NCBI RefSeq assembly: GCF_003576315.1
Contig: NZ_QWFZ01000017.1
Location: 186,001 to 250,000 of the forward strand
Origin: Henriciella mobilis
GTDB lineage: Bacteria > Pseudomonadota > Alphaproteobacteria > Caulobacterales > Hyphomonadaceae
DNA length: 64,000 nt
Direction: 5' to 3'
The notes under the pieces were generated by a model, which did no database searches, had not been told where the DNA came from, and saw only the letters and a program-made list of their open reading frames with translations. The position numbers were made by a program, and so were the translations under genes. Positions 1 to 64,000 of this stretch are shown piece by piece. Position 1 is the first letter of the stretch. Each line of letters starts with the position of its first letter.

Positions 1-363
1 CCGCATGTCGAGATCCTTGAGGGCCAGGCCGAAATCCTGCCGCTGGAAGACGCCTCGCAGGATGTGATCGTCAGCATCTACCTGTTCCACGAGCTGCCGG
101 AGAAGACCCGCCGGGAGGTGATGCGCGAGGCCGCCCGCGTGCTGAAGCCGGGCGGGGCCTTCATCATCGCCGACAGCCTGCAATTCGGGGACAATGAGGG
201 CCTCGACGGCATCCTCGAATACTTCCCGGAAGGCTTCCATGAGCCCTACTACAAGGCCTATCTCGGCTGGGATTTCACCCCGCCGATGAACAAGGCTGGC
301 TTTTCACTGGAGAAGACTGAGAACGCCTTCCTCACCAAGGTGAATGTCTGGCGCAAAGCCTGA
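1..363 (+). CDS. SAM-dependent methyltransferase, C-terminal part
   Basis: This is the 3' end of a gene whose start lies before the window; frame 1 is open from base 1. The visible part matches the second half of a class I (Rossmann) methyltransferase: an LPLED-like strand, the segment DVIVSIYLFHELP typical of UbiE/Methyltransf_11 proteins, then a helix and the ARVLKPGG turn that precedes strand 5. The SAM-binding glycine-rich motif would be upstream and cannot be seen. The substrate cannot be inferred. It converges on a TonB-dependent receptor gene, with a bidirectional terminator between the two. Confidence 0.8.
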   Translation, partial: PHVEILEGQAEILPLEDASQDVIVSIYLFHELPEKTRREVMREAARVLKPGGAFIIADSLQFGDNEGLDGILEYFPEGFHEPYYKAYLGWDFTPPMNKAGFSLEKTENAFLTKVNVWRKA

Positions 364-374
364 TCCGGATATGA

Positions 375-402
375 AAATGCCGCCCCCGGGGGAGCGGCAT
401 TT
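375..402. terminator. Bidirectional intrinsic terminator
   Basis: A 9-bp stem (AAATGCCGC at 375-383 pairing with GCGGCATTT at 394-402) encloses a C/G-rich loop. It lies between two convergent stop codons. The A/T ends of the stem give a short U tract in both directions, so it can serve both genes. Confidence 0.7.
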
Positions 403-426
403 CCTGTCAGGTGATGGACCGGTTGC

Positions 427-2874
427 TTACCAGCTATAGCTCGCACGAGCGTAGACATAGCGGCCCGAGAAGCCGTAGGGGCTGCGGCTCGAATACGGGA
501 AGATGCCGTTGAAGCTCTGATTGCTCGGCGTCATCGTCGGGTATTCGTCGAGGACGTTGTCAGCACCAAGGCCCAGCGAAACACGCTCGGACACCTGGAA
601 GTCGACAGAGGCGTCGATGATCCAGTCGGCTTCAAGCGTGAAGTCGTTGTCCGGATTGTTCGACGGGTCGACGACGTCGCCGAAGCGGGTCGCACGGACA
701 TTGAAGTCCGCGATCTTGTAGCCATAGTCGGCCGACAGGATCAGCTTCGTTTCAGGCGCCGATTCCTCAAGCGTCAGAGTCCGGTCACGCCCGAACAGGG
801 TCAGGCTCGGAATGACCTGGTTCTGCGGCACGTCGGTTACTTCGGTCTTGGAGTAGTTGAACGCCGCGGACACGCCGAGATCGCCCATGTCGCCAAAATC
901 GAAGTCATACTTGGTGACGATGTCGATACCGGTTGTTTCCGTCTTGATGCCATTCTGGAAGAAGCGCACCAGCTGCGCGTTCACGCCGGCATCGGCCAGC
1001 ACTTGCTGGACTTCAGCACCGCCCAGGTTTTCCGTCAGGAAGATCTGGTCGTCGATGTCGATGCGGTAGGCATCGATGGTGACGAACCAGTCCGGCGTCG
1101 GCGTGATGACCGTACCGAGCGAGTAGCTCACGGACTCTTCAGCCTGCAGCTGGCCGCCGCCGAGGGCGATGGCGGCCGGGGAGGTTGCCGGGAAAGTGCC
1201 GACTTCGAAGGGCACACCGTCGATGAAGTTGGTCGAGATGGCCGTGAAGTATTGCTGTTGCAGGCTCGGGGCGCGGAAGCCGGTCGAGATGGCACCGCGA
1301 ATGGCGACCTGGTCGGTGAAGTCGTACCGGCCGGCGATCTTGCCGGTGGTCGTGTCACCGAAGTCGGAATAGTCCTCATAGCGCAGGGCGGCTGACAGCA
1401 GCGTCCTGTCATTCGGTTCCCATTCGACTTCGCCATAGATGCTGCTTGCATCGCGGCCTTCATCAACAGCCGATTCCGGCGTGAAGCCCGGGAAGACCTG
1501 GCTGCCGGCTGCGGCTGTCGGCGAGATCGGGTTGCCGAAATAGTCGGTGGCCGGGAACGGCCCCTGGATCCAGGAGGCTTCCTCGCCGGCTTCGATCTCG
1601 AAGTTCTCGTCGCGGTATTCGGCACCGAAGGCGAGCGTCGTCGTGCCCGGCAGCAGGGTGTCGAAGGTACGCACGATGTCGGCGTTGAAGGTCAGCTGGT
1701 CGAATTTCAGCGAACCGGCATCGAAGCTCGTCTGGCTCGTCGGGCCAAGCGAGGCGTTGAGCGAGTTGTTCACCGAATAGTCGAGCTCGTTGGAGCCCTT
1801 CACGACGGAGACGTCATAGTCCCACTCATTCGCCGTGCCGCGGATACCGCCGCCGAGGCTGTAGTCGAGCACGTCGCCGCCGATGACCGGCAGGAAGCCG
1901 GCGGGATAGATCTCGGCAATATTGCGCGCGTCGATGGCGCGGCGGTAGAAGCCGGGGCTTTCGCCTTCACGGTCCTGGACACCGCCAAAGGCATAGAGCT
2001 CGGCGCCATTGTCGAGCGTGTAGCCGGCATTGAAGAAGCCGTTGATGTTCTCCGCGCGGCCATTGCCGTAATTGTGGTTGAGGCGGTTGAAGGTACGCTC
2101 GGCCTCATCGAATTCCGGCAGGTCCGGGAATTGCTGGCGCGGGTCCAGGCCAGCGCGGTTGGTGCGCTTGCGCAGGGAGTATTCAGCCGAGACGGTCAGG
2201 AAGCCGTCTTCACCGAGGCCGAAGCCGGCCCAGCCGCCGACCGTCGTCGTCTGGCCGTCGATCTCGCTGCGGTTCAGGCCTTCCGGATCGGTGACGTGCG
2301 CGCCGTAGCGGACATTCACGCCGCCGCCGGAGCTTTCCTCACGCAGCAGGACGTTGATCACGCCGGCAATGGCATCGGAGCCATACTGGGCCGACGCGCC
2401 GTCCCGCAGGACCTGGACGCTGCCGATGGCCGTGGTCGGGATGGTGTTGAGGTCGACGGCGGCCGAACCGCGGCCAACCGACCCGTTGATGTTGACCAGC
2501 GCGGCGCTGTGGCGGCGCTTGCCATTGACCAGGACCAGCGTCTGGTCGGGCGCGAGGCCGCGCAGCGTGGCAGGGCGGACAATGTCGGTGCCGTCATTGA
2601 TGGCGGTCTGGTTGAAGTTGAAGCTCGGAACCGTCGTCGTCAGGATCTGGTTCAGCTCGACACGGCCGGTGTCGGTCAGTTCCTCGACCGGAAACACATC
2701 GACCGGCACGGCGGTTTCAAGGGCGGTGCGGTCTGCCGACCGCGTACCGGTTACTACAATCTGTGACTGGCGGAGTTCGTCGCCGCCGCTCGTTTCTTCC
2801 TGGGCCAGCGCCGGGGACGCCAGTAGCAGCGCCAGGGGTGCGGCTGCCAGAAGCTGTTTTTTGAAGTTTTTCAC
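427..2874 (-). CDS. TonB-dependent outer membrane receptor
   Basis: Outer membrane beta-barrel receptor of 815 aa for energised uptake of an unidentified ligand such as a siderophore, vitamin or glycan. I chose a GTG start at 2874 because GAGAGG lies 8 nt upstream and the product then begins with a clean signal peptide (KNFKKQLLAAAPLALLL...ALAQ). A TonB-box-like SQIVVTG follows at about residues 37-43. The plug domain covers about 50-170, including a conserved LRGLAPDQTLVLVNGKRR stretch. The rest is barrel strands, and the protein ends in a terminal tryptophan as outer membrane proteins usually do. An upstream in-frame start exists at 2922 but would put charged residues before the signal peptide. 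No TonB/ExbB or substrate pathway gene lies nearby. Confidence 0.93.
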   Translation of the reverse strand: MKNFKKQLLAAAPLALLLASPALAQEETSGGDELRQSQIVVTGTRSADRTALETAVPVDVFPVEELTDTGRVELNQILTTTVPSFNFNQTAINDGTDIVRPATLRGLAPDQTLVLVNGKRRHSAALVNINGSVGRGSAAVDLNTIPTTAIGSVQVLRDGASAQYGSDAIAGVINVLLREESSGGGVNVRYGAHVTDPEGLNRSEIDGQTTTVGGWAGFGLGEDGFLTVSAEYSLRKRTNRAGLDPRQQFPDLPEFDEAERTFNRLNHNYGNGRAENINGFFNAGYTLDNGAELYAFGGVQDREGESPGFYRRAIDARNIAEIYPAGFLPVIGGDVLDYSLGGGIRGTANEWDYDVSVVKGSNELDYSVNNSLNASLGPTSQTSFDAGSLKFDQLTFNADIVRTFDTLLPGTTTLAFGAEYRDENFEIEAGEEASWIQGPFPATDYFGNPISPTAAAGSQVFPGFTPESAVDEGRDASSIYGEVEWEPNDRTLLSAALRYEDYSDFGDTTTGKIAGRYDFTDQVAIRGAISTGFRAPSLQQQYFTAISTNFIDGVPFEVGTFPATSPAAIALGGGQLQAEESVSYSLGTVITPTPDWFVTIDAYRIDIDDQIFLTENLGGAEVQQVLADAGVNAQLVRFFQNGIKTETTGIDIVTKYDFDFGDMGDLGVSAAFNYSKTEVTDVPQNQVIPSLTLFGRDRTLTLEESAPETKLILSADYGYKIADFNVRATRFGDVVDPSNNPDNDFTLEADWIIDASVDFQVSERVSLGLGADNVLDEYPTMTPSNQSFNGIFPYSSRSPYGFSGRYVYARASYSW

Positions 2875-3049
2875 TGTTTTGCCTCTCAACTCGATACAGT
2901 TGGGTACAGATTCCTCGTCCAAATCTGCGGGCTTGAAATCGAGTAGGTTGTCGGGCGAAACAAGGTGGCAGGAGAGATGCGCTCGGAAGCGTGTCGTTTA
3001 TGTGACAGGTGTGCCGCGAGATTGGGCACGATTTAATCGGATATTGGGC

Positions 3050-3865
3050 ATGACAAACAACAGACTTGCACTGATAACAGGCGCATCGGCCGGTTTGGGG
3101 GCAGAATTTGCGCGCCAATATGCCGAGAAGGGCTGGGATGTCGCGCTGACCGCCCGGCGGGCCGACCGTCTCGACAAGCTCGCTCGCGAGATCGAGGAGA
3201 AATACAAGGTCGCCACGCTGGTGATCACGCAGGACCTTGCGCTCGTCAAAAGCGTCGATTCCATCCTGCACGAATTGAAAGAAGCAGGCCGGCATGTCGA
3301 CGCGCTGGTCAATAATGCCGGCTATGGCCTGCCCGGGACCTTCTTCAATACGAGCTGGAAGGATCAGGCACAGTTCATCCGCGTGCTCTATACCGCGCCG
3401 ATCGAGCTGGTGCACAAGCTGCTGCCCGGCATGGCCGAGCGCAATTTCGGGCGGATCATCAATGTCGCCTCGCTCGCCGGTTATGCGCCGGGCACGGGCG
3501 GCCACACGCTCTATGCCAGCGTGAAGGCGGGCCTGATCAAGTTCTCCGAGAGCATCCATGCCGAGGCGAAGGATGCCGAACTCGACATTCACTGCACCGC
3601 GCTCTGTCCGGGCTTCACCTTTACCGAATTCCACGATGTGAACGGTACGCGCGACATGGCCAATGAGTCGCCGAAATGGATGTGGATGGAGGCCGGGCCG
3701 GTCGTCGAAGCCGGGATTGACGGCGTCACGCGCGGCCATCCGGTCGTTGTCCCGGGGGCCGTGAACAAGGGCGTGGCGACCCTGACGCGCATCCTGCCCG
3801 AGCCGCTCGGCCGGGAACTGATGAAACGCCAGTCAAAGCGCTTCCGGAAGATGGAAAACGACTGA
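3050..3865 (+). CDS. SDR-family NAD(P)-dependent oxidoreductase
   Basis: Short-chain dehydrogenase/reductase of 271 aa, near the usual 250-280. It has the cofactor motif TGASAGLG at residues 10-17, NNAG at 88-91, and the catalytic set S141, Y155 and K159 in YxxxK spacing. The C-terminal part (PGFTFTEFHD) fits the DltE/YqjQ-like classical SDRs whose substrates are poorly known. The ATG at 3050 begins the Rossmann strand directly; the open frame runs far upstream but only as a shadow of the receptor gene. It is transcribed divergently from that receptor and converges on hemW. Confidence 0.9.
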   Translation: MTNNRLALITGASAGLGAEFARQYAEKGWDVALTARRADRLDKLAREIEEKYKVATLVITQDLALVKSVDSILHELKEAGRHVDALVNNAGYGLPGTFFNTSWKDQAQFIRVLYTAPIELVHKLLPGMAERNFGRIINVASLAGYAPGTGGHTLYASVKAGLIKFSESIHAEAKDAELDIHCTALCPGFTFTEFHDVNGTRDMANESPKWMWMEAGPVVEAGIDGVTRGHPVVVPGAVNKGVATLTRILPEPLGRELMKRQSKRFRKMEND

Positions 3866-3882
3866 AGACCGGCAGAGGCGCG

Positions 3883-5049
3883 CTAGGGCGACAGCTCCGC
3901 GGCGATCCGGTCTGCCAGCAGGCGCCCCTCAGGCGTGAGCGCGATGCGCGTTCCTTCTCGCAGGACAAGGCCCTGTTCCACGAAGGTCTCCAGGGCGTCA
4001 TTAAGCAAGGGCGTGCCCGTCAGGGCTTCGATCCGTGCGGCATCGAAGCCTTCACCGGGCCTGAGGCCGAGCGCCAGTAGCTCACGGGCATTGTCGATTG
4101 GCGAGAGCGTTTCGCCCTCCGGCTTTTCGGTCTTCGCCACGCTGGCCTGATAGTCCGCCGGTTTCAGGGCCGCGTGCGTGGCAATGCGCTGGCCGCCCAA
4201 GGTCAGCCGTCCGTGCGCGCCGGGGCCGATTCCGATCCAGTCACCACCGCGCCAATAGGTCAGGTTATGGCGTGACTGCACATCCACCGAGCGGGCATGG
4301 TTCGACACTTCATACGCCGGCAGGCCATGGGCATCGGCCACCTGCTGGGTCAGCTCGTAAAGGTCAGCCTGGTCGTCATCCGGCATGGGCACAAGCTCGC
4401 CGCGGCCGGCGCGTTTTCCGAAGGCGGTACGCTCGGCGATGGTGAGTTCATAGAGCGACAGGTGCGGGGCGCCGAGGGCGAGCGCCTCTGACAGTTCGGT
4501 CTCCCATTCGGCGGGGGACTGGCCGGGGCGGGCATAGATCAGGTCGATCGAATGGTTGGGGAAATGACGGCCCGCGCGCGCCACGGCCTCGCGGGCGCTG
4601 GATACATCATGGTCGCGCCCGAGAAAGGCGAGCGCCGCCTCGTCGAGCGACTGGATGCCGATGGAGAGCCGGTTGATCCCCGCCGCCGCCCAGCCTTCGA
4701 GATCGCCGGCCAGCACATCGTTCGGATTGGCTTCGAGTGTAATCTCCGCCCCGGCCTCAATACCGAACAGTTTTTCAGCGTCTTCCAGCAGCGCGGCCAG
4801 GTCCGCCGCAGCCATCAGGGAGGGCGTGCCGCCGCCGAAATAGATCGAGCCGAGTTTCGGATGCTCCGGGAGCCAGCGCGCATGGCGGACAAGGTCATCG
4901 CGCAGCGCCTTGACCAGCGCACCATTGTCCCGGTCCTTCGCAGCGTAGACGTTGAAGTCGCAATAGGGACAGATGCGCGTGCAGTACGGCCAGTGGACAT
5001 AGAGGCCGAAGCCATAGGCCGGCCCGGCGGGCAGGGCGCCGGCGGCCAT
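3883..5049 (-). CDS. hemW: HemW, radical SAM haem chaperone / coproporphyrinogen III oxidase-like
   Basis: Radical SAM protein of 388 aa in the HemN/HemW family. HemW members are generally haem-trafficking chaperones rather than true coproporphyrinogen oxidases. The cluster-binding motif is CTRICPYC (C23, C27, C30) followed by DFN, the HemW-type ending rather than the CxC of HemN. GGGTPS follows shortly after and a HemN C-terminal winged domain (LALGLRPGEG) closes the protein. Its ATG at 5049 overlaps the rdgB stop as TGATG, so the two genes are translationally coupled. A much longer open frame upstream is a shadow of rdgB. Confidence 0.93.
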   Translation of the reverse strand: MAAGALPAGPAYGFGLYVHWPYCTRICPYCDFNVYAAKDRDNGALVKALRDDLVRHARWLPEHPKLGSIYFGGGTPSLMAAADLAALLEDAEKLFGIEAGAEITLEANPNDVLAGDLEGWAAAGINRLSIGIQSLDEAALAFLGRDHDVSSAREAVARAGRHFPNHSIDLIYARPGQSPAEWETELSEALALGAPHLSLYELTIAERTAFGKRAGRGELVPMPDDDQADLYELTQQVADAHGLPAYEVSNHARSVDVQSRHNLTYWRGGDWIGIGPGAHGRLTLGGQRIATHAALKPADYQASVAKTEKPEGETLSPIDNARELLALGLRPGEGFDAARIEALTGTPLLNDALETFVEQGLVLREGTRIALTPEGRLLADRIAAELSP

Positions 5050-5648
5050 CAGAGCAGGGCGGTCTTCAGCTTGCGGAAGGCGTCGGCGCGGTGGCTCATC
5101 GCGTGCTTCTTCGCCGGGTCCATCTCGCCGAACGTCTCTGTCTCTCCGTCCGCGACGAAGACCGGGTCGAAGCCGAAGCCCTTCTCGCCGCGCGGCGGCC
5201 ACACCAGCGTGCCATGCACTTCGCCCTCGAACACTTCTTCATGCCCGTCGGGCCAGACCACGGCGAGGGTCGAGACAAAGCGCGCGCTGCGGTCGGTGGC
5301 CTCGATCTCCTGCAGCAGGTTCTCGACCTTCTCCATCGCCTTGTAGAAGTCGCGCGGCTCACCGGCCCAGATCGCGGTGTGTACACCCGGCATGCCGCCA
5401 AGCGCTGTGACCTCCAGCCCGCTATCGTCCGAGAGGGCCGGCTGACCGGTCGCCTCGGCCGCTGCGCGGGCCTTGATCAGGGCATTGCCGGCGAAGGTCT
5501 GTTCGGTCTCTTCGGGTTCGGGCAGGCCCAGTTCGATGGCGGAAACCACTTCGAGGCCGGCCGGTTCGAACAGGTCCTTGAGCTCTCTCACTTTTCCATT
5601 GTTGTGGGTTGCCGCGACAAGTCGGCCTTTTCCAAGCTTGCGAGTCAT
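5049..5648 (-). CDS. rdgB: RdgB/HAM1 non-canonical purine NTP pyrophosphatase
   Basis: House-cleaning pyrophosphatase that hydrolyses ITP, dITP and XTP to monophosphates, keeping deaminated purines out of nucleic acids. The N-terminal strand with THNNGK at about residues 14-19 is the family signature. The nucleotide loop SDDSGLEV and the segment GFGFDPVF are also present, and the length (199 aa) is normal. The ATG at 5648 is chosen; a TTG at 5666 is possible but puts six extra residues before the first strand. It is the first gene of an rdgB-hemW unit whose promoter region is shared with the divergent DUF2975 gene. Confidence 0.95.
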
Positions 5649-5700
5649 GGATGTATGTGGCTCCAATCTTGCTTTCTTGCTGAATAGTATTATCGTTTAA

Positions 5701-5713
5701 CGGTAAATTACCG
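5701..5713. promoter_or_regulatory. Palindrome between rdgB and the DUF2975/XRE pair
   Basis: CGGTAA, a single A, then TTACCG form a perfect inverted repeat in the 115-bp divergent gap. Together with the TTAA just before it (5697-5700) the sequence also reads TTAA-N7-TTACC, one base from a CtrA box. It could be an operator for the small XRE regulator encoded at 6309, or a CtrA-type site; the sequence alone does not decide. Confidence 0.4.
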
Positions 5714-5763
5714 GTTCGAACCCATAATAGCCCGCTCATGAACGAAACTTCGAAGACACTCAT

Positions 5764-6294
5764 ATGACGATCCGCCAGCAAAACTCCATGGCTGCTTTTC
5801 TGTCGATGCTGATGCTCGCCATCATCTGGCTGGCCGTTATTGCAGGCGTCATCGCCTTCCTGCTTCTGGCCATCGGCCTGCTCGGCAGCCTGAATGGCGG
5901 GGTGATGGAAGCGCCCGGCATGCAGGCCTATGTCGAAGGGGTGACGCCCGGCCATTTCGTCGCAGGGCTGGCAAGCCTCGCCGTCTTCGCGCCCGGCATC
6001 ATCTATGTCTGCCTGCAGCTGCGCCGCATCCTGTCGACGCTGGCGGCGGGCGATCCGTTCGTGCCGGAAAACGGTCCGCGCCTCACCCGGATTGCACTTG
6101 CAATCGGTCTTGTGGAGCTTGCGCGCTATCTGACCGTTATCCTTCTAAATGCTCTTGTGGACCTCGGGACAGAACAGCCCGTCAGGCTCAGTATCAATCT
6201 TGCCGCCTGGGCAGCGGTGGTAGCGCTTTTCATCCTTGCGCAGGTTTTCCGGGAAGGCTCCCGGTTGCGTGAGGAAGAAAAGATGACGATTTAG
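5764..6294 (+). CDS. DUF2975 membrane protein
   Basis: Inner membrane protein of 176 aa with about four hydrophobic segments (near residues 10-45, 70-90, 105-130 and 145-165). The cytoplasmic motif between segments two and three, LAAGDPFVPENGPRL, is characteristic of DUF2975. Members are usually paired with a very small XRE regulator of the YozG type, as here: the next gene starts 14 bp after this stop. The molecular role of the family is not established. It may act as a membrane partner controlling the regulator, which is inference from gene pairing. Confidence 0.8.
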   Translation: MTIRQQNSMAAFLSMLMLAIIWLAVIAGVIAFLLLAIGLLGSLNGGVMEAPGMQAYVEGVTPGHFVAGLASLAVFAPGIIYVCLQLRRILSTLAAGDPFVPENGPRLTRIALAIGLVELARYLTVILLNALVDLGTEQPVRLSINLAAWAAVVALFILAQVFREGSRLREEEKMTI

Positions 6295-6308
6295 GAGGCC
6301 GGTAAAAC

Positions 6309-6554
6309 ATGGCCATTCGCGTAACCCTCGACCGCGTTCTTCTTGAGCGCCGCATGTCCCTGACAGAACTCTCGGACCGTGTCGGCGTGACCCTCGCCAA
6401 CCTGTCCATCCTGAAGACCGGGAAGGCCAAGGCGGTGCGCTTCTCGACCCTGGAATCGCTGTGCCGGGAGCTTGACTGCCAGCCCGGTGACATCCTGGTC
6501 TTCGACGAGGAAGACGATGGCAGCGCGGCCGCCGACGACGAGGAAGCCGCCTAG
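6309..6554 (+). CDS. Small XRE-family regulator (YozG-like)
   Basis: An 81-aa helix-turn-helix protein of the Cro/C1 type, nearly all HTH: residues 1-65 contain the pattern LLERRMSLTELSDRVGVT..NLSILKTGKAKAVRF..LESLCRELDCQPGDIL. The tail is a short acidic stretch rich in Asp and Glu. It is cotranscribed with the DUF2975 membrane gene. It probably binds near its own promoter; the 13-bp palindrome at 5701 is the best candidate site in sight. Confidence 0.85.
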   Translation: MAIRVTLDRVLLERRMSLTELSDRVGVTLANLSILKTGKAKAVRFSTLESLCRELDCQPGDILVFDEEDDGSAAADDEEAA

Positions 6555-6647
6555 GCGCGGCATCGCCCGCCGCATCATCATACCGGAATAAGTCTCATTC
6601 GGCGCAGACGCTTGTCTGACGGCCTGCCCGGCGACACATGCTCGGGC

Positions 6648-7475
6648 ATGACAAAGCAGCCCAGCCTCTTCATCTCACATGGCGCCCCGACGCTCGTGCT
6701 TGACCCATCACCGGCCCGCGATTTCCTGTCGGCGCTGGGCCCGCGTCTTGGCCGACCGCGCGCCGTACTGGTCATTTCCGCGCATTTCAACGCGGCTCAG
6801 CCCACCGTGACAGCCTCACCGCAGCCTGAAACCATCCATGACTTTGGTGGCTTCGGGCCGGAGATGCATGCCATGCAATACCCCGCACCGGGCGATCCGA
6901 CCTTGGCGGGCGAGGTTGTGACGATCCTGCGGAGCGCCGGTTTCGACGCGGCAAGCGATGAGCGCCGTGGCCTTGATCATGGCGCCTGGGTGCCGCTCAA
7001 GCTGGTCTATCCGGACGCCGACGTTCCGGTCGTCCAGCTGTCGATCAGCATGAACCAGTCGCCGGACTGGCACTATCGGCTCGGCCAGGCGCTGGCGCCG
7101 CTACGCGATGACGGGGTGTTGATCGTCGGGTCCGGTGGCACAACGCACAATCTGCGCGCCTTCTTCAACGGCAATTACAGGATCAACGATGCCTCGCCGG
7201 ACTGGGTCGACGGCTTTGCCGACGAACTCGGCGATATTCTCATCGTGCGGGGCCATGACGAGGCTGTGCAGGCGATCAGCCAGCTGCCAGCGGCGAAACT
7301 CAACCACCCGACGCCGGACCATATCCTGCCGCTCTTCGTGGCGCTGGGGGCGGCGGGCGCCGACAAGGCAATGCGCCTACACAAAAGCGCGACCTATGGT
7401 GTGCTTCGTATGGATGCCTTCGGCTTCGGAGCCGAGGCGCTCGCTGCCGAAGCTGTAGCAAGGCAGGGCCAATAG
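6648..7475 (+). CDS. Class III extradiol ring-cleavage dioxygenase, DODA/YgiD type
   Basis: 275-aa member of the LigB superfamily, related to 4,5-DOPA dioxygenases and E. coli YgiD. The metal-site regions are visible: SHGAP near residue 11, SAHFN near 45, and DHGAWVPL near 108, together with GSGGTTHNLR. Members use Fe(II) or Zn(II) to open catechol rings; the true substrate here is unknown. The ATG at 6648 is preferred over a TTG at 6612 because it lines up with the family N-terminus, although its Shine-Dalgarno is weak. It stands alone, followed by the truncated haemoglobin gene after 70 bp. Confidence 0.88.
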   Translation: MTKQPSLFISHGAPTLVLDPSPARDFLSALGPRLGRPRAVLVISAHFNAAQPTVTASPQPETIHDFGGFGPEMHAMQYPAPGDPTLAGEVVTILRSAGFDAASDERRGLDHGAWVPLKLVYPDADVPVVQLSISMNQSPDWHYRLGQALAPLRDDGVLIVGSGGTTHNLRAFFNGNYRINDASPDWVDGFADELGDILIVRGHDEAVQAISQLPAAKLNHPTPDHILPLFVALGAAGADKAMRLHKSATYGVLRMDAFGFGAEALAAEAVARQGQ

Positions 7476-7545
7476 CCTGATTTTGCCAGGCCCTGCGTAA
7501 TTCTACTTATGGATTTGTCGCCGCAACACCCGCAATGCTGCGAGC

Positions 7546-7986
7546 ATGGCTTACACTGTCCGCTCAGCTGCCGAACGCCGGCAGGATATCCAAGAGAATG
7601 CCGCCCGCCTCGGTATTGACGATGCGTTCATCTCGCAGCTTGTCGAGACGTTCTATGCGCGGGTGCGTGACCACGAGAATCTGGGGCCCATCTTCGAGCG
7701 CGTCATTGATGACTGGCCGGCGCACCTTGCCAAGCTCAAGGATTTCTGGGCATCGGTCGCCATGAATGCCGGGCGCTATTCCGGCAAGCCGGTCCCCGCC
7801 CACATGAAGCTCGACGGCGTCCGGCCTGAACATTTCGGCCAATGGCTCGGCCTTTTCTACCTGACGCTGGAGGAGATTTCGCCCTCCCAGGAAACGGTCG
7901 ACTATTTCATGGACCGCGCCGAACGCATCGCCCAGAGCCTGCAATATGCCTATTTCGGGGTCGAAACCCTGCAGAGGTGTCGCTAG
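7546..7986 (+). CDS. Group III truncated haemoglobin
   Basis: 146-aa 2-over-2 globin of group III. The diagnostic run is present: [15 protein letters not shown], then DWPAHL and [18 protein letters not shown], and the proximal-side segment [12 protein letters not shown] with the histidine expected to ligate haem. Group III globins bind O2 or NO tightly and are thought to act in NO or low-oxygen physiology. The stop codon (7984-7986) overlaps the convergent rph stop on a CTAG tetranucleotide. A link with the bd oxidase at 26 kb is possible, but only as inference. Confidence 0.92.
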
Positions 7987-8708
7987 CCGATTGCCGCTCT
8001 CTGCGCTTCGAACAGCTCATTACAGCCCTTCTCCGCCAGTCGCATCAGTTCCTCGACTTCGGCCCGTGTCATCGGGCGCTCCTCGCCCGTGCCTTGAATC
8101 TCGATGAAGCCGCCATCGGAGCTCATCACCACGTTCATGTCGCCCTCGCCGCCGGAGTCTTCCGGGTAGTCGAGGTCGAGCACGGGCTGATCCTGGAACA
8201 GGCCGACGGAGATGGCGGCCGCCTGTTTCTGGATCGGGTCGGCGCTGATCACGCCTTCCTCGCGCAGGTATTTGAGCGCCAGCGCCATGGCGACGAAGCC
8301 GCCGGTAATGGACGCCGTGCGCGTGCCGCCATCGGCCTGCAGGACATCGCAATCGATGGTGAGCTGGTTTTCGCCGAGGGCCTTGAGATCGACCACGGAA
8401 CGCAGGGAGCGGCCGATCAGCCGCTGGATTTCCTGCGTGCGGCCGGATTGCTTGCCGCGGGCGGCCTCGCGATTACCGCGGGTGTGGGTGGCGCGGGGCA
8501 GCATGCCATACTCGCCCGTGACCCAGCCCTTGCCCTGTCCGCGCAGCCAAGGCGGGACGCTGTCGGACCAGCTGGCGGTGCACAGCACGTGGGTGTGGCC
8601 GAACTTTGCGAGGCAGGAGCCTTCGGCATAGCGGGTCACATTCGTCTCGAGCACGATATCGCGGAGCTGGTCGGCAGCGCGGCCTGAGGGGCGCACAAGG
8701 TTGGTCAT
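7983..8708 (-). CDS. rph: Ribonuclease PH
   Basis: Phosphorolytic 3'-5' exoribonuclease that trims tRNA 3' ends and forms a hexameric ring. The 241-aa product begins with the family signature [16 protein letters not shown] and contains [26 protein letters not shown], the RSLRSVVD turn and [15 protein letters not shown]. Length is typical. Its ATG overlaps the stop of the upstream transporter gene (ATGA), so the two are probably one transcript. Rph next to hrcA/grpE is a common alphaproteobacterial arrangement. Confidence 0.97.
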
Positions 8709-10114
8709 GGAGCGTCTCCTTTGTTCACCGGGGGGTGAAGCGATTCAAGGTTGGCTTGTCCACCCGCATTGATGGCCTCAGCTGCTTTCTCCTGGTCGGC
8801 CCGCGTGATCGGATAGCGCCAGATGAGCAGCGCAGCGAGGGCGTAGGAAACGACCGGTACGCCCACAAAGACCAGCATCAGCCCGCGCACGGTTTCCGGC
8901 GAGTTGTCTGTCGCCGGATTGAAGCCGACCAGCACGCCGAGCAGGATGTAGGGGATGCCGATGGCGAAGCTGGCGCCGGTCTTGTAGGCGCCGGACATCA
9001 GCGAATAGAACAGGCCGGCGCGGTTGCCACCGCCGCGGGCTTCTTCCGCCTCGACAAGGTCTGCCATCATCGAGCGGACCAGGATAAAGGGCGAGCCATA
9101 GCCAAAGCCGGATATGATCGCAGCGATGAGGAGCGACACCGCCCCGCCGCCCATCAGGGCGAGCGGCATGTAGCAGACATAGGTCAGGGCCGACCACAGG
9201 CAGACCGACCGCATGGCGATGTATTTCTCTGTGCGTTTGGAGATCCAGACCCAGACCGGCATGGCGGCGAAGCCGGCGATGAAGTGCGCCATCAGGATGA
9301 GAGAGGCGGTGCCGTGGCCGACGCCGAAGCCCCAGAGGGACGCAAACAGGAAGGTGCCCGCCGTGCCGGCAATCGCGATCCCGATGAAGATTTCGGTCGC
9401 GAGCAGGCGCCAGAGTGTCTGTTGCTTAAGGGCGGCCAGAATGGCCTTTGGATGAAAGCTGGCGCGCGGCGCACTGGCATCCGGCTTCGGGTCGGGCACC
9501 AGCCAGACCGCCGCGCCGACCGTCACGGGCAGGGCAATGATCAGGAACCAGCCCATGATCGAGATCTGCTCGGCGAAGCTTATGCCGCCGAACTGTTCCA
9601 GCAGGGATGGCAGGGCAAGCATCACCAGCATGGTGGAGATGGTGAACAGCTCGCGCCACATGAACAGCCGCGAGCGTTCGTCATAGGTCTTCGCAATCGA
9701 TGGCGCCCAGGCCTGGTGCGGCGTCACGATCATCGTCGTGCCGATGTAGAAGATGAAGAGGATGACCGCGAGAAAGAGCGGCGAGACCGGCGGGCCGACC
9801 GGATTGTAGAGGAACCAGACCGCTGGCAGCAGGATCGGCACGGCAATCAGCAGCCAATGGCGAATCTTGCCGAGGCGCGACGGCTTGGTATCGACCAGCC
9901 ATCCCATGACCGGGTCGGAGAACAGGTCCCAGAAGCGCAGGACCATGAAGATCAGGCCCACCAGGGCCGTTCCCAGGCCCATCTGCTCGGCATAGAATGG
10001 GGCGATGAACACAGCCATGGGAAGACCCACGGCACCGAATGGAATGCCGACCGAACCGTATGCGACAACTTGCGGAAGGGGCAGCTTTGCTGGCACGCTT
10101 GTCATGGACGCCAT
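8705..10114 (-). CDS. MFS transporter, GPH (glycoside-pentoside-hexuronide) type
   Basis: Polytopic transporter of about 469 aa with around 12 membrane segments. The loop-2/3 motif [27 protein letters not shown] is typical of GPH:cation symporters such as MelB, in which an Asp in this region coordinates the cation. Other recognisable parts are TPHQAWAP and YDERSRLF. The sugar-like substrate cannot be identified. ATG codons at 10114 and 10105 are both possible. It is divergent from hrcA with a 78-bp gap and overlaps rph by 4 nt. Confidence 0.88.
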
Positions 10115-10192
10115 GGAACCCGATTTGTTGACGGTGTGAAAGCAAAAAGTCTTATTGAAACTGGTGATTGCAATTCCGGGAAATTCAACGGA

Positions 10193-11272
10193 ATGAGTGA
10201 AGACAAACCCCTCAGCGGCCTGCTCCAGAGCCTCGATGAGCGCTCGCGCACCATCTTTCGCGAGATCGTCGAGACGTATCTCGAAACCGGTGAACCGGTT
10301 GGCTCGCGGACCCTGTCGAAGAGCGGCATCAGCCTCTCGCCCGCCTCGATCCGTAATGTCATGGCGGACCTGACCGATATGGGCCTGCTGGACAGCCCGC
10401 ATATTTCCGCCGGCCGTATGCCGACGCATGTCGGCCTGCGCCTGTTCGTCGATGGCTTCCTCGAGATCGGCCAGCCATCGGAGGATGACCGCGCCGAAAT
10501 CGAGGACCGGCTGCGCTCTGGCGGACGCGATCTGCAGGGCCTTCTTAAAGAGGCGTCCTCCATCCTGTCGGGCCTCGCAGGCGGCGCGGGCCTGGTCAGC
10601 TCGCCGACGCGCGAACGCCCCGTTCGGCACGTCGAATTCGTCCCGCTGGCGACAGGCGAGGCGCTCTGCATCCTCGTCGACGAGATGGGAGACGTCGAAA
10701 ACCGGCTGGTGAAAGTCCCGCCGGGCCTGCCGGCGACAACACTCATGGAGGCGGGCAACTATCTCGCCGCGCGCATGAAGGGCCGCACACTGCGCGAAGC
10801 CTCGCAGGCCGTGCGCGAGGAAATCCAGGAACGCCGCGCGCAGCTCGACCAGGCCGCCGCATCGCTGGTGGAGCAGGGGCTGGCCGAATGGGGCGGGGAG
10901 GTGCCGGGCGAGGAGCGTGCGCTGATCGTGCATGGCCGCGCCAACCTGCTGAACGATCCCGGCGCAGCGGAAAACATGGAGCAGGTGCGCCAGCTCTTCG
11001 ATATCCTTGAGCGCCAGCAGGGCCTGCTGGATGTTCTGGATTCCACGCGGGAAGCGGAAGGCGTGCGGCTTTTTATCGGTTCGGAGAACAGGCTTTTTCC
11101 GTTGTCTGGTTCAAGCCTGATTGTCGCTCCCTATATGAACGCCACGAGACAGGTAATCGGCGCACTCGGCGTGATCGGACCGACGCGGCTCAACTATGCA
11201 AGGGTAATCCCGATGGTGGATTATACCGCGCGTATTGTCGGTCAGATTCTCGCCGAACGCCATAAGACGTGA
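10193..11272 (+). CDS. hrcA: Heat-inducible transcription repressor HrcA
   Basis: Negative regulator of chaperone operons through the CIRCE inverted repeat, with folding assisted by GroEL. The 359-aa protein has the N-terminal winged helix region (RSRTIFREIVETYLETGEPVGSRTL, then SPASIRNVMADLTDMGLL and HISAGRMPT), which is the HrcA signature. The GAF-like and dimerisation domains follow, ending in IGPTRLNYARVIPMVDYTA. grpE starts 13 bp downstream, the standard hrcA-grpE pair. I found no CIRCE element here, so its target (probably groESL) lies elsewhere. The long open frame upstream is a shadow of the transporter gene. Confidence 0.97.
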   Translation: MSEDKPLSGLLQSLDERSRTIFREIVETYLETGEPVGSRTLSKSGISLSPASIRNVMADLTDMGLLDSPHISAGRMPTHVGLRLFVDGFLEIGQPSEDDRAEIEDRLRSGGRDLQGLLKEASSILSGLAGGAGLVSSPTRERPVRHVEFVPLATGEALCILVDEMGDVENRLVKVPPGLPATTLMEAGNYLAARMKGRTLREASQAVREEIQERRAQLDQAAASLVEQGLAEWGGEVPGEERALIVHGRANLLNDPGAAENMEQVRQLFDILERQQGLLDVLDSTREAEGVRLFIGSENRLFPLSGSSLIVAPYMNATRQVIGALGVIGPTRLNYARVIPMVDYTARIVGQILAERHKT

Positions 11273-11285
11273 GAGTATTGAGGGC

Positions 11286-11885
11286 ATGAACGAAGATCAG
11301 AAGAGGCCGGAAGAGGCCGTTGAAACCGAAACGCTGGACGCCGGATCGCCGGAGTCCGAAAAGCTGGAAGAGGCCGCCGCCGCGGACAATCGGGATCCCG
11401 ATCCGGAGACGCGTATTGCCGAGCTTGAAGGCGAGGTGCAGGGGCTGAAGGACCAGGTCCTGCGCGCCCATGCGGAGATGGACAATGTCCGCAAGCGCAC
11501 GGCCAAGGAAGTCGTCGATGCGCGCGTCTATGCTGTCGAGAAGTTCGCGGGTGACCTGCTGAACGTATCGGACAATCTCGCCCGCGCGCTCGGGGCGCTG
11601 CCTGATGAGGAACGCGACGCGCTGACCGAGGCCGGCAAGAACCTGCTCGGCGGCATCGAGATGACGCAGAAGGAGCTGCACACCGTGCTCGCCCGCCATG
11701 GCGTGACGGCGATCGATGCTGCGCCCGGCGCCGCCTTCGACCCGAACCACCACCAGGCTGTCAGCCAGATCCCGTCCGACCAGCCATCCGGCACCATCGC
11801 CGAAACCTTCCAGACCGGCTGGAAGATCGGCGAACGCGTCCTGCGCGCCGCCATGGTCGCCGTGAGTGCGGGGAAACCGAGCTAG
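11286..11885 (+). CDS. grpE: Nucleotide exchange factor GrpE
   Basis: Exchange factor releasing ADP from DnaK. The 199-aa product has an acidic, low-complexity N-terminus. A long coiled-coil helix follows (about residues 45-90, with LKDQVLRAHAEMDNVRKRTAKE), then the C-terminal beta domain ending FQTGWKIGERVLRAAMVAVS, the conserved GrpE tail. The ATG at 11286 follows the hrcA stop by 13 bp and gives a normal N-terminus. Its partner dnaK lies 1.8 kb downstream, separated by two genes on the other strand. Confidence 0.97.
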   Translation: MNEDQKRPEEAVETETLDAGSPESEKLEEAAAADNRDPDPETRIAELEGEVQGLKDQVLRAHAEMDNVRKRTAKEVVDARVYAVEKFAGDLLNVSDNLARALGALPDEERDALTEAGKNLLGGIEMTQKELHTVLARHGVTAIDAAPGAAFDPNHHQAVSQIPSDQPSGTIAETFQTGWKIGERVLRAAMVAVSAGKPS

Positions 11886-11893
11886 GCGCGTCC

Positions 11894-12880
11894 CTACTTC
11901 TCCACCAGCTCCACGCGCCGGTTCTGTTCGCGGCCGGCGTCGCTGGCGTTCGAGAAGACCGGTGAGAGAGGCCCGACGCCGTGCGGTTCCAGGCGGTCTG
12001 AAGCGATGTCGTAATCCTGTTTCAGCGCATCGGCGACGGCCATGGCGCGATCGGATGAGAGTTTGCGGTTATAGGCGAATGTGCCTTTGGCGTCGGTATG
12101 GCCGACGACATAGAAGCTCTTGTCCGGGTGGGCGTTGAGGAATTCGGCGATGGCATCCAGCGCGGCTTTCGATTCCGGCTTGAGCGTCGCCTTGTCGAAG
12201 TCGAAGACAATGCCATCCAGAACCACACGGCCGTAGTCTTCCATGTCTGATCCCATGGCTTCAGCATCGACGACGACCAGGCCTGTTTCGGCCGCTTCCA
12301 CTTCGACGATATCGATCAGCGCGCCGATATAGTCCTCTGCATGCTGCTCCACATGGATCGTGACATAGGCGGTCCCGCCCGCGCGCTCCTTTTTCGCCAC
12401 GATGGTCCCCGCGCCGCCCGCTGTGGCTGTGCCGGCGGTCATCGTATTGGCCTCGCCGCCTTTCGAAATCGGGTTCTGGATGAAGTAGACTTCGCTCCAG
12501 CTGCGCGATCCCACACCGGCGCCGCGCCTGTCTGCTGACATGCCTTTTCCGAGAATCTCGAAGTCTTCGGCCTCAAGCGCGTCGAGATAATTGGAATAGA
12601 CTTCCGAGAAGGTGCGGTCGGTGCCTTCATACTTGTAGAAGGTGCGCGTGACCCGGCCTTCGGTCTCGATCACGTCGTCGATGTAGCGATAGCCTGTGAC
12701 GGGACCGACGGGCACTTTGAAGGGCTGATAGTTTTCGATGTGCTGCCAGGCGATGACCTGACCTGGATAGCGCTCGATCATCGGATGTTCGATGGCGCCA
12801 TCAATATCCTGGGCCAGAGCGATGTACGGTGCGGTCATGAGTGTGCCAGCGACCATCGCGGCACGGATCAGTTTCAACAT
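11894..12880 (-). CDS. OmpA-family outer membrane protein
   Basis: 328-aa exported protein with a signal peptide (residues 1-23, ending IALAQ). Its long N-terminal region (about 25-200) is not one I recognise. It is followed by a C-terminal OmpA-like peptidoglycan-binding domain: GIVFDFDKATLKPESK at about 212-228, then VVGHTDAKGTFAYNRKLSSDRA and the NRRVELVEK end. This architecture anchors an outer membrane or periplasmic domain to the cell wall. The Shine-Dalgarno (GGGAGG) is partly inside a strong hairpin just before the ATG, listed separately. It converges on grpE with an 8-bp gap. Confidence 0.9.
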   Translation of the reverse strand: MLKLIRAAMVAGTLMTAPYIALAQDIDGAIEHPMIERYPGQVIAWQHIENYQPFKVPVGPVTGYRYIDDVIETEGRVTRTFYKYEGTDRTFSEVYSNYLDALEAEDFEILGKGMSADRRGAGVGSRSWSEVYFIQNPISKGGEANTMTAGTATAGGAGTIVAKKERAGGTAYVTIHVEQHAEDYIGALIDIVEVEAAETGLVVVDAEAMGSDMEDYGRVVLDGIVFDFDKATLKPESKAALDAIAEFLNAHPDKSFYVVGHTDAKGTFAYNRKLSSDRAMAVADALKQDYDIASDRLEPHGVGPLSPVFSNASDAGREQNRRVELVEK

Positions 12881-12882
12881 GG

Positions 12883-12913
12883 TGCGTCCCTCCCACAGAA
12901 CTGCTGGGACGCA
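12883..12913 (-). promoter_or_regulatory. RBS-overlapping hairpin of the OmpA-family gene
   Basis: On the minus strand, TGCGTCCC (12913-12906) pairs perfectly with GGGACGCA (12890-12883), with a further CAG/CTG inner pairing. The 3' arm ends 2 nt before the ATG and overlaps the Shine-Dalgarno GGGAGG (12894-12889). If the transcript starts upstream of the hairpin, the ribosome site would be partly masked. A possible -10 (CATAAT, 12923-12918) could place the start inside the 5' arm, which would weaken the model. Confidence 0.45.
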
Positions 12914-13012
12914 TATAATTATGGTTAATCCGGTTTGGCCAGTCTTCTACTTATGGACGCTTTGGCCTGGGGCGCTTTTTTTTGCTGTATCGAAGCACAA
13001 GGCTGCGATCGG

Positions 13013-13306
13013 TCAGGCCGGCGCCGCGCCCCGCCTGCCCGAGGCGTCGTGCGTGCGGGCGTGCATCTCAATCCTCTCCAGCGTGATTGCGCAGGCATGA
13101 ATCGATTGAACCGGCGAGCTGCGTCCGGGAATCCACCTGTCCCAAAGGCGCTCGTGTACTGAGTAGGCGATGGTTTGAATGAAGGGCTCAATCAAGCCGA
13201 TGCTGAGTGCGATGGTCCAGTTGCCGGTCAGCGCATAAGCGACCGCAATCGCGACCGTCAGGTGCATCAGGCTGTAGGTCAGGGTTTTCAGCAAGCCGCG
13301 TGACAT
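13013..13306 (-). CDS. DUF2061 small membrane protein
   Basis: 97-aa protein whose first 60 residues match DUF2061: LLKTLTYSLMHL..VAIAVAYALTGNWTIALSIGLIEPFIQTIAYSVHERLW, with two membrane helices and the conserved HERLW end. The last 35 residues are an unconserved hydrophilic tail. The family has no assigned biochemical role. It is transcribed away from dnaK; a Fur-box-like repeat sits about 50 bp before its start. Confidence 0.82.
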   Translation of the reverse strand: MSRGLLKTLTYSLMHLTVAIAVAYALTGNWTIALSIGLIEPFIQTIAYSVHERLWDRWIPGRSSPVQSIHACAITLERIEMHARTHDASGRRGAAPA

Positions 13307-13345
13307 CGCTCATCCTCGTCTGGTCTAGTCCAGAAGAAATTGTGC

Positions 13346-13371
13346 GATTGAGAATGGTTTTCAAATCAATC
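13346..13371. promoter_or_regulatory. Fur-box-like inverted repeat
   Basis: Nested inverted repeats: an outer GATTGA (13346-13351) with TCAATC (13366-13371), and an inner TTGAGAA/TTTTCAA (13348-13354 and 13358-13364) with one mismatch. The core TGAGAAT-G-GTTTTCA resembles a 7-1-7 Fur site. It lies about 40-65 bp upstream of the DUF2061 start codon. Confidence 0.35.
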
Positions 13372-13504
13372 GTTCTGCTTGGCTCTATAGACTGGATTGA
13401 TAAGGGGCCTTTGCGTATTTCCGTTCCGGTAAGTGTCATTGCGTATTGCATGCGGGAATATGAGGCCTTCAGGGCTGCCTTATCACTCAAATGTGAGGCA
13501 ACCT

Positions 13505-13532
13505 CTTGAGCCAGCGAAAGGCCTTCCCATAT
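13505..13532 (+). promoter_or_regulatory. Heat-shock (sigma-32) promoter of dnaK
   Basis: CTTG at 13505-13508 and CCCATAT at 13526-13532 are separated by 17 nt, matching the alphaproteobacterial RpoH consensus (CTTG, 17-18 nt, then a C-rich CCCAT-type -10). It lies 130 bp upstream of the dnaK ATG. No CIRCE repeat is present, so RpoH rather than HrcA probably controls dnaK. Confidence 0.6.
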
Positions 13533-13661
13533 CGCAGCCTGAGGATGTGCTCATCAGACAGGGCGCATCATTCACAATCCATAGAGCTGCTGTTTCGGGC
13601 GCTGCCGGACAGGCCAATGAAACGAAACGGTGGCGGCTAGAGAAAGAGAGAGTGAACGAAA

Positions 13662-15575
<1,914 letters not shown>

Positions 15576-15600
15576 ACCCTTCGAAAGCGACTAAAATCAG

Positions 15601-15633
15601 GCGCCCCGCAAGAGCTTTTGCGGGGCGCTTTGC
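15601..15633 (+). terminator. Intrinsic terminator after dnaK
   Basis: GCGCCCCGCAA (15601-15611) pairs perfectly with TTGCGGGGCGC (15618-15628) over a 6-nt loop and is followed by TTTGCT. It lies 26 bp after the dnaK stop and closes the dnaK transcript. Confidence 0.85.
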
Positions 15634-15681
15634 TATAGGTCCGCGGCGCAGGCGGATACAGGCACGAGGACAGGACCGGCC

Positions 15682-17019
15682 ATGGAAGAGACCCTTGAAG
15701 AGATCGGCGTGATCGCATCGCTGCAGGAATTCTGGTCGCATGTGGAAGAGGTCTTCACGACCGGCTTCCTCGGCCAGCCTGTCGGCAAGGGTGTCCTTGC
15801 CATCGTGATCCTGGTCCTCGCCTTCCTGCTGCGCGGGCTGATTGCCCACGTCATCGCCGCCTCGATCGGCAAGATTGCCGGGCGCACGAAAACGGATTTC
15901 GACGACAAGCTGGTCGAGGCCCTGAAGAAACCGCTGGCGCTGCTGCCGATCGCGGCGGGCGTCTATTTTGCGGCGCAGGCGCTGGGCGCACGCGGCGAAG
16001 TCGACCAGATCGTCGCCGAAGTGACCCGGTCAATCATCGTCGTCGTTGTCTTCTGGACGCTGTTCCGTCTGGTCGATCCGGTGCTGGACCTGCTGAAGCG
16101 TGCGCGGCGGATCATGGGGGAGACCTTCCTCGACTGGATGAAGCGGATCGTGAAGGCGGTCATCTTCTTTGTGGGCGGCGCGGCAGTCCTGGACGTCTGG
16201 GGCGTACCGGTCCTGCCTTTCCTGGCCTCACTGTCGCTCCTGTCCGTTGCGGTCGCGCTCGGCGCGCAGGACCTGTTCAAGAACCTGATCGGCGGCATGA
16301 CCATCATCGGTGAACGGCGCCTGTCCAAGGGCGACTGGATCGTGGTCGACGGTGTCGTGGAAGGGATCGTCGAGGATGTCAGCTTCCGCTCGACCACAGT
16401 GCGCCGGTTCGACAAGGCGCCCGTCTACGTGCCGAACGCAAAGCTTGCCGACAATCCGCTGATCAATTTCTCGCGGATGACGCATCGCCGGATCTACTGG
16501 AAAATCGGCCTTGAATACCGCACGACCGATGAGCAGCTGACCAATATCCGCAAGGCGATCGAGAATTATATCGAGGCGAACGACGACTTCGCGCCAGCGG
16601 TTGATGTTTCCACCTTCGTGCACATCGACGAGTTCGCCGACAGTGCCGTGAACATCATGGTCTACTGCTTTACCAAGACGACGGCGTGGGGAGAATGGCT
16701 TGCGATCAAGGAGCAGCTTGCTTTCTTCATCAAGAAGACAGTCGAGGAAGCGGGCGCCAGTTTTGCCTTCCCGAGCAGGTCGCTCTATTTCGAGAAACTG
16801 CCGGATGGTTTCGCGCCGGAACCGTTCGAGCCACCGGCCGATGAGGATGCAGAAAGCACGGAAGACGTCGATGAAGGCGATATCCCGGAAAAACACGAAA
16901 GCAACAGCGTGCAGGCGTCCAGGCGCCGCGGAGCGACCCGCAGGCGCGGGCCTCACCCGCATGGGCGTGGTGTCGAAGACGAGACGGCCGACAAGGACGG
17001 GGGTGATGAGGGCGAATAG
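15682..17019 (+). CDS. MscS-family mechanosensitive channel
   Basis: 445-aa inner membrane protein. Hydrophobic helices lie near residues 35-60, 80-100, 115-135 and 155-200. The pore helix and beta domain form the classic MscS core: LSLLSVAVALGAQDLFKNLIGGMTIIGERRLSKGDWI, followed by VEDVSFRSTTVRRFDKAPVYVPNAKLADNPLINFSR. The C-terminal 70 residues are acidic and then basic and look disordered. Members open under membrane tension to relieve osmotic downshock. The ATG at 15682 follows a weak site; the gene has its own position after the dnaK terminator. Confidence 0.93.
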   Translation: MEETLEEIGVIASLQEFWSHVEEVFTTGFLGQPVGKGVLAIVILVLAFLLRGLIAHVIAASIGKIAGRTKTDFDDKLVEALKKPLALLPIAAGVYFAAQALGARGEVDQIVAEVTRSIIVVVVFWTLFRLVDPVLDLLKRARRIMGETFLDWMKRIVKAVIFFVGGAAVLDVWGVPVLPFLASLSLLSVAVALGAQDLFKNLIGGMTIIGERRLSKGDWIVVDGVVEGIVEDVSFRSTTVRRFDKAPVYVPNAKLADNPLINFSRMTHRRIYWKIGLEYRTTDEQLTNIRKAIENYIEANDDFAPAVDVSTFVHIDEFADSAVNIMVYCFTKTTAWGEWLAIKEQLAFFIKKTVEEAGASFAFPSRSLYFEKLPDGFAPEPFEPPADEDAESTEDVDEGDIPEKHESNSVQASRRRGATRRRGPHPHGRGVEDETADKDGGDEGE

Positions 17020-17073
17020 GGCGTTCGCCGATGCCTCTGATCGCCCGGACGCAATCCTGTTTGGGGCAGCGCC

Positions 17074-17619
17074 ATGAGCAAACCGGACCTCACCGCGGAT
17101 TGCTCACGATGTGCCGCCCTGTGCTGTGTCACGCTGTCATTCGACAAGTCCGACAAGTTCGCCTTTGACAAGCCGGCCGGCGTGCCTTGTCGCCACCTGG
17201 CACAGGATCATACCTGCACGATCCACGACCACCTCGAAGAAGCGGGCTTTGCCGGATGCGTACAGTATGACTGCCAGGGGGCCGGTCAGCGCGTTGTCCA
17301 GGACCTGTTCGGCGGGCGCAGCTGGCGCGACGACCCCTCGCTTCTTGAGCCCATGAGTGAGGCCTTCCGCGCCATGCGGACCATTCATGAGATGCTGGCA
17401 CTGCTGCGCACGGCGTCGCGCCTGACATTGACGGCCTCGCAGCACGAGCGTCTGCAGGCGCTGGAGGACGATCTCTTACCGCCTGAGGGCTGGACGCCCG
17501 AAACGCTGAAGGAGTTCATGAAGGGGGCATCGAACCGCGATCTCGACAGCTTCCTGAAGAGCCTGCGTGCTGTCGCGGGCAAAGAAAAACCCCGGCACGG
17601 TGGCCAGGGCTCTTCCTGA
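17074..17619 (+). CDS. Cysteine-cluster protein (YkgJ-like)
   Basis: 181-aa soluble protein whose first 60 residues carry eight cysteines in a pattern like the YkgJ/putative zinc- or iron-chelating family: CSRCAALCC near residues 10-18, then PCRHLAQDHTCTIHDH and GCVQYDC. The rest is helical with no motif I know. The metal and function are unproven. It follows the MscS gene by 54 bp. The last 35 bases of the coding sequence contain the intrinsic terminator of the convergent ctrA gene. Confidence 0.7.
   Translation: MSKPDLTADCSRCAALCCVTLSFDKSDKFAFDKPAGVPCRHLAQDHTCTIHDHLEEAGFAGCVQYDCQGAGQRVVQDLFGGRSWRDDPSLLEPMSEAFRAMRTIHEMLALLRTASRLTLTASQHERLQALEDDLLPPEGWTPETLKEFMKGASNRDLDSFLKSLRAVAGKEKPRHGGQGSS
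17584..17609 (-). terminator. Intrinsic terminator of ctrA inside the neighbouring gene's end
   Basis: Read on the minus strand, CCCTGGC (17609-17603) pairs with GCCGGGG (17596-17590, one G-T wobble) and is followed by TTTTTCTTT. It lies 34 bp after the ctrA stop and entirely within the coding sequence of the convergent cysteine-cluster gene. Confidence 0.7.
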
Positions 17620-17642
17620 GTGTTCGGTTGTCAAAAAGACGG

Positions 17643-18362
17643 TCAGGCGGCGATCGCCTCTTCCTTCTTCTTCGGGTCGCGCAAGACATAGCCGCGGCCC
17701 CAGACGGTTTCGATATAGTGTTCACCGCCCGGATTGTCGGCGGTAGCGGTCGCCTTGGCGAGCTTCTTGCGGAGCTTGCAGATGAAGACGTCGATGATCT
17801 TCAGTTCCGGCTCGTCCATGCCGCCATAAAGGTGGTTGAGGAACATTTCCTTGGTGAGCGTCGTGCCCTTGCGCAGGGAGAGCAGCTCGAACATCTGGTA
17901 TTCCTTGCCGGTCAGGTGGACGCGCTCGCCCTCGACCTCGACGGTCTTGGCATCCAGGTTGACCAGGATCTCGCCGGTGCGGATGACGCTCTCGGCATGG
18001 CCCTTGGACCGGCGAACGATTGCCGTGATCCGTGCAATCAGCTCGTCCTTGTTAAACGGCTTGGTGAGGTAATCGTCTGCACCGTAGCCGAGCGTCTTAA
18101 CTTTCGCTTCAATGTCCGGATTGCCGGACAGGATCAGCACCGGGGTGTTGATGCGTGCCATGCGCAGCTGCTTCAGCACTTCGTAGCCGGAGATATCGGG
18201 CAGCGACAGGTCGAGGATGATGATGTCATACTCGTACACCTTGCCGAGATCGACGCCTTCCTCGCCCAGGTCAGTCGTATAGATATTGAAGCCTGCCGCT
18301 TTGAGCATCAGCTCTATGCTGCGGGCCACCGAGTTGTCGTCTTCGATTAGAAGAACTCGCAT
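17643..18362 (-). CDS. ctrA: Cell-cycle response regulator CtrA
   Basis: OmpR/PhoB-type response regulator that in dimorphic alphaproteobacteria silences the replication origin and activates flagellar, pilus and division genes. In its 239 aa the receiver domain has the acidic pocket D8/D9, the phospho-acceptor D51, T/S in LILSG and K in LTKPF. The winged-helix DNA-binding domain (about 125-230) contains [37 protein letters not shown], essentially the Caulobacter CtrA signature. It ends in Ala-Ala, the ClpXP degron of CtrA. GGGAG stands 7 nt before the ATG. Two GANTC sites lie just upstream. Confidence 0.98.
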
Positions 18363-18374
18363 GTCATTGCTCCC

Positions 18375-18421
18375 GAATCACTCTAGCGACACCCTAGCCG
18401 CCCCGTTAACCAATGTGAATC
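18375..18421. promoter_or_regulatory. GANTC pair in the ctrA promoter region
   Basis: GAATC occurs at 18375-18379 and 18417-18421, 13 and 55 bp upstream of the ctrA start codon. GANTC is the CcrM methylation site, and in Caulobacter methylation state tunes a ctrA promoter through GcrA. TTAA half-sites at 18406, 18431 and 18446 lie in the same region, but their spacings (25 and 15) are not the canonical CtrA 11. Confidence 0.45.
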
Positions 18422-18485
18422 TACGGGCCGTTAATTACCAAGAGTTTAACGTGGATAACTCTGCGGCCATTTTTGTTCATATCTC

Positions 18486-19337
18486 TTAACAGTGAAGGTC
18501 TTCGCCCGGCGGTGCCCCGATAAGGGTCTGGGCGATGGCGATGGCATCCTGCACTGGCTGGGCGGACGGATCCGTCGAGATCAGCGTACGCTGGCTGCGG
18601 ATCGCCTCGCGCACCTTTTCGTCGCGCATGACGATACCGGCGAGCGGCGGACGGAATCCGAGGAACTGCTTGCAGGCACGGGCGATGGCTTCATAGGTCT
18701 GCTGACCCATGGCGCGCGTGTTGGCCTGGTTGATGATGATCCCCTGTTCGACATCGGGCGCATAGCCGCGCAGCACCTTGATGAAGGCGTAGCCGTCGGT
18801 CATCGAGGAAGGATCGTCGGTGATTACCATCATGGCCCTGTCGGATGCGCGTGCGAGACGCATGCAGTTGGCCTCGATTCCCGCCCCGAGGTCGAGCACG
18901 ACCTTGTCGTATTGCAGCGCAAGCGCGGAAAGACCCGCAGCGAGGCGGGCGACTTCTTCCGAGGAAAGCTCTGCCAGCGCACCTGAACCGGATCGGCCGG
19001 GCAGGACGTCGAAGCCGCCCTGTCCTGCGCCGCCGTCGACATTGATCACGGCGTCTTCAAGTTCGATCCAGCCGGCAATGACGGCCGCCAGGTCGGTCTC
19101 CGGCGCGATGCCGAGCTGGACGTCGACATTGGCGAGGCCAAGGTCGCCGTCAACGAGCAGCGTGCGTTGTCCGGCCTGTGCGAAGGCGCTGGCGAGTGTG
19201 ATGGACATGAAGGTCTTGCCGACGCCGCCCTTGCCGGACGCGACGGAGATGATCTGGCCCTGCTTGGCGCGGCGCGGCGGGATTTTCCCTTGCGAGCCGG
19301 TGGGCCGGTCCATGGATTTTGGAAGCATGAAGCTCAT
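18486..19337 (-). CDS. FleN/FlhG-type MinD-like ATPase
   Basis: 283-aa member of the ParA/MinD family that, with FlhF, sets flagellum number and position. The deviant Walker A is intact (SGKGGVGKTFMSITLASAFAQAG, about residues 35-57). VDGDLGLANVDVQLG follows, then a Walker B-like VVLDLGAGI. A C-terminal region with KQFLGFRPPLAGIVMRDEKVREAIRSQ is as in FleN. Its ATG lies 1 nt after the stop of the FlhF-like gene, so the two are coupled. Unlike that partner, its nucleotide site looks functional. Confidence 0.88.
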   Translation of the reverse strand: MSFMLPKSMDRPTGSQGKIPPRRAKQGQIISVASGKGGVGKTFMSITLASAFAQAGQRTLLVDGDLGLANVDVQLGIAPETDLAAVIAGWIELEDAVINVDGGAGQGGFDVLPGRSGSGALAELSSEEVARLAAGLSALALQYDKVVLDLGAGIEANCMRLARASDRAMMVITDDPSSMTDGYAFIKVLRGYAPDVEQGIIINQANTRAMGQQTYEAIARACKQFLGFRPPLAGIVMRDEKVREAIRSQRTLISTDPSAQPVQDAIAIAQTLIGAPPGEDLHC

Positions 19338-19338
19338 G

Positions 19339-20346
19339 TCATGCAGCTCCTTTCAGGGCGATATCTGCCGGCGCTTCTTCCAGCAGGATCCTAGAAAGCC
19401 TTCCAGGCGCAGCCGGTACGAGGCCGCCGCCGATGAAAGGCGTTACAGCGAGGTGGGCGAAGGCGATACCGGCCCCGGACAGGGCGGCAACGACGCCTCC
19501 ACGCCGTCGTGTAACATCAAGTTTGGTGACAATGGCCCGGCGCACGCCAACCGAGGCGAAGGCGCGGGCAGCTTCGGCCTGATCGTCAGGATGGCCTTCC
19601 GCCGACATGACGAGGACGGGCTCGGCATCGATGACGTTGATCAGGTCTTTCAGGCTGGCCAGGTCCTCTTCGTCGAAGGGGACGATGGCCGGCAGGTCAA
19701 TGACACAGCGATAACCGTCCGACCGGCAGGTGCGAAGCAGATCGAAAAGGGCGTCCGGCGAAGTCGCCGCGCGGATCTGGCGCTGCTCCAGCTCTAGATA
19801 GGCCGCCAGCTGGGCGCCGCCGGCTGTCGAGTCGAGATCGGCAGCGACGGGCAGGATCTGGGAATTCGTGACGGCGGCGCGGCGTGTCATCTTTGCGGCG
19901 GTGGCCGTGCGGCCATGTCCGGGCGGGCCGACCAGCAGCACGTCGCGGTTCGGCATGGCGGGAATGGGGTCGCAGGTGATCAGTGCATCGAGGCCGGAGG
20001 CCATGATCTCTGCCGGGTCCTGCGTCTTGGAGCTCATCGGCATGCCTGCATCGGCAACGCGTTCGGCAAAGCGTTCCGGGGCGCCGTGCCAGATCAGCGC
20101 ATCGCGTACGCGGTTGCGCAGCGGGTTGTCCTGCGGGCGTCCGGGCGCGCCATTCCGGTTCAGGCGCGCAACGAAGCGCGGCTCGCTCGGCACCATGCCG
20201 CCGCCAAGCTTGTCAGTTGCCGCGCGAACCTCGACACCGCCGGGAACTTCGCGCTCGGACAGAATAATCGCATCTTCGCCCATCTCGGCGAAGATCATCG
20301 CCTTGGCGGCTTCCAGCGTCTCTGCTGCGAACATTTTCATGCGCAT
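19339..20346 (-). CDS. flhF: FlhF-like SRP-family protein with degenerate GTPase motifs
   Basis: 335-aa protein with the FlhF N-terminus (MKMFAAETLEAAKAMIFAEMGEDAIILSER) and a C-terminal NG-like domain. The GTPase motifs have changed: the P-loop at residues 140-147 reads GPPGHGRT with Arg for the catalytic Lys, the DxYRIGAxEQL stretch is DLDSTAGGAQL, and DTAG is replaced by DLPA. TKLD (specificity motif) is kept. FlhF normally recruits early flagellar parts to the pole in a GTP-dependent way. The ATG at 20346 is set by GGAG 10 nt upstream. It is separated by 141 bp from fliN and coupled to fleN. Confidence 0.85.
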   Translation of the reverse strand: MRMKMFAAETLEAAKAMIFAEMGEDAIILSEREVPGGVEVRAATDKLGGGMVPSEPRFVARLNRNGAPGRPQDNPLRNRVRDALIWHGAPERFAERVADAGMPMSSKTQDPAEIMASGLDALITCDPIPAMPNRDVLLVGPPGHGRTATAAKMTRRAAVTNSQILPVAADLDSTAGGAQLAAYLELEQRQIRAATSPDALFDLLRTCRSDGYRCVIDLPAIVPFDEEDLASLKDLINVIDAEPVLVMSAEGHPDDQAEAARAFASVGVRRAIVTKLDVTRRRGGVVAALSGAGIAFAHLAVTPFIGGGLVPAAPGRLSRILLEEAPADIALKGAA

Positions 20347-20390
20347 GGGCAATACACTCCACTTCCGGAATCACACCCTCGCGCCAAAAG

Positions 20391-20408
20391 GTTAACGAAA
20401 TCTGTTAA
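20391..20408. promoter_or_regulatory. TTAAC repeats upstream of flhF
   Basis: On the minus strand the sequence reads TTAAC, 8 nt, TTAAC (TTAA to TTAA gap of 9, against 7 in a CtrA box), 45-62 bp before the flhF start. A GAATC site (20368-20372) lies between it and the gene. Binding by CtrA is possible but the spacing is off. Confidence 0.3.
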
Positions 20409-20456
20409 TTTGTTAGGAAAGCGCTTAGCCCTTGTGAACAAAGCGCTTCGCTGTCT

Positions 20457-20473
20457 GCTGCGGCAACCGCAGC
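20457..20473 (-). terminator. Hairpin after fliN
   Basis: GCTGCGG, a CAA loop and CCGCAGC form a perfect 7-bp stem 15 nt beyond the fliN stop on the minus strand. There is no U run, so this may be a partial terminator or mRNA end-stabilising hairpin between fliN and flhF rather than a full stop. Confidence 0.3.
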
Positions 20474-20487
20474 GGAAGGCACCCGGC

Positions 20488-20748
20488 TCAGGCGGCGCGT
20501 TTCTCGTCGACAATTTCTGAAAGCTTTACGCCCAGCTGCCCGTCGGCAACGACCAGGCGTCCGCGCGCCATGAGGCGATCGGAGACATAGATGTCGATCG
20601 GCTCGTTGGTACGCTTCTGCAGCTCGACAATCTCGCCCTCGCTGAGATTCAAGAGGTCTTCGACCGGCATGCGCGCTTCGCCCAGCACGACATCGACCCG
20701 GACAGGGACGTCGAAAAGACCGGAATTGGCGGCGGGCGTATCTGCCAT
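20488..20748 (-). CDS. fliN: Flagellar motor switch protein FliN
   Basis: 86-aa SpoA-domain protein of the C-ring. The whole mature length is the FliN core: FDVPVRVDVVLGEARMPVEDLLNLSEGEIVELQKRTNEPIDIYVSDRLMARGRLVVADGQLGVKL, the typical FliN fold and sequence. The ATG at 20748 has GAGG 8 nt upstream; a longer open frame to 20796 has no comparable site. It is on the short side for FliN because the N-terminal extension is nearly absent. It follows the FliH-like gene in the operon with a 92-bp gap. Confidence 0.95.
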   Translation of the reverse strand: MADTPAANSGLFDVPVRVDVVLGEARMPVEDLLNLSEGEIVELQKRTNEPIDIYVSDRLMARGRLVVADGQLGVKLSEIVDEKRAA

Positions 20749-20840
20749 GGAATCTACCTCAGTCTTGGTCGGGCGAATCAGCAAACTGGCCCGCATTGGT
20801 TTCCGAGAAATGAACGGATCACCTGTGCGGGCAACCGGGC

Positions 20841-21194
20841 TCAGGGGTGGAAGAGATTGCCCTGTCCGTCAATCAGTTCTGCAGCAAGCGCGCGCACACG
20901 GGTCAGGGCTTCGTCGCGGATTTCGTCTGAAAATGAAGCGGTTTCAAGAAGTTCCGCCAACTGAACAATCTGTGCAAGCGCCGTCTTCAGCGCTTCGGAT
21001 GAAGCGCGCATGGCGTCGGCCTGCTGCTGGACCTGCTCGTTCCGGAGCATGTCTGCGGTCGTGCGGCGGGCATCTTCTAGCAGGCCGGCAAGCTCGGCGA
21101 CGGTCAGCGATATCTTGTCCGGCTCGGTGCTCTGCTGCTCGAAATCGCTGCGGAAGTCGAAAGGGGTGACGGATTTGACCGGCTGGCTGCTCAT
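20841..21194 (-). CDS. Short FliH/FlbE-like flagellar protein
   Basis: 117-aa mostly helical protein (heptad-like region about residues 28-105). It sits between fliG and fliN, exactly where Caulobacter carries flbE (fliH-like). FTPFDF-type N-terminal segments occur in FliH proteins, and here the start reads VTPFDFRSDF. FliH/FlbE normally exceed 190 residues, so this is about half length. Sequence alone gives only weak homology; the assignment rests on position. It overlaps the fliG stop by ATGA. Confidence 0.6.
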   Translation of the reverse strand: MSSQPVKSVTPFDFRSDFEQQSTEPDKISLTVAELAGLLEDARRTTADMLRNEQVQQQADAMRASSEALKTALAQIVQLAELLETASFSDEIRDEALTRVRALAAELIDGQGNLFHP

Positions 21195-22126
21195 TCAATC
21201 AGCTCGTCCATTTCGTCCTCATCAGACAGGATGTCGCCGCGGCGGGCGAGCGTGCGCGCAATCGCGATGATCTCGCGGCGGGCGCTCTCGATCTCTGAGC
21301 GGCGGACCGGGCCGGCGGCTTCGATCTCGGCGGTGAGCATCTCGCCCGCGCGCTTGGTCATGTTGTCGAGGAAAGCCTGCCGCACGGCGGGCTTGGCCCC
21401 CTTCAGCGCGATGGCGAGATCGGCCCGGTCGATACTCGACAGGATGGTCTGGATCGCGGCTGCATCGAGGTCTGCGAGGTCTTCAAAGGTAAACATCAGC
21501 GCCCGGATACGGGCTGCGCTGCCGGGCTCGGTTTCATCCAGCGAGTCCATCAGGCCCTGTTCGATGCGCGGATCCATCTGATCGAAGATGCGCGCGACAT
21601 TCTCGACGCCGTCGCCAGCCCCCTGGCTGCGGCGGGCGGTCAGAAGGTCCTGCATGGCGGTCTCGATCAGCGCCATGGTTTCGGGGCGCACACGGCCTAG
21701 CGTCATGATCCGCTTCAGCGCCTCGGTGGCGAGGTCGCGTGGCAGGATCCTGACTGTCTGGGCGGCCTTGCCGGCGGGCAGGCGGGAGAGGACGACAGCA
21801 ATGAGCTGGGGGTGTTCACAGCCCAGGACGGACGCAATGGCGGAGGGTTCAACCTCGCCAAGGGCGGACCAGATCGTGCGCGTACCTGCTGTGTCTTCGT
21901 TGTGCTGGCGAATGGCGCTGAGGAATTTTTCCGCGTCCGACGCGGGCGAACGCGGCTCACCGGCTGTTTGTGTCATCGCCTGGCTGAGACGGTCGGCGTC
22001 GTCGGGCTCCAGTTCTGACCAGACCGCGCTCGCAGCCGGTCCAAGGGCCCGCATCAGTCGTGCCGCGCGCAGCGTGCCGGCTGGCGGGGCGGGATAGGCT
22101 GGGGATGTGGTTGCCGGAAGGCTCAC
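21191..22126 (-). CDS. fliG: Flagellar motor switch protein FliG
   Basis: Torque-generating rotor protein of 311 aa, close to the usual 330-340. The middle-domain EHPQ motif is present (CEHPQLIAVVLSRLPAGKAAQ), as is the MFTFEDL motif (usually MFVFEDL). The C-terminal domain holds the charged torque helix: KRAGEMLTAEIEAAGPVRRSEIESARREIIAIARTLARRGDI. The N-terminal domain that grips FliF is present but divergent. It starts inside the FliF-like stop (ATGA overlap) and overlaps the next gene the same way, so this is a tightly coupled operon. Confidence 0.95.
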   Translation of the reverse strand: MSLPATTSPAYPAPPAGTLRAARLMRALGPAASAVWSELEPDDADRLSQAMTQTAGEPRSPASDAEKFLSAIRQHNEDTAGTRTIWSALGEVEPSAIASVLGCEHPQLIAVVLSRLPAGKAAQTVRILPRDLATEALKRIMTLGRVRPETMALIETAMQDLLTARRSQGAGDGVENVARIFDQMDPRIEQGLMDSLDETEPGSAARIRALMFTFEDLADLDAAAIQTILSSIDRADLAIALKGAKPAVRQAFLDNMTKRAGEMLTAEIEAAGPVRRSEIESARREIIAIARTLARRGDILSDEDEMDELIE

Positions 22127-22809
22127 TGGGCCCCCCCGTCGTTCATCCAGTTCTTGATGATGCGCGCTGCCCGTTTCGGGTCTTCCCGGACGAGACGCTG
22201 GATCTCGCCAGACGCGTCATGCGCCGTGTCGCTCTCCTGCGGCATGCTTCGGGTGGGCGCAGACGGCAGGTTCACCGGCTGGCTGACGGCATCATTGGCG
22301 GCCGGCTGGTGCGGCTGCACGCGGCGCTCGCCAGAGGCCAGCACAACAAAGCCGAGCAGGGCCGTGATCAGGCCAAGCCCGCCAAGTTCGAGAAGGTCGG
22401 CCTGCGTCAAGCCGCTGCGGGCGCTTTCGGCGAAAACGAAAGGCTGGATCTGCAGGCTGTCGCGCTCGGTGTCAAAGCCCGTGGCCGCGGCGAGGATCAG
22501 TTCGATGCGCTCACGCAGGCCGGCGGTCAGTTCGAACCGGTCTGCCGGCGCGTCGACGAGGATAAGGACGGTGCGGTGGCCGTCCTCGCCGGTATGGATG
22601 GCCGTGCGGAAGGCGTCGCGCCCGAGAACGGGCTCGAGCAGGGCGTGCAGGGTTTGCGATTGAGCTTCCAGAGGGGCTTGCGACGATCCTGGCGTGTCGC
22701 CGGTCAGCAGGATGTTGCCGCGCCATGCGAAAAGGCACGCGGCGAGACACAACGCTATCAGCGCCGCTTGCCGCGTGCCTGTTGGCATGTTGGACTTTGT
22801 TGCTGACAT
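22123..22809 (-). CDS. fliF: Short FliF-like MS-ring protein
   Basis: 228 aa, against about 530-580 for ordinary FliF. It has one N-terminal membrane helix (about 12-30) and a periplasmic part (about 45-130). That part resembles the late periplasmic region of FliF (RERIELILAAATGFDTERDSLQIQPFVF). A second membrane helix lies near 140-162, and the C-terminal tail is the FliG-binding FliF tail (IQRLVREDPKRAARIIKNWMNDGG). The first ring-building modules (RBM1 and RBM2 region) are missing. The upstream gap to sciP is only 134 bp, so the missing half is not a split gene next door. It is the first gene of the rotor operon. Confidence 0.75.
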   Translation of the reverse strand: MSATKSNMPTGTRQAALIALCLAACLFAWRGNILLTGDTPGSSQAPLEAQSQTLHALLEPVLGRDAFRTAIHTGEDGHRTVLILVDAPADRFELTAGLRERIELILAAATGFDTERDSLQIQPFVFAESARSGLTQADLLELGGLGLITALLGFVVLASGERRVQPHQPAANDAVSQPVNLPSAPTRSMPQESDTAHDASGEIQRLVREDPKRAARIIKNWMNDGGAQ

Positions 22810-22879
22810 CGCTTCGCTCTGCTGACGGCTTCCGTGTGAAATGCACGGCGAACTCGTCAGAAAACTAGGCGTATCAGCG

Positions 22880-22895
22880 TAAACGGCGCTTTAAC
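22880..22895 (+). promoter_or_regulatory. Near-consensus CtrA box before the rotor operon
   Basis: TAAA, 7 nt (CGGCGCT), TTAAC: one mismatch to TTAA-N7-TTAAC. It lies 71 bp upstream of the fliF-like start codon, in the 134-bp gap shared with the end of sciP. In Caulobacter the fliF operon is a direct CtrA target. Confidence 0.45.
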
Positions 22896-22943
22896 GGTGG
22901 CAGTCAGGGGCGCCGGTGATGGAGTGCCAGATGCCGAAACGGG

Positions 22944-23219
22944 TCAGTTGGTGCGGTATTGCTGCAGGCGGGTCGTACGCAGGCCCTTGGTGCCGTGCCG
23001 GTCATAGAGCTTGTCCCAGCCATTCAGCTCTTCTTCCGAGAGCGAATACCGGTCGCAGGCTTCCTTGCGGGAGAGCAGGCCCCCCCGGACAGCCGCGACA
23101 ACTTCAGCCTTGCGGCGAGTTACCCAGCGGCTAATGCCCGGGGGCGGAAGGTCTTCCCAGGTGAGGGGTTGGCCATCCGGGCCCTTCACACTCAATGTCT
23201 TAGCATTCTGCTGTGCCAT
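22944..23219 (-). CDS. sciP: SciP, DUF1153 CtrA-inhibitory protein
   Basis: 91-aa helix-turn-helix protein. The diagnostic segment is present: GPDGQPLTWEDLPPPGISRWVTRRKAEVVAAVRGGLLSRKEACDRYSLSEEEL, then DRHGTKGLRTTRLQQYR. In Caulobacter SciP binds CtrA in G1 and blocks activation of CtrA-dependent genes. The ATG at 23219 has GGTGGA nearby; an ATG at 23231 adds four residues but has no ribosome site. The gene sits 135 bp upstream of the rotor operon in the same direction and 4.6 kb from ctrA. Confidence 0.93.
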   Translation of the reverse strand: MAQQNAKTLSVKGPDGQPLTWEDLPPPGISRWVTRRKAEVVAAVRGGLLSRKEACDRYSLSEEELNGWDKLYDRHGTKGLRTTRLQQYRTN

Positions 23220-23320
23220 GAGATCCACCATTATTAGCGGTTGATGTCGTAGACGCTTCTGCGCCCATGCATCTTCTCTACAGCAGCCAAATTAAATCAG
23301 GTTTCAGCGAGGCCTGTGAG

Positions 23321-23332
23321 TTTTCATGAAAA
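23321..23332. repeat. 12-bp palindrome upstream of sciP
   Basis: TTTTCATGAAAA is a perfect palindrome about 100 bp before the sciP start, in the 209-bp gap after mnmA. A second small inverted repeat, AAACTG-AA-CAGTTT, lies at 23405-23418 just beyond the mnmA stop. Neither is assigned to a protein. Confidence 0.35.
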
Positions 23333-23427
23333 TTCAAAACGTTCTCGCCGAGCCCGTTAAGTGAGCGTTTGTGAACCTGTCCCGGCTTGGGTCACTTTGT
23401 GCTGAAACTGAACAGTTTTATCCGATT

Positions 23428-24606
23428 TCAGGCCGAAACGCGCTGATCGGCGGCAATTGTGGACGAAATAAATCCGCCGCCCATTACACGAGTTTCACAT
23501 GAAGTTTCGTACAGGACGCAGGCCTGGCCCTTCGCGACACCTTCTTCGGGCACGGAGAAGAAAACTGCAGGTTGATTTCCGGACCAGCCGAGCTTTGCCG
23601 GCAGCGGGTCGCGGGTCGAGCGTACGCGGGCCAGAACCGGTCTTTCTTCATTGCAGGCGTCTTCGAGTGTGCCGTCGCCGAGCCAGTTCAGCTCTTCCAT
23701 GGTCAGGGCAGCGGTCAGCAGGGCCTCGCGCGGGCCGACAATGACCCGGCGCGCCGGCGCATCGATCTTCACCACGAACAGCGGCTCGCCCGTCGCGATA
23801 CCGAGGCCGCGGCGCTGGCCGATCGTATAATGGATCACACCGTCATGTTCGCCCAGCACCCGGCCGTCCAGGTGCACGATCTCGCCGCCGCGTCCCGAAC
23901 CGGGGCGCAGCTTCTTGACGACATCGGCATAGGACCCGCTCGGCACGAAGCAGATGTCCTGGCTGTCAGGCTTCGCGGCAACCGGCAGGTCGTACTTTTC
24001 CGCCAGCTCCCGCACCTCGGTCTTTGGCAGGCCGCCCAGCGGGAAGCGCAGATAGCCAAGCTGTTCGCGTGTGGTAGCGAACAGGAAGTAGGACTGGTCG
24101 CGTGACGAGTCGGCGGCGCGGTGCAGCTCCGGTCCGTGCGCGCCGTCGGTGCGGCGGATATAATGGCCGGTCGCAAGGCAGTCGGCGCCGAGCTCCTTGG
24201 CTGTCGCCAGAAGGTCCGAAAACTTCACAGTCTGGTTGCAGCGGATGCACGGGATGGGCGTCGAGCCGGACAGGTAGGTGTCGGCGAAATCCTCCATCAC
24301 CTGTTCCCTGAAGCGGCTTTCATAGTCGAGGACGTAATGCGGGATGCCGATCCGGTCGGCAACATTGCGCGCATCGTGGATGTCCTGCCCGGCGCAGCAG
24401 GCACCCTTCTTCTCGATGGCGGCGCCGTGATCGTAGAGCTGCAGCGTGATACCGACCACGTCATAGCCCTCATCGGCCAGCATCGCGGCGACGACAGAGC
24501 TGTCGACGCCGCCGGACATGGCGGCCACAACACGGGTTTCGGATGGCGGCTTGGCAAAGCCAAGCGAGTTCAGCCCGCCGGTCCAGGCGGTCTTCGGATT
24601 AGTCAT
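23428..24606 (-). CDS. mnmA: tRNA 2-thiouridine(34) synthase MnmA
   Basis: 392-aa ATP-PPase that adds sulfur to the wobble uridine of tRNA-Lys/Glu/Gln. The PP-loop SGGVDSS is near residue 32. The first catalytic Cys lies in [11 protein letters not shown] and the second in [10 protein letters not shown]. Also present are GHYIR, the SRDQSYFLF segment and the beta-barrel GQRRGLGI. The ATG at 24606 has GGAGG 6 nt upstream; an ATG at 24612 is too close to that site. A good promoter with a flanking inverted repeat lies 54-82 bp upstream. Confidence 0.97.
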
Positions 24607-24651
24607 TCTCATCCTCCAGCGGGTTCAAGGCCCGAAGCAGAAAACTGTGTG

Positions 24652-24688
24652 AAGCGCGCGATATAGGGGATTTGGGCGCGCTTGTCAG
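24652..24688 (-). promoter_or_regulatory. mnmA promoter with inverted repeat
   Basis: On the minus strand, CTGACA (24688-24683), 17 nt, TATATC (24665-24660) form a sigma-70-type promoter. An 8-bp perfect inverted repeat, AAGCGCGC (24652-24659) and GCGCGCTT (24676-24683), brackets the -10 and overlaps the end of the -35. Confidence 0.5.
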
Positions 24689-24733
24689 GGCGCAACCTGC
24701 GCTGGCGGCTGCCCCGGCATGAAAGGGGGCAGG

Positions 24734-25414
24734 CTAGATCAGGCCGAGCGCGAGCGCCCGCAGGGCCGCAGTGGTGCGGTCTGTGACGTCCAGCTTATCG
24801 AAGATGCGGCGGACATATGTATCGATCGTGTTCAGCGTCACACCGGTGTCCTGAGCAATCTGGGGATTGCTGCGCCCGCGCAGGATCTTCTCCAGCACCT
24901 GCTTTTCGCGTTTCGAAAGGCTGATCGCATGGGCCGCCTGTTCCCTCAGCAGGTGGCAGTATCGCAGATGCGCAGCCTGGGCGCTGATCCACAATTCGGC
25001 CATGGTGTGATCATCGCAGTGCGGCGCGCCCTTGCCGAACCCAAAGCCATTATAGCCGTTACGTCCCATGGGACCGTAAAGCGGAATGGCGAGGCCGTCG
25101 CCGAAATCGGCTGCTCTGAGGACATTCAGATAGTCACGCTCCTCCGCCGAAAGGCCAGGCATGTCGTAGACATCCGACCAGCGCAGCGGATTCGCCCTGG
25201 AATAGACAAGGCGCGTTATCGGATCGCACTTGTAGTATTCCTTCTTGAGATAGTTCCTAACCCAGTCGTCTGGAAATCCGATTGTCAACACGTCAAGGGT
25301 CTCGCGGAAATCGGTAGCTCCTATGGGCGGCAGATGGTGGTAGCTGATCATCGTGACGCCAAGTGACTGGTACTGCGCCACGCAGGCGTCTCTCAGCTCC
25401 GCGAATGACGACAT
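24734..25414 (-). CDS. LuxR-type autoinducer-binding regulator (solo)
   Basis: 226-aa regulator with an N-terminal autoinducer-binding domain and a C-terminal GerE HTH (LSKREKQVLEKILRGRSNPQIAQDTGVTLNTIDTYVRRIFDKLDV). The ligand-pocket residues conserved in AHL receptors are there: W and Y in WVRNYLKKEYY, DP in CDPITR, and W in LRWSDVY. That makes AHL-like ligand binding plausible. No luxI-type synthase is encoded in the window. The ATG at 25414 is chosen; a TTG at 25450 preceded by a G-rich site is a real alternative adding 12 residues. It follows no operon partner. Confidence 0.88.
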   Translation of the reverse strand: MSSFAELRDACVAQYQSLGVTMISYHHLPPIGATDFRETLDVLTIGFPDDWVRNYLKKEYYKCDPITRLVYSRANPLRWSDVYDMPGLSAEERDYLNVLRAADFGDGLAIPLYGPMGRNGYNGFGFGKGAPHCDDHTMAELWISAQAAHLRYCHLLREQAAHAISLSKREKQVLEKILRGRSNPQIAQDTGVTLNTIDTYVRRIFDKLDVTDRTTAALRALALGLI

Positions 25415-25562
25415 GGAGTAAGTCGCGCAAACAAAATCCACCCCTCGCAAGCTGGCCCCACCTCTTCCACGCCAAAAAATTTAGTTAGGCCGATGCTGTC
25501 TGAATTGGCAAGGACGGTGACCTAACGGCAGGTCGGCGAGCGCGCGGGAGCGCAAACGGTTT

Positions 25563-26201
25563 TCAGTCTTTTTCCGGCAGGCCGATGGCGGCGGCGACCT
25601 CGGCGTGATTGTCTGGCGCAAAGAGGTGTGCGTCCCAGCCATGCCGACGCGCCGCTTCGACATTCTCTTCCATGTCATCGATCAGGATGACGTCCTTGCC
25701 CGTATAGCCCAGCGCGTCCTCGATATGCCTGAAATAGGCAAGGTCCGGCTTGGCGAGGCGCATCCGGCCGGCGGCGAAGACATCGTGCATATGCTCGCCA
25801 AAACCCATCTCCTCGATCCAGTCGGCACGGTAGACTTCATTGTTGGTCGCAATGACGTTGACGGCACCGGCGGCGCGGGCCCGGCGGACGAGGTCCAGCG
25901 TCTTCTCATCCGGGATATGGTCCTTGTCGAACCAGTAATCGATGACTTCCGAGGCGCGATGCGGCACGCCTTCCTGCTCGGCCCAGTCGCCAACCAGTTC
26001 GTGCAGGTCGGCCTGGCCGACCATGGCCTGCTGAAAGCGCCCGGAGAAAAGGTAGGAAGCGAGCGAGCGGATCGACAGGCCGGTATCCTGCTCGAAGGTG
26101 GTCATCCAGAGGAAGATGCCATTCTGGACATTTGCATTGAGGACCCCATCGAAATCCCAGGCGATGACTTTGTGTTTCAGCGTGCTCAATGTGCTCTCCA
26201 T
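25563..26201 (-). CDS. HAD-superfamily hydrolase
   Basis: 212-aa haloacid-dehalogenase-like hydrolase. Motif I is WDFDGVL with nucleophile D16 and acid D18. Motif II is the Thr in IATNN, motif III is the Lys in RLAKPD, and motif IV is IDDMEENVEAA. The helical cap (about 25-100) is the small type-1 kind. Substrates of such proteins are usually phosphorylated metabolites; none can be named. It is divergent from cydA. Confidence 0.9.
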   Translation of the reverse strand: MESTLSTLKHKVIAWDFDGVLNANVQNGIFLWMTTFEQDTGLSIRSLASYLFSGRFQQAMVGQADLHELVGDWAEQEGVPHRASEVIDYWFDKDHIPDEKTLDLVRRARAAGAVNVIATNNEVYRADWIEEMGFGEHMHDVFAAGRMRLAKPDLAYFRHIEDALGYTGKDVILIDDMEENVEAARRHGWDAHLFAPDNHAEVAAAIGLPEKD

Positions 26202-26277
26202 TTGCGCATCTGACCTATTGCGCGCGCCAGCGCAAATCCAGTCCGCGCTAATCTGACGCGCGGCGCAAAGTGCGGTT

Positions 26278-26304
26278 TTGAATGTTTCGCAGAGAATCTA
26301 TAAG
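26278..26304 (+). promoter_or_regulatory. Possible cydAB promoter
   Basis: TATAAG at 26299-26304 is a good -10; TTGAAT at 26278-26283 is a -35 candidate with a short 15-nt spacer. The start codon follows 30 bp later. No clear FNR box (TTGAT-N4-ATCAA) is visible. Confidence 0.35.
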
Positions 26305-26333
26305 CTGATCTTAGAAAATCTGGAGCTTGGCTG

Positions 26334-27749
26334 ATGGAACTTGACGCCCTCATCTTGTCCCGCCTGCAATTCGCGTTTGTGGTCGCGTTCCACATCCTGT
26401 TTCCCGCCTTTACCATCGGTCTCGCCGCCTTCCTTGCGGTGTGCGAAGGGCTGTGGCTGTGGACAAAGCGGGATGTCTTCAAGCGGCTCTACCTTCACTG
26501 GGTGAAGATCTTCGCGCTGGCCTTCGCCATGGGCGTCGTCTCCGGCGTCGTCATGTCCTACCAGTTCGGCACCAACTGGTCTGTCTTTTCCGACAAGGCC
26601 GGCAGTGTGATCGGGCCGTTGCTGGGCTACGAAGTGCTGACCGCCTTCTTCCTGGAAGCGACCTTCCTGGGCGTGATGCTGTTCGGCTGGAAGCGGGTCG
26701 GCAACCGCCTGCACTTCATTGCAACCTGCGCTGTCGCTGTTGGCACGACCATCTCGGCCTTCTGGATCCTCTCGGCAAACAGCTGGATGCAGACCCCGGC
26801 GGGCTTTGCCACCGATCCTGAAACCGGCAATTTCTATGCGACCGACTGGCTGGCCGTGATCTTCAATCCGAGCTTCCCGTCGCGCTATGTCCACATGATG
26901 CTGGCGGCCTTCATCACCACCGCAGCGGTGATCATGGCGGCCGGCGCCTGGCAGGTCATTCGCGGCCATTCCTCCGAGCCGACCCGGTTCCAGATCCGGA
27001 TGGCGGCGGGCACGCTGGCGGTTCTCATGCCGTTGCAGATCTGGGCCGGCCACTGGTCCGGCGAAGTCGCGCATGAGCACCAGCCCGCGAAGATCGCCGC
27101 CATGGAAGGCTGGTGGGAGACGCGCGACGTACAGCCGACTGTCCTGTTCGGCTGGCCCGACGAGGCGGCAGAAAAGAACCATGGCGAAATCGCCATTCCG
27201 AATACGAGCCCCATCCTGTTCCCGAAAGCCGAGGGGCAGCTGGAAGGGCTGAAGGCTTTCCCGGAAGCAGACCGCCCGCCGGTCCTGCCGGTCTTCTGGA
27301 GTTTCCGGATCATGGTCGGCGCGGGCCTTGTCATGCTGGCCCTCGGCCTGTGGGGCTGTGTGCTCTGGTGGCGCGGGCGTATCGACAAGCCGGGGCTGTT
27401 CCACATGCTGGCCGTGCCAGCCGGATCGCTTGGCTTCATCTCGGTCGTGACCGGGTGGATCGTGGCAGAGGTCGGCCGCCAGCCCTATACCGTCTACGGC
27501 TTCCTGCGCACCGAGGACAGCGTCGCGCCGGTCAGCGCCGGTCAGGTCGCGACATCGCTGCTGATCTTCATGGTCGTCTACGCCATCGTCTTTACCGCCG
27601 GTACCGTCTACATGGCGCGCATCGCAACACGCGGCTTCGATGACGATGAGACCGGGCCGCCAAAACGCGAACACCGGGCACCGGGCTCTCCGCTCGGCTC
27701 CGTGTCGGAGCCTGCCGAACTGCCCTATGATACCAAGCCGGCTGAATAG
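26334..27749 (+). CDS. cydA: Cytochrome bd-type quinol oxidase subunit I (CioA-like)
   Basis: 471-aa haem-bearing subunit of a bd oxidase, the high-affinity cyanide-tolerant terminal quinol oxidase. H20 in VVAFHILFPAF is the b595 haem ligand. A second ligand His is in RYVHMMLAA near residue 187. The GWIVAEVGRQPYTVYG segment is conserved. The periplasmic Q-loop (K and E in HQPAKIAAMEGWW) is of the short CIO type, not the long E. coli type. GGAG lies 8 nt before the ATG. It is the first gene of a three-gene operon. Confidence 0.96.
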   Translation: MELDALILSRLQFAFVVAFHILFPAFTIGLAAFLAVCEGLWLWTKRDVFKRLYLHWVKIFALAFAMGVVSGVVMSYQFGTNWSVFSDKAGSVIGPLLGYEVLTAFFLEATFLGVMLFGWKRVGNRLHFIATCAVAVGTTISAFWILSANSWMQTPAGFATDPETGNFYATDWLAVIFNPSFPSRYVHMMLAAFITTAAVIMAAGAWQVIRGHSSEPTRFQIRMAAGTLAVLMPLQIWAGHWSGEVAHEHQPAKIAAMEGWWETRDVQPTVLFGWPDEAAEKNHGEIAIPNTSPILFPKAEGQLEGLKAFPEADRPPVLPVFWSFRIMVGAGLVMLALGLWGCVLWWRGRIDKPGLFHMLAVPAGSLGFISVVTGWIVAEVGRQPYTVYGFLRTEDSVAPVSAGQVATSLLIFMVVYAIVFTAGTVYMARIATRGFDDDETGPPKREHRAPGSPLGSVSEPAELPYDTKPAE

Positions 27750-27754
27750 GAGAG

Positions 27755-28795
27755 ATGGAAATGGATCTACCGCTTATCTGGTCTGTCCTGATCGCCACGG
27801 CCGTCATGCTATATGTCCTGCTCGACGGCATGGACCTTGGCGTCGGCATCCTCACCGGCCTTGCCCGCAGCGATGAAGAACGAAATCTCATGACCGCCTC
27901 CATCGAGCCGGTCTGGGATGGCAACGAGACCTGGCTGATCCTTGGCGGCGGCGGTCTGTTTGCCGCTTTTCCGCTGGCCTATGCGATCCTGATGCCGGCC
28001 TTCTACCTGCCGGTTCTCCTGATGCTCGCCGCGCTGATCTTCCGGGGCGTGGCTTTTGAATTCCGCCACAAGGCGGTGCGCAAGCCGACACGGCTGTTCT
28101 GGAACGGCGCGTTCTTTGGCGGCTCGCTCGCGGCCGCGCTGGCACAGGGGTTGATCCTCGGCGGCTTCATCCAGGGCGTTGAGGTCGAAGGCCGCAGCTT
28201 TGCAGGCGGTGCGTTCGACTGGCTGTCGCCTTTCACCATCCTGGTCGCGATCTCCGTGGCGATCGGCTACAGCCTGCTCGGCGCCTGCTGGCTGGTGCTG
28301 AAGACGCAGGGCGAGGAGCAGAAGCGTGCGCGGCGGTTCGCGCTCTATGCCCTGGCCGGTGTGGCGCTCTGCTTTGCGGCGGTGAGCCTCGCGACCCTGT
28401 CGATCGACCCGCGTGTGACCGAGCGCTGGGGCTTCTCGATGGACCATATCAACCCGGCCAAGCTGCTGCCGCTGGCGCCCATTCCGCTGGCCGGCATGGC
28501 GCTCGTCATTCTTGCCGCGCGCGACCTTCTCTGGGACGTAAACGCGCCTGACTGGCGGCCCTATGTCTATTCCGCCGGTATCTTCCTGACAGGTTATCTC
28601 GGGCTGGCGGTCAGCCTGTTCCCGACCATCGTCCCGTTCGAGGTCGATATCTGGCAGGCGGCGGCGCGGGACAATGCGCTCGGCCTGATGCTGGTCGGCG
28701 CCGGGATCATGCTGCCGGTCATCCTGATCTACACCGGCTATGTCTATTCGCTGTTCTGGGGAAAGGTCCAACCGGGAGACGGCTATCATGACTAG
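27755..28795 (+). CDS. cydB: Cytochrome bd-type quinol oxidase subunit II (CioB-like)
   Basis: 346-aa polytopic subunit. Recognisable features are the first helix with LLDGMDLGVGILTGLA, the conserved IEPVWDGNETWLILGGGGLFAAFP segment and a C-terminal YTGYVYSLFWGKV. It supports assembly of the oxidase and has no haem of its own. It starts 5 bp after the cydA stop and overlaps the small third gene by 8 nt. Confidence 0.96.
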   Translation: MEMDLPLIWSVLIATAVMLYVLLDGMDLGVGILTGLARSDEERNLMTASIEPVWDGNETWLILGGGGLFAAFPLAYAILMPAFYLPVLLMLAALIFRGVAFEFRHKAVRKPTRLFWNGAFFGGSLAAALAQGLILGGFIQGVEVEGRSFAGGAFDWLSPFTILVAISVAIGYSLLGACWLVLKTQGEEQKRARRFALYALAGVALCFAAVSLATLSIDPRVTERWGFSMDHINPAKLLPLAPIPLAGMALVILAARDLLWDVNAPDWRPYVYSAGIFLTGYLGLAVSLFPTIVPFEVDIWQAAARDNALGLMLVGAGIMLPVILIYTGYVYSLFWGKVQPGDGYHD

Positions 28796-28946
28796 GCTGT
28801 TCGAGCCGCAGGGCCCCGACGAATCAGGCGAAAGCAGCAAGCCGCTGTCGCGCCAGCTTCTCTGGTTTGCCGGGCTGGCCATCGCCAGCCTGACCGCCGT
28901 GGCCGCTGTTGCCTATGCCCTGCGGGGCTTTCTCCTCATGGGTTGA
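28788..28946 (+). CDS. DUF2474-type small subunit of the bd oxidase operon
   Basis: 52-aa single-span membrane peptide: a hydrophilic N-terminus then one helix (about residues 24-50, LLWFAGLAIASLTAVAAVAYALRGFLLMG). This matches the DUF2474 family, which follows cioAB in many proteobacteria and plays the part CydX has in E. coli. The ATG lies inside the last codons of cydB (8-nt overlap, ATGACTAG). It is too short to be picked up by usual length cut-offs. Confidence 0.8.
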   Translation: MTRLFEPQGPDESGESSKPLSRQLLWFAGLAIASLTAVAAVAYALRGFLLMG

Positions 28947-29040
28947 ACGGCCCGCCCGGCACTTTGCTTGACTTTTCCGGGCGGCAGGGCAACCAAAAGG
29001 GCAGGTGGATCTTCTAGACCTGTAGCAAAAGGAACAGAAC

Positions 29041-29370
29041 ATGGCTGGAAAGTTTGAGCTCTACAGCGACAAGGCTGGCGAATTCCGGTTTCGCCTCAAG
29101 GCTGGAAACGGCGAAATCATCCTGAGCAGCGAGGGCTACAAAAAACGCGCCAGCGCCATGAACGGTATTGAATCCGTCAAGAAGAACGCGGCGAACGATG
29201 CGCGTTATGAGAAGAAGGAAGGTTCCAGCGGCAAGTTCAGCTTCAACCTGAAAGCCGCCAACGGCCAGGTGATCGGCACCTCGCAGAGCTACAAGAGCGA
29301 ATCCGGCCGCGACAATGGCGTGGAGTCGGTGAAGAAGAACGCACCGGCCGCACCGGTCGCTGAAGTCTAG
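29041..29370 (+). CDS. DUF1508 (YegP-type) tandem-repeat protein
   Basis: 109-aa soluble protein made of two DUF1508 repeats: KFELYSDKAGEFRFRLKAGNGEIILSSEGY at about 4-33 and KFSFNLKAANGQVIGTSQSY at about 60-79. Each is followed by a GIESVKKNA or GVESVKKNA helix. The family (UPF0339, E. coli YegP) has a known fold but no clear role. AAGGA precedes the ATG by 7 nt. An intrinsic terminator follows, so it is monocistronic. Confidence 0.93.
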   Translation: MAGKFELYSDKAGEFRFRLKAGNGEIILSSEGYKKRASAMNGIESVKKNAANDARYEKKEGSSGKFSFNLKAANGQVIGTSQSYKSESGRDNGVESVKKNAPAAPVAEV

Positions 29371-29402
29371 CGCCCACGGGCAGGCCCGCCCAAACAATCA
29401 AG

Positions 29403-29435
29403 GACCGCTCGTTTTACCAGACGGGCGGTCTTTTT
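29403..29435 (+). terminator. Intrinsic terminator after the DUF1508 gene
   Basis: GACCGCTCGT (29403-29412) pairs with ACGGGCGGTC (29421-29430, one wobble) and is followed by TTTTT, 33 bp after the stop codon. Confidence 0.8.
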
Positions 29436-29451
29436 CATCCGGGGCGTTGTC

Positions 29452-30627
29452 TCAATTGTCTGAACCGCCCGGCGCGTAATCCGGGTCTACCCAGATATAC
29501 ATATAGTCCTTGGGACCTGGTATGCCTTGCGTTTCCGCGCGGCGCCATTTCTGCCCGGCCGCATGCGCCTCCGCGATTTCGAAGAGAAATTTGCGCGCCT
29601 CGGGGCCTGCGGCTTTCGCGGCATGGTACATCGGGGTCAGGGCCAGCGTGTACGCTTTCATCCGGGCGAGGTTTTCGTCAGATGCCGCCGCGCCGTCGGC
29701 GGACGTGTCCAAAGCCCCCCAGGCCTGGTCGAGCCGCCAGCCGATCGAACGGGCCGCCTCTTCGGTACCCAGGTGTTCGGGTGTGAACAGCGCGGCCACG
29801 GGGATAAGGTCAGCCTCCGTCATGCCGGCGAGGCGAAACATGTCATACTGGCTTTCCAGTTTCGCCTGGTCTTCGCTGGTCCACTGATAAGCGGCGTCCT
29901 TCCCATTGAGATAAGCCTTGCCGTCGAGACGGGCTTCCTCAAGCAGCTCAAGTGCGAAGGCCGCGTCCTCGGTATGCCCGGCAACGCCTGATGCCGCCTT
30001 GAGCCACCACGGATAGGCCTGGTTCTGCTTGTCCGTGGGGCAGGCCCTCGCCAGCCTGCGCAGCATCAGGACGGTTCCGCGCCCCTGCCACGTGTCATCG
30101 AAATCGTAGAGCAGCGTCTGTCCGAGGTTCCCGCTCCAGACCAGGCAACGATCGAAGGGTTCATCAGACTCGAACAGCGGGTGTTTCAGCCCGCGAACGT
30201 CGTGAAACTTGATCAGCCCCTGGGCGGCCGGCTTGCGCAATTCGTAGAAAATCTTGCCATAGTCGCGGCTTGGCCCGCCGGCCTCAGGATCGCGGGCGAT
30301 GGCATCGGCCTGATAGAGCATGTCCCAGACATGCGACACGGCGCTGAAGGCGTCCTCGTCGGGTATGCCGGCATAGGCATGGCGAAGCCAGGATTCGGCG
30401 GCATAGGCGATCACGCCGCGGTCCGTGGGACAGGTTTCGACCATCTGATCGAGCTGGGCCAGTTCGGCCGTCGCTGATTTCGGTGAAGCGGCCACGGCCC
30501 GGCGAAGGCCGTTAGCGGCGTCTTCCGCATTCATGTTGCATGTGAAGCTGTCCTGCGCGCTTGCCGGTTGGGCTGCCAGCTCGCCCAGTGCCAGCGCGGC
30601 CAGCCCGATTGTCACTCCAAGTTTCAT
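29452..30627 (-). CDS. Secreted hypothetical protein, 391 aa
   Basis: I do not recognise this protein. It has a clear signal peptide (MKLGVTIGLAALALGELAAQPASAQ) and is otherwise soluble. The content is largely helical, with several Trp/Tyr-rich turns (AYPWWLKAASGVAGHTEDAA, YGKIFYELRKPAAQGLIKFHD) suggesting TPR- or Sel1-like helical pairs, though no repeat is clear. Four or more cysteines could form periplasmic disulfides (FTCNMN, ETCPTD, DRCLVW, RACPTD). It stands alone between the DUF1508 terminator and the Nudix gene. Confidence 0.75.
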   Translation of the reverse strand: MKLGVTIGLAALALGELAAQPASAQDSFTCNMNAEDAANGLRRAVAASPKSATAELAQLDQMVETCPTDRGVIAYAAESWLRHAYAGIPDEDAFSAVSHVWDMLYQADAIARDPEAGGPSRDYGKIFYELRKPAAQGLIKFHDVRGLKHPLFESDEPFDRCLVWSGNLGQTLLYDFDDTWQGRGTVLMLRRLARACPTDKQNQAYPWWLKAASGVAGHTEDAAFALELLEEARLDGKAYLNGKDAAYQWTSEDQAKLESQYDMFRLAGMTEADLIPVAALFTPEHLGTEEAARSIGWRLDQAWGALDTSADGAAASDENLARMKAYTLALTPMYHAAKAAGPEARKFLFEIAEAHAAGQKWRRAETQGIPGPKDYMYIWVDPDYAPGGSDN

Positions 30628-30685
30628 TCGCGTCCCTCACCTCGCTTGCGGCGATAATGGCGGGGCGCGGCATGGTTTGGCAAGT

Positions 30686-31273
30686 TTAGCCGAGCGAGAG
30701 TTTGAGATGCTGCAGGAGCAGGATGGTCTTTGCATCCATGATCGTGCCGCTGGCGACCATGGCGTATGCCTCGTCGAGCGGCATTTCCAGCACCTCGATA
30801 TCCTCGCCTTCATCGGCTCTGCCGCCGCCATTCTCGACCTTGTCGGTTGGCGTATAATGGGCCGTGTAGCAGTAGATCCGCTCGGTCATGCTCCCGGGTG
30901 TGGAGTAGGCCATGAAGGCTCGCGTGACCTTGTTGAGGCGGTATCCGAGTTCCTCGAGCGCCTCGCGGTGTACCGTGACGTCCAAGCTTTCATCTTCGAC
31001 CGCCCCGGCGCAGGCTTCGATCATGGCACCGCCATCCTCATTGAGCGCGGCGGCCAGCCGGAACTGGCGCAGCAACAGCACGGTGTTGCGGTTGGGATCA
31101 AAGGGCAGGACAGCGACAGAGTCGCCGCGGTGGTACACTTCCCGGTCCTGGCGCTCCCACTGGCCGTCGCGGCGCTGATAGTCGAAGGCGTATTTGGTCA
31201 GGGTGGCCCAGTCATCGGACAGGATGGTCTGTCCGATGATCTTCACCCGGCTGCCGGGACCGGCCTTGCTCAA
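30686..31273 (-). CDS. Nudix hydrolase, NudK/AdpP type
   Basis: 195-aa Nudix pyrophosphatase close to GDP-mannose/ADP-ribose pyrophosphatases (YffH/NudK). The N-terminal strand ILSDDWATLTKYAFDYQRRDG and the motif VYHRGDSVAVLPFD are family-typical. The Nudix helix core is HREALEELGY, followed by YSTPGSMTERIYCY. It starts with TTG in a TTGA overlap with the desaturase stop, so it is translationally coupled. A GTG nine codons on is an alternative start. Confidence 0.88.
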   Translation of the reverse strand: MSKAGPGSRVKIIGQTILSDDWATLTKYAFDYQRRDGQWERQDREVYHRGDSVAVLPFDPNRNTVLLLRQFRLAAALNEDGGAMIEACAGAVEDESLDVTVHREALEELGYRLNKVTRAFMAYSTPGSMTERIYCYTAHYTPTDKVENGGGRADEGEDIEVLEMPLDEAYAMVASGTIMDAKTILLLQHLKLSLG

Positions 31274-32166
31274 GCGAATTGCGGCGCGATCTTCAGGTTC
31301 CGCACCCAGCCGAGCTTTTCGTAGAGGAGCAGCATCGTGCCGTTATAGTCGACGATCCGGTTCCAGAGGCCCTTGCGAGGGCGGTGAAGGGCCGAGACCG
31401 GCTGCTCGTGGTGGTGATCATGGAAGGCCTCGCCGCCCGTCAGCAGGGCGATGGCATGGTCAACCCATTTCGGCGTCTTCAGGTGGCCGAGGACGTTGAT
31501 CCCGTAATTCGTCGCATGGAACTGGATCGCACGGCCGATCACGACGCTGGCATGGATGATCGCCGTCAGGACGAGCGAGCCGCCTGCGGCCCAGACGATG
31601 AGGTAGATCGCGGCCGGGATGACGAGGTGGATGACCAGTGAAAGCGAATTGTAGAAACCGTCCATCCAGACGATGACGGGGTGGGTCTTCAGCCACATCG
31701 GCATCGGACGCCTAAGGTCCTTCTTGTCGCGGAACAGGATCCAGCCGACCCAGGCCCAGCGCTTGGATTCAAACGGATTGTGCGGATCGCCGGGCTTGTC
31801 GGAGAATCGGTGGTGCTGGGAGTGGTAGTTCACCCAGTCCTTCACATTGCCCTGCATGGCGATCATCAGGTTGAGCATGGTCAGCACCTGCGCCGGCCAG
31901 CGCATCTCGCCTGCGCGGTGTTGCATGATCCGGTGCAGCGGGCCGATGCCGGCATTGCAGACGAAGATGGTCAGCGCGATCACGCCGAGCGACAGCGGCA
32001 GGTACCAGAGTTTCAGCTCGATATGCGCAATGGCGAAGCCGAGTGCGACCATGGTGATCAGAAGGGCGAGCCCCAGGAGGGGGTATAGGATCGCCGCAAA
32101 GAAACTGGGGAAGTTGAATGTCTTCCACGTTTTCGGGATAGCGAGCGATCGCGGTATTCTTGGCAT
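31270..32166 (-). CDS. Acyl-CoA/lipid fatty acid desaturase
   Basis: 298-aa membrane di-iron desaturase of the delta-9 type. The three histidine boxes are visible: HRIMQH (box 1), HSQHH followed by RFSDKPGDPHNP (box 2), and HDHHH in GGEAFHDHHHEQPV (box 3). Hydrophobic pairs lie near residues 20-70 and 165-200. GGAGG stands 6 nt before the ATG. Such enzymes adjust membrane fluidity. It forms an operon with the Nudix gene downstream. Confidence 0.92.
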   Translation of the reverse strand: MPRIPRSLAIPKTWKTFNFPSFFAAILYPLLGLALLITMVALGFAIAHIELKLWYLPLSLGVIALTIFVCNAGIGPLHRIMQHRAGEMRWPAQVLTMLNLMIAMQGNVKDWVNYHSQHHRFSDKPGDPHNPFESKRWAWVGWILFRDKKDLRRPMPMWLKTHPVIVWMDGFYNSLSLVIHLVIPAAIYLIVWAAGGSLVLTAIIHASVVIGRAIQFHATNYGINVLGHLKTPKWVDHAIALLTGGEAFHDHHHEQPVSALHRPRKGLWNRIVDYNGTMLLLYEKLGWVRNLKIAPQFA

Positions 32167-32459
32167 GTATTCCTCCGGAGCCTTGAGGCACAGTCATAAG
32201 ATGACCGATGCCCACTAGCAGAATCTTAAGAACGATTGTCAACTTCGGGAAGGGGCGATGTGTTTGTACCGCTGCTTTCTGACGCAATGGTGAGGCTTTG
32301 ACCCGGTTGTTCTACACGGCCCGCGTGTGGCCGGCTCAGAACGCGCGTATCCCGTGTTCGCGTCTTCGTCTGGCGGGCGTGCTACCGGCCATTCTGATCG
32401 CATTGGACGCCCTGCTGCCCGGAGAGTATGGAAAGGCAAAACAGGAATGGGAGGAATCA

Positions 32460-33011
32460 ATGTCAGAGCAATCGGAAAGCGGCTTCGCGCTGCGGCGGGT
32501 GGTGACGGGGGAATCCGAAACGGGCCGCTCACGCATCCTGATCGACGGGCCGCAGGCGGCTGAGTTCCGCACTGGAGAGCTTGGCGGCCTGTTCGAGATA
32601 TGGACCGACGCGACGTCGGGCGAAATCGACACGCAGGACGATACCGACAGGGGGCTTGGCAAGCCGAACCTGTCTCCGCCCAAGGGCGCGGTGAAGATCC
32701 GCTGGTTTGCCATCGGCCCGACCCCGGAAGGTGTGCCGCCGGAGACCTTGCGCGAAGTTACCCGCAAGGCCTTCATCGACATGGGTGCGGGCGACCACCA
32801 GCCGGATACGTCACGCCATCCGGCCATGCACAAGACCGATACGCTGGACGCTATCATCCTGGTGAAGGGCCGTGTCCGGCTGCTGCTGGACGATGATGAG
32901 ACCGTCATCGAGCCGGGCGACGTCGTCGTTCAGCGCGCAACCAATCATGCCTGGGTGGTTGAAGGTAACCAACCGGCGCTTTTCGTGGCGGTGCTCGTCG
33001 ACAGGTCTTGA
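32460..33011 (+). CDS. Cupin-domain protein
   Basis: 183-aa protein. The C-terminal half is a cupin barrel: a metal-site-like HPAMHKTDTLDAIILVKGRVRLLLDDDETVIEPGDVVVQRATNHAWV. The N-terminal half (about 1-90) is of the kind found in AraC-less, oxygenase-like cupins and has no known function. GGAGG is 5 nt before the ATG. About 290 bp of non-coding sequence precede it, in which I see no RNA gene. A longer open frame upstream has no ribosome site and no family match. Confidence 0.85.
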   Translation: MSEQSESGFALRRVVTGESETGRSRILIDGPQAAEFRTGELGGLFEIWTDATSGEIDTQDDTDRGLGKPNLSPPKGAVKIRWFAIGPTPEGVPPETLREVTRKAFIDMGAGDHQPDTSRHPAMHKTDTLDAIILVKGRVRLLLDDDETVIEPGDVVVQRATNHAWVVEGNQPALFVAVLVDRS

Positions 33012-33081
33012 CTTTATTCCCTGTTTGTTCTGTTAGTGTTCCGCTGGTGATCGCGGAATTCAACGAGCAGGGCACAATTTC

Positions 33082-34311
33082 ATGGAAGCTAGTCACCAAC
33101 GCAGGGGTGAACTCTGGTCGCTTCTGGTCGCGCACGGCTTTGAGGACGCCTTTGGCGAGAGCGATACGGCGCGGGTGGAATGCCCGGCCTGTCATGCGCC
33201 GCGCGCGCTGAAGCTCAGCCTCGCCACAGGCCAGGCGCGTTGCGCCAGCTGTGGCGTGTCCGCCCCGATCCGGACCTATCTGAGCCAGCTCGAGGACGCT
33301 GAGATCGTCCAGGAACCTGAAGTGTTCACCGAGGCGGAGATCATTCCGCTTCGGCCGGATCGGCTGCCGGCCGTCCGCCGGGAGCCGGAAACGGTGGCGA
33401 GCGACGAGGAGGTGGAAACCTGGCGGGCCGAGCTTCTCGACGAGCCGCAGGGCTTTGGCGGCGCGCAGGAAATGCGGGAGGCCCTGCCCGGTGCTGAAGC
33501 CGGGACGGCTGCCGCAGGCGCGTCAGGCGCCGAGGTGCGCCCGCGCCGCCGGGGCGTGTTCGAGGCCCTGATCATCATCCTTCTGTCGCTGGTCTTCCTC
33601 GGCGCAGGCCTGGCGGCAGCAGGGCTGTCGGCCTTTGCGAACTACCAGGCTTTCAGCGCGAGCGTCGCCGATGACGTGCAGGGCCGGATCTGGGGTTGGG
33701 CCGGGGTGATCGCCTCGGTCTGCTCCTTTGGCGGCTTCACTTTCTTCTGGTGGCACGTTTCGGGCGGGCGACGGAAGGAGGGCCTTCGCGCGCTTGCCTT
33801 CGCGCTGGCCGGCGCTGCGACGAGCGTGCTCGGCACGGCCATGTTCATGGAGACCAACAGGGATGTCCGCAGCCAGTCTGCGGCAGCGGCAGCGTCGGCG
33901 CGAGAAGTGGTCGAGGCGCAGATCGCCGGCTATCAACGCCAGCTTGACGGTATTCCCGCCGATACGCGGTCGGTCGAAGGGCTGGAGGCCTATCTGCGCG
34001 GGGTCGAGGCTGTGGGCCGCACACATCAGAAACCCTATCGCGACGCGCAGAATGAGCTCGGCCTCGCCAAACGGCGCGCGGAGCTGGAAGCAAAGATCGA
34101 GGCAGCCCGGATGAGCCTGCTTGGCGAGGGCGGGCCGGAGATCCTCAATGCGAAGGCGCCGGCCCGCGGGCTGCCCGCCTGGTTCTTTGCGGTGATGCTG
34201 GAAGTCTTTTCCTCCCAGGCAACCAGTATCGCCCTCGTGGCCCTGCTCGTGCTTGCCGCCGGGCGCGGGCGGGGCCGCGTCCCGTCGCAGGCTGAGCCGG
34301 TGGCGGCCTAG
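33082..34311 (+). CDS. Zinc-ribbon membrane protein of unknown function
   Basis: 409-aa protein I cannot name. An N-terminal zinc ribbon (CPACHAPRALKLSLATGQARCASC, about residues 34-57) is followed by an acidic linker. Membrane helices lie near 155-185, 205-225 and 235-255, a helical/coiled-coil stretch at about 265-350, and a last hydrophobic segment at about 365-395. The layout suggests a sensor or scaffold with a cytoplasmic nucleic-acid or metal-binding finger. A weak promoter (TTGACT at 33008) overlaps the cupin stop. It converges on the FAD oxidase gene with a 9-bp gap. Confidence 0.75.
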   Translation: MEASHQRRGELWSLLVAHGFEDAFGESDTARVECPACHAPRALKLSLATGQARCASCGVSAPIRTYLSQLEDAEIVQEPEVFTEAEIIPLRPDRLPAVRREPETVASDEEVETWRAELLDEPQGFGGAQEMREALPGAEAGTAAAGASGAEVRPRRRGVFEALIIILLSLVFLGAGLAAAGLSAFANYQAFSASVADDVQGRIWGWAGVIASVCSFGGFTFFWWHVSGGRRKEGLRALAFALAGAATSVLGTAMFMETNRDVRSQSAAAAASAREVVEAQIAGYQRQLDGIPADTRSVEGLEAYLRGVEAVGRTHQKPYRDAQNELGLAKRRAELEAKIEAARMSLLGEGGPEILNAKAPARGLPAWFFAVMLEVFSSQATSIALVALLVLAAGRGRGRVPSQAEPVAA

Positions 34312-34320
34312 GCCAGGGCG

Positions 34321-35730
34321 CTAGACGCTGACGACGCGGCCCGGATTCATGATGCCGAGCGGGTCGAGCGCTGTCTTGATCGCCCGCATCGTGTCGGTGG
34401 CGACCTGCGGGCGGATCCCGGCCAGCTCGTCGCGCTTCAGCCGGCCGACCCCGTGCTCGGCACTGATCGAGCCGCCATGGCGCATGGTCTGCTCGTGGAC
34501 GATGCGCGTGATCTCGCCGGCATGGTTTGACAGGATGGGGCTTGTCGCGTGTTTCGGCTCGCAGGCCGAGTAGTGCAAATTGCCGTCACCGACATGGCCG
34601 AAGGCGACGATCTCTGCCTCCGCGGCCACCTTGTGGATCTCTGCTTCGGTGACGTCGAGGAACGCCGGAATCGCCGAAACCGGCACGGAGATATCGTGAT
34701 TGATGGCTGTCCCGAAGGCGCGCTTCGACAGAGGGATGGTTTCGCGGATGTGCCAGAAGCTGTCGGCCTGCGCCTTGTTCTCGGCAATGATGACATTGTC
34801 GGCGAGGCCCTTTTCGATGCCGTCGCCGAGCGCTTCCATAAGCGTGTCGCGCGCCAGCTCTTCGCGCGCCATCGACACTTCGACCAGCACCCGCCAGGGC
34901 AGTTCGGACGGGGCCGGGTCTCGCGTATCCGGCGCGTCGGCCTGCACCATGGAAATGGCCCGGGCTGGAATGATTTCGAAACTGGTCACCGTATCGCCGG
35001 CATGATCGCGCACCAGGGTAAGCAGGTCGACGACATCGCTGGCCGACTTGCAGATTACCCAGCCAGTTGCCTTGGCCACTTTCGGGAAGAGTTTGAGAGT
35101 CGCCGCCGTGATCAGGCCAAGCGTGCCTTCCGCGCCGGCGAACAGGTGTTTGAGGTCATAGCCCGTATTATTCTTCCGAAGGCCCGACAGCCCGTCCCAC
35201 ACCTCGCCAGAGGGCAGGACGACTTCGAGGCCGAGGATCAGGTCACGCATCATGCCATAGCGCAGCACGGCGACCCCGCCGGCATTGGTCGAGATCAGCC
35301 CGCCAATCGTCGCCTGGCCTTCGGAGCCGAGCGAGAGCGGGAACAGCCGGTTCGCCTCATCGGCCGCTTCCTGAGCGTCGACCAGGGGCGCACCGGCCTC
35401 AATGGTCAGCGAGTTGTTCTTCGTGTCGACCGCGCGAATGGCCTTCATCCGGCGCATCGAGACGGTGATTTCGCCATGCGGCGTGCCGCCATCGACAAGG
35501 CCGGTATTGCCGCCTTGTGGCACCAGCGCGACCTTGTGCTTCGCGCAGAGCCTGACCAGCTGAGCGGCCTGTTCGGTCGATCCCGGCATCGCAAGGAAAG
35601 GCGTCTCGCCCGGCCAGTTGCCGCGCCACGGCGTTGCGGCATCCTTCAGCCGGTCGGCATCCTCGCTCCAGCCCTTGTCGCCGAGCAGGGTTTTGGCCTC
35701 GTTGAGGAATTCAGTGGGCAGCTGGCTCAT
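34321..35730 (-). CDS. FAD-linked oxidase, D-2-hydroxyacid dehydrogenase type
   Basis: 469-aa flavoprotein of the VAO/GlcD/D2HGDH family. The FAD-binding loop is PQGGNTGLVDGG near residue 71, and SLGSEGQATIGGLISTNAGG follows. The C-terminal catalytic part carries GHVGDGNLHYSAC and SAEHGVGRLKRDEL. These are the metal- and substrate-binding histidines of D-lactate, glycolate or D-2-hydroxyglutarate dehydrogenases; the substrate cannot be told apart here. The ATG overlaps the upstream PaiB-like stop by 4 nt. It is the last gene of a six-gene operon. Confidence 0.92.
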   Translation of the reverse strand: MSQLPTEFLNEAKTLLGDKGWSEDADRLKDAATPWRGNWPGETPFLAMPGSTEQAAQLVRLCAKHKVALVPQGGNTGLVDGGTPHGEITVSMRRMKAIRAVDTKNNSLTIEAGAPLVDAQEAADEANRLFPLSLGSEGQATIGGLISTNAGGVAVLRYGMMRDLILGLEVVLPSGEVWDGLSGLRKNNTGYDLKHLFAGAEGTLGLITAATLKLFPKVAKATGWVICKSASDVVDLLTLVRDHAGDTVTSFEIIPARAISMVQADAPDTRDPAPSELPWRVLVEVSMAREELARDTLMEALGDGIEKGLADNVIIAENKAQADSFWHIRETIPLSKRAFGTAINHDISVPVSAIPAFLDVTEAEIHKVAAEAEIVAFGHVGDGNLHYSACEPKHATSPILSNHAGEITRIVHEQTMRHGGSISAEHGVGRLKRDELAGIRPQVATDTMRAIKTALDPLGIMNPGRVVSV

Positions 35731-36332
35731 GACTTGCGCTCCATCATTGTGGAAAGGGTTGGGTCACCGCCCGCCGCTTTCAAGGCCGCGCCCGCGCGCT
35801 GGCGCGCCTCATCGGGCTTGTTCTGGCCGATCTTGGTAATCCCTTCCAGCCTCTCGGGCGCCATTTCAAAGGCCGTGATCCCTTTCAGCATCGCCTCGAA
35901 CCGGCCGGCGCTCATCTTCGCCCGGGTCCATTCCGGCTTCGGGTAGAGGTCTTCCTCGAAACGTGCAGACAGGGTGTCGAGAACAACAGCGGCGCCGTCA
36001 TCGTCCAGCGGACGGACAGCCCCTTCAGCCTCCACGGACAGGTAATTCCAGGTCGGCACCTGGTCTTCCATGCCATACCAGTCCGGCGAGATATAATCGT
36101 TCGGCCCGGTGAAGACGACCAAAGCCCGGCGCGCCTCGATGATGGCCTGACAGGCAGGATTCGTCCGCGCCAGGTGAAAGCGAAGGGTTTCTCCGTTGTT
36201 TCGGATGACTGGCGTGTGGGCGACACGGGCGCGCCCCTCCGTCACGCCGACAACAAGGGCGAACGGCCAGGCCTCGATCCGCCTCAGGAGCCGGTCGCGA
36301 TCAGTGTCCAGAAAGGCCGGTGCCGGGTGCAT
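35727..36332 (-). CDS. FMN-binding PaiB-type protein
   Basis: 201-aa split-barrel flavin-binding protein like Bacillus PaiB, annotated as a negative regulator although direct DNA binding is doubtful. Family landmarks: HPAPAF start, FALVVGVTEGRARVAHTPVI, FHLARTNPACQAI, VFTGPNDYISPDWYG, VPTWNYLSVEAEG, and the C-terminal GITKIGQNKPDEAR. Length is normal. It is coupled to the FAD oxidase downstream and starts 9 bp after the tsaC stop. Confidence 0.92.
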   Translation of the reverse strand: MHPAPAFLDTDRDRLLRRIEAWPFALVVGVTEGRARVAHTPVIRNNGETLRFHLARTNPACQAIIEARRALVVFTGPNDYISPDWYGMEDQVPTWNYLSVEAEGAVRPLDDDGAAVVLDTLSARFEEDLYPKPEWTRAKMSAGRFEAMLKGITAFEMAPERLEGITKIGQNKPDEARQRAGAALKAAGGDPTLSTMMERKS

Positions 36333-36341
36333 ACTGCTTGT

Positions 36342-37298
36342 CTAACTTCGATTGGCAGCGCGCGCCAGACGGTCATTGATCGCCGCGCCCAGGCCTTCTG
36401 GTGGAATGGGCGACACCGCGATGCGGTCGTAGCTGCGGTCGAGGTCTCGCAGCATGGCAAAGAGGTTTGCCGCCGCTTCGGCAAGGTCTCCGGAGGGGGA
36501 GAGGTTGAGGGTGGCGTCCACCGCACCAAAGCCGAGAAGGGCTTCGTTCGGCGCGGCCTTGTCGGCGTTCAGGCGCAGCGTGGCGTCCGGGGCGTAATGT
36601 CGAAGCAGCTGGCCGGGGGAGACCGGCCGGCCGTCCTGTCCACCTTCGGTCAGGCCGGGCCAGACGGACGCGATCCTGCCGGGCGTGATCGTGCCCTGCC
36701 TTAGCAGGACGGGTGCGTCGCCGCGCGCGTCGACCACGGTGGATTCCAGGCCTTCCTGGCAAGGGCCGCCATCGAGAATGAGATCGACAAGCTCGCCCAT
36801 ATCGGTCGCGACATGCTCCGCCCGGGTCGGGCTGATGCGGCCGGACGGGTTGGCGGACGGGGCAACCAGCGGCCCGCCAAACGCGCCGAGCAGGTCACGG
36901 GCGACGGGGTGTGCGGGGACGCGCAGCGCCAGCGTGTCGAGGCCGGCCCGCGCCAGGTCGCAGACCGTCGTGGCGGGCACGGCATTGACAACCAGGGTCA
37001 GCGGTCCAGGCCAGAACGCGTTCGCGAGCGCTTTCGCGGCGGGTGAGAAGTGGCCCTGTTCGAACGCCGCCTCCGGAAAGGCGAGGTGAGCGATCAGCGG
37101 ATTGAAAACGGGTCGTTCCTTTACCCTGTAAATGGCGGCGACCGCTTCAGGATTGGCGGCGTCGGCGGCGAGGCCGTACACCGTCTCGGTCGGCATGGCG
37201 ACGAGCCCGCCGGAACGCAGGATCGCGACCGCTTTCGCGATCACGTCGGACGAAGGAGTGAGAACAGGCGCAGGCATCAGCTGCCCGTTAGCACCCAT
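36342..37298 (-). CDS. tsaC: L-threonylcarbamoyladenylate synthase (Sua5 type)
   Basis: 318-aa enzyme making the TC-AMP intermediate of tRNA t6A37. The N-terminal YrdC domain has GGLVAMPTETVYGLAADA, KERPVFNPLIAHL and VAPSANPSGRISPT. The extra C-terminal Sua5 domain is joined through the linker SPGQLLRHYAP, so this is the long two-domain form. Its ATG directly follows the stop of the b561-YceI gene (TGAATG), which fixes the start by coupling. Confidence 0.95.
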   Translation of the reverse strand: MGANGQLMPAPVLTPSSDVIAKAVAILRSGGLVAMPTETVYGLAADAANPEAVAAIYRVKERPVFNPLIAHLAFPEAAFEQGHFSPAAKALANAFWPGPLTLVVNAVPATTVCDLARAGLDTLALRVPAHPVARDLLGAFGGPLVAPSANPSGRISPTRAEHVATDMGELVDLILDGGPCQEGLESTVVDARGDAPVLLRQGTITPGRIASVWPGLTEGGQDGRPVSPGQLLRHYAPDATLRLNADKAAPNEALLGFGAVDATLNLSPSGDLAEAAANLFAMLRDLDRSYDRIAVSPIPPEGLGAAINDRLARAANRS

Positions 37299-38495
37299 TC
37301 AGCCTGCGCGCGAGGCCCGAACCTCCACCGTGATGTTGACCGTCTCGCCGACCCAGTCTGCACCCGGATCGGACTGCTGGCCGAGATTGAGCGGGGTCCG
37401 CTCGACACTGGTGGAGCCCTGCATGGTTGCTGTGTCGCTATCGATATCGAGCGTGAACGCGAAAGGCACGGTGACGGAGCTGTCCTTCAGGGCCAGCGTC
37501 GCATCGGCGACATAGCCGTCATCCGTCTGCCGGAAATTGCCGAGCTCGACCGTCGCTTGCGGGTGTTGCGAGACGTTGAACCATTCAGCCGACTTCAGGC
37601 TGTCAGTGTAGAGTTTGCGGTTCACCTCGGCCGAGCCGGTGCGCACCGTGACGCGGGCCCGGGCGGCGTCGAGGTCGTCCGGATCGAACTGGATCTCGGC
37701 TGACCAGTCATTGAACGCTCCGCGATAGATGCTGCCTTCGTGGGTGCCGGAGAATTCGATCGACGAAGCAGACGGATCGACCGTCCAGTTCGCCTCGATG
37801 GCCGCGCCTGCGGACGCCTCGGCGGCAGGCGTCGCATTGCCCGATCCACCGCCGAAAAGGGCCGGCACGCCGGCGATGAGAATAAACACGCCAAGCGCGG
37901 CGCCAAAGGCCGCAAAGAAGGCGCGCGGCGGCGCACTCGGCCGGTTCGTCTTGCCGAAAAGGCCAGGGATCATGCGCTTGAGAACGCCTTCCTCGGCGGA
38001 GATTTCATGTTTGACGGCGCCGGCGACATGCAGGCCAAGCAGTATGATCGCGACCCAGGCCAGCTTGGAATGGACGAACTCCACCACGCCATGACCGGTC
38101 TCATTCGACAGGAAGCCGACGCCCGGAATGTCCGGCCAGCTGACAAGGCCATAAAGCACGGTCGGAACGTCGAAATCGTGGGATGTCGAGACCAGTAGCC
38201 AGCCCGTCAGCGGCATCAGCAGCATCAGGGCGTAGAAGGCGACATGCACGCCATGACTGAGCGTCTTCTCCCACGGCTTCATGTCGCCCGGCAGGGCCGG
38301 CGGCCGGTTCAGCAGACGCCACACGATCCGCGCGACGGTCAGAAGCAGGATGGTGATGCCGATCGACTTGTGAAGCTGGTAGAGGCTTTCGCTGCCCTCC
38401 ATGTTCCAGCCAAGACCGATCATGAAGATGATGCCGGCGGCGATCACCCAGTGAAGGGCAATCGCCACGGCGCTATAGCGTGCGGAATAGGGCAT
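37299..38495 (-). CDS. Cytochrome b561 - YceI fusion protein
   Basis: 398-aa fusion. Residues 1-180 are a four-helix cytochrome b561 of the bacterial type: RYSAVAIALHWVIAAGIIFM, LHKSIGITILLLTVARIVWR, SHGVHVAFYALMLLMPLTGWL and FVHSKLAWVAIILLGLHVAGAVKHE supply the haem histidines. A further helix (about 195-215) links to a periplasmic YceI lipocalin-like domain (about 235-395, SIEFSGTHEGSIYRGAFNDWSAEI). YceI domains bind isoprenoids such as quinones. Fusing one to a b561 suggests quinone-dependent electron transfer. It sits 18 bp after a YceI lipoprotein gene. Confidence 0.93.
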   Translation of the reverse strand: MPYSARYSAVAIALHWVIAAGIIFMIGLGWNMEGSESLYQLHKSIGITILLLTVARIVWRLLNRPPALPGDMKPWEKTLSHGVHVAFYALMLLMPLTGWLLVSTSHDFDVPTVLYGLVSWPDIPGVGFLSNETGHGVVEFVHSKLAWVAIILLGLHVAGAVKHEISAEEGVLKRMIPGLFGKTNRPSAPPRAFFAAFGAALGVFILIAGVPALFGGGSGNATPAAEASAGAAIEANWTVDPSASSIEFSGTHEGSIYRGAFNDWSAEIQFDPDDLDAARARVTVRTGSAEVNRKLYTDSLKSAEWFNVSQHPQATVELGNFRQTDDGYVADATLALKDSSVTVPFAFTLDIDSDTATMQGSTSVERTPLNLGQQSDPGADWVGETVNITVEVRASRAG

Positions 38496-38513
38496 GTCTG
38501 GGCGCTCCCGGCT

Positions 38514-39242
38514 TTATTCCTCCTGGAGGAACTCCCCCGAAAACTCGATCTCCACCTCGTCGGAGATGACGCCCTGCAGGGACTCCTGGCCGTATTCGGA
38601 CCGGGTGATCGTGGTCGAGGCGTTGAAGCCGAGAATGTCACGCTCGCCGGTCCATGGTGTATTGCCCACGCCATTGAAGGTCACGTCGAGGGTGACCGGC
38701 CGGGTCACGCCAAGGAAGGTCAGGTCACCCGTCACGGTGCCAGTCGTCTCGCCGGTGCGCTCGACATCGGTCGAAACGAAGGTGACTTCCGGGAAGGATC
38801 CGGCCTGCAGGAAACGTGCATCCTTCGACAGGGCTTCCGGCCAGCTCGTATAAGGGCTGTCAGGGTGATAGGCGCTGAAATCGGACGGATAGTTCACATT
38901 CAGGCCCATCGGGTCGATCGTGACGCGGATGGACGAGCTTTCCGGCTCATCGGGATTGAAGTCCAGCGTGGCGTCGAAGTCGGTGAAGTCGACAGTGTAT
39001 TCCGAGACGCCGCCATGAATGACGGTGAAGCTCAGGAACGCATGGTTCTTGTCGAGCGCGTAGGTCGCGTCGGCGACATCGGCCAGCGGGCCAGCCGGTT
39101 CAGCCTCGGCCGGCTCGGCGGCTGACGTTTCGGTTTCTGCGTCCGGCGTGGACGTGCCGGGTTCTGCCGGCGTTTCAGCTGGATTGCAGGCAGCGATCAG
39201 GAGCGCGCTGGCGCCGGCAAGGAAAATCGGGGTCAGTTTCAT
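38514..39242 (-). CDS. YceI-family lipoprotein
   Basis: 242-aa protein with a lipobox (LLIAAC, Cys19), then a 35-residue low-complexity linker rich in Glu, Ala, Pro and Thr. The YceI domain (about 60-240) begins TYALDKNHAFLSFTVIHGGVSEYTVDFTDFDATLDFNP, which is nearly the same as in the next upstream gene. It is probably anchored in the outer or inner membrane, with the lipid-binding barrel in the periplasm. It is the middle gene of three YceI-encoding genes in tandem. Confidence 0.93.
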   Translation of the reverse strand: MKLTPIFLAGASALLIAACNPAETPAEPGTSTPDAETETSAAEPAEAEPAGPLADVADATYALDKNHAFLSFTVIHGGVSEYTVDFTDFDATLDFNPDEPESSSIRVTIDPMGLNVNYPSDFSAYHPDSPYTSWPEALSKDARFLQAGSFPEVTFVSTDVERTGETTGTVTGDLTFLGVTRPVTLDVTFNGVGNTPWTGERDILGFNASTTITRSEYGQESLQGVISDEVEIEFSGEFLQEE

Positions 39243-39275
39243 GTCTATCAGCCCTCTTGGCTATAAATTGTCAGC

Positions 39276-39914
39276 TTATTCAGCCTGCAGGAATTCACCG
39301 GAGAATTCCACGACAACCTCATCGGAAAGGAATTCTTCCAGCGATTCCTGGCCAAAGGCAGAGCGGCTCAGCGTCGTCGATGCGGTGAAACCGATCGTGT
39401 CGCGGCCATTGTTCCAGGGGTAGTTGGTCACGCCGTTATAGGTGACATCCATCGTCACCGGGCGCGTCACACCGAGAAAGGTCAGGTTACCCGTCACCGT
39501 GCCGGTATTCTCGCCGGTCACTTCGGCACCGGAAGAGACAAACTTGATCTCGCCGAATGAGCCAGCGTTGAGGAAACGTGCATCCTTCGACAGGGCTTCG
39601 TTCCAGCTGTCGAACTCGCTGTCAGGGTGGGTGCCCTTGTAGTCGCCGGGATAGTTCGACTCCACGCCCAGCGGATCGATCGTGACTTCGATCGAAGAGG
39701 TGGCCGGCGCTTCCGGGTTGAAGTCCAGCGTTGCGTCGAAATCGGTAAAGTTCACCGTATAGTCGGAGAGTCCGTTGTGCTCGATCGTCCAGGTCAGGAA
39801 GGCATGATTTCTGTCGAGCTGGTAGGTGCCTGCGGCGACATCGTCGAGCGACTGCGCGAAGGCAGGTGCAGAAACGAAGGCGAGAGCGGCGAGGGGCGCT
39901 ATATAACGACGCAT
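39276..39914 (-). CDS. Periplasmic YceI-family protein
   Basis: 212-aa exported YceI protein with a standard signal peptide (residues 1-20, ending AFAQ). The core YQLDRNHAFLTWTIEHNGLSDYTVNFTDFDATLDFNPE and GNLTFLGVTRPVTMDVTYNG is very similar to the lipoprotein encoded 33 bp downstream, so the two are recent paralogues. It is the first gene of the operon that runs through to the FAD oxidase. Confidence 0.94.
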   Translation of the reverse strand: MRRYIAPLAALAFVSAPAFAQSLDDVAAGTYQLDRNHAFLTWTIEHNGLSDYTVNFTDFDATLDFNPEAPATSSIEVTIDPLGVESNYPGDYKGTHPDSEFDSWNEALSKDARFLNAGSFGEIKFVSSGAEVTGENTGTVTGNLTFLGVTRPVTMDVTYNGVTNYPWNNGRDTIGFTASTTLSRSAFGQESLEEFLSDEVVVEFSGEFLQAE

Positions 39915-40033
39915 GGACGGGAACTCCTTGTGGTGTTGGCATTGGTTGTACGACTAAGTAGACGGTAACCGCAATCGTTCCAGCCCTGTCAAAAGGATGA
40001 TGGGACATAGTAGTTATCCGGGAGACGCATGAG

Positions 40034-41797
40034 ATGACATACAGAGCGCCGGTTGAGGACATGGACTTCGCCCTTCGCGAGCTGGCAAGCCTCGAGCGGG
40101 TGCTGGGCGAGGGATTTCCCGCTTTCGACATGGACCTGGTTCAGCCGATCCTTGAGGAAGCCGGCAAGTTCGCTGCTGATGTTCTGGCGCCGCTGAACCA
40201 GCCGGGCGACGAACAGGGCGCACAGCTGACCGGGAACGGGGTTATCGCGCCGGTTGGCTTTGCCGATGCCTACAAAGTCTTTGCCGAAGGCGGCTGGATG
40301 GGCCTGGCAGCACCGGAAAAATGGGGCGGCCAAGGCCTGCCGAAGACGCTGGCCAATGCTGTGCTCGAGATCATCCACGGCGCCAATATGAGTTTCGGTC
40401 TTTGTCCGCTGCTCAGCCTCGGGGCCATCGAGGCGCTGGTCGAGCATGGCCACCCGGCAGAGCAGGAGAAGTATCTGCCCAAGCTCGTCTCCGGCGAGTG
40501 GACGGGCACGATGAACCTGACAGAGCCGCAGGCCGGCTCCGATGTCGGGGCGCTGAAGACCAAGGCCGTGCCGAACGGCGACGGGTCGTACGCCATCAGC
40601 GGACAGAAAATCTATATCACCTGGGGCGATCACGACATGGCGGAGAATATCATCCACCTTGTCCTCGCCCGCCTGCCGGATGCGCCGGCCGGATCGAAGG
40701 GCATATCGCTGTTCGTCGTGCCGAAAGTCCTGGTCAATGAGGACGGTTCGCTGGGCGAACGCAACAATGTCCAGTGTATCGGGCTGGAAAAGAAGATCGG
40801 CATTCATGCCTCGCCGACCTGCGTGATGGAGTATGACGGTGCCACAGGCTGGCTGGTCGGTGAGGAAAACCGCGGCCTGGCCTGCATGTTCACCATGATG
40901 AACTCCGCCCGGCTCAATGTCGGGCAGGAAGGTGTCGGCGTGGGCGAAGCGGCTTACCAGGCGGCCTATGCCTATGCGCAGGAACGCAAGCAGGGCCAGG
41001 TAAAGGGCGTCGATGGGCCGGCACCGATCCTCCACCATGCTGATGTCCGCCGCACCCTGACCACGATGCGCGCCAATGTCATGGCGGCGCGGGCGATCTG
41101 CTATGCCTGCGGCGTGGCGGCGGATATCGCGAAGACGTCAGACGGCGATGCCGGCGAGGCTGCAAAACTGCGCGAGGACCTTCTCACCCCGATCGCCAAG
41201 GCCTGGTCGACCGATATGGGCGTCGAGGTCGCGAGCATGGGCGTCCAGATCCATGGCGGCATGGGGTTCATGAACGAGACGCTGGCCGCGCAGCTCTATC
41301 GCGATGCGCGGATTGCGCCGATCTATGAAGGCACGAACGGCATCCAGGCGATCGATCTTGTTGGCCGCAAGCTCGGCATGGCGAACGGCAAGGCCATGGC
41401 TGACATGCTGGGCGATGTCCGCGCCACGGCACAGGCTGCGCGCGAGACGAATGATCCCCAGCTTGTCCAGATTGCCGACCGGCTGGTGGCCGCTGCCGAT
41501 GCGCTGGAAGAAGCCACTGGCTGGATGGTCGAGACGATGAAGACCGACCGTGACAAGGGGCTCGCCAGCGCGACGGCCTATCTGAAACTTGCCGGCGACG
41601 TTATCGGCGGTCATTTCCTGACGCGCGGCGCGGTCGCTGCCCGCACCGAGGGCGGGACGATGCGGGGCCGGATGACGGCGCTTGCAGGCTTCTTCGCCGA
41701 AACGGCGCTGGCGGAAGCGCCCGGCCGCGTATCCGGCATCACGCGCGGCGGCGACAGCTTCTTGAGCGAGAGCGAGGCCCTGTTCGGGTTGGCCTGA
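40034..41797 (+). CDS. Acyl-CoA dehydrogenase (long, DmdC-like subfamily)
   Basis: 587-aa flavoenzyme with the extended C-terminal domain of the FadE5/DmdC subfamily. The FAD-binding segment is MNLTEPQAGSDVGALKTKA. YITWGDHDMAENIIHLVLAR and KKIGIHASPTCVMEYD follow. The catalytic glutamate region is YEGTNGIQAIDLVGRKL. It may act on short or methylthio-substituted acyl-CoA as DmdC does, but the subfamily also covers ordinary acyl chains. GGGAG lies 9 nt before the ATG. The 120-bp divergent gap separates it from the YceI operon. Confidence 0.94.
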   Translation: MTYRAPVEDMDFALRELASLERVLGEGFPAFDMDLVQPILEEAGKFAADVLAPLNQPGDEQGAQLTGNGVIAPVGFADAYKVFAEGGWMGLAAPEKWGGQGLPKTLANAVLEIIHGANMSFGLCPLLSLGAIEALVEHGHPAEQEKYLPKLVSGEWTGTMNLTEPQAGSDVGALKTKAVPNGDGSYAISGQKIYITWGDHDMAENIIHLVLARLPDAPAGSKGISLFVVPKVLVNEDGSLGERNNVQCIGLEKKIGIHASPTCVMEYDGATGWLVGEENRGLACMFTMMNSARLNVGQEGVGVGEAAYQAAYAYAQERKQGQVKGVDGPAPILHHADVRRTLTTMRANVMAARAICYACGVAADIAKTSDGDAGEAAKLREDLLTPIAKAWSTDMGVEVASMGVQIHGGMGFMNETLAAQLYRDARIAPIYEGTNGIQAIDLVGRKLGMANGKAMADMLGDVRATAQAARETNDPQLVQIADRLVAAADALEEATGWMVETMKTDRDKGLASATAYLKLAGDVIGGHFLTRGAVAARTEGGTMRGRMTALAGFFAETALAEAPGRVSGITRGGDSFLSESEALFGLA

Positions 41798-41817
41798 CAC
41801 ACGTGCAGGGAGACGAC

Positions 41818-42300
41818 ATGAGCAGACCGAAAGCCGGCGATATCCTGCAGCTCGACCTCGGTGACGGACAAAAGGGCTACGTGCAGGTGTCGGAAGCCAG
41901 CTTGCTGATTGCCTTCGATGTCTTGACGCCTGCCGATCTGGCGCCGGAGGTGCTGAAGGACCTGGACGTCGTTTTTGCCGTGCATGTGCGCGGTGACGAC
42001 CTGCACCGTGAGCGCTGGCCCGTCATTGGCCATTTTGATGTGCCGGGCAATCTGAAGGGCCATCCCCTGATGTTTCGCCAGGATGCCTCGACCGGCCGGC
42101 TAAGCATTGCGCATCCGGGCCTTCCGGGCGGCGAAAAGGCCGCGACTTTAAAAGAGTGTATCGGTCTGGAGCGGGCAACTGTCTGGTCGGCTGCGGCGGT
42201 GGAAGAGCGATTGCGGGACCACTTTGCCGGCCGGGAAAACCGCTGGCTCCAGGAGCTTGCCATCGACCTGCAGCGCGTCCCCGAAGACCAGTTGCGCTAG
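41818..42300 (+). CDS. Hypothetical protein, Imm26-like start
   Basis: 160-aa soluble protein with no certain family. Its N-terminus (GDILQLDLGDGQKGYVQVSEASLLIAFDV) is of the kind seen in Imm26-type small beta proteins; the rest has no motif. No toxin gene is nearby, so an immunity role is not supported. The ATG at 41818 has GGGAG 6 nt upstream and lies 20 bp after the acyl-CoA dehydrogenase stop, suggesting cotranscription. Its stop abuts that of the convergent MFS gene (CTAGCTAG). Confidence 0.65.
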   Translation: MSRPKAGDILQLDLGDGQKGYVQVSEASLLIAFDVLTPADLAPEVLKDLDVVFAVHVRGDDLHRERWPVIGHFDVPGNLKGHPLMFRQDASTGRLSIAHPGLPGGEKAATLKECIGLERATVWSAAAVEERLRDHFAGRENRWLQELAIDLQRVPEDQLR

Positions 42301-43521
42301 CTAGCGATGGCTCGCGGCCGCCCGGGCGACCAGCCGTGGCGAGACGACCGCCATCAGGATGCAGGCGCCAAGACACCAGACGCTCATCCAGACAAGCTGT
42401 GTGGGAAGGTCGATGCCCGCATCGATGAGCGCGCCTGTCAGGCCCGGGCCGAGGGCGGTCGAAAAGACCATGGCCGCGACGATCACCGCGCGGATCGCGC
42501 CAAGATGTTTCACCCCATAGACCTCCGGCCAGAGCGCGCCGAGCAGGGTCGAGGTGAAGCCATAGCTGACGCCGATCAGGATCATGAAGACATAGACACC
42601 CCAGGCCGATGAGAGATAGGCGGCCGCCGCGCTGGCAACCGCGAGCGGTAGCAGGAAGAGCGGCAGCAGGCGGGGCGCCCCGAACCGGTCGACGAGCTGG
42701 CCACAGACAAGGGCGAACAGCACCGTTGTCACGGCTTTCAGCGGAAAGGCGGCAGCAAAGGCGAGCGGGGAGTAGCCGCGTAGCTCAACCAGGTAATCCT
42801 GATGGAAGAAGATGGTCGTGCCGATAAAGGGCGGCGCCAGCACGCAGGACAACAAGGCATAGAAATAGGGGTCGCGGAGCACCTCACTGCGCGTCCAGTC
42901 GCGGGCGGTATGGTGTGCAGGGCCCTTGTCGGCAGTCTCGCCGGGGACGCGCTCCACCCGCCACAGGACATGGATCAGCGGAAGCGCCAGCATCATCAGC
43001 GCGGCAATGGCGACGATCCAGGCCGCCTGCCAGCCCGCCGCCGAGGCAATCAGCGCGAAGGAGATTGGCAGCAACGCCTCACCTGCCTGATGGCCGGGGA
43101 CGACGAGCGAGGTTGCGCGGCCGCGATTGGCGGCAAACCAGCGCCCGGTCTCGGTCAGGGCGATATGGGTCATCATGCCCTGGCCGAAGAGGCGCAGCAG
43201 GTAGAGCGCGAGAACCATCACCGCGATGCTTGGCGCAAAGGCGATGAGCAGGCAGGCTGCAGACAGGCAGGGGATGACGAACCAGGCGACATTGCGGCCC
43301 GGCATCCGGTCGAGGATGCGGCCGATGAAGGGCAGGGTCAGCGCGCTGGCCAGGGTGGCGACCATGTAGGTCAGGCCAAACTCGCCATCGCTCAGCGAGA
43401 ATTTCGCCCGCAACTCTTCACCCGACAGGCCGATGAAGAAAGTCTGGCCGAAAGACGAAAAGAAGGTGAGCAGGAAGCCGCCCGCGATCCATCGCGCATT
43501 GGTCTTCAGGAATGAAAACAT
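42301..43521 (-). CDS. MFS transporter
   Basis: 406-aa transporter with 12 predicted helices. The loop 2-3 motif appears as GRILDRMPGRN (the MFS GxxxDRxGRR pattern), and the central loop contains the hydrophilic stretch ERVPGETADKGPAHHTARD. FFSSFGQTFFIGLSG in the first helix is typical of the family that includes oxalate/formate and cyanate-like carriers. The substrate is unknown. It converges on the Imm26-like gene and is preceded by the 670-aa unknown with a 55-bp gap. Confidence 0.88.
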   Translation of the reverse strand: MFSFLKTNARWIAGGFLLTFFSSFGQTFFIGLSGEELRAKFSLSDGEFGLTYMVATLASALTLPFIGRILDRMPGRNVAWFVIPCLSAACLLIAFAPSIAVMVLALYLLRLFGQGMMTHIALTETGRWFAANRGRATSLVVPGHQAGEALLPISFALIASAAGWQAAWIVAIAALMMLALPLIHVLWRVERVPGETADKGPAHHTARDWTRSEVLRDPYFYALLSCVLAPPFIGTTIFFHQDYLVELRGYSPLAFAAAFPLKAVTTVLFALVCGQLVDRFGAPRLLPLFLLPLAVASAAAAYLSSAWGVYVFMILIGVSYGFTSTLLGALWPEVYGVKHLGAIRAVIVAAMVFSTALGPGLTGALIDAGIDLPTQLVWMSVWCLGACILMAVVSPRLVARAAASHR

Positions 43522-43576
43522 GACGCCTTTCTGGCGCGAATGCGCGGCTGTGGGAACCTGCGATCATGCAAGGCCG

Positions 43577-45589
43577 CTAGTCGTAGAAGCACTTCTCCGT
43601 GCCATCGCCCAGAATGTAGCAGCGGCCCTGATAGTTTGGCGGTGGGCGGTAATCTGGCTTCCAGTCGAAGATCGGGTGGCGGTAGGCCTTGCGGGCATAC
43701 TCTTCGGCGGCAACGCGCTCAGCCTGGGCGCGGCCCTCATACATGGCCTGAGCCCAGCGCCAGACAGTCCCGCACTCGCGGCTGTTATAGCCGAACCGGC
43801 TGCAGATGTCGCTCGCATCGGCCTCATTTGGCAACTGCTTGTACCTGTTCCAGTAAGCCTGCAGGTATTTGCCGCCTTGCGTCCGTGCAACGGTGTAGAA
43901 GACGTCGTTGAACTGGATTTCGTAGCCATTGGCGAGAATCTCATCGGCCTTTTCGCGCTGGCTTTTGGCGAGGCGCTCGGCGCGGACCGCCGCCCATTGC
44001 TCGGGGTATTCGCGCCCCATGCGGGAGTCGTATTTTTCCTCGAACAGGGCCCGTGCCTGCTTGATGATCTCTTCGGTGACGAGGGTTTGCGGATCATCGG
44101 GAGATGATTTGTAGAATTGAGGATTACGATGCTCCGCCGTCTGGCGGACGTAAGCATCTTCCCCGGAAGCTCCGAGCGTGTACCAGTCAGAAATACCGCC
44201 TGCCGCGCCAAGGTCCGGGTCTTCAAAGAAGCGCACGGCGGCGTGAAGCGGCATGGATGGAATGTCGTCGGGGTTCTGACCCCTGAACATGTCGCGGTAC
44301 AGCCCCTCATCCATTGACCCGACCCAAACGTCTGCCAGTTTCAGGGCGTTGACCGCATACAGATTGACATTGATCGGTGCCAGCTCGTTCACGTTACCGG
44401 CTAGTGGCTCCTTGAACTCCGGCCCGCCAACGACATGGGTAATGAAGCGGTAATAGCGATCCGGCCCTTCGCCGTAGACAACGAGCCAACCGCGTACGCC
44501 TGAAACCGAAATGTCCATGTGGTCGTTCACATAGAGAGGCACCATGCCCACGGCGCCGTCCTTCAGTTCGACCGGCGTACCATCCTCCAGGCTCAGCGGC
44601 ACATAGATGTCGCCGTTAAAGACGCCGTGGCCGGAGGCGAGCGTCCCCCGCTTTTCCAGCGGCATATTTACAAAGTCGGTGCCGGAACTCCTGGCGAGAC
44701 GATCGAGTTCTTCATAGCTTTTGGGGCTCAACCGGGTCCATTGATTGGGGGGCTTGTTATCGAGCGAGTGACCAATCGCCATGATGGTGAGCTGCGGACC
44801 GAGATGGTCGATCTCCAGCTTGAACGGGTCGACATAAACAGAGAATTCGCTGCCATCTTCGGCGCGCACGGGGAAGGCATAGAGATTGTTGTTGAAGACG
44901 TAATAGTCGTTGCCCTTGTCCGGCTCGCGCCGTTCCACGACGCGGTCGAGGGTCAGGTCGAACTCGCCCGTCGGGCCTGGAAAGAAGTAGGATTTCAGAC
45001 CGTCTGAATTTGTCGGGCCTTCAAACCGGACAACGGCGGGCTGGTCTGGCTTCTTCCCGTAGTGTTGATTGATATGCGACCAGTAGAATGAGGTCGGCGT
45101 AAACGATGCTGTGCCGTCCAGCGTGACGTACCCATACTGTAGATCGACCCGTTGCACATAGGCGAGCTTGTCGGATACGGGATAAGCCCACCTGTATTCA
45201 GCCGGCAGCAGGATGTTTCCCTGGTCGTCCGCAATGCCGGTCAGAACGGTCTGCCTGGCGATGTAGTAGAGATAATTATTCTTGCCGAAGCCGAGGTTGT
45301 CCTGGGCGAACTTCTCGTAAGCCGGCCCGGTTGTGCCCTGGCGTTCGAGGATAGGGATGAGTGTTTCCTCGTCGGGTATGAAATGCTTCACCAGGGACAG
45401 CTTCTTGGGAGCGGCGCCCTCTGTTGAGGGGCGAACATAGACCTGTTCGGCCTCGATGATGCAGCCAACGCCCTTGTTGGGCTGGCGGCATTCGGTGTCG
45501 AACTTGTCAGTGGAGCTGTAGTTCTTCCAGGCATGGGCCGGCAGGGAGATGGCGGCCATTGCGACAATGGCGGCGAGTCGTCTGATCAT
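43577..45589 (-). CDS. Large secreted protein of unknown function, 670 aa
   Basis: I do not recognise this protein as a whole. It has a signal peptide (MIRRLAAIVAMAAISLPAHAW). One segment near residue 130 (DDQGNILLPAEYRWAYPVSDKLAYVQRVDLQYGYVTLDG) looks like a single WG repeat. The middle is beta-rich. A charged helix (about 510-565) precedes a C-terminal Cys-containing part (SDICSRFGYNSRECGTVWRWAQAMY, ending GRCYILGDGTEKCFYD). A helical Sel1-like WRWAQAMYEGRAQAERVAAEEYARKAY is present. It appears to be monocistronic. Confidence 0.75.
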   Translation of the reverse strand: MIRRLAAIVAMAAISLPAHAWKNYSSTDKFDTECRQPNKGVGCIIEAEQVYVRPSTEGAAPKKLSLVKHFIPDEETLIPILERQGTTGPAYEKFAQDNLGFGKNNYLYYIARQTVLTGIADDQGNILLPAEYRWAYPVSDKLAYVQRVDLQYGYVTLDGTASFTPTSFYWSHINQHYGKKPDQPAVVRFEGPTNSDGLKSYFFPGPTGEFDLTLDRVVERREPDKGNDYYVFNNNLYAFPVRAEDGSEFSVYVDPFKLEIDHLGPQLTIMAIGHSLDNKPPNQWTRLSPKSYEELDRLARSSGTDFVNMPLEKRGTLASGHGVFNGDIYVPLSLEDGTPVELKDGAVGMVPLYVNDHMDISVSGVRGWLVVYGEGPDRYYRFITHVVGGPEFKEPLAGNVNELAPINVNLYAVNALKLADVWVGSMDEGLYRDMFRGQNPDDIPSMPLHAAVRFFEDPDLGAAGGISDWYTLGASGEDAYVRQTAEHRNPQFYKSSPDDPQTLVTEEIIKQARALFEEKYDSRMGREYPEQWAAVRAERLAKSQREKADEILANGYEIQFNDVFYTVARTQGGKYLQAYWNRYKQLPNEADASDICSRFGYNSRECGTVWRWAQAMYEGRAQAERVAAEEYARKAYRHPIFDWKPDYRPPPNYQGRCYILGDGTEKCFYD

Positions 45590-45679
45590 GCGTCTTGCGT
45601 CCCCGAATCAACAGGATCGACAATTCACGAGCTCACATGACTTTGCAATATTTCTCGCAAGGCGAGGGGGTTGGAAACG

Positions 45680-46309
45680 TCAGGGAGTCCAGCGCTGGAT
45701 GAGCGATGAAGCGTCCGGCCGGGCGCGTTCCTGCGGATCCATGGTCGCGGTGCCGAGATAGATGAAGCCGGCCACGCGTTCACTGTGCTCAAGCCCGAGC
45801 AGCTTGTTGATGCCGCTGGAGAAGCTGATCCATTCGGTCAGCCAGCAGCCGGCCCAACCAGCGGCATTCGCCGTCAGGAGGAGGTTGTAGGCGAGCGCAC
45901 CGGCAGAGAGTTCCTGCTCCCACACAGGGGTACGATTATCGTCCTTCGGGCTGGAGATCACCGCCACCACGACGGGGGCCCGCATGAACAGGCCGCGTGT
46001 TGTCTCAACTTCCTTGTCACCCGCCATCGGGGCCTCTTCCAGGTGAACCTTGGCCGCGGCCTCCCCGAACGCAGCGCGCGCATCGCCTTCGAAGACGATG
46101 AAGCGCCATGGGGAGAGCCGCCGGTGGTCGGGCACGCGGGTGGCCGCTGCCAGGATGTCGTCAAGCTGCTCACGGTCGGGCCCGGGATTGCCGATCGCGA
46201 CCTTGTTGGCCGAACGGCGAAGCGACAGGAATTTGCGGACATCGCTGGACGGGCGTGTGGCGAGCATCGGCTCGCCGACGGGCGGGGCGGGAGGAAACAT
46301 CTCGGTCAT
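45680..46309 (-). CDS. Nitroreductase-family protein
   Basis: 209-aa FMN flavoprotein of the YdjA-like branch, a single short polypeptide forming dimers. The N-terminal FMN-phosphate motif is LSLRRSANKVAIGNPGPDREQLDDILAAATRVPDHRRLSPWRFIVFEG. The C-terminal half has AYNLLLTANAAGWAGCWLTEW and GFIYLGTA. Substrates are usually nitro compounds or quinones reduced with NAD(P)H. It is divergent from the TetR gene across a 168-bp gap. Confidence 0.93.
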   Translation of the reverse strand: MTEMFPPAPPVGEPMLATRPSSDVRKFLSLRRSANKVAIGNPGPDREQLDDILAAATRVPDHRRLSPWRFIVFEGDARAAFGEAAAKVHLEEAPMAGDKEVETTRGLFMRAPVVVAVISSPKDDNRTPVWEQELSAGALAYNLLLTANAAGWAGCWLTEWISFSSGINKLLGLEHSERVAGFIYLGTATMDPQERARPDASSLIQRWTP

Positions 46310-46389
46310 GCGCGCTAGATAATCTGGACGGCGCTGAATTCATAGACACAAGTCCGGCCTATGCGCAGACCATCAGCGGCTGGTGCTGA

Positions 46390-46404
46390 GTGAACAGCGT
46401 TCAC
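46390..46404. promoter_or_regulatory. Inverted-repeat operator before tetR
   Basis: GTGAAC (46390-46395), AGC, GTTCAC (46399-46404) is a perfect 6-bp-arm repeat. A further TGAAC copy lies at 46409-46413. It lies about 70 bp before the TetR start codon in the gap shared with the nitroreductase gene, and is a good candidate for autoregulation. Confidence 0.5.
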
Positions 46405-46476
46405 AAAATGAACACCCTTTTCTTTTTTGCTCTCGTGCGCTATGTGAGAGGTCTGGTCGGTTTACGCTGAGTTCCC

Positions 46477-47139
46477 ATGGAAGACGAGCTTCACACTCCT
46501 GCAGAGCGCCGGCGCATCCGTGTTCGCGGGGCTATTCTTGAAGCCGCCGAACGGGTCTTCGCGGTTGAAGGGGAAGCCGGGCTTTCGATCCGCCGGATCG
46601 CGGACGAAATCGACTATTCCCCGGCCGCCATCTACAAGTATTTCGGGTCCAAGGACGAGCTGATCGACGAGCTTAAGGAGGCTTTCTTCGGCCGCATCCT
46701 CGAGAGCGTCAACCTGATTGCCGACCGGGCCGAGCCGTTCCCGACGCGGGCGCGCCGGTGCGTGTCGACCTATGTACGCAAGGCGCTCGAGAAGCCGCAT
46801 CATTATGTGGCGGCCTTTTCAGGTGTGGCGCCACCGGCGCCGACCGTGCCGGAGGGCTGCGAGTTCAGCGATTCCAATCGCGCCCAGGCCTTCGCCATCC
46901 TGACCGAAATGGTGGGCGAGGGGCTGGACAATGGCTGTTTCCGGCCAGAGCTGGTGCGCGATACAGCCGCCAAGTCGATCTGGGCGTCGATGCACGGCCT
47001 TGCGATGATGATTGCCCATTTCAACGATTTTCCGTCCATGGCGACCATGCCCAGCGCCATGAGCCAGGACGACTTCATAGACTTTCACGCCGACCTTATC
47101 ATCCGGAGCCTGGAATCCGGTCCGACCAAACGAGACTGA
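46477..47139 (+). CDS. TetR/AcrR-family regulator
   Basis: 220-aa repressor. The DNA-binding domain is at the N-terminus: RRIRVRGAILEAAERVFAVEGEAGLSIRRIADEIDYSPAAIYKYFGSKDELIDEL, the standard TetR helix-turn-helix. The ligand domain belongs to the TetR_C/WHG type (VGEGLDNGCFRPELVRDTAAKSIWASMHGLAMMIAHF). It is followed at once by RND efflux genes, which it very probably represses until an inducer binds. Confidence 0.93.
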   Translation: MEDELHTPAERRRIRVRGAILEAAERVFAVEGEAGLSIRRIADEIDYSPAAIYKYFGSKDELIDELKEAFFGRILESVNLIADRAEPFPTRARRCVSTYVRKALEKPHHYVAAFSGVAPPAPTVPEGCEFSDSNRAQAFAILTEMVGEGLDNGCFRPELVRDTAAKSIWASMHGLAMMIAHFNDFPSMATMPSAMSQDDFIDFHADLIIRSLESGPTKRD

Positions 47140-47162
47140 GACCAGCCCAGCAGGAGCGCACC

Positions 47163-48338
47163 ATGCAGGAGCCATCAGCACACGTGGCGAAAGAGCCGAG
47201 GCCGAGTTTCCTCAAGGGCCTTCTCTTTCTGATCGTCATCGCCATTTCGCTGGCGGGCCTCGCCGCCTTTGTCCTGTCCCAACGGTCCAGCGAGGGACCG
47301 CTCGTCATCAATGAAGCGCCGACCCCGCTCGGTGTGGATGTCATCGAGGCGCGCCTGCAGGCATCGCTCGATCTCGATGAGAAGTTCAGCGGTCTTGTGT
47401 CAGCCAAGCGTACCAGCCAGCTCGGCTTCCAGAGCGGCGGACGGATTGCCGCTCTGAGGGCCGATATCGGCGACCGGGTCGAGCAGGGACAGAGCCTGGC
47501 GGTTCTCGACACGCGCGCACTGCGTTCGCAGCTGGCCTCCGCCGAAGCGCAGGTCGACGAAGCAATCGCCGCGCACTCGCTCGCCGTTTCAACGGTGGAG
47601 CGCCAGCAAGCCCTCCTTGAGAAGGGTCATGTTTCCCAGCAGCGTGTCGACGAAGCCGCTGCGCAGGCCACGACGGCACAGGCACGGATCAATGCCGCCA
47701 GGGCCCAGGCTGAAGCGCTTCGGGTCCAGATTGACCTGTCGCAGATTTCAGCGCCCTTCGCGGGCGTGATCACCGAACGCATGTTCGATGAAGGCGCCAT
47801 CGCCGCTCCGGGCGCGCCTGTCTTTGAACTGGTCGAGACGGGGGCCCTCGAGGCGCGTATTGGCTTGCCATCGGCCCTCGCAGCCGAACTTGAGCCGGGC
47901 GAGACCTATACGCTCACCGTGGACCGGGGCCCGGTCGAAGCAGAGCTGAGATCGGTGACGGGCGTCATCAATGCCGGTCAACGGACGGTCGCAAGCGTCT
48001 TCGAAATCCTTGATCCGGAGGCTGTTTCCGTCGGCGCCGTGGTCCGCATGAACATGACCCGGCAGGTCAATGAACCAGGATTATGGGTGCCGGTAACGGC
48101 GCTGTCTGAAGGCCAGCGCGGCCTGTGGTCCATCTATATCGCCAGGAAGGATGACGACACGTGGACTGTGCGTCCCGGTCTTGTGGAGGTCATCCAGAGT
48201 GAGGGCGACCAGGCTTTTGTCCGGGGGGCGGTCTCCGACGGCGATCTCATCATCATCGACGGCCTGCAGCGGATCACGCCCGGCCAGGAGGTTCGGCCGC
48301 GCCTCGACCAGACCGCCAATGCGGCTGACGAGGGATAA
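47163..48338 (+). CDS. RND efflux periplasmic adaptor (MFP) subunit
   Basis: 391-aa membrane-fusion protein. One N-terminal anchor helix lies at about 18-40. The lipoyl half-motif LGFQSGGRIAALRADIGDRVEQGQSLAVLDTRALRSQL is followed by a long alpha-hairpin (about 120-180) and the second lipoyl half SQISAPFAGVITERMFDEGAIAAPGAPVFELVE. The beta-barrel and membrane-proximal domains then follow. GGAG lies 6 nt before the ATG. It lies 23 bp after the tetR stop and 6 bp before the pump gene. Confidence 0.93.
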   Translation: MQEPSAHVAKEPRPSFLKGLLFLIVIAISLAGLAAFVLSQRSSEGPLVINEAPTPLGVDVIEARLQASLDLDEKFSGLVSAKRTSQLGFQSGGRIAALRADIGDRVEQGQSLAVLDTRALRSQLASAEAQVDEAIAAHSLAVSTVERQQALLEKGHVSQQRVDEAAAQATTAQARINAARAQAEALRVQIDLSQISAPFAGVITERMFDEGAIAAPGAPVFELVETGALEARIGLPSALAAELEPGETYTLTVDRGPVEAELRSVTGVINAGQRTVASVFEILDPEAVSVGAVVRMNMTRQVNEPGLWVPVTALSEGQRGLWSIYIARKDDDTWTVRPGLVEVIQSEGDQAFVRGAVSDGDLIIIDGLQRITPGQEVRPRLDQTANAADEG

Positions 48339-48344
48339 GCCGCC

Positions 48345-51300
48345 ATGCGCACGCTGTTCTATCGTCTGCCGCGGCTGAGCATTCTTTTCATCATGGTTGT
48401 CATCGCTGGCGGGATCGGTTCGATCCTGACGCTTGGCCGCCAGGAAGACCCGACACTGGTCGAGCGCTATGGCTATGTCCTGACGACCTTGCCCGGCGCC
48501 GATGCCGAACGCATCGAAGCCACCGTCACCGACCCGATCGAGTCGGCCCTGCTTGAATTGCCCGAGGTCGAGGAGGTCCAGTCGACGTCGCGAGCCAATG
48601 TCTCGCAAATCGGCTTGCAGATCGACGAAGGGCTGACGGAAGCCGAAGTCGACGATGCGTGGACGCTGATCCGGGCAAAGGTTGACGGCGCGCGGGCGAA
48701 CCTGCCGCAGGGTAGCAGCATCCCCGAGGTCCATCGGCAATATGTCGGTGCCAGCACCATCCTTGTCGGTCTCGTCTGGGAAGGCGAGGGAGAGCCGGAA
48801 CTCGCTGTCATGGCGCGGTTTGCGCGCGCCCTGTCGGATCGCTTCCAGACGCTCGCCGGGACGGAAGAAACCGAGATCTACGGACTCCCCATAGAGGAGG
48901 TCCGGGTCATCATAGACCCGCAGGCGCTCGCCGCAGCCGGTCTGTCCATGCCGCAGGCGGCCCAGCTCATTGCTGCTGCGGATGCCAAGACGCCGGCCGG
49001 ACAAGTGCGCGGGGAAACCTCCAATGTCGGCCTTGAAATCGGTGGCGCGTTTGACGGCATCGCCCGGATACGGGCCGTTCCGCTCCAGCAGCGTGCGGAC
49101 GGGACCGCCCTGCGCGTCGGCGACATTGCCGACGTCCACAAGGGCATAGAAGATCCGGCCACGGTTGCGAACTTTACCGACAACAAACGCTCAATTGTTG
49201 TTGGCGCGTTCATTCAGCCGCATCAACGCGTCGACAAATGGGCAGAGACAGCCCGCGACCTGGTGGCCGAATTCGAAGCGGAGTCGCCTGACGAAATTGA
49301 TGTCCGGATCCTGTTCGACCAGAGCGTCTACACCGAGACGCGCCTGAATGGCCTGGCGCAGAACCTCGCCTTTTCGGCCCTGATCGTCTTCCTCGTCCTG
49401 TTCCTTGTCATGGGCTGGCGGGCGGCCATTGTCGTCGGTGCAGCGCTGCCGCTGACCGTGGCGCTGGTACTGCTCCTGTTCAACCTGTTCGGTTACAACC
49501 TGCACCAGATGTCGGTGACGGGCCTGGTCATCTCGCTCGGCTTGCTGATCGACAATGCCATCGTCGTTTTCGATGAGTACGACCAGGAACGCGCGCGCGG
49601 CCATTCGATCATCGATGCGATCGACATCGCCATCCGGAAGCTGTTCGGGCCGCTATTCGCCTCGACACTGACAACCGCCCTCGCCTTTGCCCCCATTGCC
49701 ATGATGCCGGGCGGCGCAGGCGAATTCATCGGCATGATCGGCGTTTCGGTGATCTTCTCGGTTGCGACGTCTTTCCTGCTCGCCATGACGATCACACCCT
49801 TCCTTGCCGGTCACCTGGACCGCAAGCGCAAGCCCGGCGAGCGCAAGAACTGGTTTCGGGACGGTATCTCCATCGACGCCGTGACCGATGGCTATCGCTG
49901 GACGATTGGTGCTGTCCTGCGCTTCCCGGTCCTCGGCCTGCTGATCGGGATTGTCCCGACCGTGACCGGTTTCATGCTTGGCTCCACCCTGCCGTTGCAA
50001 TTCTTCCCGCAGACTGAACGTGACCAGTTCCAGGTCCAGATCACGCTGCCGCCGACGGCGACCATCCATGAAGCGCGCCGTGCGGCTGAGCGGGCGACGG
50101 ACCTGCTTTACACCTATCGCAATGTCGAGATGGTGAACTTCACACTCGGCGAAGCCGCGCCGCGTGTCTACTACAACGCTTTCAACAATACGCAGGGCGT
50201 GCCGGGCTTCGCAGCCGGATGGGTGCAGCTCAAGGATGCGATGTCCACGCGCATCATGGTGCGCGACATTCAGGACAAGCTGCGCGAGGATTTTCCTGAA
50301 GCACAGTTCCTGGCGCTTCCATTCGAACAGGGCCCGCCTGTGGATGCGCCGATCGAATTCTTCATCCAGGGCAACAATCTCGAGACGCTGAACGCCCTCG
50401 GCAACGAGACACGCCGCATTCTCTCGGGCGTCCCGGGCATTACCTATACCCAGGCGAGCCTGCAGCTCGGGGCGCCCGTCGTGACCATCCGCGCCGACGA
50501 AGCGGCCACCGCGATGTCAGGAGACCGGCTGGTCGATCTTGCCAATGACTTGCGCGCCGAGCTCGAAGGGGTGCCAGCCGGGTCCATCCTGGAGGGCATC
50601 GAGGAAGTCCCGGTGCGGGTGATCGCGCCGCCCGAACGCCGCTCTCAGCTGGCTGATCTGCGCTCCAAGACCATCGGCAACGGCCCGGACGGGTCCGGCG
50701 CGCCCATCGCGTCGCTGGGTGAGATCACGCTCGATCCGCAGACCGCTGTCATCACCCGATATATGGGCCGGCGGGTCAACCAGATCTACGGCTTCACCGA
50801 ACCCTATTCGCTGCCGCCGCCCGTCATGGAGAAATTCCAGTCAGCACTCGACTCATCGGCCTTCAGCGTGCCGCCCGGCTACGAGATCATCATCGGCGGC
50901 GAAGAGGAAACCCGCACCGAGGCCTTGGGCAATCTCGCATCGCTGGCCGTCCCCCTTGTGCTGATCATGGCCGGGGCGGTGGCACTGGTGTTCAACTCCT
51001 TCCGCATGGCGCTTGTCATCCTGATGACGGGCGGGATGTCGGTCGGCCTCGCCTTTGGCGGGGTGTGGATGTTCAACCTGCCTATGGGCTTCAACGCCAT
51101 TGTCGGCGCGCTCGGCCTGCTTGGCATCTCGATCAACAGCTCGATCGTGGTGCTGTCGCTGCTACAGGGCAGCGAGGCCGCGCGGCGAGACGATGTTATT
51201 GCGCAGCGCGAGATTGTCGTCGCCGCCACACGGCACATTGTTGCGACGACGCTGACGACAATGGGCGGATTCGTGCCGATCATCCTTACGGGAGATGTCT

Positions 51301-51479
51301 TCTGGCTGCCCCTGGCGACGGCCATTGCCGGCGGGGTGGCCGGTTCGGCGCTGCTCGCGCTCTACTTCGCGCCAGCTGTGTTCCGGATCATGACGATGAA
51401 GCCGATGCTCCGTTCCTGGCGGGCAGTGACGGGACGCGGCTGGCAGCACCCAAGGGATGCTGCGCAGCCGGCCGAGTAG
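48345..51479 (+). CDS. RND efflux transporter permease
   Basis: 1044-aa inner membrane pump of the HAE/AcrB-like superfamily with 12 transmembrane helices and two large periplasmic loops. Landmarks: GRQEDPTLVERYGYVLTTLPGADAERIEATVTDPIE near the N-terminus, the TM4 segment VISLGLLIDNAIVVFDEYDQERARG, and the C-terminal half with NSFRMALVILMTGGMSVGLAFGGVWMFNLPMGFNAIVGALGLLGISINSSIV. In TM4, Asn replaces the second Asp of the usual VDDAIVV proton relay motif (IDNAIVV). No outer membrane channel gene follows, so a separate TolC is implied. Confidence 0.95.
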   Translation: MRTLFYRLPRLSILFIMVVIAGGIGSILTLGRQEDPTLVERYGYVLTTLPGADAERIEATVTDPIESALLELPEVEEVQSTSRANVSQIGLQIDEGLTEAEVDDAWTLIRAKVDGARANLPQGSSIPEVHRQYVGASTILVGLVWEGEGEPELAVMARFARALSDRFQTLAGTEETEIYGLPIEEVRVIIDPQALAAAGLSMPQAAQLIAAADAKTPAGQVRGETSNVGLEIGGAFDGIARIRAVPLQQRADGTALRVGDIADVHKGIEDPATVANFTDNKRSIVVGAFIQPHQRVDKWAETARDLVAEFEAESPDEIDVRILFDQSVYTETRLNGLAQNLAFSALIVFLVLFLVMGWRAAIVVGAALPLTVALVLLLFNLFGYNLHQMSVTGLVISLGLLIDNAIVVFDEYDQERARGHSIIDAIDIAIRKLFGPLFASTLTTALAFAPIAMMPGGAGEFIGMIGVSVIFSVATSFLLAMTITPFLAGHLDRKRKPGERKNWFRDGISIDAVTDGYRWTIGAVLRFPVLGLLIGIVPTVTGFMLGSTLPLQFFPQTERDQFQVQITLPPTATIHEARRAAERATDLLYTYRNVEMVNFTLGEAAPRVYYNAFNNTQGVPGFAAGWVQLKDAMSTRIMVRDIQDKLREDFPEAQFLALPFEQGPPVDAPIEFFIQGNNLETLNALGNETRRILSGVPGITYTQASLQLGAPVVTIRADEAATAMSGDRLVDLANDLRAELEGVPAGSILEGIEEVPVRVIAPPERRSQLADLRSKTIGNGPDGSGAPIASLGEITLDPQTAVITRYMGRRVNQIYGFTEPYSLPPPVMEKFQSALDSSAFSVPPGYEIIIGGEEETRTEALGNLASLAVPLVLIMAGAVALVFNSFRMALVILMTGGMSVGLAFGGVWMFNLPMGFNAIVGALGLLGISINSSIVVLSLLQGSEAARRDDVIAQREIVVAATRHIVATTLTTMGGFVPIILTGDVFWLPLATAIAGGVAGSALLALYFAPAVFRIMTMKPMLRSWRAVTGRGWQHPRDAAQPAE

Positions 51480-51499
51480 GCGCAGGTGGGGGCGCGCGC

Positions 51500-52753
51500 C
51501 TAGCTCGAAATCCTGAGGTCTGCCGGATCGTTGCCATCATTGGCAGGCGACTCGACCCCCGGCGTCAGGTCCCAGTTGGTCTGGTTCAGCTTCAGCGTGT
51601 TCACGACAAAGGTGAACTTCCGGGCATGCCAGATGGAATTGGCATTGTAGGTCGTGTCGCGGCTCGGCAGGTAGACGAGGCCTTCGATCTTGAAGTCGCG
51701 CGAGTCGTTGAAGATGAAGTTCGACTTGGGCAGGCCGGACGGTTCGAAGAACATGATGTCCTTGTAGTCGCCGCTGGTCGGCGGCGTCAGGTTCGACTTC
51801 ACAGCGCTGTTGAACTGGATGCCGGACTTGTTGTCATGGAAATAGAAGGTCACGCCATCGCCATACCACTCGCCGCCATTCACGTTCCAGCTTGAGCCGT
51901 TGAGGATGTAGAGGCCAGGCGCGAAATCGACGTAAGGCTCGCTGTTGAAGTTGATGTTCCCGCAATAGGTGCCGGGATGCATGGTGACATTGCCACCATT
52001 GAAATTCTTGCTGGAATAGTCGCAGTCACCCGGATTGACGGTCGGCATCTTGGCCGTGAACGGCTCCTGCTTGGGCTCGCAGGACGTCTCCATGTTAGCG
52101 ATCGGCCCGTAATTGTTGGTCACGCCCGGGCCGGCGATGCAGATGTCCGAAAACTGGATATTGATGTTCGAACTGAAGCTGGCCGCCGCGCTGTTCATCG
52201 AATTGACCTGGATGGCGCATTCCGGCGCGACGACGGTCGCTTCGGAGTTGAAGGTCAGCGCGTGGTTGGCGCTTTCGTCGAGCACCCAGATGCAGGTCTC
52301 GGCAATGTCTTTTGGCTGTGTGACGGACGCCGAGAGCGTCACCGGGATATTGTTGATGCCAAGAATGGCCGCAAAGGTTGTCCCGACATTGGCGGTCGCC
52401 GTGCCTTTGTAGACGACCTCGTTTCGGGTCTCGGCGAAGGAGAAATTCGCGATGGGGTCGAGCTTTGCCAGCTGGTTTACGTTCGATCCGAAATAGGCGT
52501 TCGCCGTTGTCTGGAAGCTGGACGTCCCTTCCTGCGCTGCGGAAAGCAGGCTGGCATCGAGGGCTGCACGAAGCGCGGATTTCGCATTCGAGCTGCGGAC
52601 CATGTCGACCGAGAAGCCGACCATGCCGATGACTGGAATGGCGAGAAGCGCGAACAGCATGGTCGTTCCGCCCTGTTTTGATCGGGCAAGTGTCCCGGCA
52701 GCGCGGCCAAGACTTCCGGAGAGCGTAGCGTTGGACAGGTGGGTGCGTGGCAT
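51500..52753 (-). CDS. TadG-related pilus assembly protein
   Basis: 417-aa protein. After a 25-residue basic N-terminus comes the TadE/TadG-type helix SKQGGTTMLFALLAIPVIGMVGFSVDMVRSSNAKSALRAALDASLLSAAQ (PF13400-like), placing it in the inner membrane with the rest outside. The remainder is beta-rich and asparagine-rich, unlike the von Willebrand A domain of typical TadG. It stands alone, far from any tad/cpa pilus gene in the window. Confidence 0.85.
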   Translation of the reverse strand: MPRTHLSNATLSGSLGRAAGTLARSKQGGTTMLFALLAIPVIGMVGFSVDMVRSSNAKSALRAALDASLLSAAQEGTSSFQTTANAYFGSNVNQLAKLDPIANFSFAETRNEVVYKGTATANVGTTFAAILGINNIPVTLSASVTQPKDIAETCIWVLDESANHALTFNSEATVVAPECAIQVNSMNSAAASFSSNINIQFSDICIAGPGVTNNYGPIANMETSCEPKQEPFTAKMPTVNPGDCDYSSKNFNGGNVTMHPGTYCGNINFNSEPYVDFAPGLYILNGSSWNVNGGEWYGDGVTFYFHDNKSGIQFNSAVKSNLTPPTSGDYKDIMFFEPSGLPKSNFIFNDSRDFKIEGLVYLPSRDTTYNANSIWHARKFTFVVNTLKLNQTNWDLTPGVESPANDGNDPADLRISS

Positions 52754-52820
52754 GACAGTTCCCCTTGCACTCTGAAACCGTCTGCCAAGGCTATGGGCCG
52801 GGGTTCTAACGGGACGAAAA

Positions 52821-52840
52821 GGTAAAGGCTGAAATTTACC
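52821..52840. repeat. Inverted repeat between tadG-like and GYF genes
   Basis: GGTAAA (52821-52826), 8 nt, TTTACC (52835-52840), in the 190-bp gap between two divergent genes. It could be an operator; no regulator is evident. Confidence 0.35.
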
Positions 52841-52945
52841 GAAAATTCAAAAGACAACTGCGGCTGGCCCACGCGTTTTAACGCCCTGCTCAGCTTTTTA
52901 CGTGAAGAAACAGGTGTGTCGCTGGCAATGAGGGAAAGGCCGCAA

Positions 52946-53482
52946 ATGGCAGATACTGCGCTTGAGCTGGGAGAGGTCGATCCGCCGAAATGGCGCGTGC
53001 TGGTTCACGGCACGACTTATGGTCCCTATACGCTCGGCCAGATGCAGTCCTTTGTCCGGGAGCGGCGGATCGGCCCTGAAAGCCGGGTTTCGGGCGCGGC
53101 AACCGACGAATTCCTCGCCGCTCATGAGCATGATGCCTTGCGAAGCCTGTTCGAGAGCGGCGGGCGCCATGGCGATGACGCCGACAACGAACCCGCCAAT
53201 TATCTCATCGTCACGCGGCTCAACGGGACCGGCAAGATGCAGATCATTGGGGCGCTCAATCGGCTGGGCAAGTTCGCCGAGGTGATGCCCGGGGTCTGGA
53301 CGCTCCGCTCGCGCGCCCGCCAGGCCCGCGTGCGCGAACGCCTGCAGGCCACGATCGGCCCGGGCGACCAGGTCATGATCTCGAATGCGACGACGGGCCG
53401 GCTGGCCTGGCTCAATCTCGGCCCGGAGTCGGATGTCCATATCCGCCGGGTCTGGGATGCGCCGCTCGAAGAGACGGCCTAG
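52946..53482 (+). CDS. GYF_2-domain (DUF4339) protein
   Basis: 178-aa soluble protein whose N-terminus is a GYF_2 domain: WRVLVHGTTYGPYTLGQMQSFVRERRIGPESRVS. Such domains often bind proline-rich partners. The C-terminal half (about 85-175) has a ferredoxin-like segment (NYLIVTRLNGTGKMQIIGALNRLGKFAEVMPGVWTLRSRA) with no known role. The ATG at 52946 is preferred, with AAAGG 6 nt upstream; earlier GTG and ATG codons at 52916 and 52928 are possible. It ends on a CTAG shared with the convergent GMC gene. Confidence 0.8.
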   Translation: MADTALELGEVDPPKWRVLVHGTTYGPYTLGQMQSFVRERRIGPESRVSGAATDEFLAAHEHDALRSLFESGGRHGDDADNEPANYLIVTRLNGTGKMQIIGALNRLGKFAEVMPGVWTLRSRARQARVRERLQATIGPGDQVMISNATTGRLAWLNLGPESDVHIRRVWDAPLEETA

Positions 53483-55122
53483 GCCGGCTCGGCGATCTCG
53501 GCCGGGGTTGGCGCCGGCTTCCCGAGGATCAGGTCTGCCGCCTTCTCCGCAACCATGATGGTCGGTGCATTGGTATTTCCGCCGATGAGCGTCGGCATCA
53601 CCGAAGCGTCGACCACCCGAAGGCCCGTCACGCCGCGAACTCTCAGATCGCCATCGACAGGGGCGGCGTCATCGATCCCCATGCGGACGGTGCCGACAGG
53701 GTGGTAGATCGTTTCGCCGGTCTCGCGGACAAAGGCGTCGATGTCGGCATCTGACTGGACGCCCGGACCGGGCAGGATCTCGTCACCGCGAAAGCCGGAA
53801 AAGGCCTCCTGGCGTGCGATGTCCCGGCAGATCTTCACGCCTTCGCGAATGGCGCGGCGGTCTTCCTCGGTCGCCAGGTAGTTGGGATCGATTGCCGGAT
53901 GATCGAATGGATCGGCACTGTTCAGTGTGATCGTGCCCCGGCTTTCCGGGCGCAGCTGGCAGGCATGGATGGTGAACCCGTCCATGTTCATCTGCTGGCG
54001 TCCATGCTCCATCATGATGGCATTCACATAGTGCAGCTGCAGGTCGGGCCGGTCGAGGCCCTCGCGGGACTTCAGAAAGGCTCCGGCCTGCAGGAAGTTG
54101 TCGCGGCCCGGCCCCTGCTTGCGCAGCAGATAATTCAGCCCGACGGCGATCTTCTTCAGGCCGGCCTGTTTGGAATAGGCGGACAGTTTCTTCGTCATCT
54201 TGTGGATGACGGTCACGTCCAGGTGGTCCTGCAGGTTGCGGCCAATCTCTGGCCGGTCAGCGATGACCGTGATGCCGTGCTGGCGCAGATGGTCGGCCGG
54301 CCCGACACCGGACAGCATCAGCAGCTGGGGCGACTGGACGGCGCCGGCGCAGATGATGACTTCCTTCGCCGCTTCGACCCGTTCAGGTTCTGCCCCTCTC
54401 CTGGCGACCAGTTCGACGCCATGCGCGTGGCCGCCGCGAAACACGACCTTGCTGACGAGCGCGGTGGATTTCACGGTCAAATTTTTCCGCTCGTCGAGGA
54501 TCGGACGAAGGAAGGCGTAGGAGGTGCTCCAGCGGGCGCCGTCATTGATCGTGCGCTGATAAGCGCCCATCCCTTCCTGCTGGGCACCGTTGAAGTCCTT
54601 CGTGACGGCATGGCCGGCCTGTTCGCCGGCCTTGATGAAAGCCTGATAGGGCTCAGCGTCGAGCGGGCTTTCCTCCACGACGAGCGGACCGTCGCCGCCA
54701 TGATACGCATTGGCGCCATTCTGGTAGCCTTCGGAGCGCTGGAAGTAGGGCAGGACGTCGGCATAGCCCCAGCCGCTGAGACCCGACTGGCGCCACTGGT
54801 CATAGTCGCGCGCATGGCCGCGGATATAGATCATGCCATTGATCGAAGAGGATCCGCCCCAGCCCTTGCCGCGCGGCCACCACAGCTTGCGGCCATTCAT
54901 GTGAGCCTGAGGCGTGGTGTAGAAGCCCCAATTGTGCGGGTTTTCTTCCTTGATCAGATTGCCCACCCCGGCCGGCATGCGGACCATGAGGCTGTTATCC
55001 TTGCCGCCGGCCTCGATCAGGCAGACTGACACAGACGGGTCAGCCGAGAGCCGGTTTGCGAGAACGCATCCCGCGCTGCCCGCACCGACAATAATGTAAT
55101 CGAAGCTTTCGTGCTGGTTCAT
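53479..55122 (-). CDS. GMC-family FAD oxidoreductase (choline/alcohol dehydrogenase type)
   Basis: 547-aa flavoenzyme. The ADP-binding motif FDYIIVGAGSAGCVLANRLSADP lies at residues 7-29, followed by the GMC signature GRKLWWPRGKGWGGSSSINGMIYIRGHARDYDQW. EIGRNLQDHLDV and the C-terminal HPVGTVRMG...GLRVVDASVMPTLIGGNTNAPTIMVAEKAADLI supply the catalytic His region. It resembles choline and other alcohol dehydrogenases, but BetB and BetI are absent, so the substrate is open. A betaine-type ABC transporter lies 2.4 kb away. Confidence 0.93.
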   Translation of the reverse strand: MNQHESFDYIIVGAGSAGCVLANRLSADPSVSVCLIEAGGKDNSLMVRMPAGVGNLIKEENPHNWGFYTTPQAHMNGRKLWWPRGKGWGGSSSINGMIYIRGHARDYDQWRQSGLSGWGYADVLPYFQRSEGYQNGANAYHGGDGPLVVEESPLDAEPYQAFIKAGEQAGHAVTKDFNGAQQEGMGAYQRTINDGARWSTSYAFLRPILDERKNLTVKSTALVSKVVFRGGHAHGVELVARRGAEPERVEAAKEVIICAGAVQSPQLLMLSGVGPADHLRQHGITVIADRPEIGRNLQDHLDVTVIHKMTKKLSAYSKQAGLKKIAVGLNYLLRKQGPGRDNFLQAGAFLKSREGLDRPDLQLHYVNAIMMEHGRQQMNMDGFTIHACQLRPESRGTITLNSADPFDHPAIDPNYLATEEDRRAIREGVKICRDIARQEAFSGFRGDEILPGPGVQSDADIDAFVRETGETIYHPVGTVRMGIDDAAPVDGDLRVRGVTGLRVVDASVMPTLIGGNTNAPTIMVAEKAADLILGKPAPTPAEIAEPA

Positions 55123-55278
55123 TGAGCGTCTCCTCCGGCCCAGATAGTTGACGGGCGATAAATGACGATAGTGTCAGTTTCGCATAAACCTTCAACCATT
55201 TATGAACGGGCGATGCATAGTCTTCCACTTCCGGTCGCGTCCGGGACGGGTCCTCAACGTGGACGATGGAGTGGCATC

Positions 55279-55899
55279 TTGCAAAGCAGCATCAAGCCTA
55301 AAGTCCAACCGCTCATGCGAGCCGATCTGCGCAAGGATCGGCGGGCAAATGTCAGGGTTGATCTGGCGCTGAACGGCCGCTTCCTTGGCGACGGCTCTGA
55401 AGATCACGGCTTGCTGACGCGGAACATTTCCTGCGGTGGCGCGGAAATCATCGCCAATGTCCGCCCGGACGTTGAATCCTCACTCATTTGTTATCTCGAC
55501 GATCTTGGCCGGCTTGAAGCCGAAGTCGTGCGCCAGACGGCGCAGGGCTTTGCGGTCAAGTTCAACATCACGCCCCGCAAGCGGGACAAGATTGCCGACC
55601 GCCTGACCTGGCTGGTGAACTACAAGCAGCTTGGCCTGACCGACGAACGCGAAGCGCCACGCTATGCCGGGGGTGGCCCGGCGCTGGTCACGCGCCAGGA
55701 TGGCCGTGTCATACAGTGCCGCACGATCGACATCTCGCTGTCGGGCGCAGCCTTCGAGGCGGATGGACCAGCCCCCTCCGTCGGTGAGATTGTCACCATC
55801 GGCAACCTGCGCGGTGAGGTGGTCCGCACGCTGCGCAATGGCTTTGCGATCCGTTACATCCATCGCAATGAAAAGAGCGAATCTCCCGCCAGGGCTTGA
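55279..55899 (+). CDS. Tandem PilZ-domain protein
   Basis: About 206 aa from a TTG at 55279 with GGAG 7 nt upstream. ATG codons at 55315 (12 codons later) and 55162 or 55213 (upstream, in the shared promoter region) are alternatives. Two PilZ domains are seen: RKDRRANVRVDLALNG with TRNISCGGAEI, and EAPRYAGGGPALV with CRTIDISLSGAAFEAD. The first has the RxxxR and NxSxxG c-di-GMP pattern; the second lacks a clear RxxxR. It probably binds or has lost binding of c-di-GMP. It precedes cysE by 62 bp. Confidence 0.85.
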   Translation: MQSSIKPKVQPLMRADLRKDRRANVRVDLALNGRFLGDGSEDHGLLTRNISCGGAEIIANVRPDVESSLICYLDDLGRLEAEVVRQTAQGFAVKFNITPRKRDKIADRLTWLVNYKQLGLTDEREAPRYAGGGPALVTRQDGRVIQCRTIDISLSGAAFEADGPAPSVGEIVTIGNLRGEVVRTLRNGFAIRYIHRNEKSESPARA

Positions 55900-55961
55900 A
55901 CGCCTGCCTGCGATACGCCATTTCAGCCCCCGTTGTGAGTTCGGCACGGAGGCCGCTAGCC

Positions 55962-56765
55962 ATGGTCGAGAACCCCGATATCGGTGCGCCGCCGCCGCCA
56001 TGGAAAAGACTGCGTTTCGAAGCGAAGGCCGCGGCATCCGACGAACAGGCGCTTGCGAGTTACATCGACGCCGCCATCCTCTCGCACGATACGATCTGCC
56101 AGGCGCTGGCCTTCCATCTTGCTGAAAAGCTTGCCGGCCCGGAAATGGGCGCGCAGCAGATTCGCCATATCATCGCGACGGTCTATGACCACGAGCACGC
56201 GCTGGTCGATGCCGCAGAGGCCGACATGCAGGCCGTCCTGGAACGCGACCCGGCCTGCCGGGGCATGCTGCAGCCCTTCCTCTTCTTCAAGGGCTTCCTT
56301 GCGCTACAGACACACCGCGTCGCCAACCGCCTCTGGCGCGAGGGCCGCGAAACGCTGGCCTTCCACTTTCAGTCCCGCGCGAGTGAGCTGTTCGGCGTTG
56401 ATATCCATCCGGCTGTGAAGATGGGAAGCAGCGTCATGCTGGACCATGCTTCAGGAATTACCATCGGTGAAACGGCGGTGGTCGGCGATGGCTGTTCGAT
56501 CCTGCAGGGCGTGACCCTGGGCGGGACAGGCAAGGAAGTCGGCGACCGCCATCCGAAGATCGGCAAGGGCGTGCTTGTTTCCGTTGGCGCGAAGGTGCTC
56601 GGCAACATCACCATTGGCGACGAGGTCAAGATCGCCGCCGGCAGCGTGGTGCTGAAGGATGTGCCGGCGCGCACGACCGTGGCTGGCGTACCGGCACGCG
56701 TCGTTGGCGGCGAAGGTGCACAGCCAGCGCGCAATATGGATCAGACCATACCGGAGTCGAAATAG
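55962..56765 (+). CDS. cysE: Serine O-acetyltransferase CysE
   Basis: 267-aa hexapeptide acyltransferase that makes O-acetylserine for cysteine synthesis. The N-terminal helical SATase domain (about 20-130) is followed by a left-handed beta-helix: VDIHPAVKMGSSVMLDHASGITIGETAVVGDGCSILQGVTLGGTGKEVGDRHPKIGKGVLVSVGAKVLGNI, then the coil VPARTTVAGVPARVVG. The catalytic His-Asp pair is in MLDHASG. The ATG at 55962 has GGAGG 9 nt upstream. It is followed by a small membrane gene and DUF3126, a common alphaproteobacterial grouping. Confidence 0.96.
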   Translation: MVENPDIGAPPPPWKRLRFEAKAAASDEQALASYIDAAILSHDTICQALAFHLAEKLAGPEMGAQQIRHIIATVYDHEHALVDAAEADMQAVLERDPACRGMLQPFLFFKGFLALQTHRVANRLWREGRETLAFHFQSRASELFGVDIHPAVKMGSSVMLDHASGITIGETAVVGDGCSILQGVTLGGTGKEVGDRHPKIGKGVLVSVGAKVLGNITIGDEVKIAAGSVVLKDVPARTTVAGVPARVVGGEGAQPARNMDQTIPESK

Positions 56766-56829
56766 TCCGCCTTGGCGGAACCGGCTGGTTTGTTTAACGT
56801 CTCTTCCGGGTGCTGGAAGGGAGATTGCC

Positions 56830-57207
56830 ATGTGGAAGCTGCTTCGCGGATTCTCGCTCGTTTCATCGAAGATCGTGGCGACCTTCTTCATGGTCATCTT
56901 CATGATGCTGCTCGGCTTCGCCTTCTTCCCCGACCTTCTTAACCGGCTGTCCGATTTCACGAACTGGATCGAAGGCAACATCCGTGACCCTGACATGGAT
57001 GAGCGCGGCAAGTTCCTGTTCCGCACGCTGGTCAATGAAAACACGATCTTCGGCATCATCATGACGCTGATTGCGCGGGCCGTCGTGGAATTCATCTTCT
57101 GGATCAGCGGCGTGCTGTGGCGGCTGGTGAATCCGCCGGAAGAGAAGGATGAGGCTCCTGCGCCCAAGCCTGTTGGCGATGCACCGCCGACCTATTACGG
57201 CAACTGA
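56830..57207 (+). CDS. Small two-helix membrane protein, hypothetical
   Basis: 125-aa inner membrane protein with helices at about 10-30 (KIVATFFMVIFMMLLGFAF) and 70-95 (FGIIMTLIARAVVEFIFWISGVLW). Between them lies an acidic segment, and a proline-rich C-terminal tail ends PPTYYGN. I do not know the family. GGGAG is 6 nt before the ATG. A small inverted repeat (TCCGCC/GGCGGA, 56766-56779) lies between cysE and this gene, without a U run. Confidence 0.7.
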   Translation: MWKLLRGFSLVSSKIVATFFMVIFMMLLGFAFFPDLLNRLSDFTNWIEGNIRDPDMDERGKFLFRTLVNENTIFGIIMTLIARAVVEFIFWISGVLWRLVNPPEEKDEAPAPKPVGDAPPTYYGN

Positions 57208-57253
57208 GGATTTTTGCGGTCCCGGCATTTAAGCCATCAGCGTTTTGCCGTAA
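57195..57253. repeat. 9-bp inverted repeat spanning the gap before DUF3126
   Basis: TTACGGCAA (57195-57203) and TTGCCGTAA (57245-57253) are perfect complements separated by 41 nt. The first lies at the 3' end of the membrane gene, the second 30 nt before the DUF3126 start. It could be a long mRNA stem between two cotranscribed genes. Confidence 0.35.
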
Positions 57254-57282
57254 GGCCGGTCCGGAACCGACAGGAGAGATTC

Positions 57283-57492
57283 ATGGAAAAAGAAGAAACG
57301 CTGCGCCTTGAGGCCTATCTCAAGGAAAAGCTCAATCCCGGAATCCGGCTTGTGTCGCGCAGCCAGACAGACGATTCCGTCGAAGTCTATCTCGGCGCCG
57401 AGTTCATCGCCGTCGTCTACAAGGACGTCGACGAGGGCGAAGTGGCCTACCAGTTCCAGATGACGGTTCTTTCCGAAGACATTCGGGGCTAG
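57283..57492 (+). CDS. DUF3126-family protein
   Basis: 69-aa soluble protein covering the whole DUF3126 family, found beside cysE in many alphaproteobacteria. Features: N-terminal helix EETLRLEAYLKEKLN, then beta strands SVEVYLGAEFIAVVYKDVDEGEVAYQFQMTVL. Function unknown. GGAG is 8 nt before the ATG. Confidence 0.9.
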   Translation: MEKEETLRLEAYLKEKLNPGIRLVSRSQTDDSVEVYLGAEFIAVVYKDVDEGEVAYQFQMTVLSEDIRG

Positions 57493-57511
57493 GAACGCTA
57501 CCATCGCAGGC

Positions 57512-58282
57512 ATGCTGCTGCGGGCCGACAATCTCACAAAGTCATTTGGCGATACGCGGGCCGTTGACCGGGTGAGTTTTGCGCTGGATGCCGGCGAGAC
57601 GCTGGCCCTGATCGGCCATTCCGGCTGCGGCAAGACAACCACGCTGAAAATGCTCAACCGGCTGATCGAACCTGATGAAGGGGCGGTCACGCTGGGCGGG
57701 GTCGATGCGTTCGGCATGCCGGGGCATGCGTGGCGCCGCCGGATCGGTTTCGTGATGCAGCATGCCGGCCTGTTCCCGCATATGACGGTGGCGGAGAATG
57801 TTCTCGTGACGCCGGCCCTTCTGGGTTGGGACGATGAGCGCCAGCAGTCCAAGCTCAACACCTTGCTCGATATGGTCGGCTTGCCGGCGGCAGAATATGC
57901 GGGTCGCTATCCGGCCGAACTGTCCGGCGGGCAACGCCAGCGCATAGGCCTGGCGCGGGCACTGGCAGGTGAGCCCGACATCATCCTGATGGACGAGCCG
58001 TTTGCCGCCCTCGACCCGCTGACAAAGGACGGGCTGATCGAGGATATCGGAGGGCTGAAGCGCGAGCTTGGCTTCGCTACGGTTCTGGTGACCCACGATT
58101 TTGCCGAAGCGCTGCGTCTGGCCGATCGTATCGCTGTGATGAGCGACGGCCGTATCGTGCAGGTCGGCACGCCGGAGGAGTTGATCAGCGCTCCGGCCAG
58201 CCCGGTGGTGTCGGATCTCCTGAAAGCCCCGCGCCTGATGGCCGAACGGGTCGGTCGGGCCTTTGAAAGCGGGCAGACATGA
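57512..58282 (+). CDS. Glycine betaine/osmoprotectant ABC transporter ATP-binding protein
   Basis: 256-aa ATPase. Walker A is GHSGCGKTTT, the Q-loop is MQHAGLFPHMTVAENV, the signature is LSGGQRQRIGLARAL, Walker B is ILMDEPFAALDP and the switch His is in LVTHDFAEAL. Close to OpuBA/OpuCA/OsmV, but without the C-terminal CBS domains that many of them carry. Its stop overlaps the ATG of the permease-binding protein fusion (ATGA), so they are a coupled pair. Confidence 0.92.
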   Translation: MLLRADNLTKSFGDTRAVDRVSFALDAGETLALIGHSGCGKTTTLKMLNRLIEPDEGAVTLGGVDAFGMPGHAWRRRIGFVMQHAGLFPHMTVAENVLVTPALLGWDDERQQSKLNTLLDMVGLPAAEYAGRYPAELSGGQRQRIGLARALAGEPDIILMDEPFAALDPLTKDGLIEDIGGLKRELGFATVLVTHDFAEALRLADRIAVMSDGRIVQVGTPEELISAPASPVVSDLLKAPRLMAERVGRAFESGQT

Positions 58283-59838
58283 GCGGGCTGTTCGCAGAGG
58301 AGTGGGCGGTCTTTCCCGGTCACTATGCCGGGCATCTGCGGCTGGCGATGGGCGCGCTGCTGGCGGGGCTGCTTGTCTCGGTGCCGCTTGGCATTCTCTC
58401 GGCACGGCGTGAGGCACTGGCCGGTCCGGCGCTGGCGACGGCGAGTGTCGTACAGACCATTCCAGGCCTTGCCCTGCTGGCGCTGATGGTGCCGCTGATG
58501 GGCGGCATGATCGGCTTCTGGCCGGCCTTCGCGGCACTGTCGCTCTATTCCATCCTGCCAATGTTGCGAAACACGATTGTCGGGTTGCAGGGCGTCGACG
58601 CCGATATTCGCGAGGCAGCGCTGGCGGTCGGCATGACGGCGAGGCAGCGGCTGAAGCAGGTCGACCTGCCCCTGGCGGCACCTGTGATCGTTGCCGGTCT
58701 GCGCACGGCGTCGGCCTGGGTGGTCGGCACAGCGACGCTGTCCACGCCCGTCGGGGCACGCAGCCTCGGCAATTATATCTTCCAGGGCCTGCAGACGCGG
58801 AACTGGGCCATGGTGCTGTTCGGCTGCCTTGTCTCGGCGGCGCTGGCCCTCGCCCTGGACCAGGTCATTGGGCAGTTCGAAAAGTCCGCGCAGAAACGCT
58901 CTCGCGTGCATGCGCTGGCAGGTGTGGCGGGCCTGATGCTTATAGTCGCGCCGGCGCTCTCCGTCTTCGCGTCGGGGCAGGGCGGGCAACGCAGCGCGGC
59001 GGCGCCGGGCGAGGTTGCGGCCGCCAGCACGCTGAAAGGCCAGACAATCGTCATCGGCGCCAAGGGCTTTACCGAACAGTACATTCTGGCTGACCTTCTG
59101 AAGCGGACCCTCGAGGCCGATGGCGCACGCGTTGAGATCCGCGATGGGCTGGGGACGACGGTCGCCTTCGATGCGCTCGCCAACAATTCCATCGATGTCT
59201 ATGTCGACTATACCGGTACGATCTGGGCGGCGCTGATGAAGCGCGACGAGCCGGTCCAGCGCTCGGCCATGTATGCGCGCGTCACGGCCTGGCTGCTGAA
59301 TGAGCGTGGCGTGATGGCGGCGGGTAAGCTCGGGTTCGAGAATGCTTACGCGCTTGCGACCAGCCGGGAGACGGCGGCCGAGCATGATCTTGAGACAATC
59401 GCCGACCTGTCGGGCCTCGACATCTCCATTGCCAGTGATCCTGAATTCTTCGGACGCTCGGAATGGACGCGCACACGTTACGCATACGGCCTGCAGTCGC
59501 TTCAGACCCGCAGCATGGATTCGGCCTTTATGTATGATGCGGTGAAGGGCGGCGAGGTGGGGCTGATCACCGCCTATACGACCGACGCGCGGATCGATGC
59601 GTTCGATCTCGTCCTGCTGGAGGACACGCGTGCGATCCTGCCGCCTTATGACGCCTTCCTGCTACTCTCACCGCGGGCCGGCGAGAACGAAGCGTTGCTG
59701 AACGCGCTGGAGCCGCTTCAGGGCGCAATCGATACCGGTCTGATGCGCCGGGCGAATGGGAAAGTCGACATGGAGCGCCAGAGCGTGAGCGAGGCTGGCG
59801 CATGGCTACATGGGCGGGTGTTTCAACCGGTCGAATAG
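58279..59838 (+). CDS. Permease-substrate-binding fusion of the betaine-type ABC transporter
   Basis: 519-aa fusion. Residues 1-230 are a six-helix OpuBB-like permease (GMTARQRLKQVDLPLAAPVIVAGLRTASAWVVGTATLSTPVGARSLGNYIFQGLQ contains the EAA-like loop). Residues about 255-519 are an OpuAC/OsmX-type binding protein (TIVIGAKGFTEQYILADLLKRTLEADGARVEIRDGLGTT and SIDVYVDYTGTIW). Joining both in one chain is known for OpuB-type systems. It would import choline, betaine or similar solutes in osmotic stress. Confidence 0.93.
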   Translation: MSGLFAEEWAVFPGHYAGHLRLAMGALLAGLLVSVPLGILSARREALAGPALATASVVQTIPGLALLALMVPLMGGMIGFWPAFAALSLYSILPMLRNTIVGLQGVDADIREAALAVGMTARQRLKQVDLPLAAPVIVAGLRTASAWVVGTATLSTPVGARSLGNYIFQGLQTRNWAMVLFGCLVSAALALALDQVIGQFEKSAQKRSRVHALAGVAGLMLIVAPALSVFASGQGGQRSAAAPGEVAAASTLKGQTIVIGAKGFTEQYILADLLKRTLEADGARVEIRDGLGTTVAFDALANNSIDVYVDYTGTIWAALMKRDEPVQRSAMYARVTAWLLNERGVMAAGKLGFENAYALATSRETAAEHDLETIADLSGLDISIASDPEFFGRSEWTRTRYAYGLQSLQTRSMDSAFMYDAVKGGEVGLITAYTTDARIDAFDLVLLEDTRAILPPYDAFLLLSPRAGENEALLNALEPLQGAIDTGLMRRANGKVDMERQSVSEAGAWLHGRVFQPVE

Positions 59839-59842
59839 AAAA

Positions 59843-59864
59843 CGGGCGGCCCGAAAGCCGCCCG
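59843..59864. terminator. Bidirectional terminator between ABC genes and phoH
   Basis: CGGGCGGC (59843-59850) pairs with GCCGCCCG (59857-59864) around a 6-nt loop. On the minus strand it is followed by TTTTC, on the plus strand by CCTGTTT. It lies between two convergent genes, so it serves phoH best and the ABC operon less well. Confidence 0.75.
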
Positions 59865-59895
59865 CCTGTTTCTGGCCTTTCCTTGCTGATTGGAC

Positions 59896-60696
59896 CTAAA
59901 GAACGTCGAGCATTTCCGCGACGAGCGGGTGGCGGACTATGTCCTTGCCTTCGAGATAGATCACTTCGGCGTCGGAAAGGCCCTGGAGCTTTTCCGCCGC
60001 CTGGGCGAGGCCGGACAGGGACGGCAGCAGGTCCGACTGGGCCGGGTCGCCGGTAACGGCCATTGTGGAGTGCCAGCCAAGCCGGGTCAGCAGCATCTTC
60101 AGCTGTGTATAGGTGCAGTTCTGCGCCTCATCGATGACCACGAAGGCATTGTTGAGCGTCCGCCCGCGCATGAAGCCGATCGGCGCGATCTCGATCAGGC
60201 CCTCGGCCATCATGTGCTTGAGCTGCTGCGGCGAGAGCCGGTCTGCGAGCGCATCGTACAGGGGGCGAAGGTATGGCGCGAGCTTGTCTTCCATCGCGCC
60301 GGGCAGGAAGCCGATCTGCTCGCCGGCTTCAACGGCTGGCCGCGACAGGATGATCCGGGCGACCTTGCCCTTCTGGAGCGCCTCGACGGCCTTGCAGATG
60401 GCGAGATAGGTCTTGCCCGTACCCGCCGGCCCGAGGGCGCAGACCAGCGACTTGGTCTCGAGAGCCGTCATGAGGCGTGCCTGGTTCTCCGAGCGCGGCT
60501 TGATGTTCTTCTGGTAGCGCTGGTCGCGCGGCGTGTTCGGGTTCCTCACCTTCTCGGCATCGTCTGGATGCCACCCGCCCTGAATGGCGTACAGCCGTGC
60601 CTCGCTGCGCGATTTTCCTCCCATTTCCTCGAAGAAGCCCATCGCTTCCAGTTCGGCATTGGCTTTCTGACGCTTGGCAGAGGCTCTTTTACCCAT
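59896..60696 (-). CDS. PhoH-family ATPase
   Basis: 266-aa P-loop protein of the PhoH family. It has a basic N-terminus ([17 protein letters not shown]), the Walker [12 protein letters not shown] near residue 89, [35 protein letters not shown], the Walker [24 protein letters not shown] and the TGDPAQSDL motif. PhoH proteins are RNA-linked ATPases, often helicases. GGAG is 8 nt before the ATG. An intrinsic terminator lies just upstream in its leader, listed separately. Confidence 0.93.
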
Positions 60697-60719
60697 GTGA
60701 GGATCTCCTTTTTGGGTAC

Positions 60720-60867
60720 AAAAAAACCGCCGGGCGAAAGCGCGCGGCGGTGGCGGGAAAACGGGAAGAGGAGGCATCGGGCCCGCGGGACGGGCCGGGT
60801 GGTGTGTCTGGCAGAGACGGTCTGGGGACCATCGGCACTTGCCTCCCGAATCTCTCAACCATTAGAG
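60720..60867 (-). ncRNA. Structured leader or small RNA before phoH, ending in a terminator
   Basis: Minus-strand segment with several possible stems. One hairpin is at 60867-60852 (CTCT/AGAG). A long-range 8-bp pairing joins 60847-60840 (GGGAGGCA) and 60776-60769. Inside it are hairpins 60830-60819 (GGTC/GACC), 60818-60806 (GTCT/AGAC) and 60796-60780 (GGCCCG/CGGGCC). It closes with a 3' terminator at 60750-60727 (nine pairs, one mismatch, AAAG loop) followed by seven Us. The phoH ATG lies 24 nt beyond. It could be an attenuator leader or an independent small RNA; the 5' end is not known. Confidence 0.45.
60727..60750 (-). terminator. Intrinsic terminator in the phoH leader
   Basis: On the minus strand, CCGCCG...CGC pairs with GCG...CGGCGG (nine base pairs, one mismatch, loop of four) followed by seven U (60726-60720). 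It is 24 nt upstream of the phoH start codon in the same direction. Confidence 0.65.
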
Positions 60868-60877
60868 GTTACCAGTA

Positions 60878-60893
60878 TTAAGCGAGCCTTAAC
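60878..60893. promoter_or_regulatory. Perfect CtrA box TTAA-N7-TTAAC
   Basis: TTAA (60878-60881), 7 nt GCGAGCC, TTAAC (60889-60893). It lies 50 bp upstream of the gamma carbonic anhydrase start and 182 bp upstream of phoH in the opposite direction. The position fits a -35-region box for the carbonic anhydrase gene. A GAATC methylation site is at 60848-60852. Confidence 0.6.
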
Positions 60894-60942
60894 CAGACCA
60901 TTCCGCTTGCGAAATTTCTATGACAGGGAAAGGATTTCAAAC

Positions 60943-61470
60943 ATGGCACTTTTCGAGCTCGATGGCGTAAAACCGGTCACGCCCGAAAGCGGCAACTTCT
61001 GGGTGGCCGACAATGCGACCGTCCTCGGCCGGGTGATTCTCAAGGAAAATGCGAGCGTCTGGTTCAATTGCGTCCTGCGCGGGGACAATGACCCTATCGA
61101 GATTGGCGAGAATTCCAACATTCAGGACAGCTGCGTGCTGCACACCGACCACGGCGTCCCGCTGACGATCGGCAAGGATGTCACGGTCGGCCACATGGTC
61201 ATGCTGCATGGCTGCACGATCGCGGACGAAACGCTGATCGGGATCGGCTCGACCATCCTCAACGGGGCCAGGATTGGCCGCAACTGCATCATCGGGGCAC
61301 ATTCCCTGATCCCCGAAGGCAAGGAGATACCGGACAATTCCCTGGTCATGGGCGCGCCGGGCAAGGTCGTGAAGCAGCTGACGCCCGAACAGGTCGCGCT
61401 GATCAAGGCCTCTGCGCAGGGCTATGTCGCCAACTGGAAACGGTTCAAAGCGGGGCTGAAGCCGCTCTAG
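60943..61470 (+). CDS. Gamma-class carbonic anhydrase-like protein
   Basis: 175-aa left-handed beta-helix protein. The metal-ligand histidines are H67 (VLHTDHG), H84 (TVGHMVM) and H89 (LHGCTI). The rest follows the family closely ([52 protein letters not shown]). Such proteins (YrdA/CaiE/Cam-like) may hydrate CO2 or act as structural or acyl-transfer proteins. A strong CtrA box lies 50 bp upstream, suggesting cell-cycle control. Confidence 0.95.
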
Positions 61471-61473
61471 CGT

Positions 61474-62022
61474 TCAGTCGTTGCTGGCGACGAGTTTCAC
61501 GCGCGGTTCGGGTTCACGGACATCCGGCGGGAAGATCGCGGTCACGCGGTGGCGCCAGACGGGCCGGCCTTTCAGCCGATGGTCGCCGCCAAGGGTCTGA
61601 TAGAGTCCAAGCACGCGCGGGCCGCCATCCATTTGGGCAGGCTGGGCAAGCGGGGCGAGGATCAGTTCGACGTCGATCCGCTCACCGGTGAGGTTCTCGG
61701 CGCAGGCGCGGACGATGGCCGGCTGACGTTCCAGCACGGCGGACTTCAGCACGAGGCCCAGCATGTCCCGGTCGGGGCCGGTCCAGAATCCCAGGAAATT
61801 ATAGTCGGCCAGCTGACGGCCGAGCGAAGTTTCGATCTGCGCGCCGGCGGTACGGAATGCCCAGTCACTTTCGCCTGCGTCCTGGATAACGAACAGGCGG
61901 GAAATGAGATCGGGATGGTCGCGGGTTTGCGGCCCGTCGATGCCATCGGTGGAATCTGTATGCATGCGCTGCCAGGCTGACAGGAGAGTCAGGCTGTTGG
62001 GATGAAGGGTCGTGTCCAGCAT
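61474..62022 (-). CDS. PAS_5-domain protein
   Basis: 182-aa protein of the PAS_5 family, related to MopJ-type proteins in Caulobacter. Features: LLSAWQRMH at the start, DHPDLISRLFVIQDAGESDWAFRTAGAQIETSLGRQLADYNFLGFWTGPDR, and the strand RVLGLYQTLG. The family is a single PAS fold with no output domain, acting as a diffusible signal or protein-binding unit. It converges on the carbonic anhydrase gene with a 3-bp gap. Confidence 0.88.
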   Translation of the reverse strand: MLDTTLHPNSLTLLSAWQRMHTDSTDGIDGPQTRDHPDLISRLFVIQDAGESDWAFRTAGAQIETSLGRQLADYNFLGFWTGPDRDMLGLVLKSAVLERQPAIVRACAENLTGERIDVELILAPLAQPAQMDGGPRVLGLYQTLGGDHRLKGRPVWRHRVTAIFPPDVREPEPRVKLVASND

Positions 62023-62226
62023 TTAGCGGTGCTCTTGCTCTTTATATTCATCACGTTGGTTGGCACGGCCTCCCAGCCGCAGCGATCCCCACGTCGCAAT
62101 ACCCGGGCCAGCTGCATTCCCTTTGCAGGCGATGGCGTGTCGCGCGGCTGTTTCATTTTTCCCGGCTCGGGGGAGAAACGGCACGGAAGATGCATCCTGT
62201 CAGGGGAATTGCCACGGAGATCTGGT

Positions 62227-63183
62227 ATGCGCGTCTCAACTCGGAACATTCTTGCGGCTGCTGCAGGCCTGACAACGGTCATTGCGCTTGGAAGCGCTGC
62301 ATTCGCCGGTGGTGGAAGCGGCTGCAACACCTGTGCAGCGCCGCCGCCACCGCCGAGTTACACACCCCGGGACAACGCGCCATGCTGCACGGCGGGCCGC
62401 CAGCACGGTGTGCATGTGCCAGGCGTGAACATTGGCGGGCCGAATATCTCGATCACAGGGTCGAATGTGAATGTGGGTGGTGGACGCCTGCACATCTCCG
62501 GCGAGACCTATCTGAATGTTAATGCAGGCGCATCCGCCTCCAGCGAGGTCTATGCCTATGCTGGCGGCGGTGGTGGCTTCTCCGGGCCGGCGCCGGTTGC
62601 GACGTCCGCGATCGATGGGCTGAACGTCGTCGGTAGCGGCGAGACCTACACCGAAACCGTGACCGAGCAGGTGCCGACGCTTGAGGAATACTGCGTCGAC
62701 GAGATCAGCTATCGCGAAGTGCGCATGGCCGTTCAGGCGGTCTGCCTGGACGATACGGGCGCGCCCCATCCGGCTTCCCAGGTCGAATCCGGCCAGTCTG
62801 TACCCGGTGATTATCGCGGCGAGATCTATCGCTGCATGGCCGGCACGCGCATGCAGGTCACGCTTGGGTCTGTCGAGAATGGCGAGGCCAATTTCGACCA
62901 CGGACAGACCATGGCCTGCGCAAAAGGCGAGGCGCTTGTCCAGACGGCGGGCGGCGAACTGGCCTGCAAGCCGCAGATCCCGCAACGCAACTGTAATGAA
63001 CGATCGCTGCTGCGCCGCTATGGTCCCGGCATCAAGGTCGTGCAGACCCGCCGCGCCGAGAAACAGTGTGTTCCGCAGCAGCGCACCGTCATGAAGACGG
63101 TTTCACGCGAAGTTGAGCGGGTCCGCGAGTCGGCGCCCAAGCCGATGGTCTTCGACGGCGGCGTTGGCCAGGGCGTTTACTGA
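62227..63183 (+). CDS. Cysteine-rich secreted protein, hypothetical
   Basis: 318-aa exported protein with a signal peptide (MRVSTRNILAAAAGLTTVIALGSAAFAG). It then has a Cys/Pro segment (GCNTCAAPPPPP, CCTAGRQHG) and a glycine/asparagine-rich repetitive part (GVNIGGPNISITGSNVNVGGGRLHISGETYLNVNAGASA). The C-terminal part has further cysteines (EEYCVDE, QAVCLDD, YRCMAG, ACAKGE, ACKPQ, RNCNE). I do not know the family. It looks like a disulfide-rich surface protein. GGAG is 7 nt before the ATG, and a strong terminator follows. Confidence 0.8.
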   Translation: MRVSTRNILAAAAGLTTVIALGSAAFAGGGSGCNTCAAPPPPPSYTPRDNAPCCTAGRQHGVHVPGVNIGGPNISITGSNVNVGGGRLHISGETYLNVNAGASASSEVYAYAGGGGGFSGPAPVATSAIDGLNVVGSGETYTETVTEQVPTLEEYCVDEISYREVRMAVQAVCLDDTGAPHPASQVESGQSVPGDYRGEIYRCMAGTRMQVTLGSVENGEANFDHGQTMACAKGEALVQTAGGELACKPQIPQRNCNERSLLRRYGPGIKVVQTRRAEKQCVPQQRTVMKTVSREVERVRESAPKPMVFDGGVGQGVY

Positions 63184-63218
63184 TCGAAGAACACTTCAAC
63201 ATCACGTGAAACTGCAAT

Positions 63219-63246
63219 GCCCCGCTTTCTAGCGGGGCTTTTTTTT
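63219..63246 (+). terminator. Intrinsic terminator after the Cys-rich gene
   Basis: GCCCCGCT (63219-63226) pairs perfectly with AGCGGGGC (63231-63238) over a TTCT loop and is followed by eight Ts. Confidence 0.9.
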
Positions 63247-63335
63247 GGTCCTGTTCCGGAGCGAGGTACAGCTGATTCGCTGTGTCGCAGCCTTGGTGCC
63301 TTGCAACCATGCATGGCTTCGTGACAACTTTGATA

Positions 63336-63352
63336 GAGCCTGTCCCAGGCTC
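63336..63352. promoter_or_regulatory. Inverted repeat before the second TonB-dependent receptor
   Basis: GAGCCTG (63336-63342), TCC, CAGGCTC (63346-63352) is a perfect 7-bp-arm repeat. A CATAAT -10-like hexamer follows at 63357-63362. The position, 37 bp before the receptor start codon and beside its likely promoter, suits an operator. A CCATGCATGG palindrome lies at 63307-63316. Confidence 0.4.
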
Positions 63353-63388
63353 AAACCATAATAAAACAAACAGATCAGGAGACGTGAG

Positions 63389-64000
63389 ATGAAGTTGGCT
63401 CCCAGAACTTCGAATTCGACATATTCTTTCAAGACCGCACTTTGCCTCGGTGTCGGGCTTGGGGTTGTGATGGCCGCCGCGCCTGTCGCTGCCGCCCAGA
63501 CGGCCGATGCTGCCGAGGCCTCGGCGCAGGAAGAGCAAGGCCAGGACGCCCAGCGCCGGCTGAACGCTGTGGTTGTCGAGGCAACGCGCCGCGAAGGGGT
63601 GACCGTCCAGGACGTGCCGGTATCGGTCACCGCATTTGACGCTGCCTTGCTGGACGATACCGGCGTTGCCCGGCTCAACGATCTTGAGCAGATCGCGCCG
63701 TCCATCCAGGTGTCGCAGACCGAGTCGGCGGCATCCGGGACGAGTATCTCCATCCGCGGTATCGGTACCGGTGCGAACAATCCGGGCTTCGAGCCGGCCG
63801 TTGGTGTCGTGATTGACGGCGTTTACCGCACGCGCACGGGTATTGCGCTTTCGGAGCTGCCTGAACTGGCCGGCATCGAAGTCCTGCGCGGGCCGCAAGG
63901 CACGCTGTTCGGGCGCAACACGTCTGCCGGTGTCGTCTCGATCAATACCGCCAAGCCGCAATGGGATCCGGAAGCAAGCCTGACGGCAGGTGTCGGCAAT
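63389..64000 (+). CDS. TonB-dependent receptor, N-terminal part
   Basis: The gene runs off the end of the window; 204 residues are visible. The frame from the ATG at 63389 begins with a long signal peptide (about residues 1-36, hydrophobic CLGVGLGVVMAAAPVAAA). A linker rich in Ala, Glu and Gln and a TonB-box-like VVVEATRRE follow. The plug domain comes next: VQDVPVSVTAFD, ISIRGIGTGANNPGFEPAVGVVIDGVYRTRTG, and LRGPQGTLFGRNTSAGVVSINTAKP. This is the pattern of large receptors for glycan or aromatic ligands. AGGAGA precedes the ATG. Confidence 0.92.
   Translation, partial: MKLAPRTSNSTYSFKTALCLGVGLGVVMAAAPVAAAQTADAAEASAQEEQGQDAQRRLNAVVVEATRREGVTVQDVPVSVTAFDAALLDDTGVARLNDLEQIAPSIQVSQTESAASGTSISIRGIGTGANNPGFEPAVGVVIDGVYRTRTGIALSELPELAGIEVLRGPQGTLFGRNTSAGVVSINTAKPQWDPEASLTAGVGN

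Follow-up and report, generated by a model that had tools for sequence, protein, structure and literature searches.

A Pro-Pro leader frame running through an intrinsic terminator suggests translation-coupled attenuation of phoH in Henriciella and its relatives

The phoH gene of the marine bacterium Henriciella mobilis is preceded by a leader that probably attenuates transcription by way of coupled translation, in the manner of pyrL (the pyrBI leader). This reading, which draws on sequence comparison, centers on an unannotated 47-codon frame on the minus strand of the window (the whole stretch of 64,000 nucleotides analyzed here). The frame carries a Pro-Pro motif, crosses both arms of an intrinsic terminator together with its T-run, and stops on the start of phoH. 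Its arrangement suggests that switching on phoH would require a ribosome that keeps pace with RNA polymerase. An earlier, sequence-only reading of this DNA had proposed an attenuator-type leader of phoH but missed the frame; the proposal is largely borne out, and the conserved element appears to be a leader peptide whose Pro-Pro frame continues through the terminator. Attenuators of this kind are already known. No paper on this leader, or on the combination of a conserved Pro-Pro, a terminator within the ORF and a stop overlapping the start placed before phoH, was found in the open-licence literature.

The phoH leader in the window

phoH lies on the minus strand (Table 1); its divergent neighbor, which begins at 60943 on the plus strand, encodes a gamma-carbonic anhydrase. 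The genome has two PhoH paralogues, the second match being 51 percent identical (at G000:C23). Among the matches listed, the closest named relatives of phoH are those of Henriciella pelagia (96 percent identical) and H. aquimarina (95 percent).

A minus-strand hairpin, ACCGCCGCGCGCTTTCGCCCGGCGGT, with a predicted energy of -16.7 kcal/mol and a following T-run stands before phoH as the sequence-only reading had described it. The short spacing noted there also holds, at 23 nt rather than 24 nt to the ATG at 60696, and the terminator sits between the likely promoter and phoH. A role for the hairpin as the end of an upstream gene was rejected: the neighbor is divergent, and some 720 nt separate the hairpin from 61474, the end of the nearest minus-strand ORF that has a family match (PAS_5). 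The 158-nt segment from 60872 to 60715 has a folding energy of -59.2 kcal/mol, whereas its dinucleotide shuffles give -48.63 +/- 3.67 and 0 of 200 fold as well. A count of every hairpin of -11 kcal/mol or lower with a T-run across the window gives 8 on the plus and 5 on the minus strand, without excess over the 5-13 per strand seen in six shuffles; the phoH hairpin is set apart by its seven T, its site between the divergent gene and phoH, and its conservation. A simple terminator scan of the window left it off its list, probably because of mismatches in the stem.

The ATG of the leader ORF, at 60832, follows a GGGAGG Shine-Dalgarno (SD) sequence by 9 nt, and its TAA (60691-60689) overlaps the phoH start within ATGGGTAA. 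An earlier in-frame ATG at 60862 was set aside as a start codon, as it falls in the -10 element.

Table 1. Features of the phoH leader region in the window
Feature	Position	Strand	Basis
phoH, 266 aa	59896..60696	-	PF02562, E 2.1e-80
Shine-Dalgarno AAGGAGA of phoH	60704..60710	-	sequence
Leader ORF, 47 codons + stop	60689..60832	-	codon-position tests, shuffle control
Shine-Dalgarno GGGAGG of leader ORF	60842..60847	-	5-base match to AGGAGG
Pro-Pro-Gly codons 11-13 (CCA CCC GGC)	60794..60802	-	sequence and codon comparison
Pyrimidine tract CCTCCTCTTCCCGTTTTCCCGCC just before terminator	60752..60774	-	composition
Intrinsic terminator hairpin, inside leader ORF	60726..60751	-	folding, conservation and shuffle control
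Seven-T run of terminator	60720..60726	-	sequence
Conserved GATTCG block	60847..60852	-	near predicted transcription start
Probable -10 element TCTAAT	60861..60866	-	sequence; seen in several relatives
TTAA-N7-TTAA, presumed CtrA-type box	60878..60892	-	sole perfect match in 64 kb, 0.01 expected

Conservation of the leader among relatives

The comparison set comprises 170 phoH upstream regions, made up of the window, 29 family loci, 60 more family genomes and 80 loci from named genomes (the best 80 of a longer list), of which 134 have distinct 120-nt upstream DNA. Their titles include Henriciella, Hyphomonas, Ponticaulis, Maricaulis, Oceanicaulis, Marinicauda, Caulobacter, Brevundimonas and others; a few named loci are titled outside the host's order, so not every one of the 134 can be assigned to that order with certainty. 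Three bins labelled Sulfopaludibacter, Acidobacteria and Hydrogenophilaceae (L082, L083, L122) carry phoH loci that resemble those of order members such as Hyphomonas and are probably mislabelled or mixed. Eight family genomes with phoH2 were left out (G054, G066, G075, G095, G096, G099, G101, G103), and a few family genomes are without it. Nine order-level places, four of which repeat named loci, also fall outside the 134 and carry TEPPG (4), PPTDPG (3), PPP (1) or DPGG (1).

A terminator, defined as a T-run joined to a hairpin whose energy is -13 kcal/mol or lower, is present in 127 of the 134 leaders, whereas five shuffled versions of the 150 nt preceding phoH give 3-9. The seven leaders without a clear terminator form one look-alike group (L101, L104, L115, L126, L130, L134, L137). 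The stems vary in sequence from genus to genus, which suggests that function, and not recent descent alone, keeps the terminator. In some Brevundimonas leaders (L118, L123, L124, L127, L132) the first hairpin is followed by another terminator-like one, or by an insert about as long, and the leader frame is open across this too.

The leader frame was scored by a Pro-Pro-X rule, with the codon pair 30-120 nt before the stem and the frame open through the T-run, and dinucleotide shuffles of the upstream 150 nt served as control. Such a frame runs through the terminator in 111 of 134 leaders against 29.5 (maximum 37) in shuffles, is joined by an SD and a start codon in 60 (1.8 in shuffles), by a stop on the phoH start, from -5 to +10, in 79 (8.4 in shuffles; 77 or 79 such stops, depending on the rule), and by all of these in 50 (0.7 in shuffles); since the leaders are related, the counts are not independent events and relatedness inflates them all. 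Some of the 111 frames differ from the frame of their relatives. The chance of a frame staying open is 0.19-0.71 per clade, open frames being easy in C-rich DNA. The frame extends further into phoH in 30 leaders and ends before it in 4. By the same rule it is absent from 23 of the 134, most Brevundimonas among them; DPGG replaces Pro-Pro in 10 of the 13 loci titled Brevundimonas. The SD-plus-start rule is failed by 74 of 134 leaders, and in the H. jannaschiana group a scan for starts finds one only at -196, without an SD, or none.

Codon-position bias also speaks for the leader frame. Across ten clades chosen by eye (83 of the 134 leaders), variability within the uORF is 0.184 at codon position 3 against 0.143 and 0.140 at the other two, an excess reached in 0 of 5000 within-codon permutations. 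Taken singly, position 3 is the most variable in 8 of 10 clades, the exceptions being Hyp4 and Caul. The bias is clearest from the start to the Pro-Pro (0.147 against 0.078 and 0.085). Of the columns that make up the Pro-Pro or DPGG codons, 4 of 44 at positions 1 and 2 are variable, compared with 14 of 22 at position 3 (Fisher p 7e-6); this table keeps Henriciella group B with an earlier, less conserved Pro-Pro. Pro-Pro-X thus appears to be conserved at the amino-acid level. The predicted leader peptides read MVVNRSPHISPPG in a Henriciella sp., MAVYVPIHPSPPE in a Hyphomonas group, MTSLRPSPPG in Maricaulis, MAYAPPQAG in Oceanicaulis, RSAFRR..STEPPG (gap shortened) in Caulobacter and VRSVRRMIPLEVDPSSDPGG in Brevundimonas; one locus titled Hyphomonas (L088) has MQLCYESPPD, with the frame open across the hairpin.

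A pyrimidine tract precedes the stem in most of the leaders. In the 127 with a terminator, the pyrimidine fraction is 0.756 in the 25 nt before the stem and 0.554 in the preceding 50 nt, with values of at least 0.7 in 93 and 1 of the 127, respectively. The 25-nt stretch is richer in U (0.31 against 0.15) and poorer in G (0.13 against 0.29), and its longest pyrimidine run averages 9.7, compared with 5.7 in mononucleotide shuffles.

About 335 of the 398 genomes of the host's order have a PhoH match with an E-value of 1e-80 or better (counted by eye), the mark of this paralogue. Several genera of one order-level family (f4; g13, g20, g34 and g38 are examples) have a weaker PhoH match only and seem to lack the paralogue. 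Of 46 PhoH2-type genes listed from outside the order, 40 were examined (L199-L238). A terminator lies within 130 nt upstream of 20 under a stricter rule, mostly with no clear leader frame, and before 24 under a lax one. A terminator before phoH2 therefore seems older than the order or more widespread. A Pro-Pro frame through the terminator occurs in 10 of these 40, about the shuffle rate, so the leader-peptide form appears to belong mainly to close relatives.

Alternative explanations for the terminator

The sequence-only reading had favored a riboswitch-like, multi-hairpin RNA. A structured leader of this sort, whether a riboswitch or a protein-binding RNA, would switch between terminator and antiterminator folds, and it now looks very improbable. 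The segment had been matched to no known RNA family, and Rfam concurs, with nothing at the gathering score in the window or in the loci of 14 relatives; a lax search of the leader gives five sub-threshold hits, and a tRNA and tmRNA search found none. Henriciella leaders do fold well, the 158-nt segment of the window as a whole and, with the terminator removed, one other leader (L058, z -3.21); the window without its terminator shows a weak excess (z -1.55, 15 of 200 shuffles as good). Of the eight leaders folded, L058 is the one in which the upstream part folds clearly better than shuffles, and multi-hairpin structure is not supported as a conserved principle. Hyphomonas group 2 gives -1.23, and the upstream part is ordinary (|z| < 0.6) in five, namely the single leaders from Henriciella group B, Hyphomonas group 1, Maricaulis, Oceanicaulis and Caulobacter (-0.58 to 0.07). 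The long-range pairing reported in the sequence-only reading joins the SD of the leader ORF (GGGAGGC, 60847-60841) and a downstream GCCTCC. In close Henriciella, this SD pairs with a CU-rich stretch, and 5 of 14 sequences share a swap of G-C for C-G in that pairing, which speaks for structure but may be one event; covariation within that group, a single genus, is slight, with any two-sided change in 5 of 26 predicted pairs. A conserved multi-hairpin RNA was rejected, with slight support confined to the close Henriciella group. When the terminator arms of 47 of the 127 terminator-bearing leaders were compared with the DNA upstream, no consistent antiterminator emerged. The z-scores are of both signs, with 6 of 94 arm tests at -2 or below; in one Hyphomonas group, the 3' arm of all four leaders tends towards upstream pairing (z -1.05 to -2.02). 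These signs favor an alternative fold and were judged too weak to name an antiterminator.

The same negative result weighs on classical amino-acid attenuation or initiation control, in which the position of the ribosome, or masking of the SD by the CU-rich tract, would pick the fold, as in trp-type leaders or the DUF1127 leader of Sinorhizobium meliloti. The pairing of SD and CU-rich tract in Henriciella agrees with such a scheme and may add initiation control in the close relatives there. A comparable pairing of the ribosome-binding site with C-rich codons is described for S. meliloti duf1127_1, a case that has no intrinsic terminator (PMC12218461). In trp, his and ilv attenuators the leader ORF ends before the terminator, which is not so in the phoH leader, and proline makes no obvious end-product signal for phoH. 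As the main principle, this variant seems quite unlikely.

A further rival holds that the terminator yields an independent small RNA of about 135 nt, whose CU-rich, anti-Shine-Dalgarno stretches act in trans, with phoH served by its own promoter or by leak-through. Predicted promoter elements directly upstream, the CU-rich stretches of the leader and the frequency of terminators before phoH outside the host's order without a leader frame (the 20 of 40 above) are all in line with it. It leaves unexplained the codon-position bias and the stop that overlaps phoH, and most of the folded leaders are no better than chance. A separate small RNA is unlikely to be the purpose of the leader and would be possible as a by-product of attenuation.

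Proposed mechanism of attenuation

What sequence comparison shows is a leader frame that carries Pro-Pro, crosses the terminator and stops on the phoH start, together with the pyrimidine tract; the transcription start, translation, masking, the direction of the response and its signal are inferred. RNA polymerase would start near 60854 and produce a leader of roughly 158 nt, on whose ORF a ribosome would load. Following close behind the polymerase, this ribosome would cover the nascent terminator, prevent the hairpin and allow read-through into phoH, where it would finish on the start and could re-initiate. A ribosome that lags, held at Pro-Pro or not loaded at all, would let the terminator fold and release an RNA of roughly 135 nt.

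Pro-Pro is expected to slow the ribosome. Its second codon lies 34-104 nt before the stem (median 71 in 107 leaders, a spacing bounded by the search range), so a held ribosome should leave the hairpin free and a stall should favor termination. The U-rich pyrimidine tract, in turn, would slow the polymerase when pyrimidine nucleotides are short and let the ribosome catch up, so that nutrient shortage would raise phoH. Put together, the leader might tentatively be regarded as a two-sided speed gauge, in which Pro-Pro paces the ribosome, the pyrimidine tract paces the polymerase and the laggard decides whether the terminator forms. The nucleotide signal is suggested by the composition of the tract and by indirect expression data.

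If the attenuator works in this way, several bacterial families would tie the gene of a putative RNA-acting ATPase to translation speed, through EF-P and charged tRNA-Pro, and the same leader would also be tied to pyrimidine or glutamine supply. Transcription-translation coupling would then be measurable in living alphaproteobacteria with one reporter.

Comparison with known leaders

In pyrL, a U-rich pausing tract precedes the hairpin, and polymerase pauses at such a tract when UTP is low. The phoH leader has the corresponding features, an ORF through the terminator and, by composition, a pyrimidine tract. As the downstream gene encodes PhoH (PF02562), it would work like pyrL and yet is no pyrBI leader; phoH is not a pyrimidine-synthesis gene, and its leader adds a conserved Pro-Pro and spans alphaproteobacterial families. 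Proline codons in mgtL and other leaders affect downstream transcription. mgtL acts through Rho, whereas the phoH leader has an intrinsic terminator within its ORF.

As with the phoH leader proposed here, coupled translation of the leader ORF in Escherichia coli prevents an intrinsic terminator from acting in the pyrBI leader (PMC5021804). The same source describes PPPPPP placed before the pyrL terminator in E. coli, where read-through depends on EF-P, as well as two natural Pro-Pro sites: rsxC, whose terminator follows PPE by 16 nt, has 1.8-fold less long transcript without EF-P, and narY, with its terminator 323 nt away, shows no EF-P effect in vivo (PMC5021804). The PPPPPP-pyrL reporter and rsxC share with phoH a Pro-Pro upstream of an intrinsic terminator. 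They differ in that the reporter is engineered and the rsxC signals lie inside an operon gene, whereas the phoH signals stand in a leader before the gene they would regulate. The phoH leader could thus be a dedicated, conserved version of what was built as a reporter and glimpsed in rsxC.

Among alphaproteobacteria, S. meliloti duf1127_1 likewise has a uORF that controls transcription of the next gene, but its termination is presumed to be by Rho and its uORF ends well before the gene (PMC12218461). Leader CDSs occur in the related genus Caulobacter at ilv and trpS of C. crescentus, one of them with attenuation; the ilv leader differs in that its Ile/Val codons sense tRNA charging (PMC4117421). 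That ribosome-profiling paper does not mention phoH or CCNA_03973 in its main text. It lists other CCNA_039xx numbers as small CDSs, including the leader CDS CCNA_03934 (PMC4117421), which makes CCNA_03973 probably the leader ORF described here, seen in translation.

CCNA_02727, a PhoH-family gene of C. crescentus, is the probable orthologue of phoH. Glutamine feeds pyrimidine synthesis, and the response of this gene to glutamine is therefore of interest for the nucleotide arm of the proposal. PMC10274813 depicts CCNA_02727 and the small gene CCNA_03973 as a single operon and reports that CCNA_02727 rises about 10-fold in ΔntrC and returns to normal with glutamine; carbon limitation and heavy-metal stress raise it as well, and it lies outside the Pho regulon. 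NtrC is bound at its promoter and repression is spoken of there, though the authors hold that the control is not simple direct repression (PMC10274813). Another study reports that a PhoH gene is down in copper stress (PMC8224329). The CCNA_02727 pattern fits the nucleotide arm, and the NtrC bound at the promoter leaves room for other readings. If the attenuator is real, it would explain this puzzling expression under glutamine and carbon shortage, outside the Pho regulon.

Promoter side and neighboring hairpins

TTAA-N7-TTAA, which we take to be a CtrA box, is found upstream of the leader in 16 of 133 leaders, against 0.15 in shuffles. Its one perfect match in the window falls in the gap between phoH and the gamma-carbonic anhydrase gene, which hints at cell-cycle control of the promoter. 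The GATTCG block is present in 112 of 133 leaders (shuffles: mean 10.6, maximum 18) and, outside the host's order, in 12 of 40. It contains GANTC, presumably a CcrM-type site, and its fixed T and final G exceed what GANTC requires.

Elsewhere in the window, a strong terminator (GCCCCGCTTTCTAGCGGGGC, with eight T) occupies 63219-63246 after the ORF at 62278-63183, for which a family search returned no match. Another strong hairpin, at 59843-59864 between phoH and a convergent ABC-transporter gene, has T-rich tails on both strands and looks like a two-way terminator.
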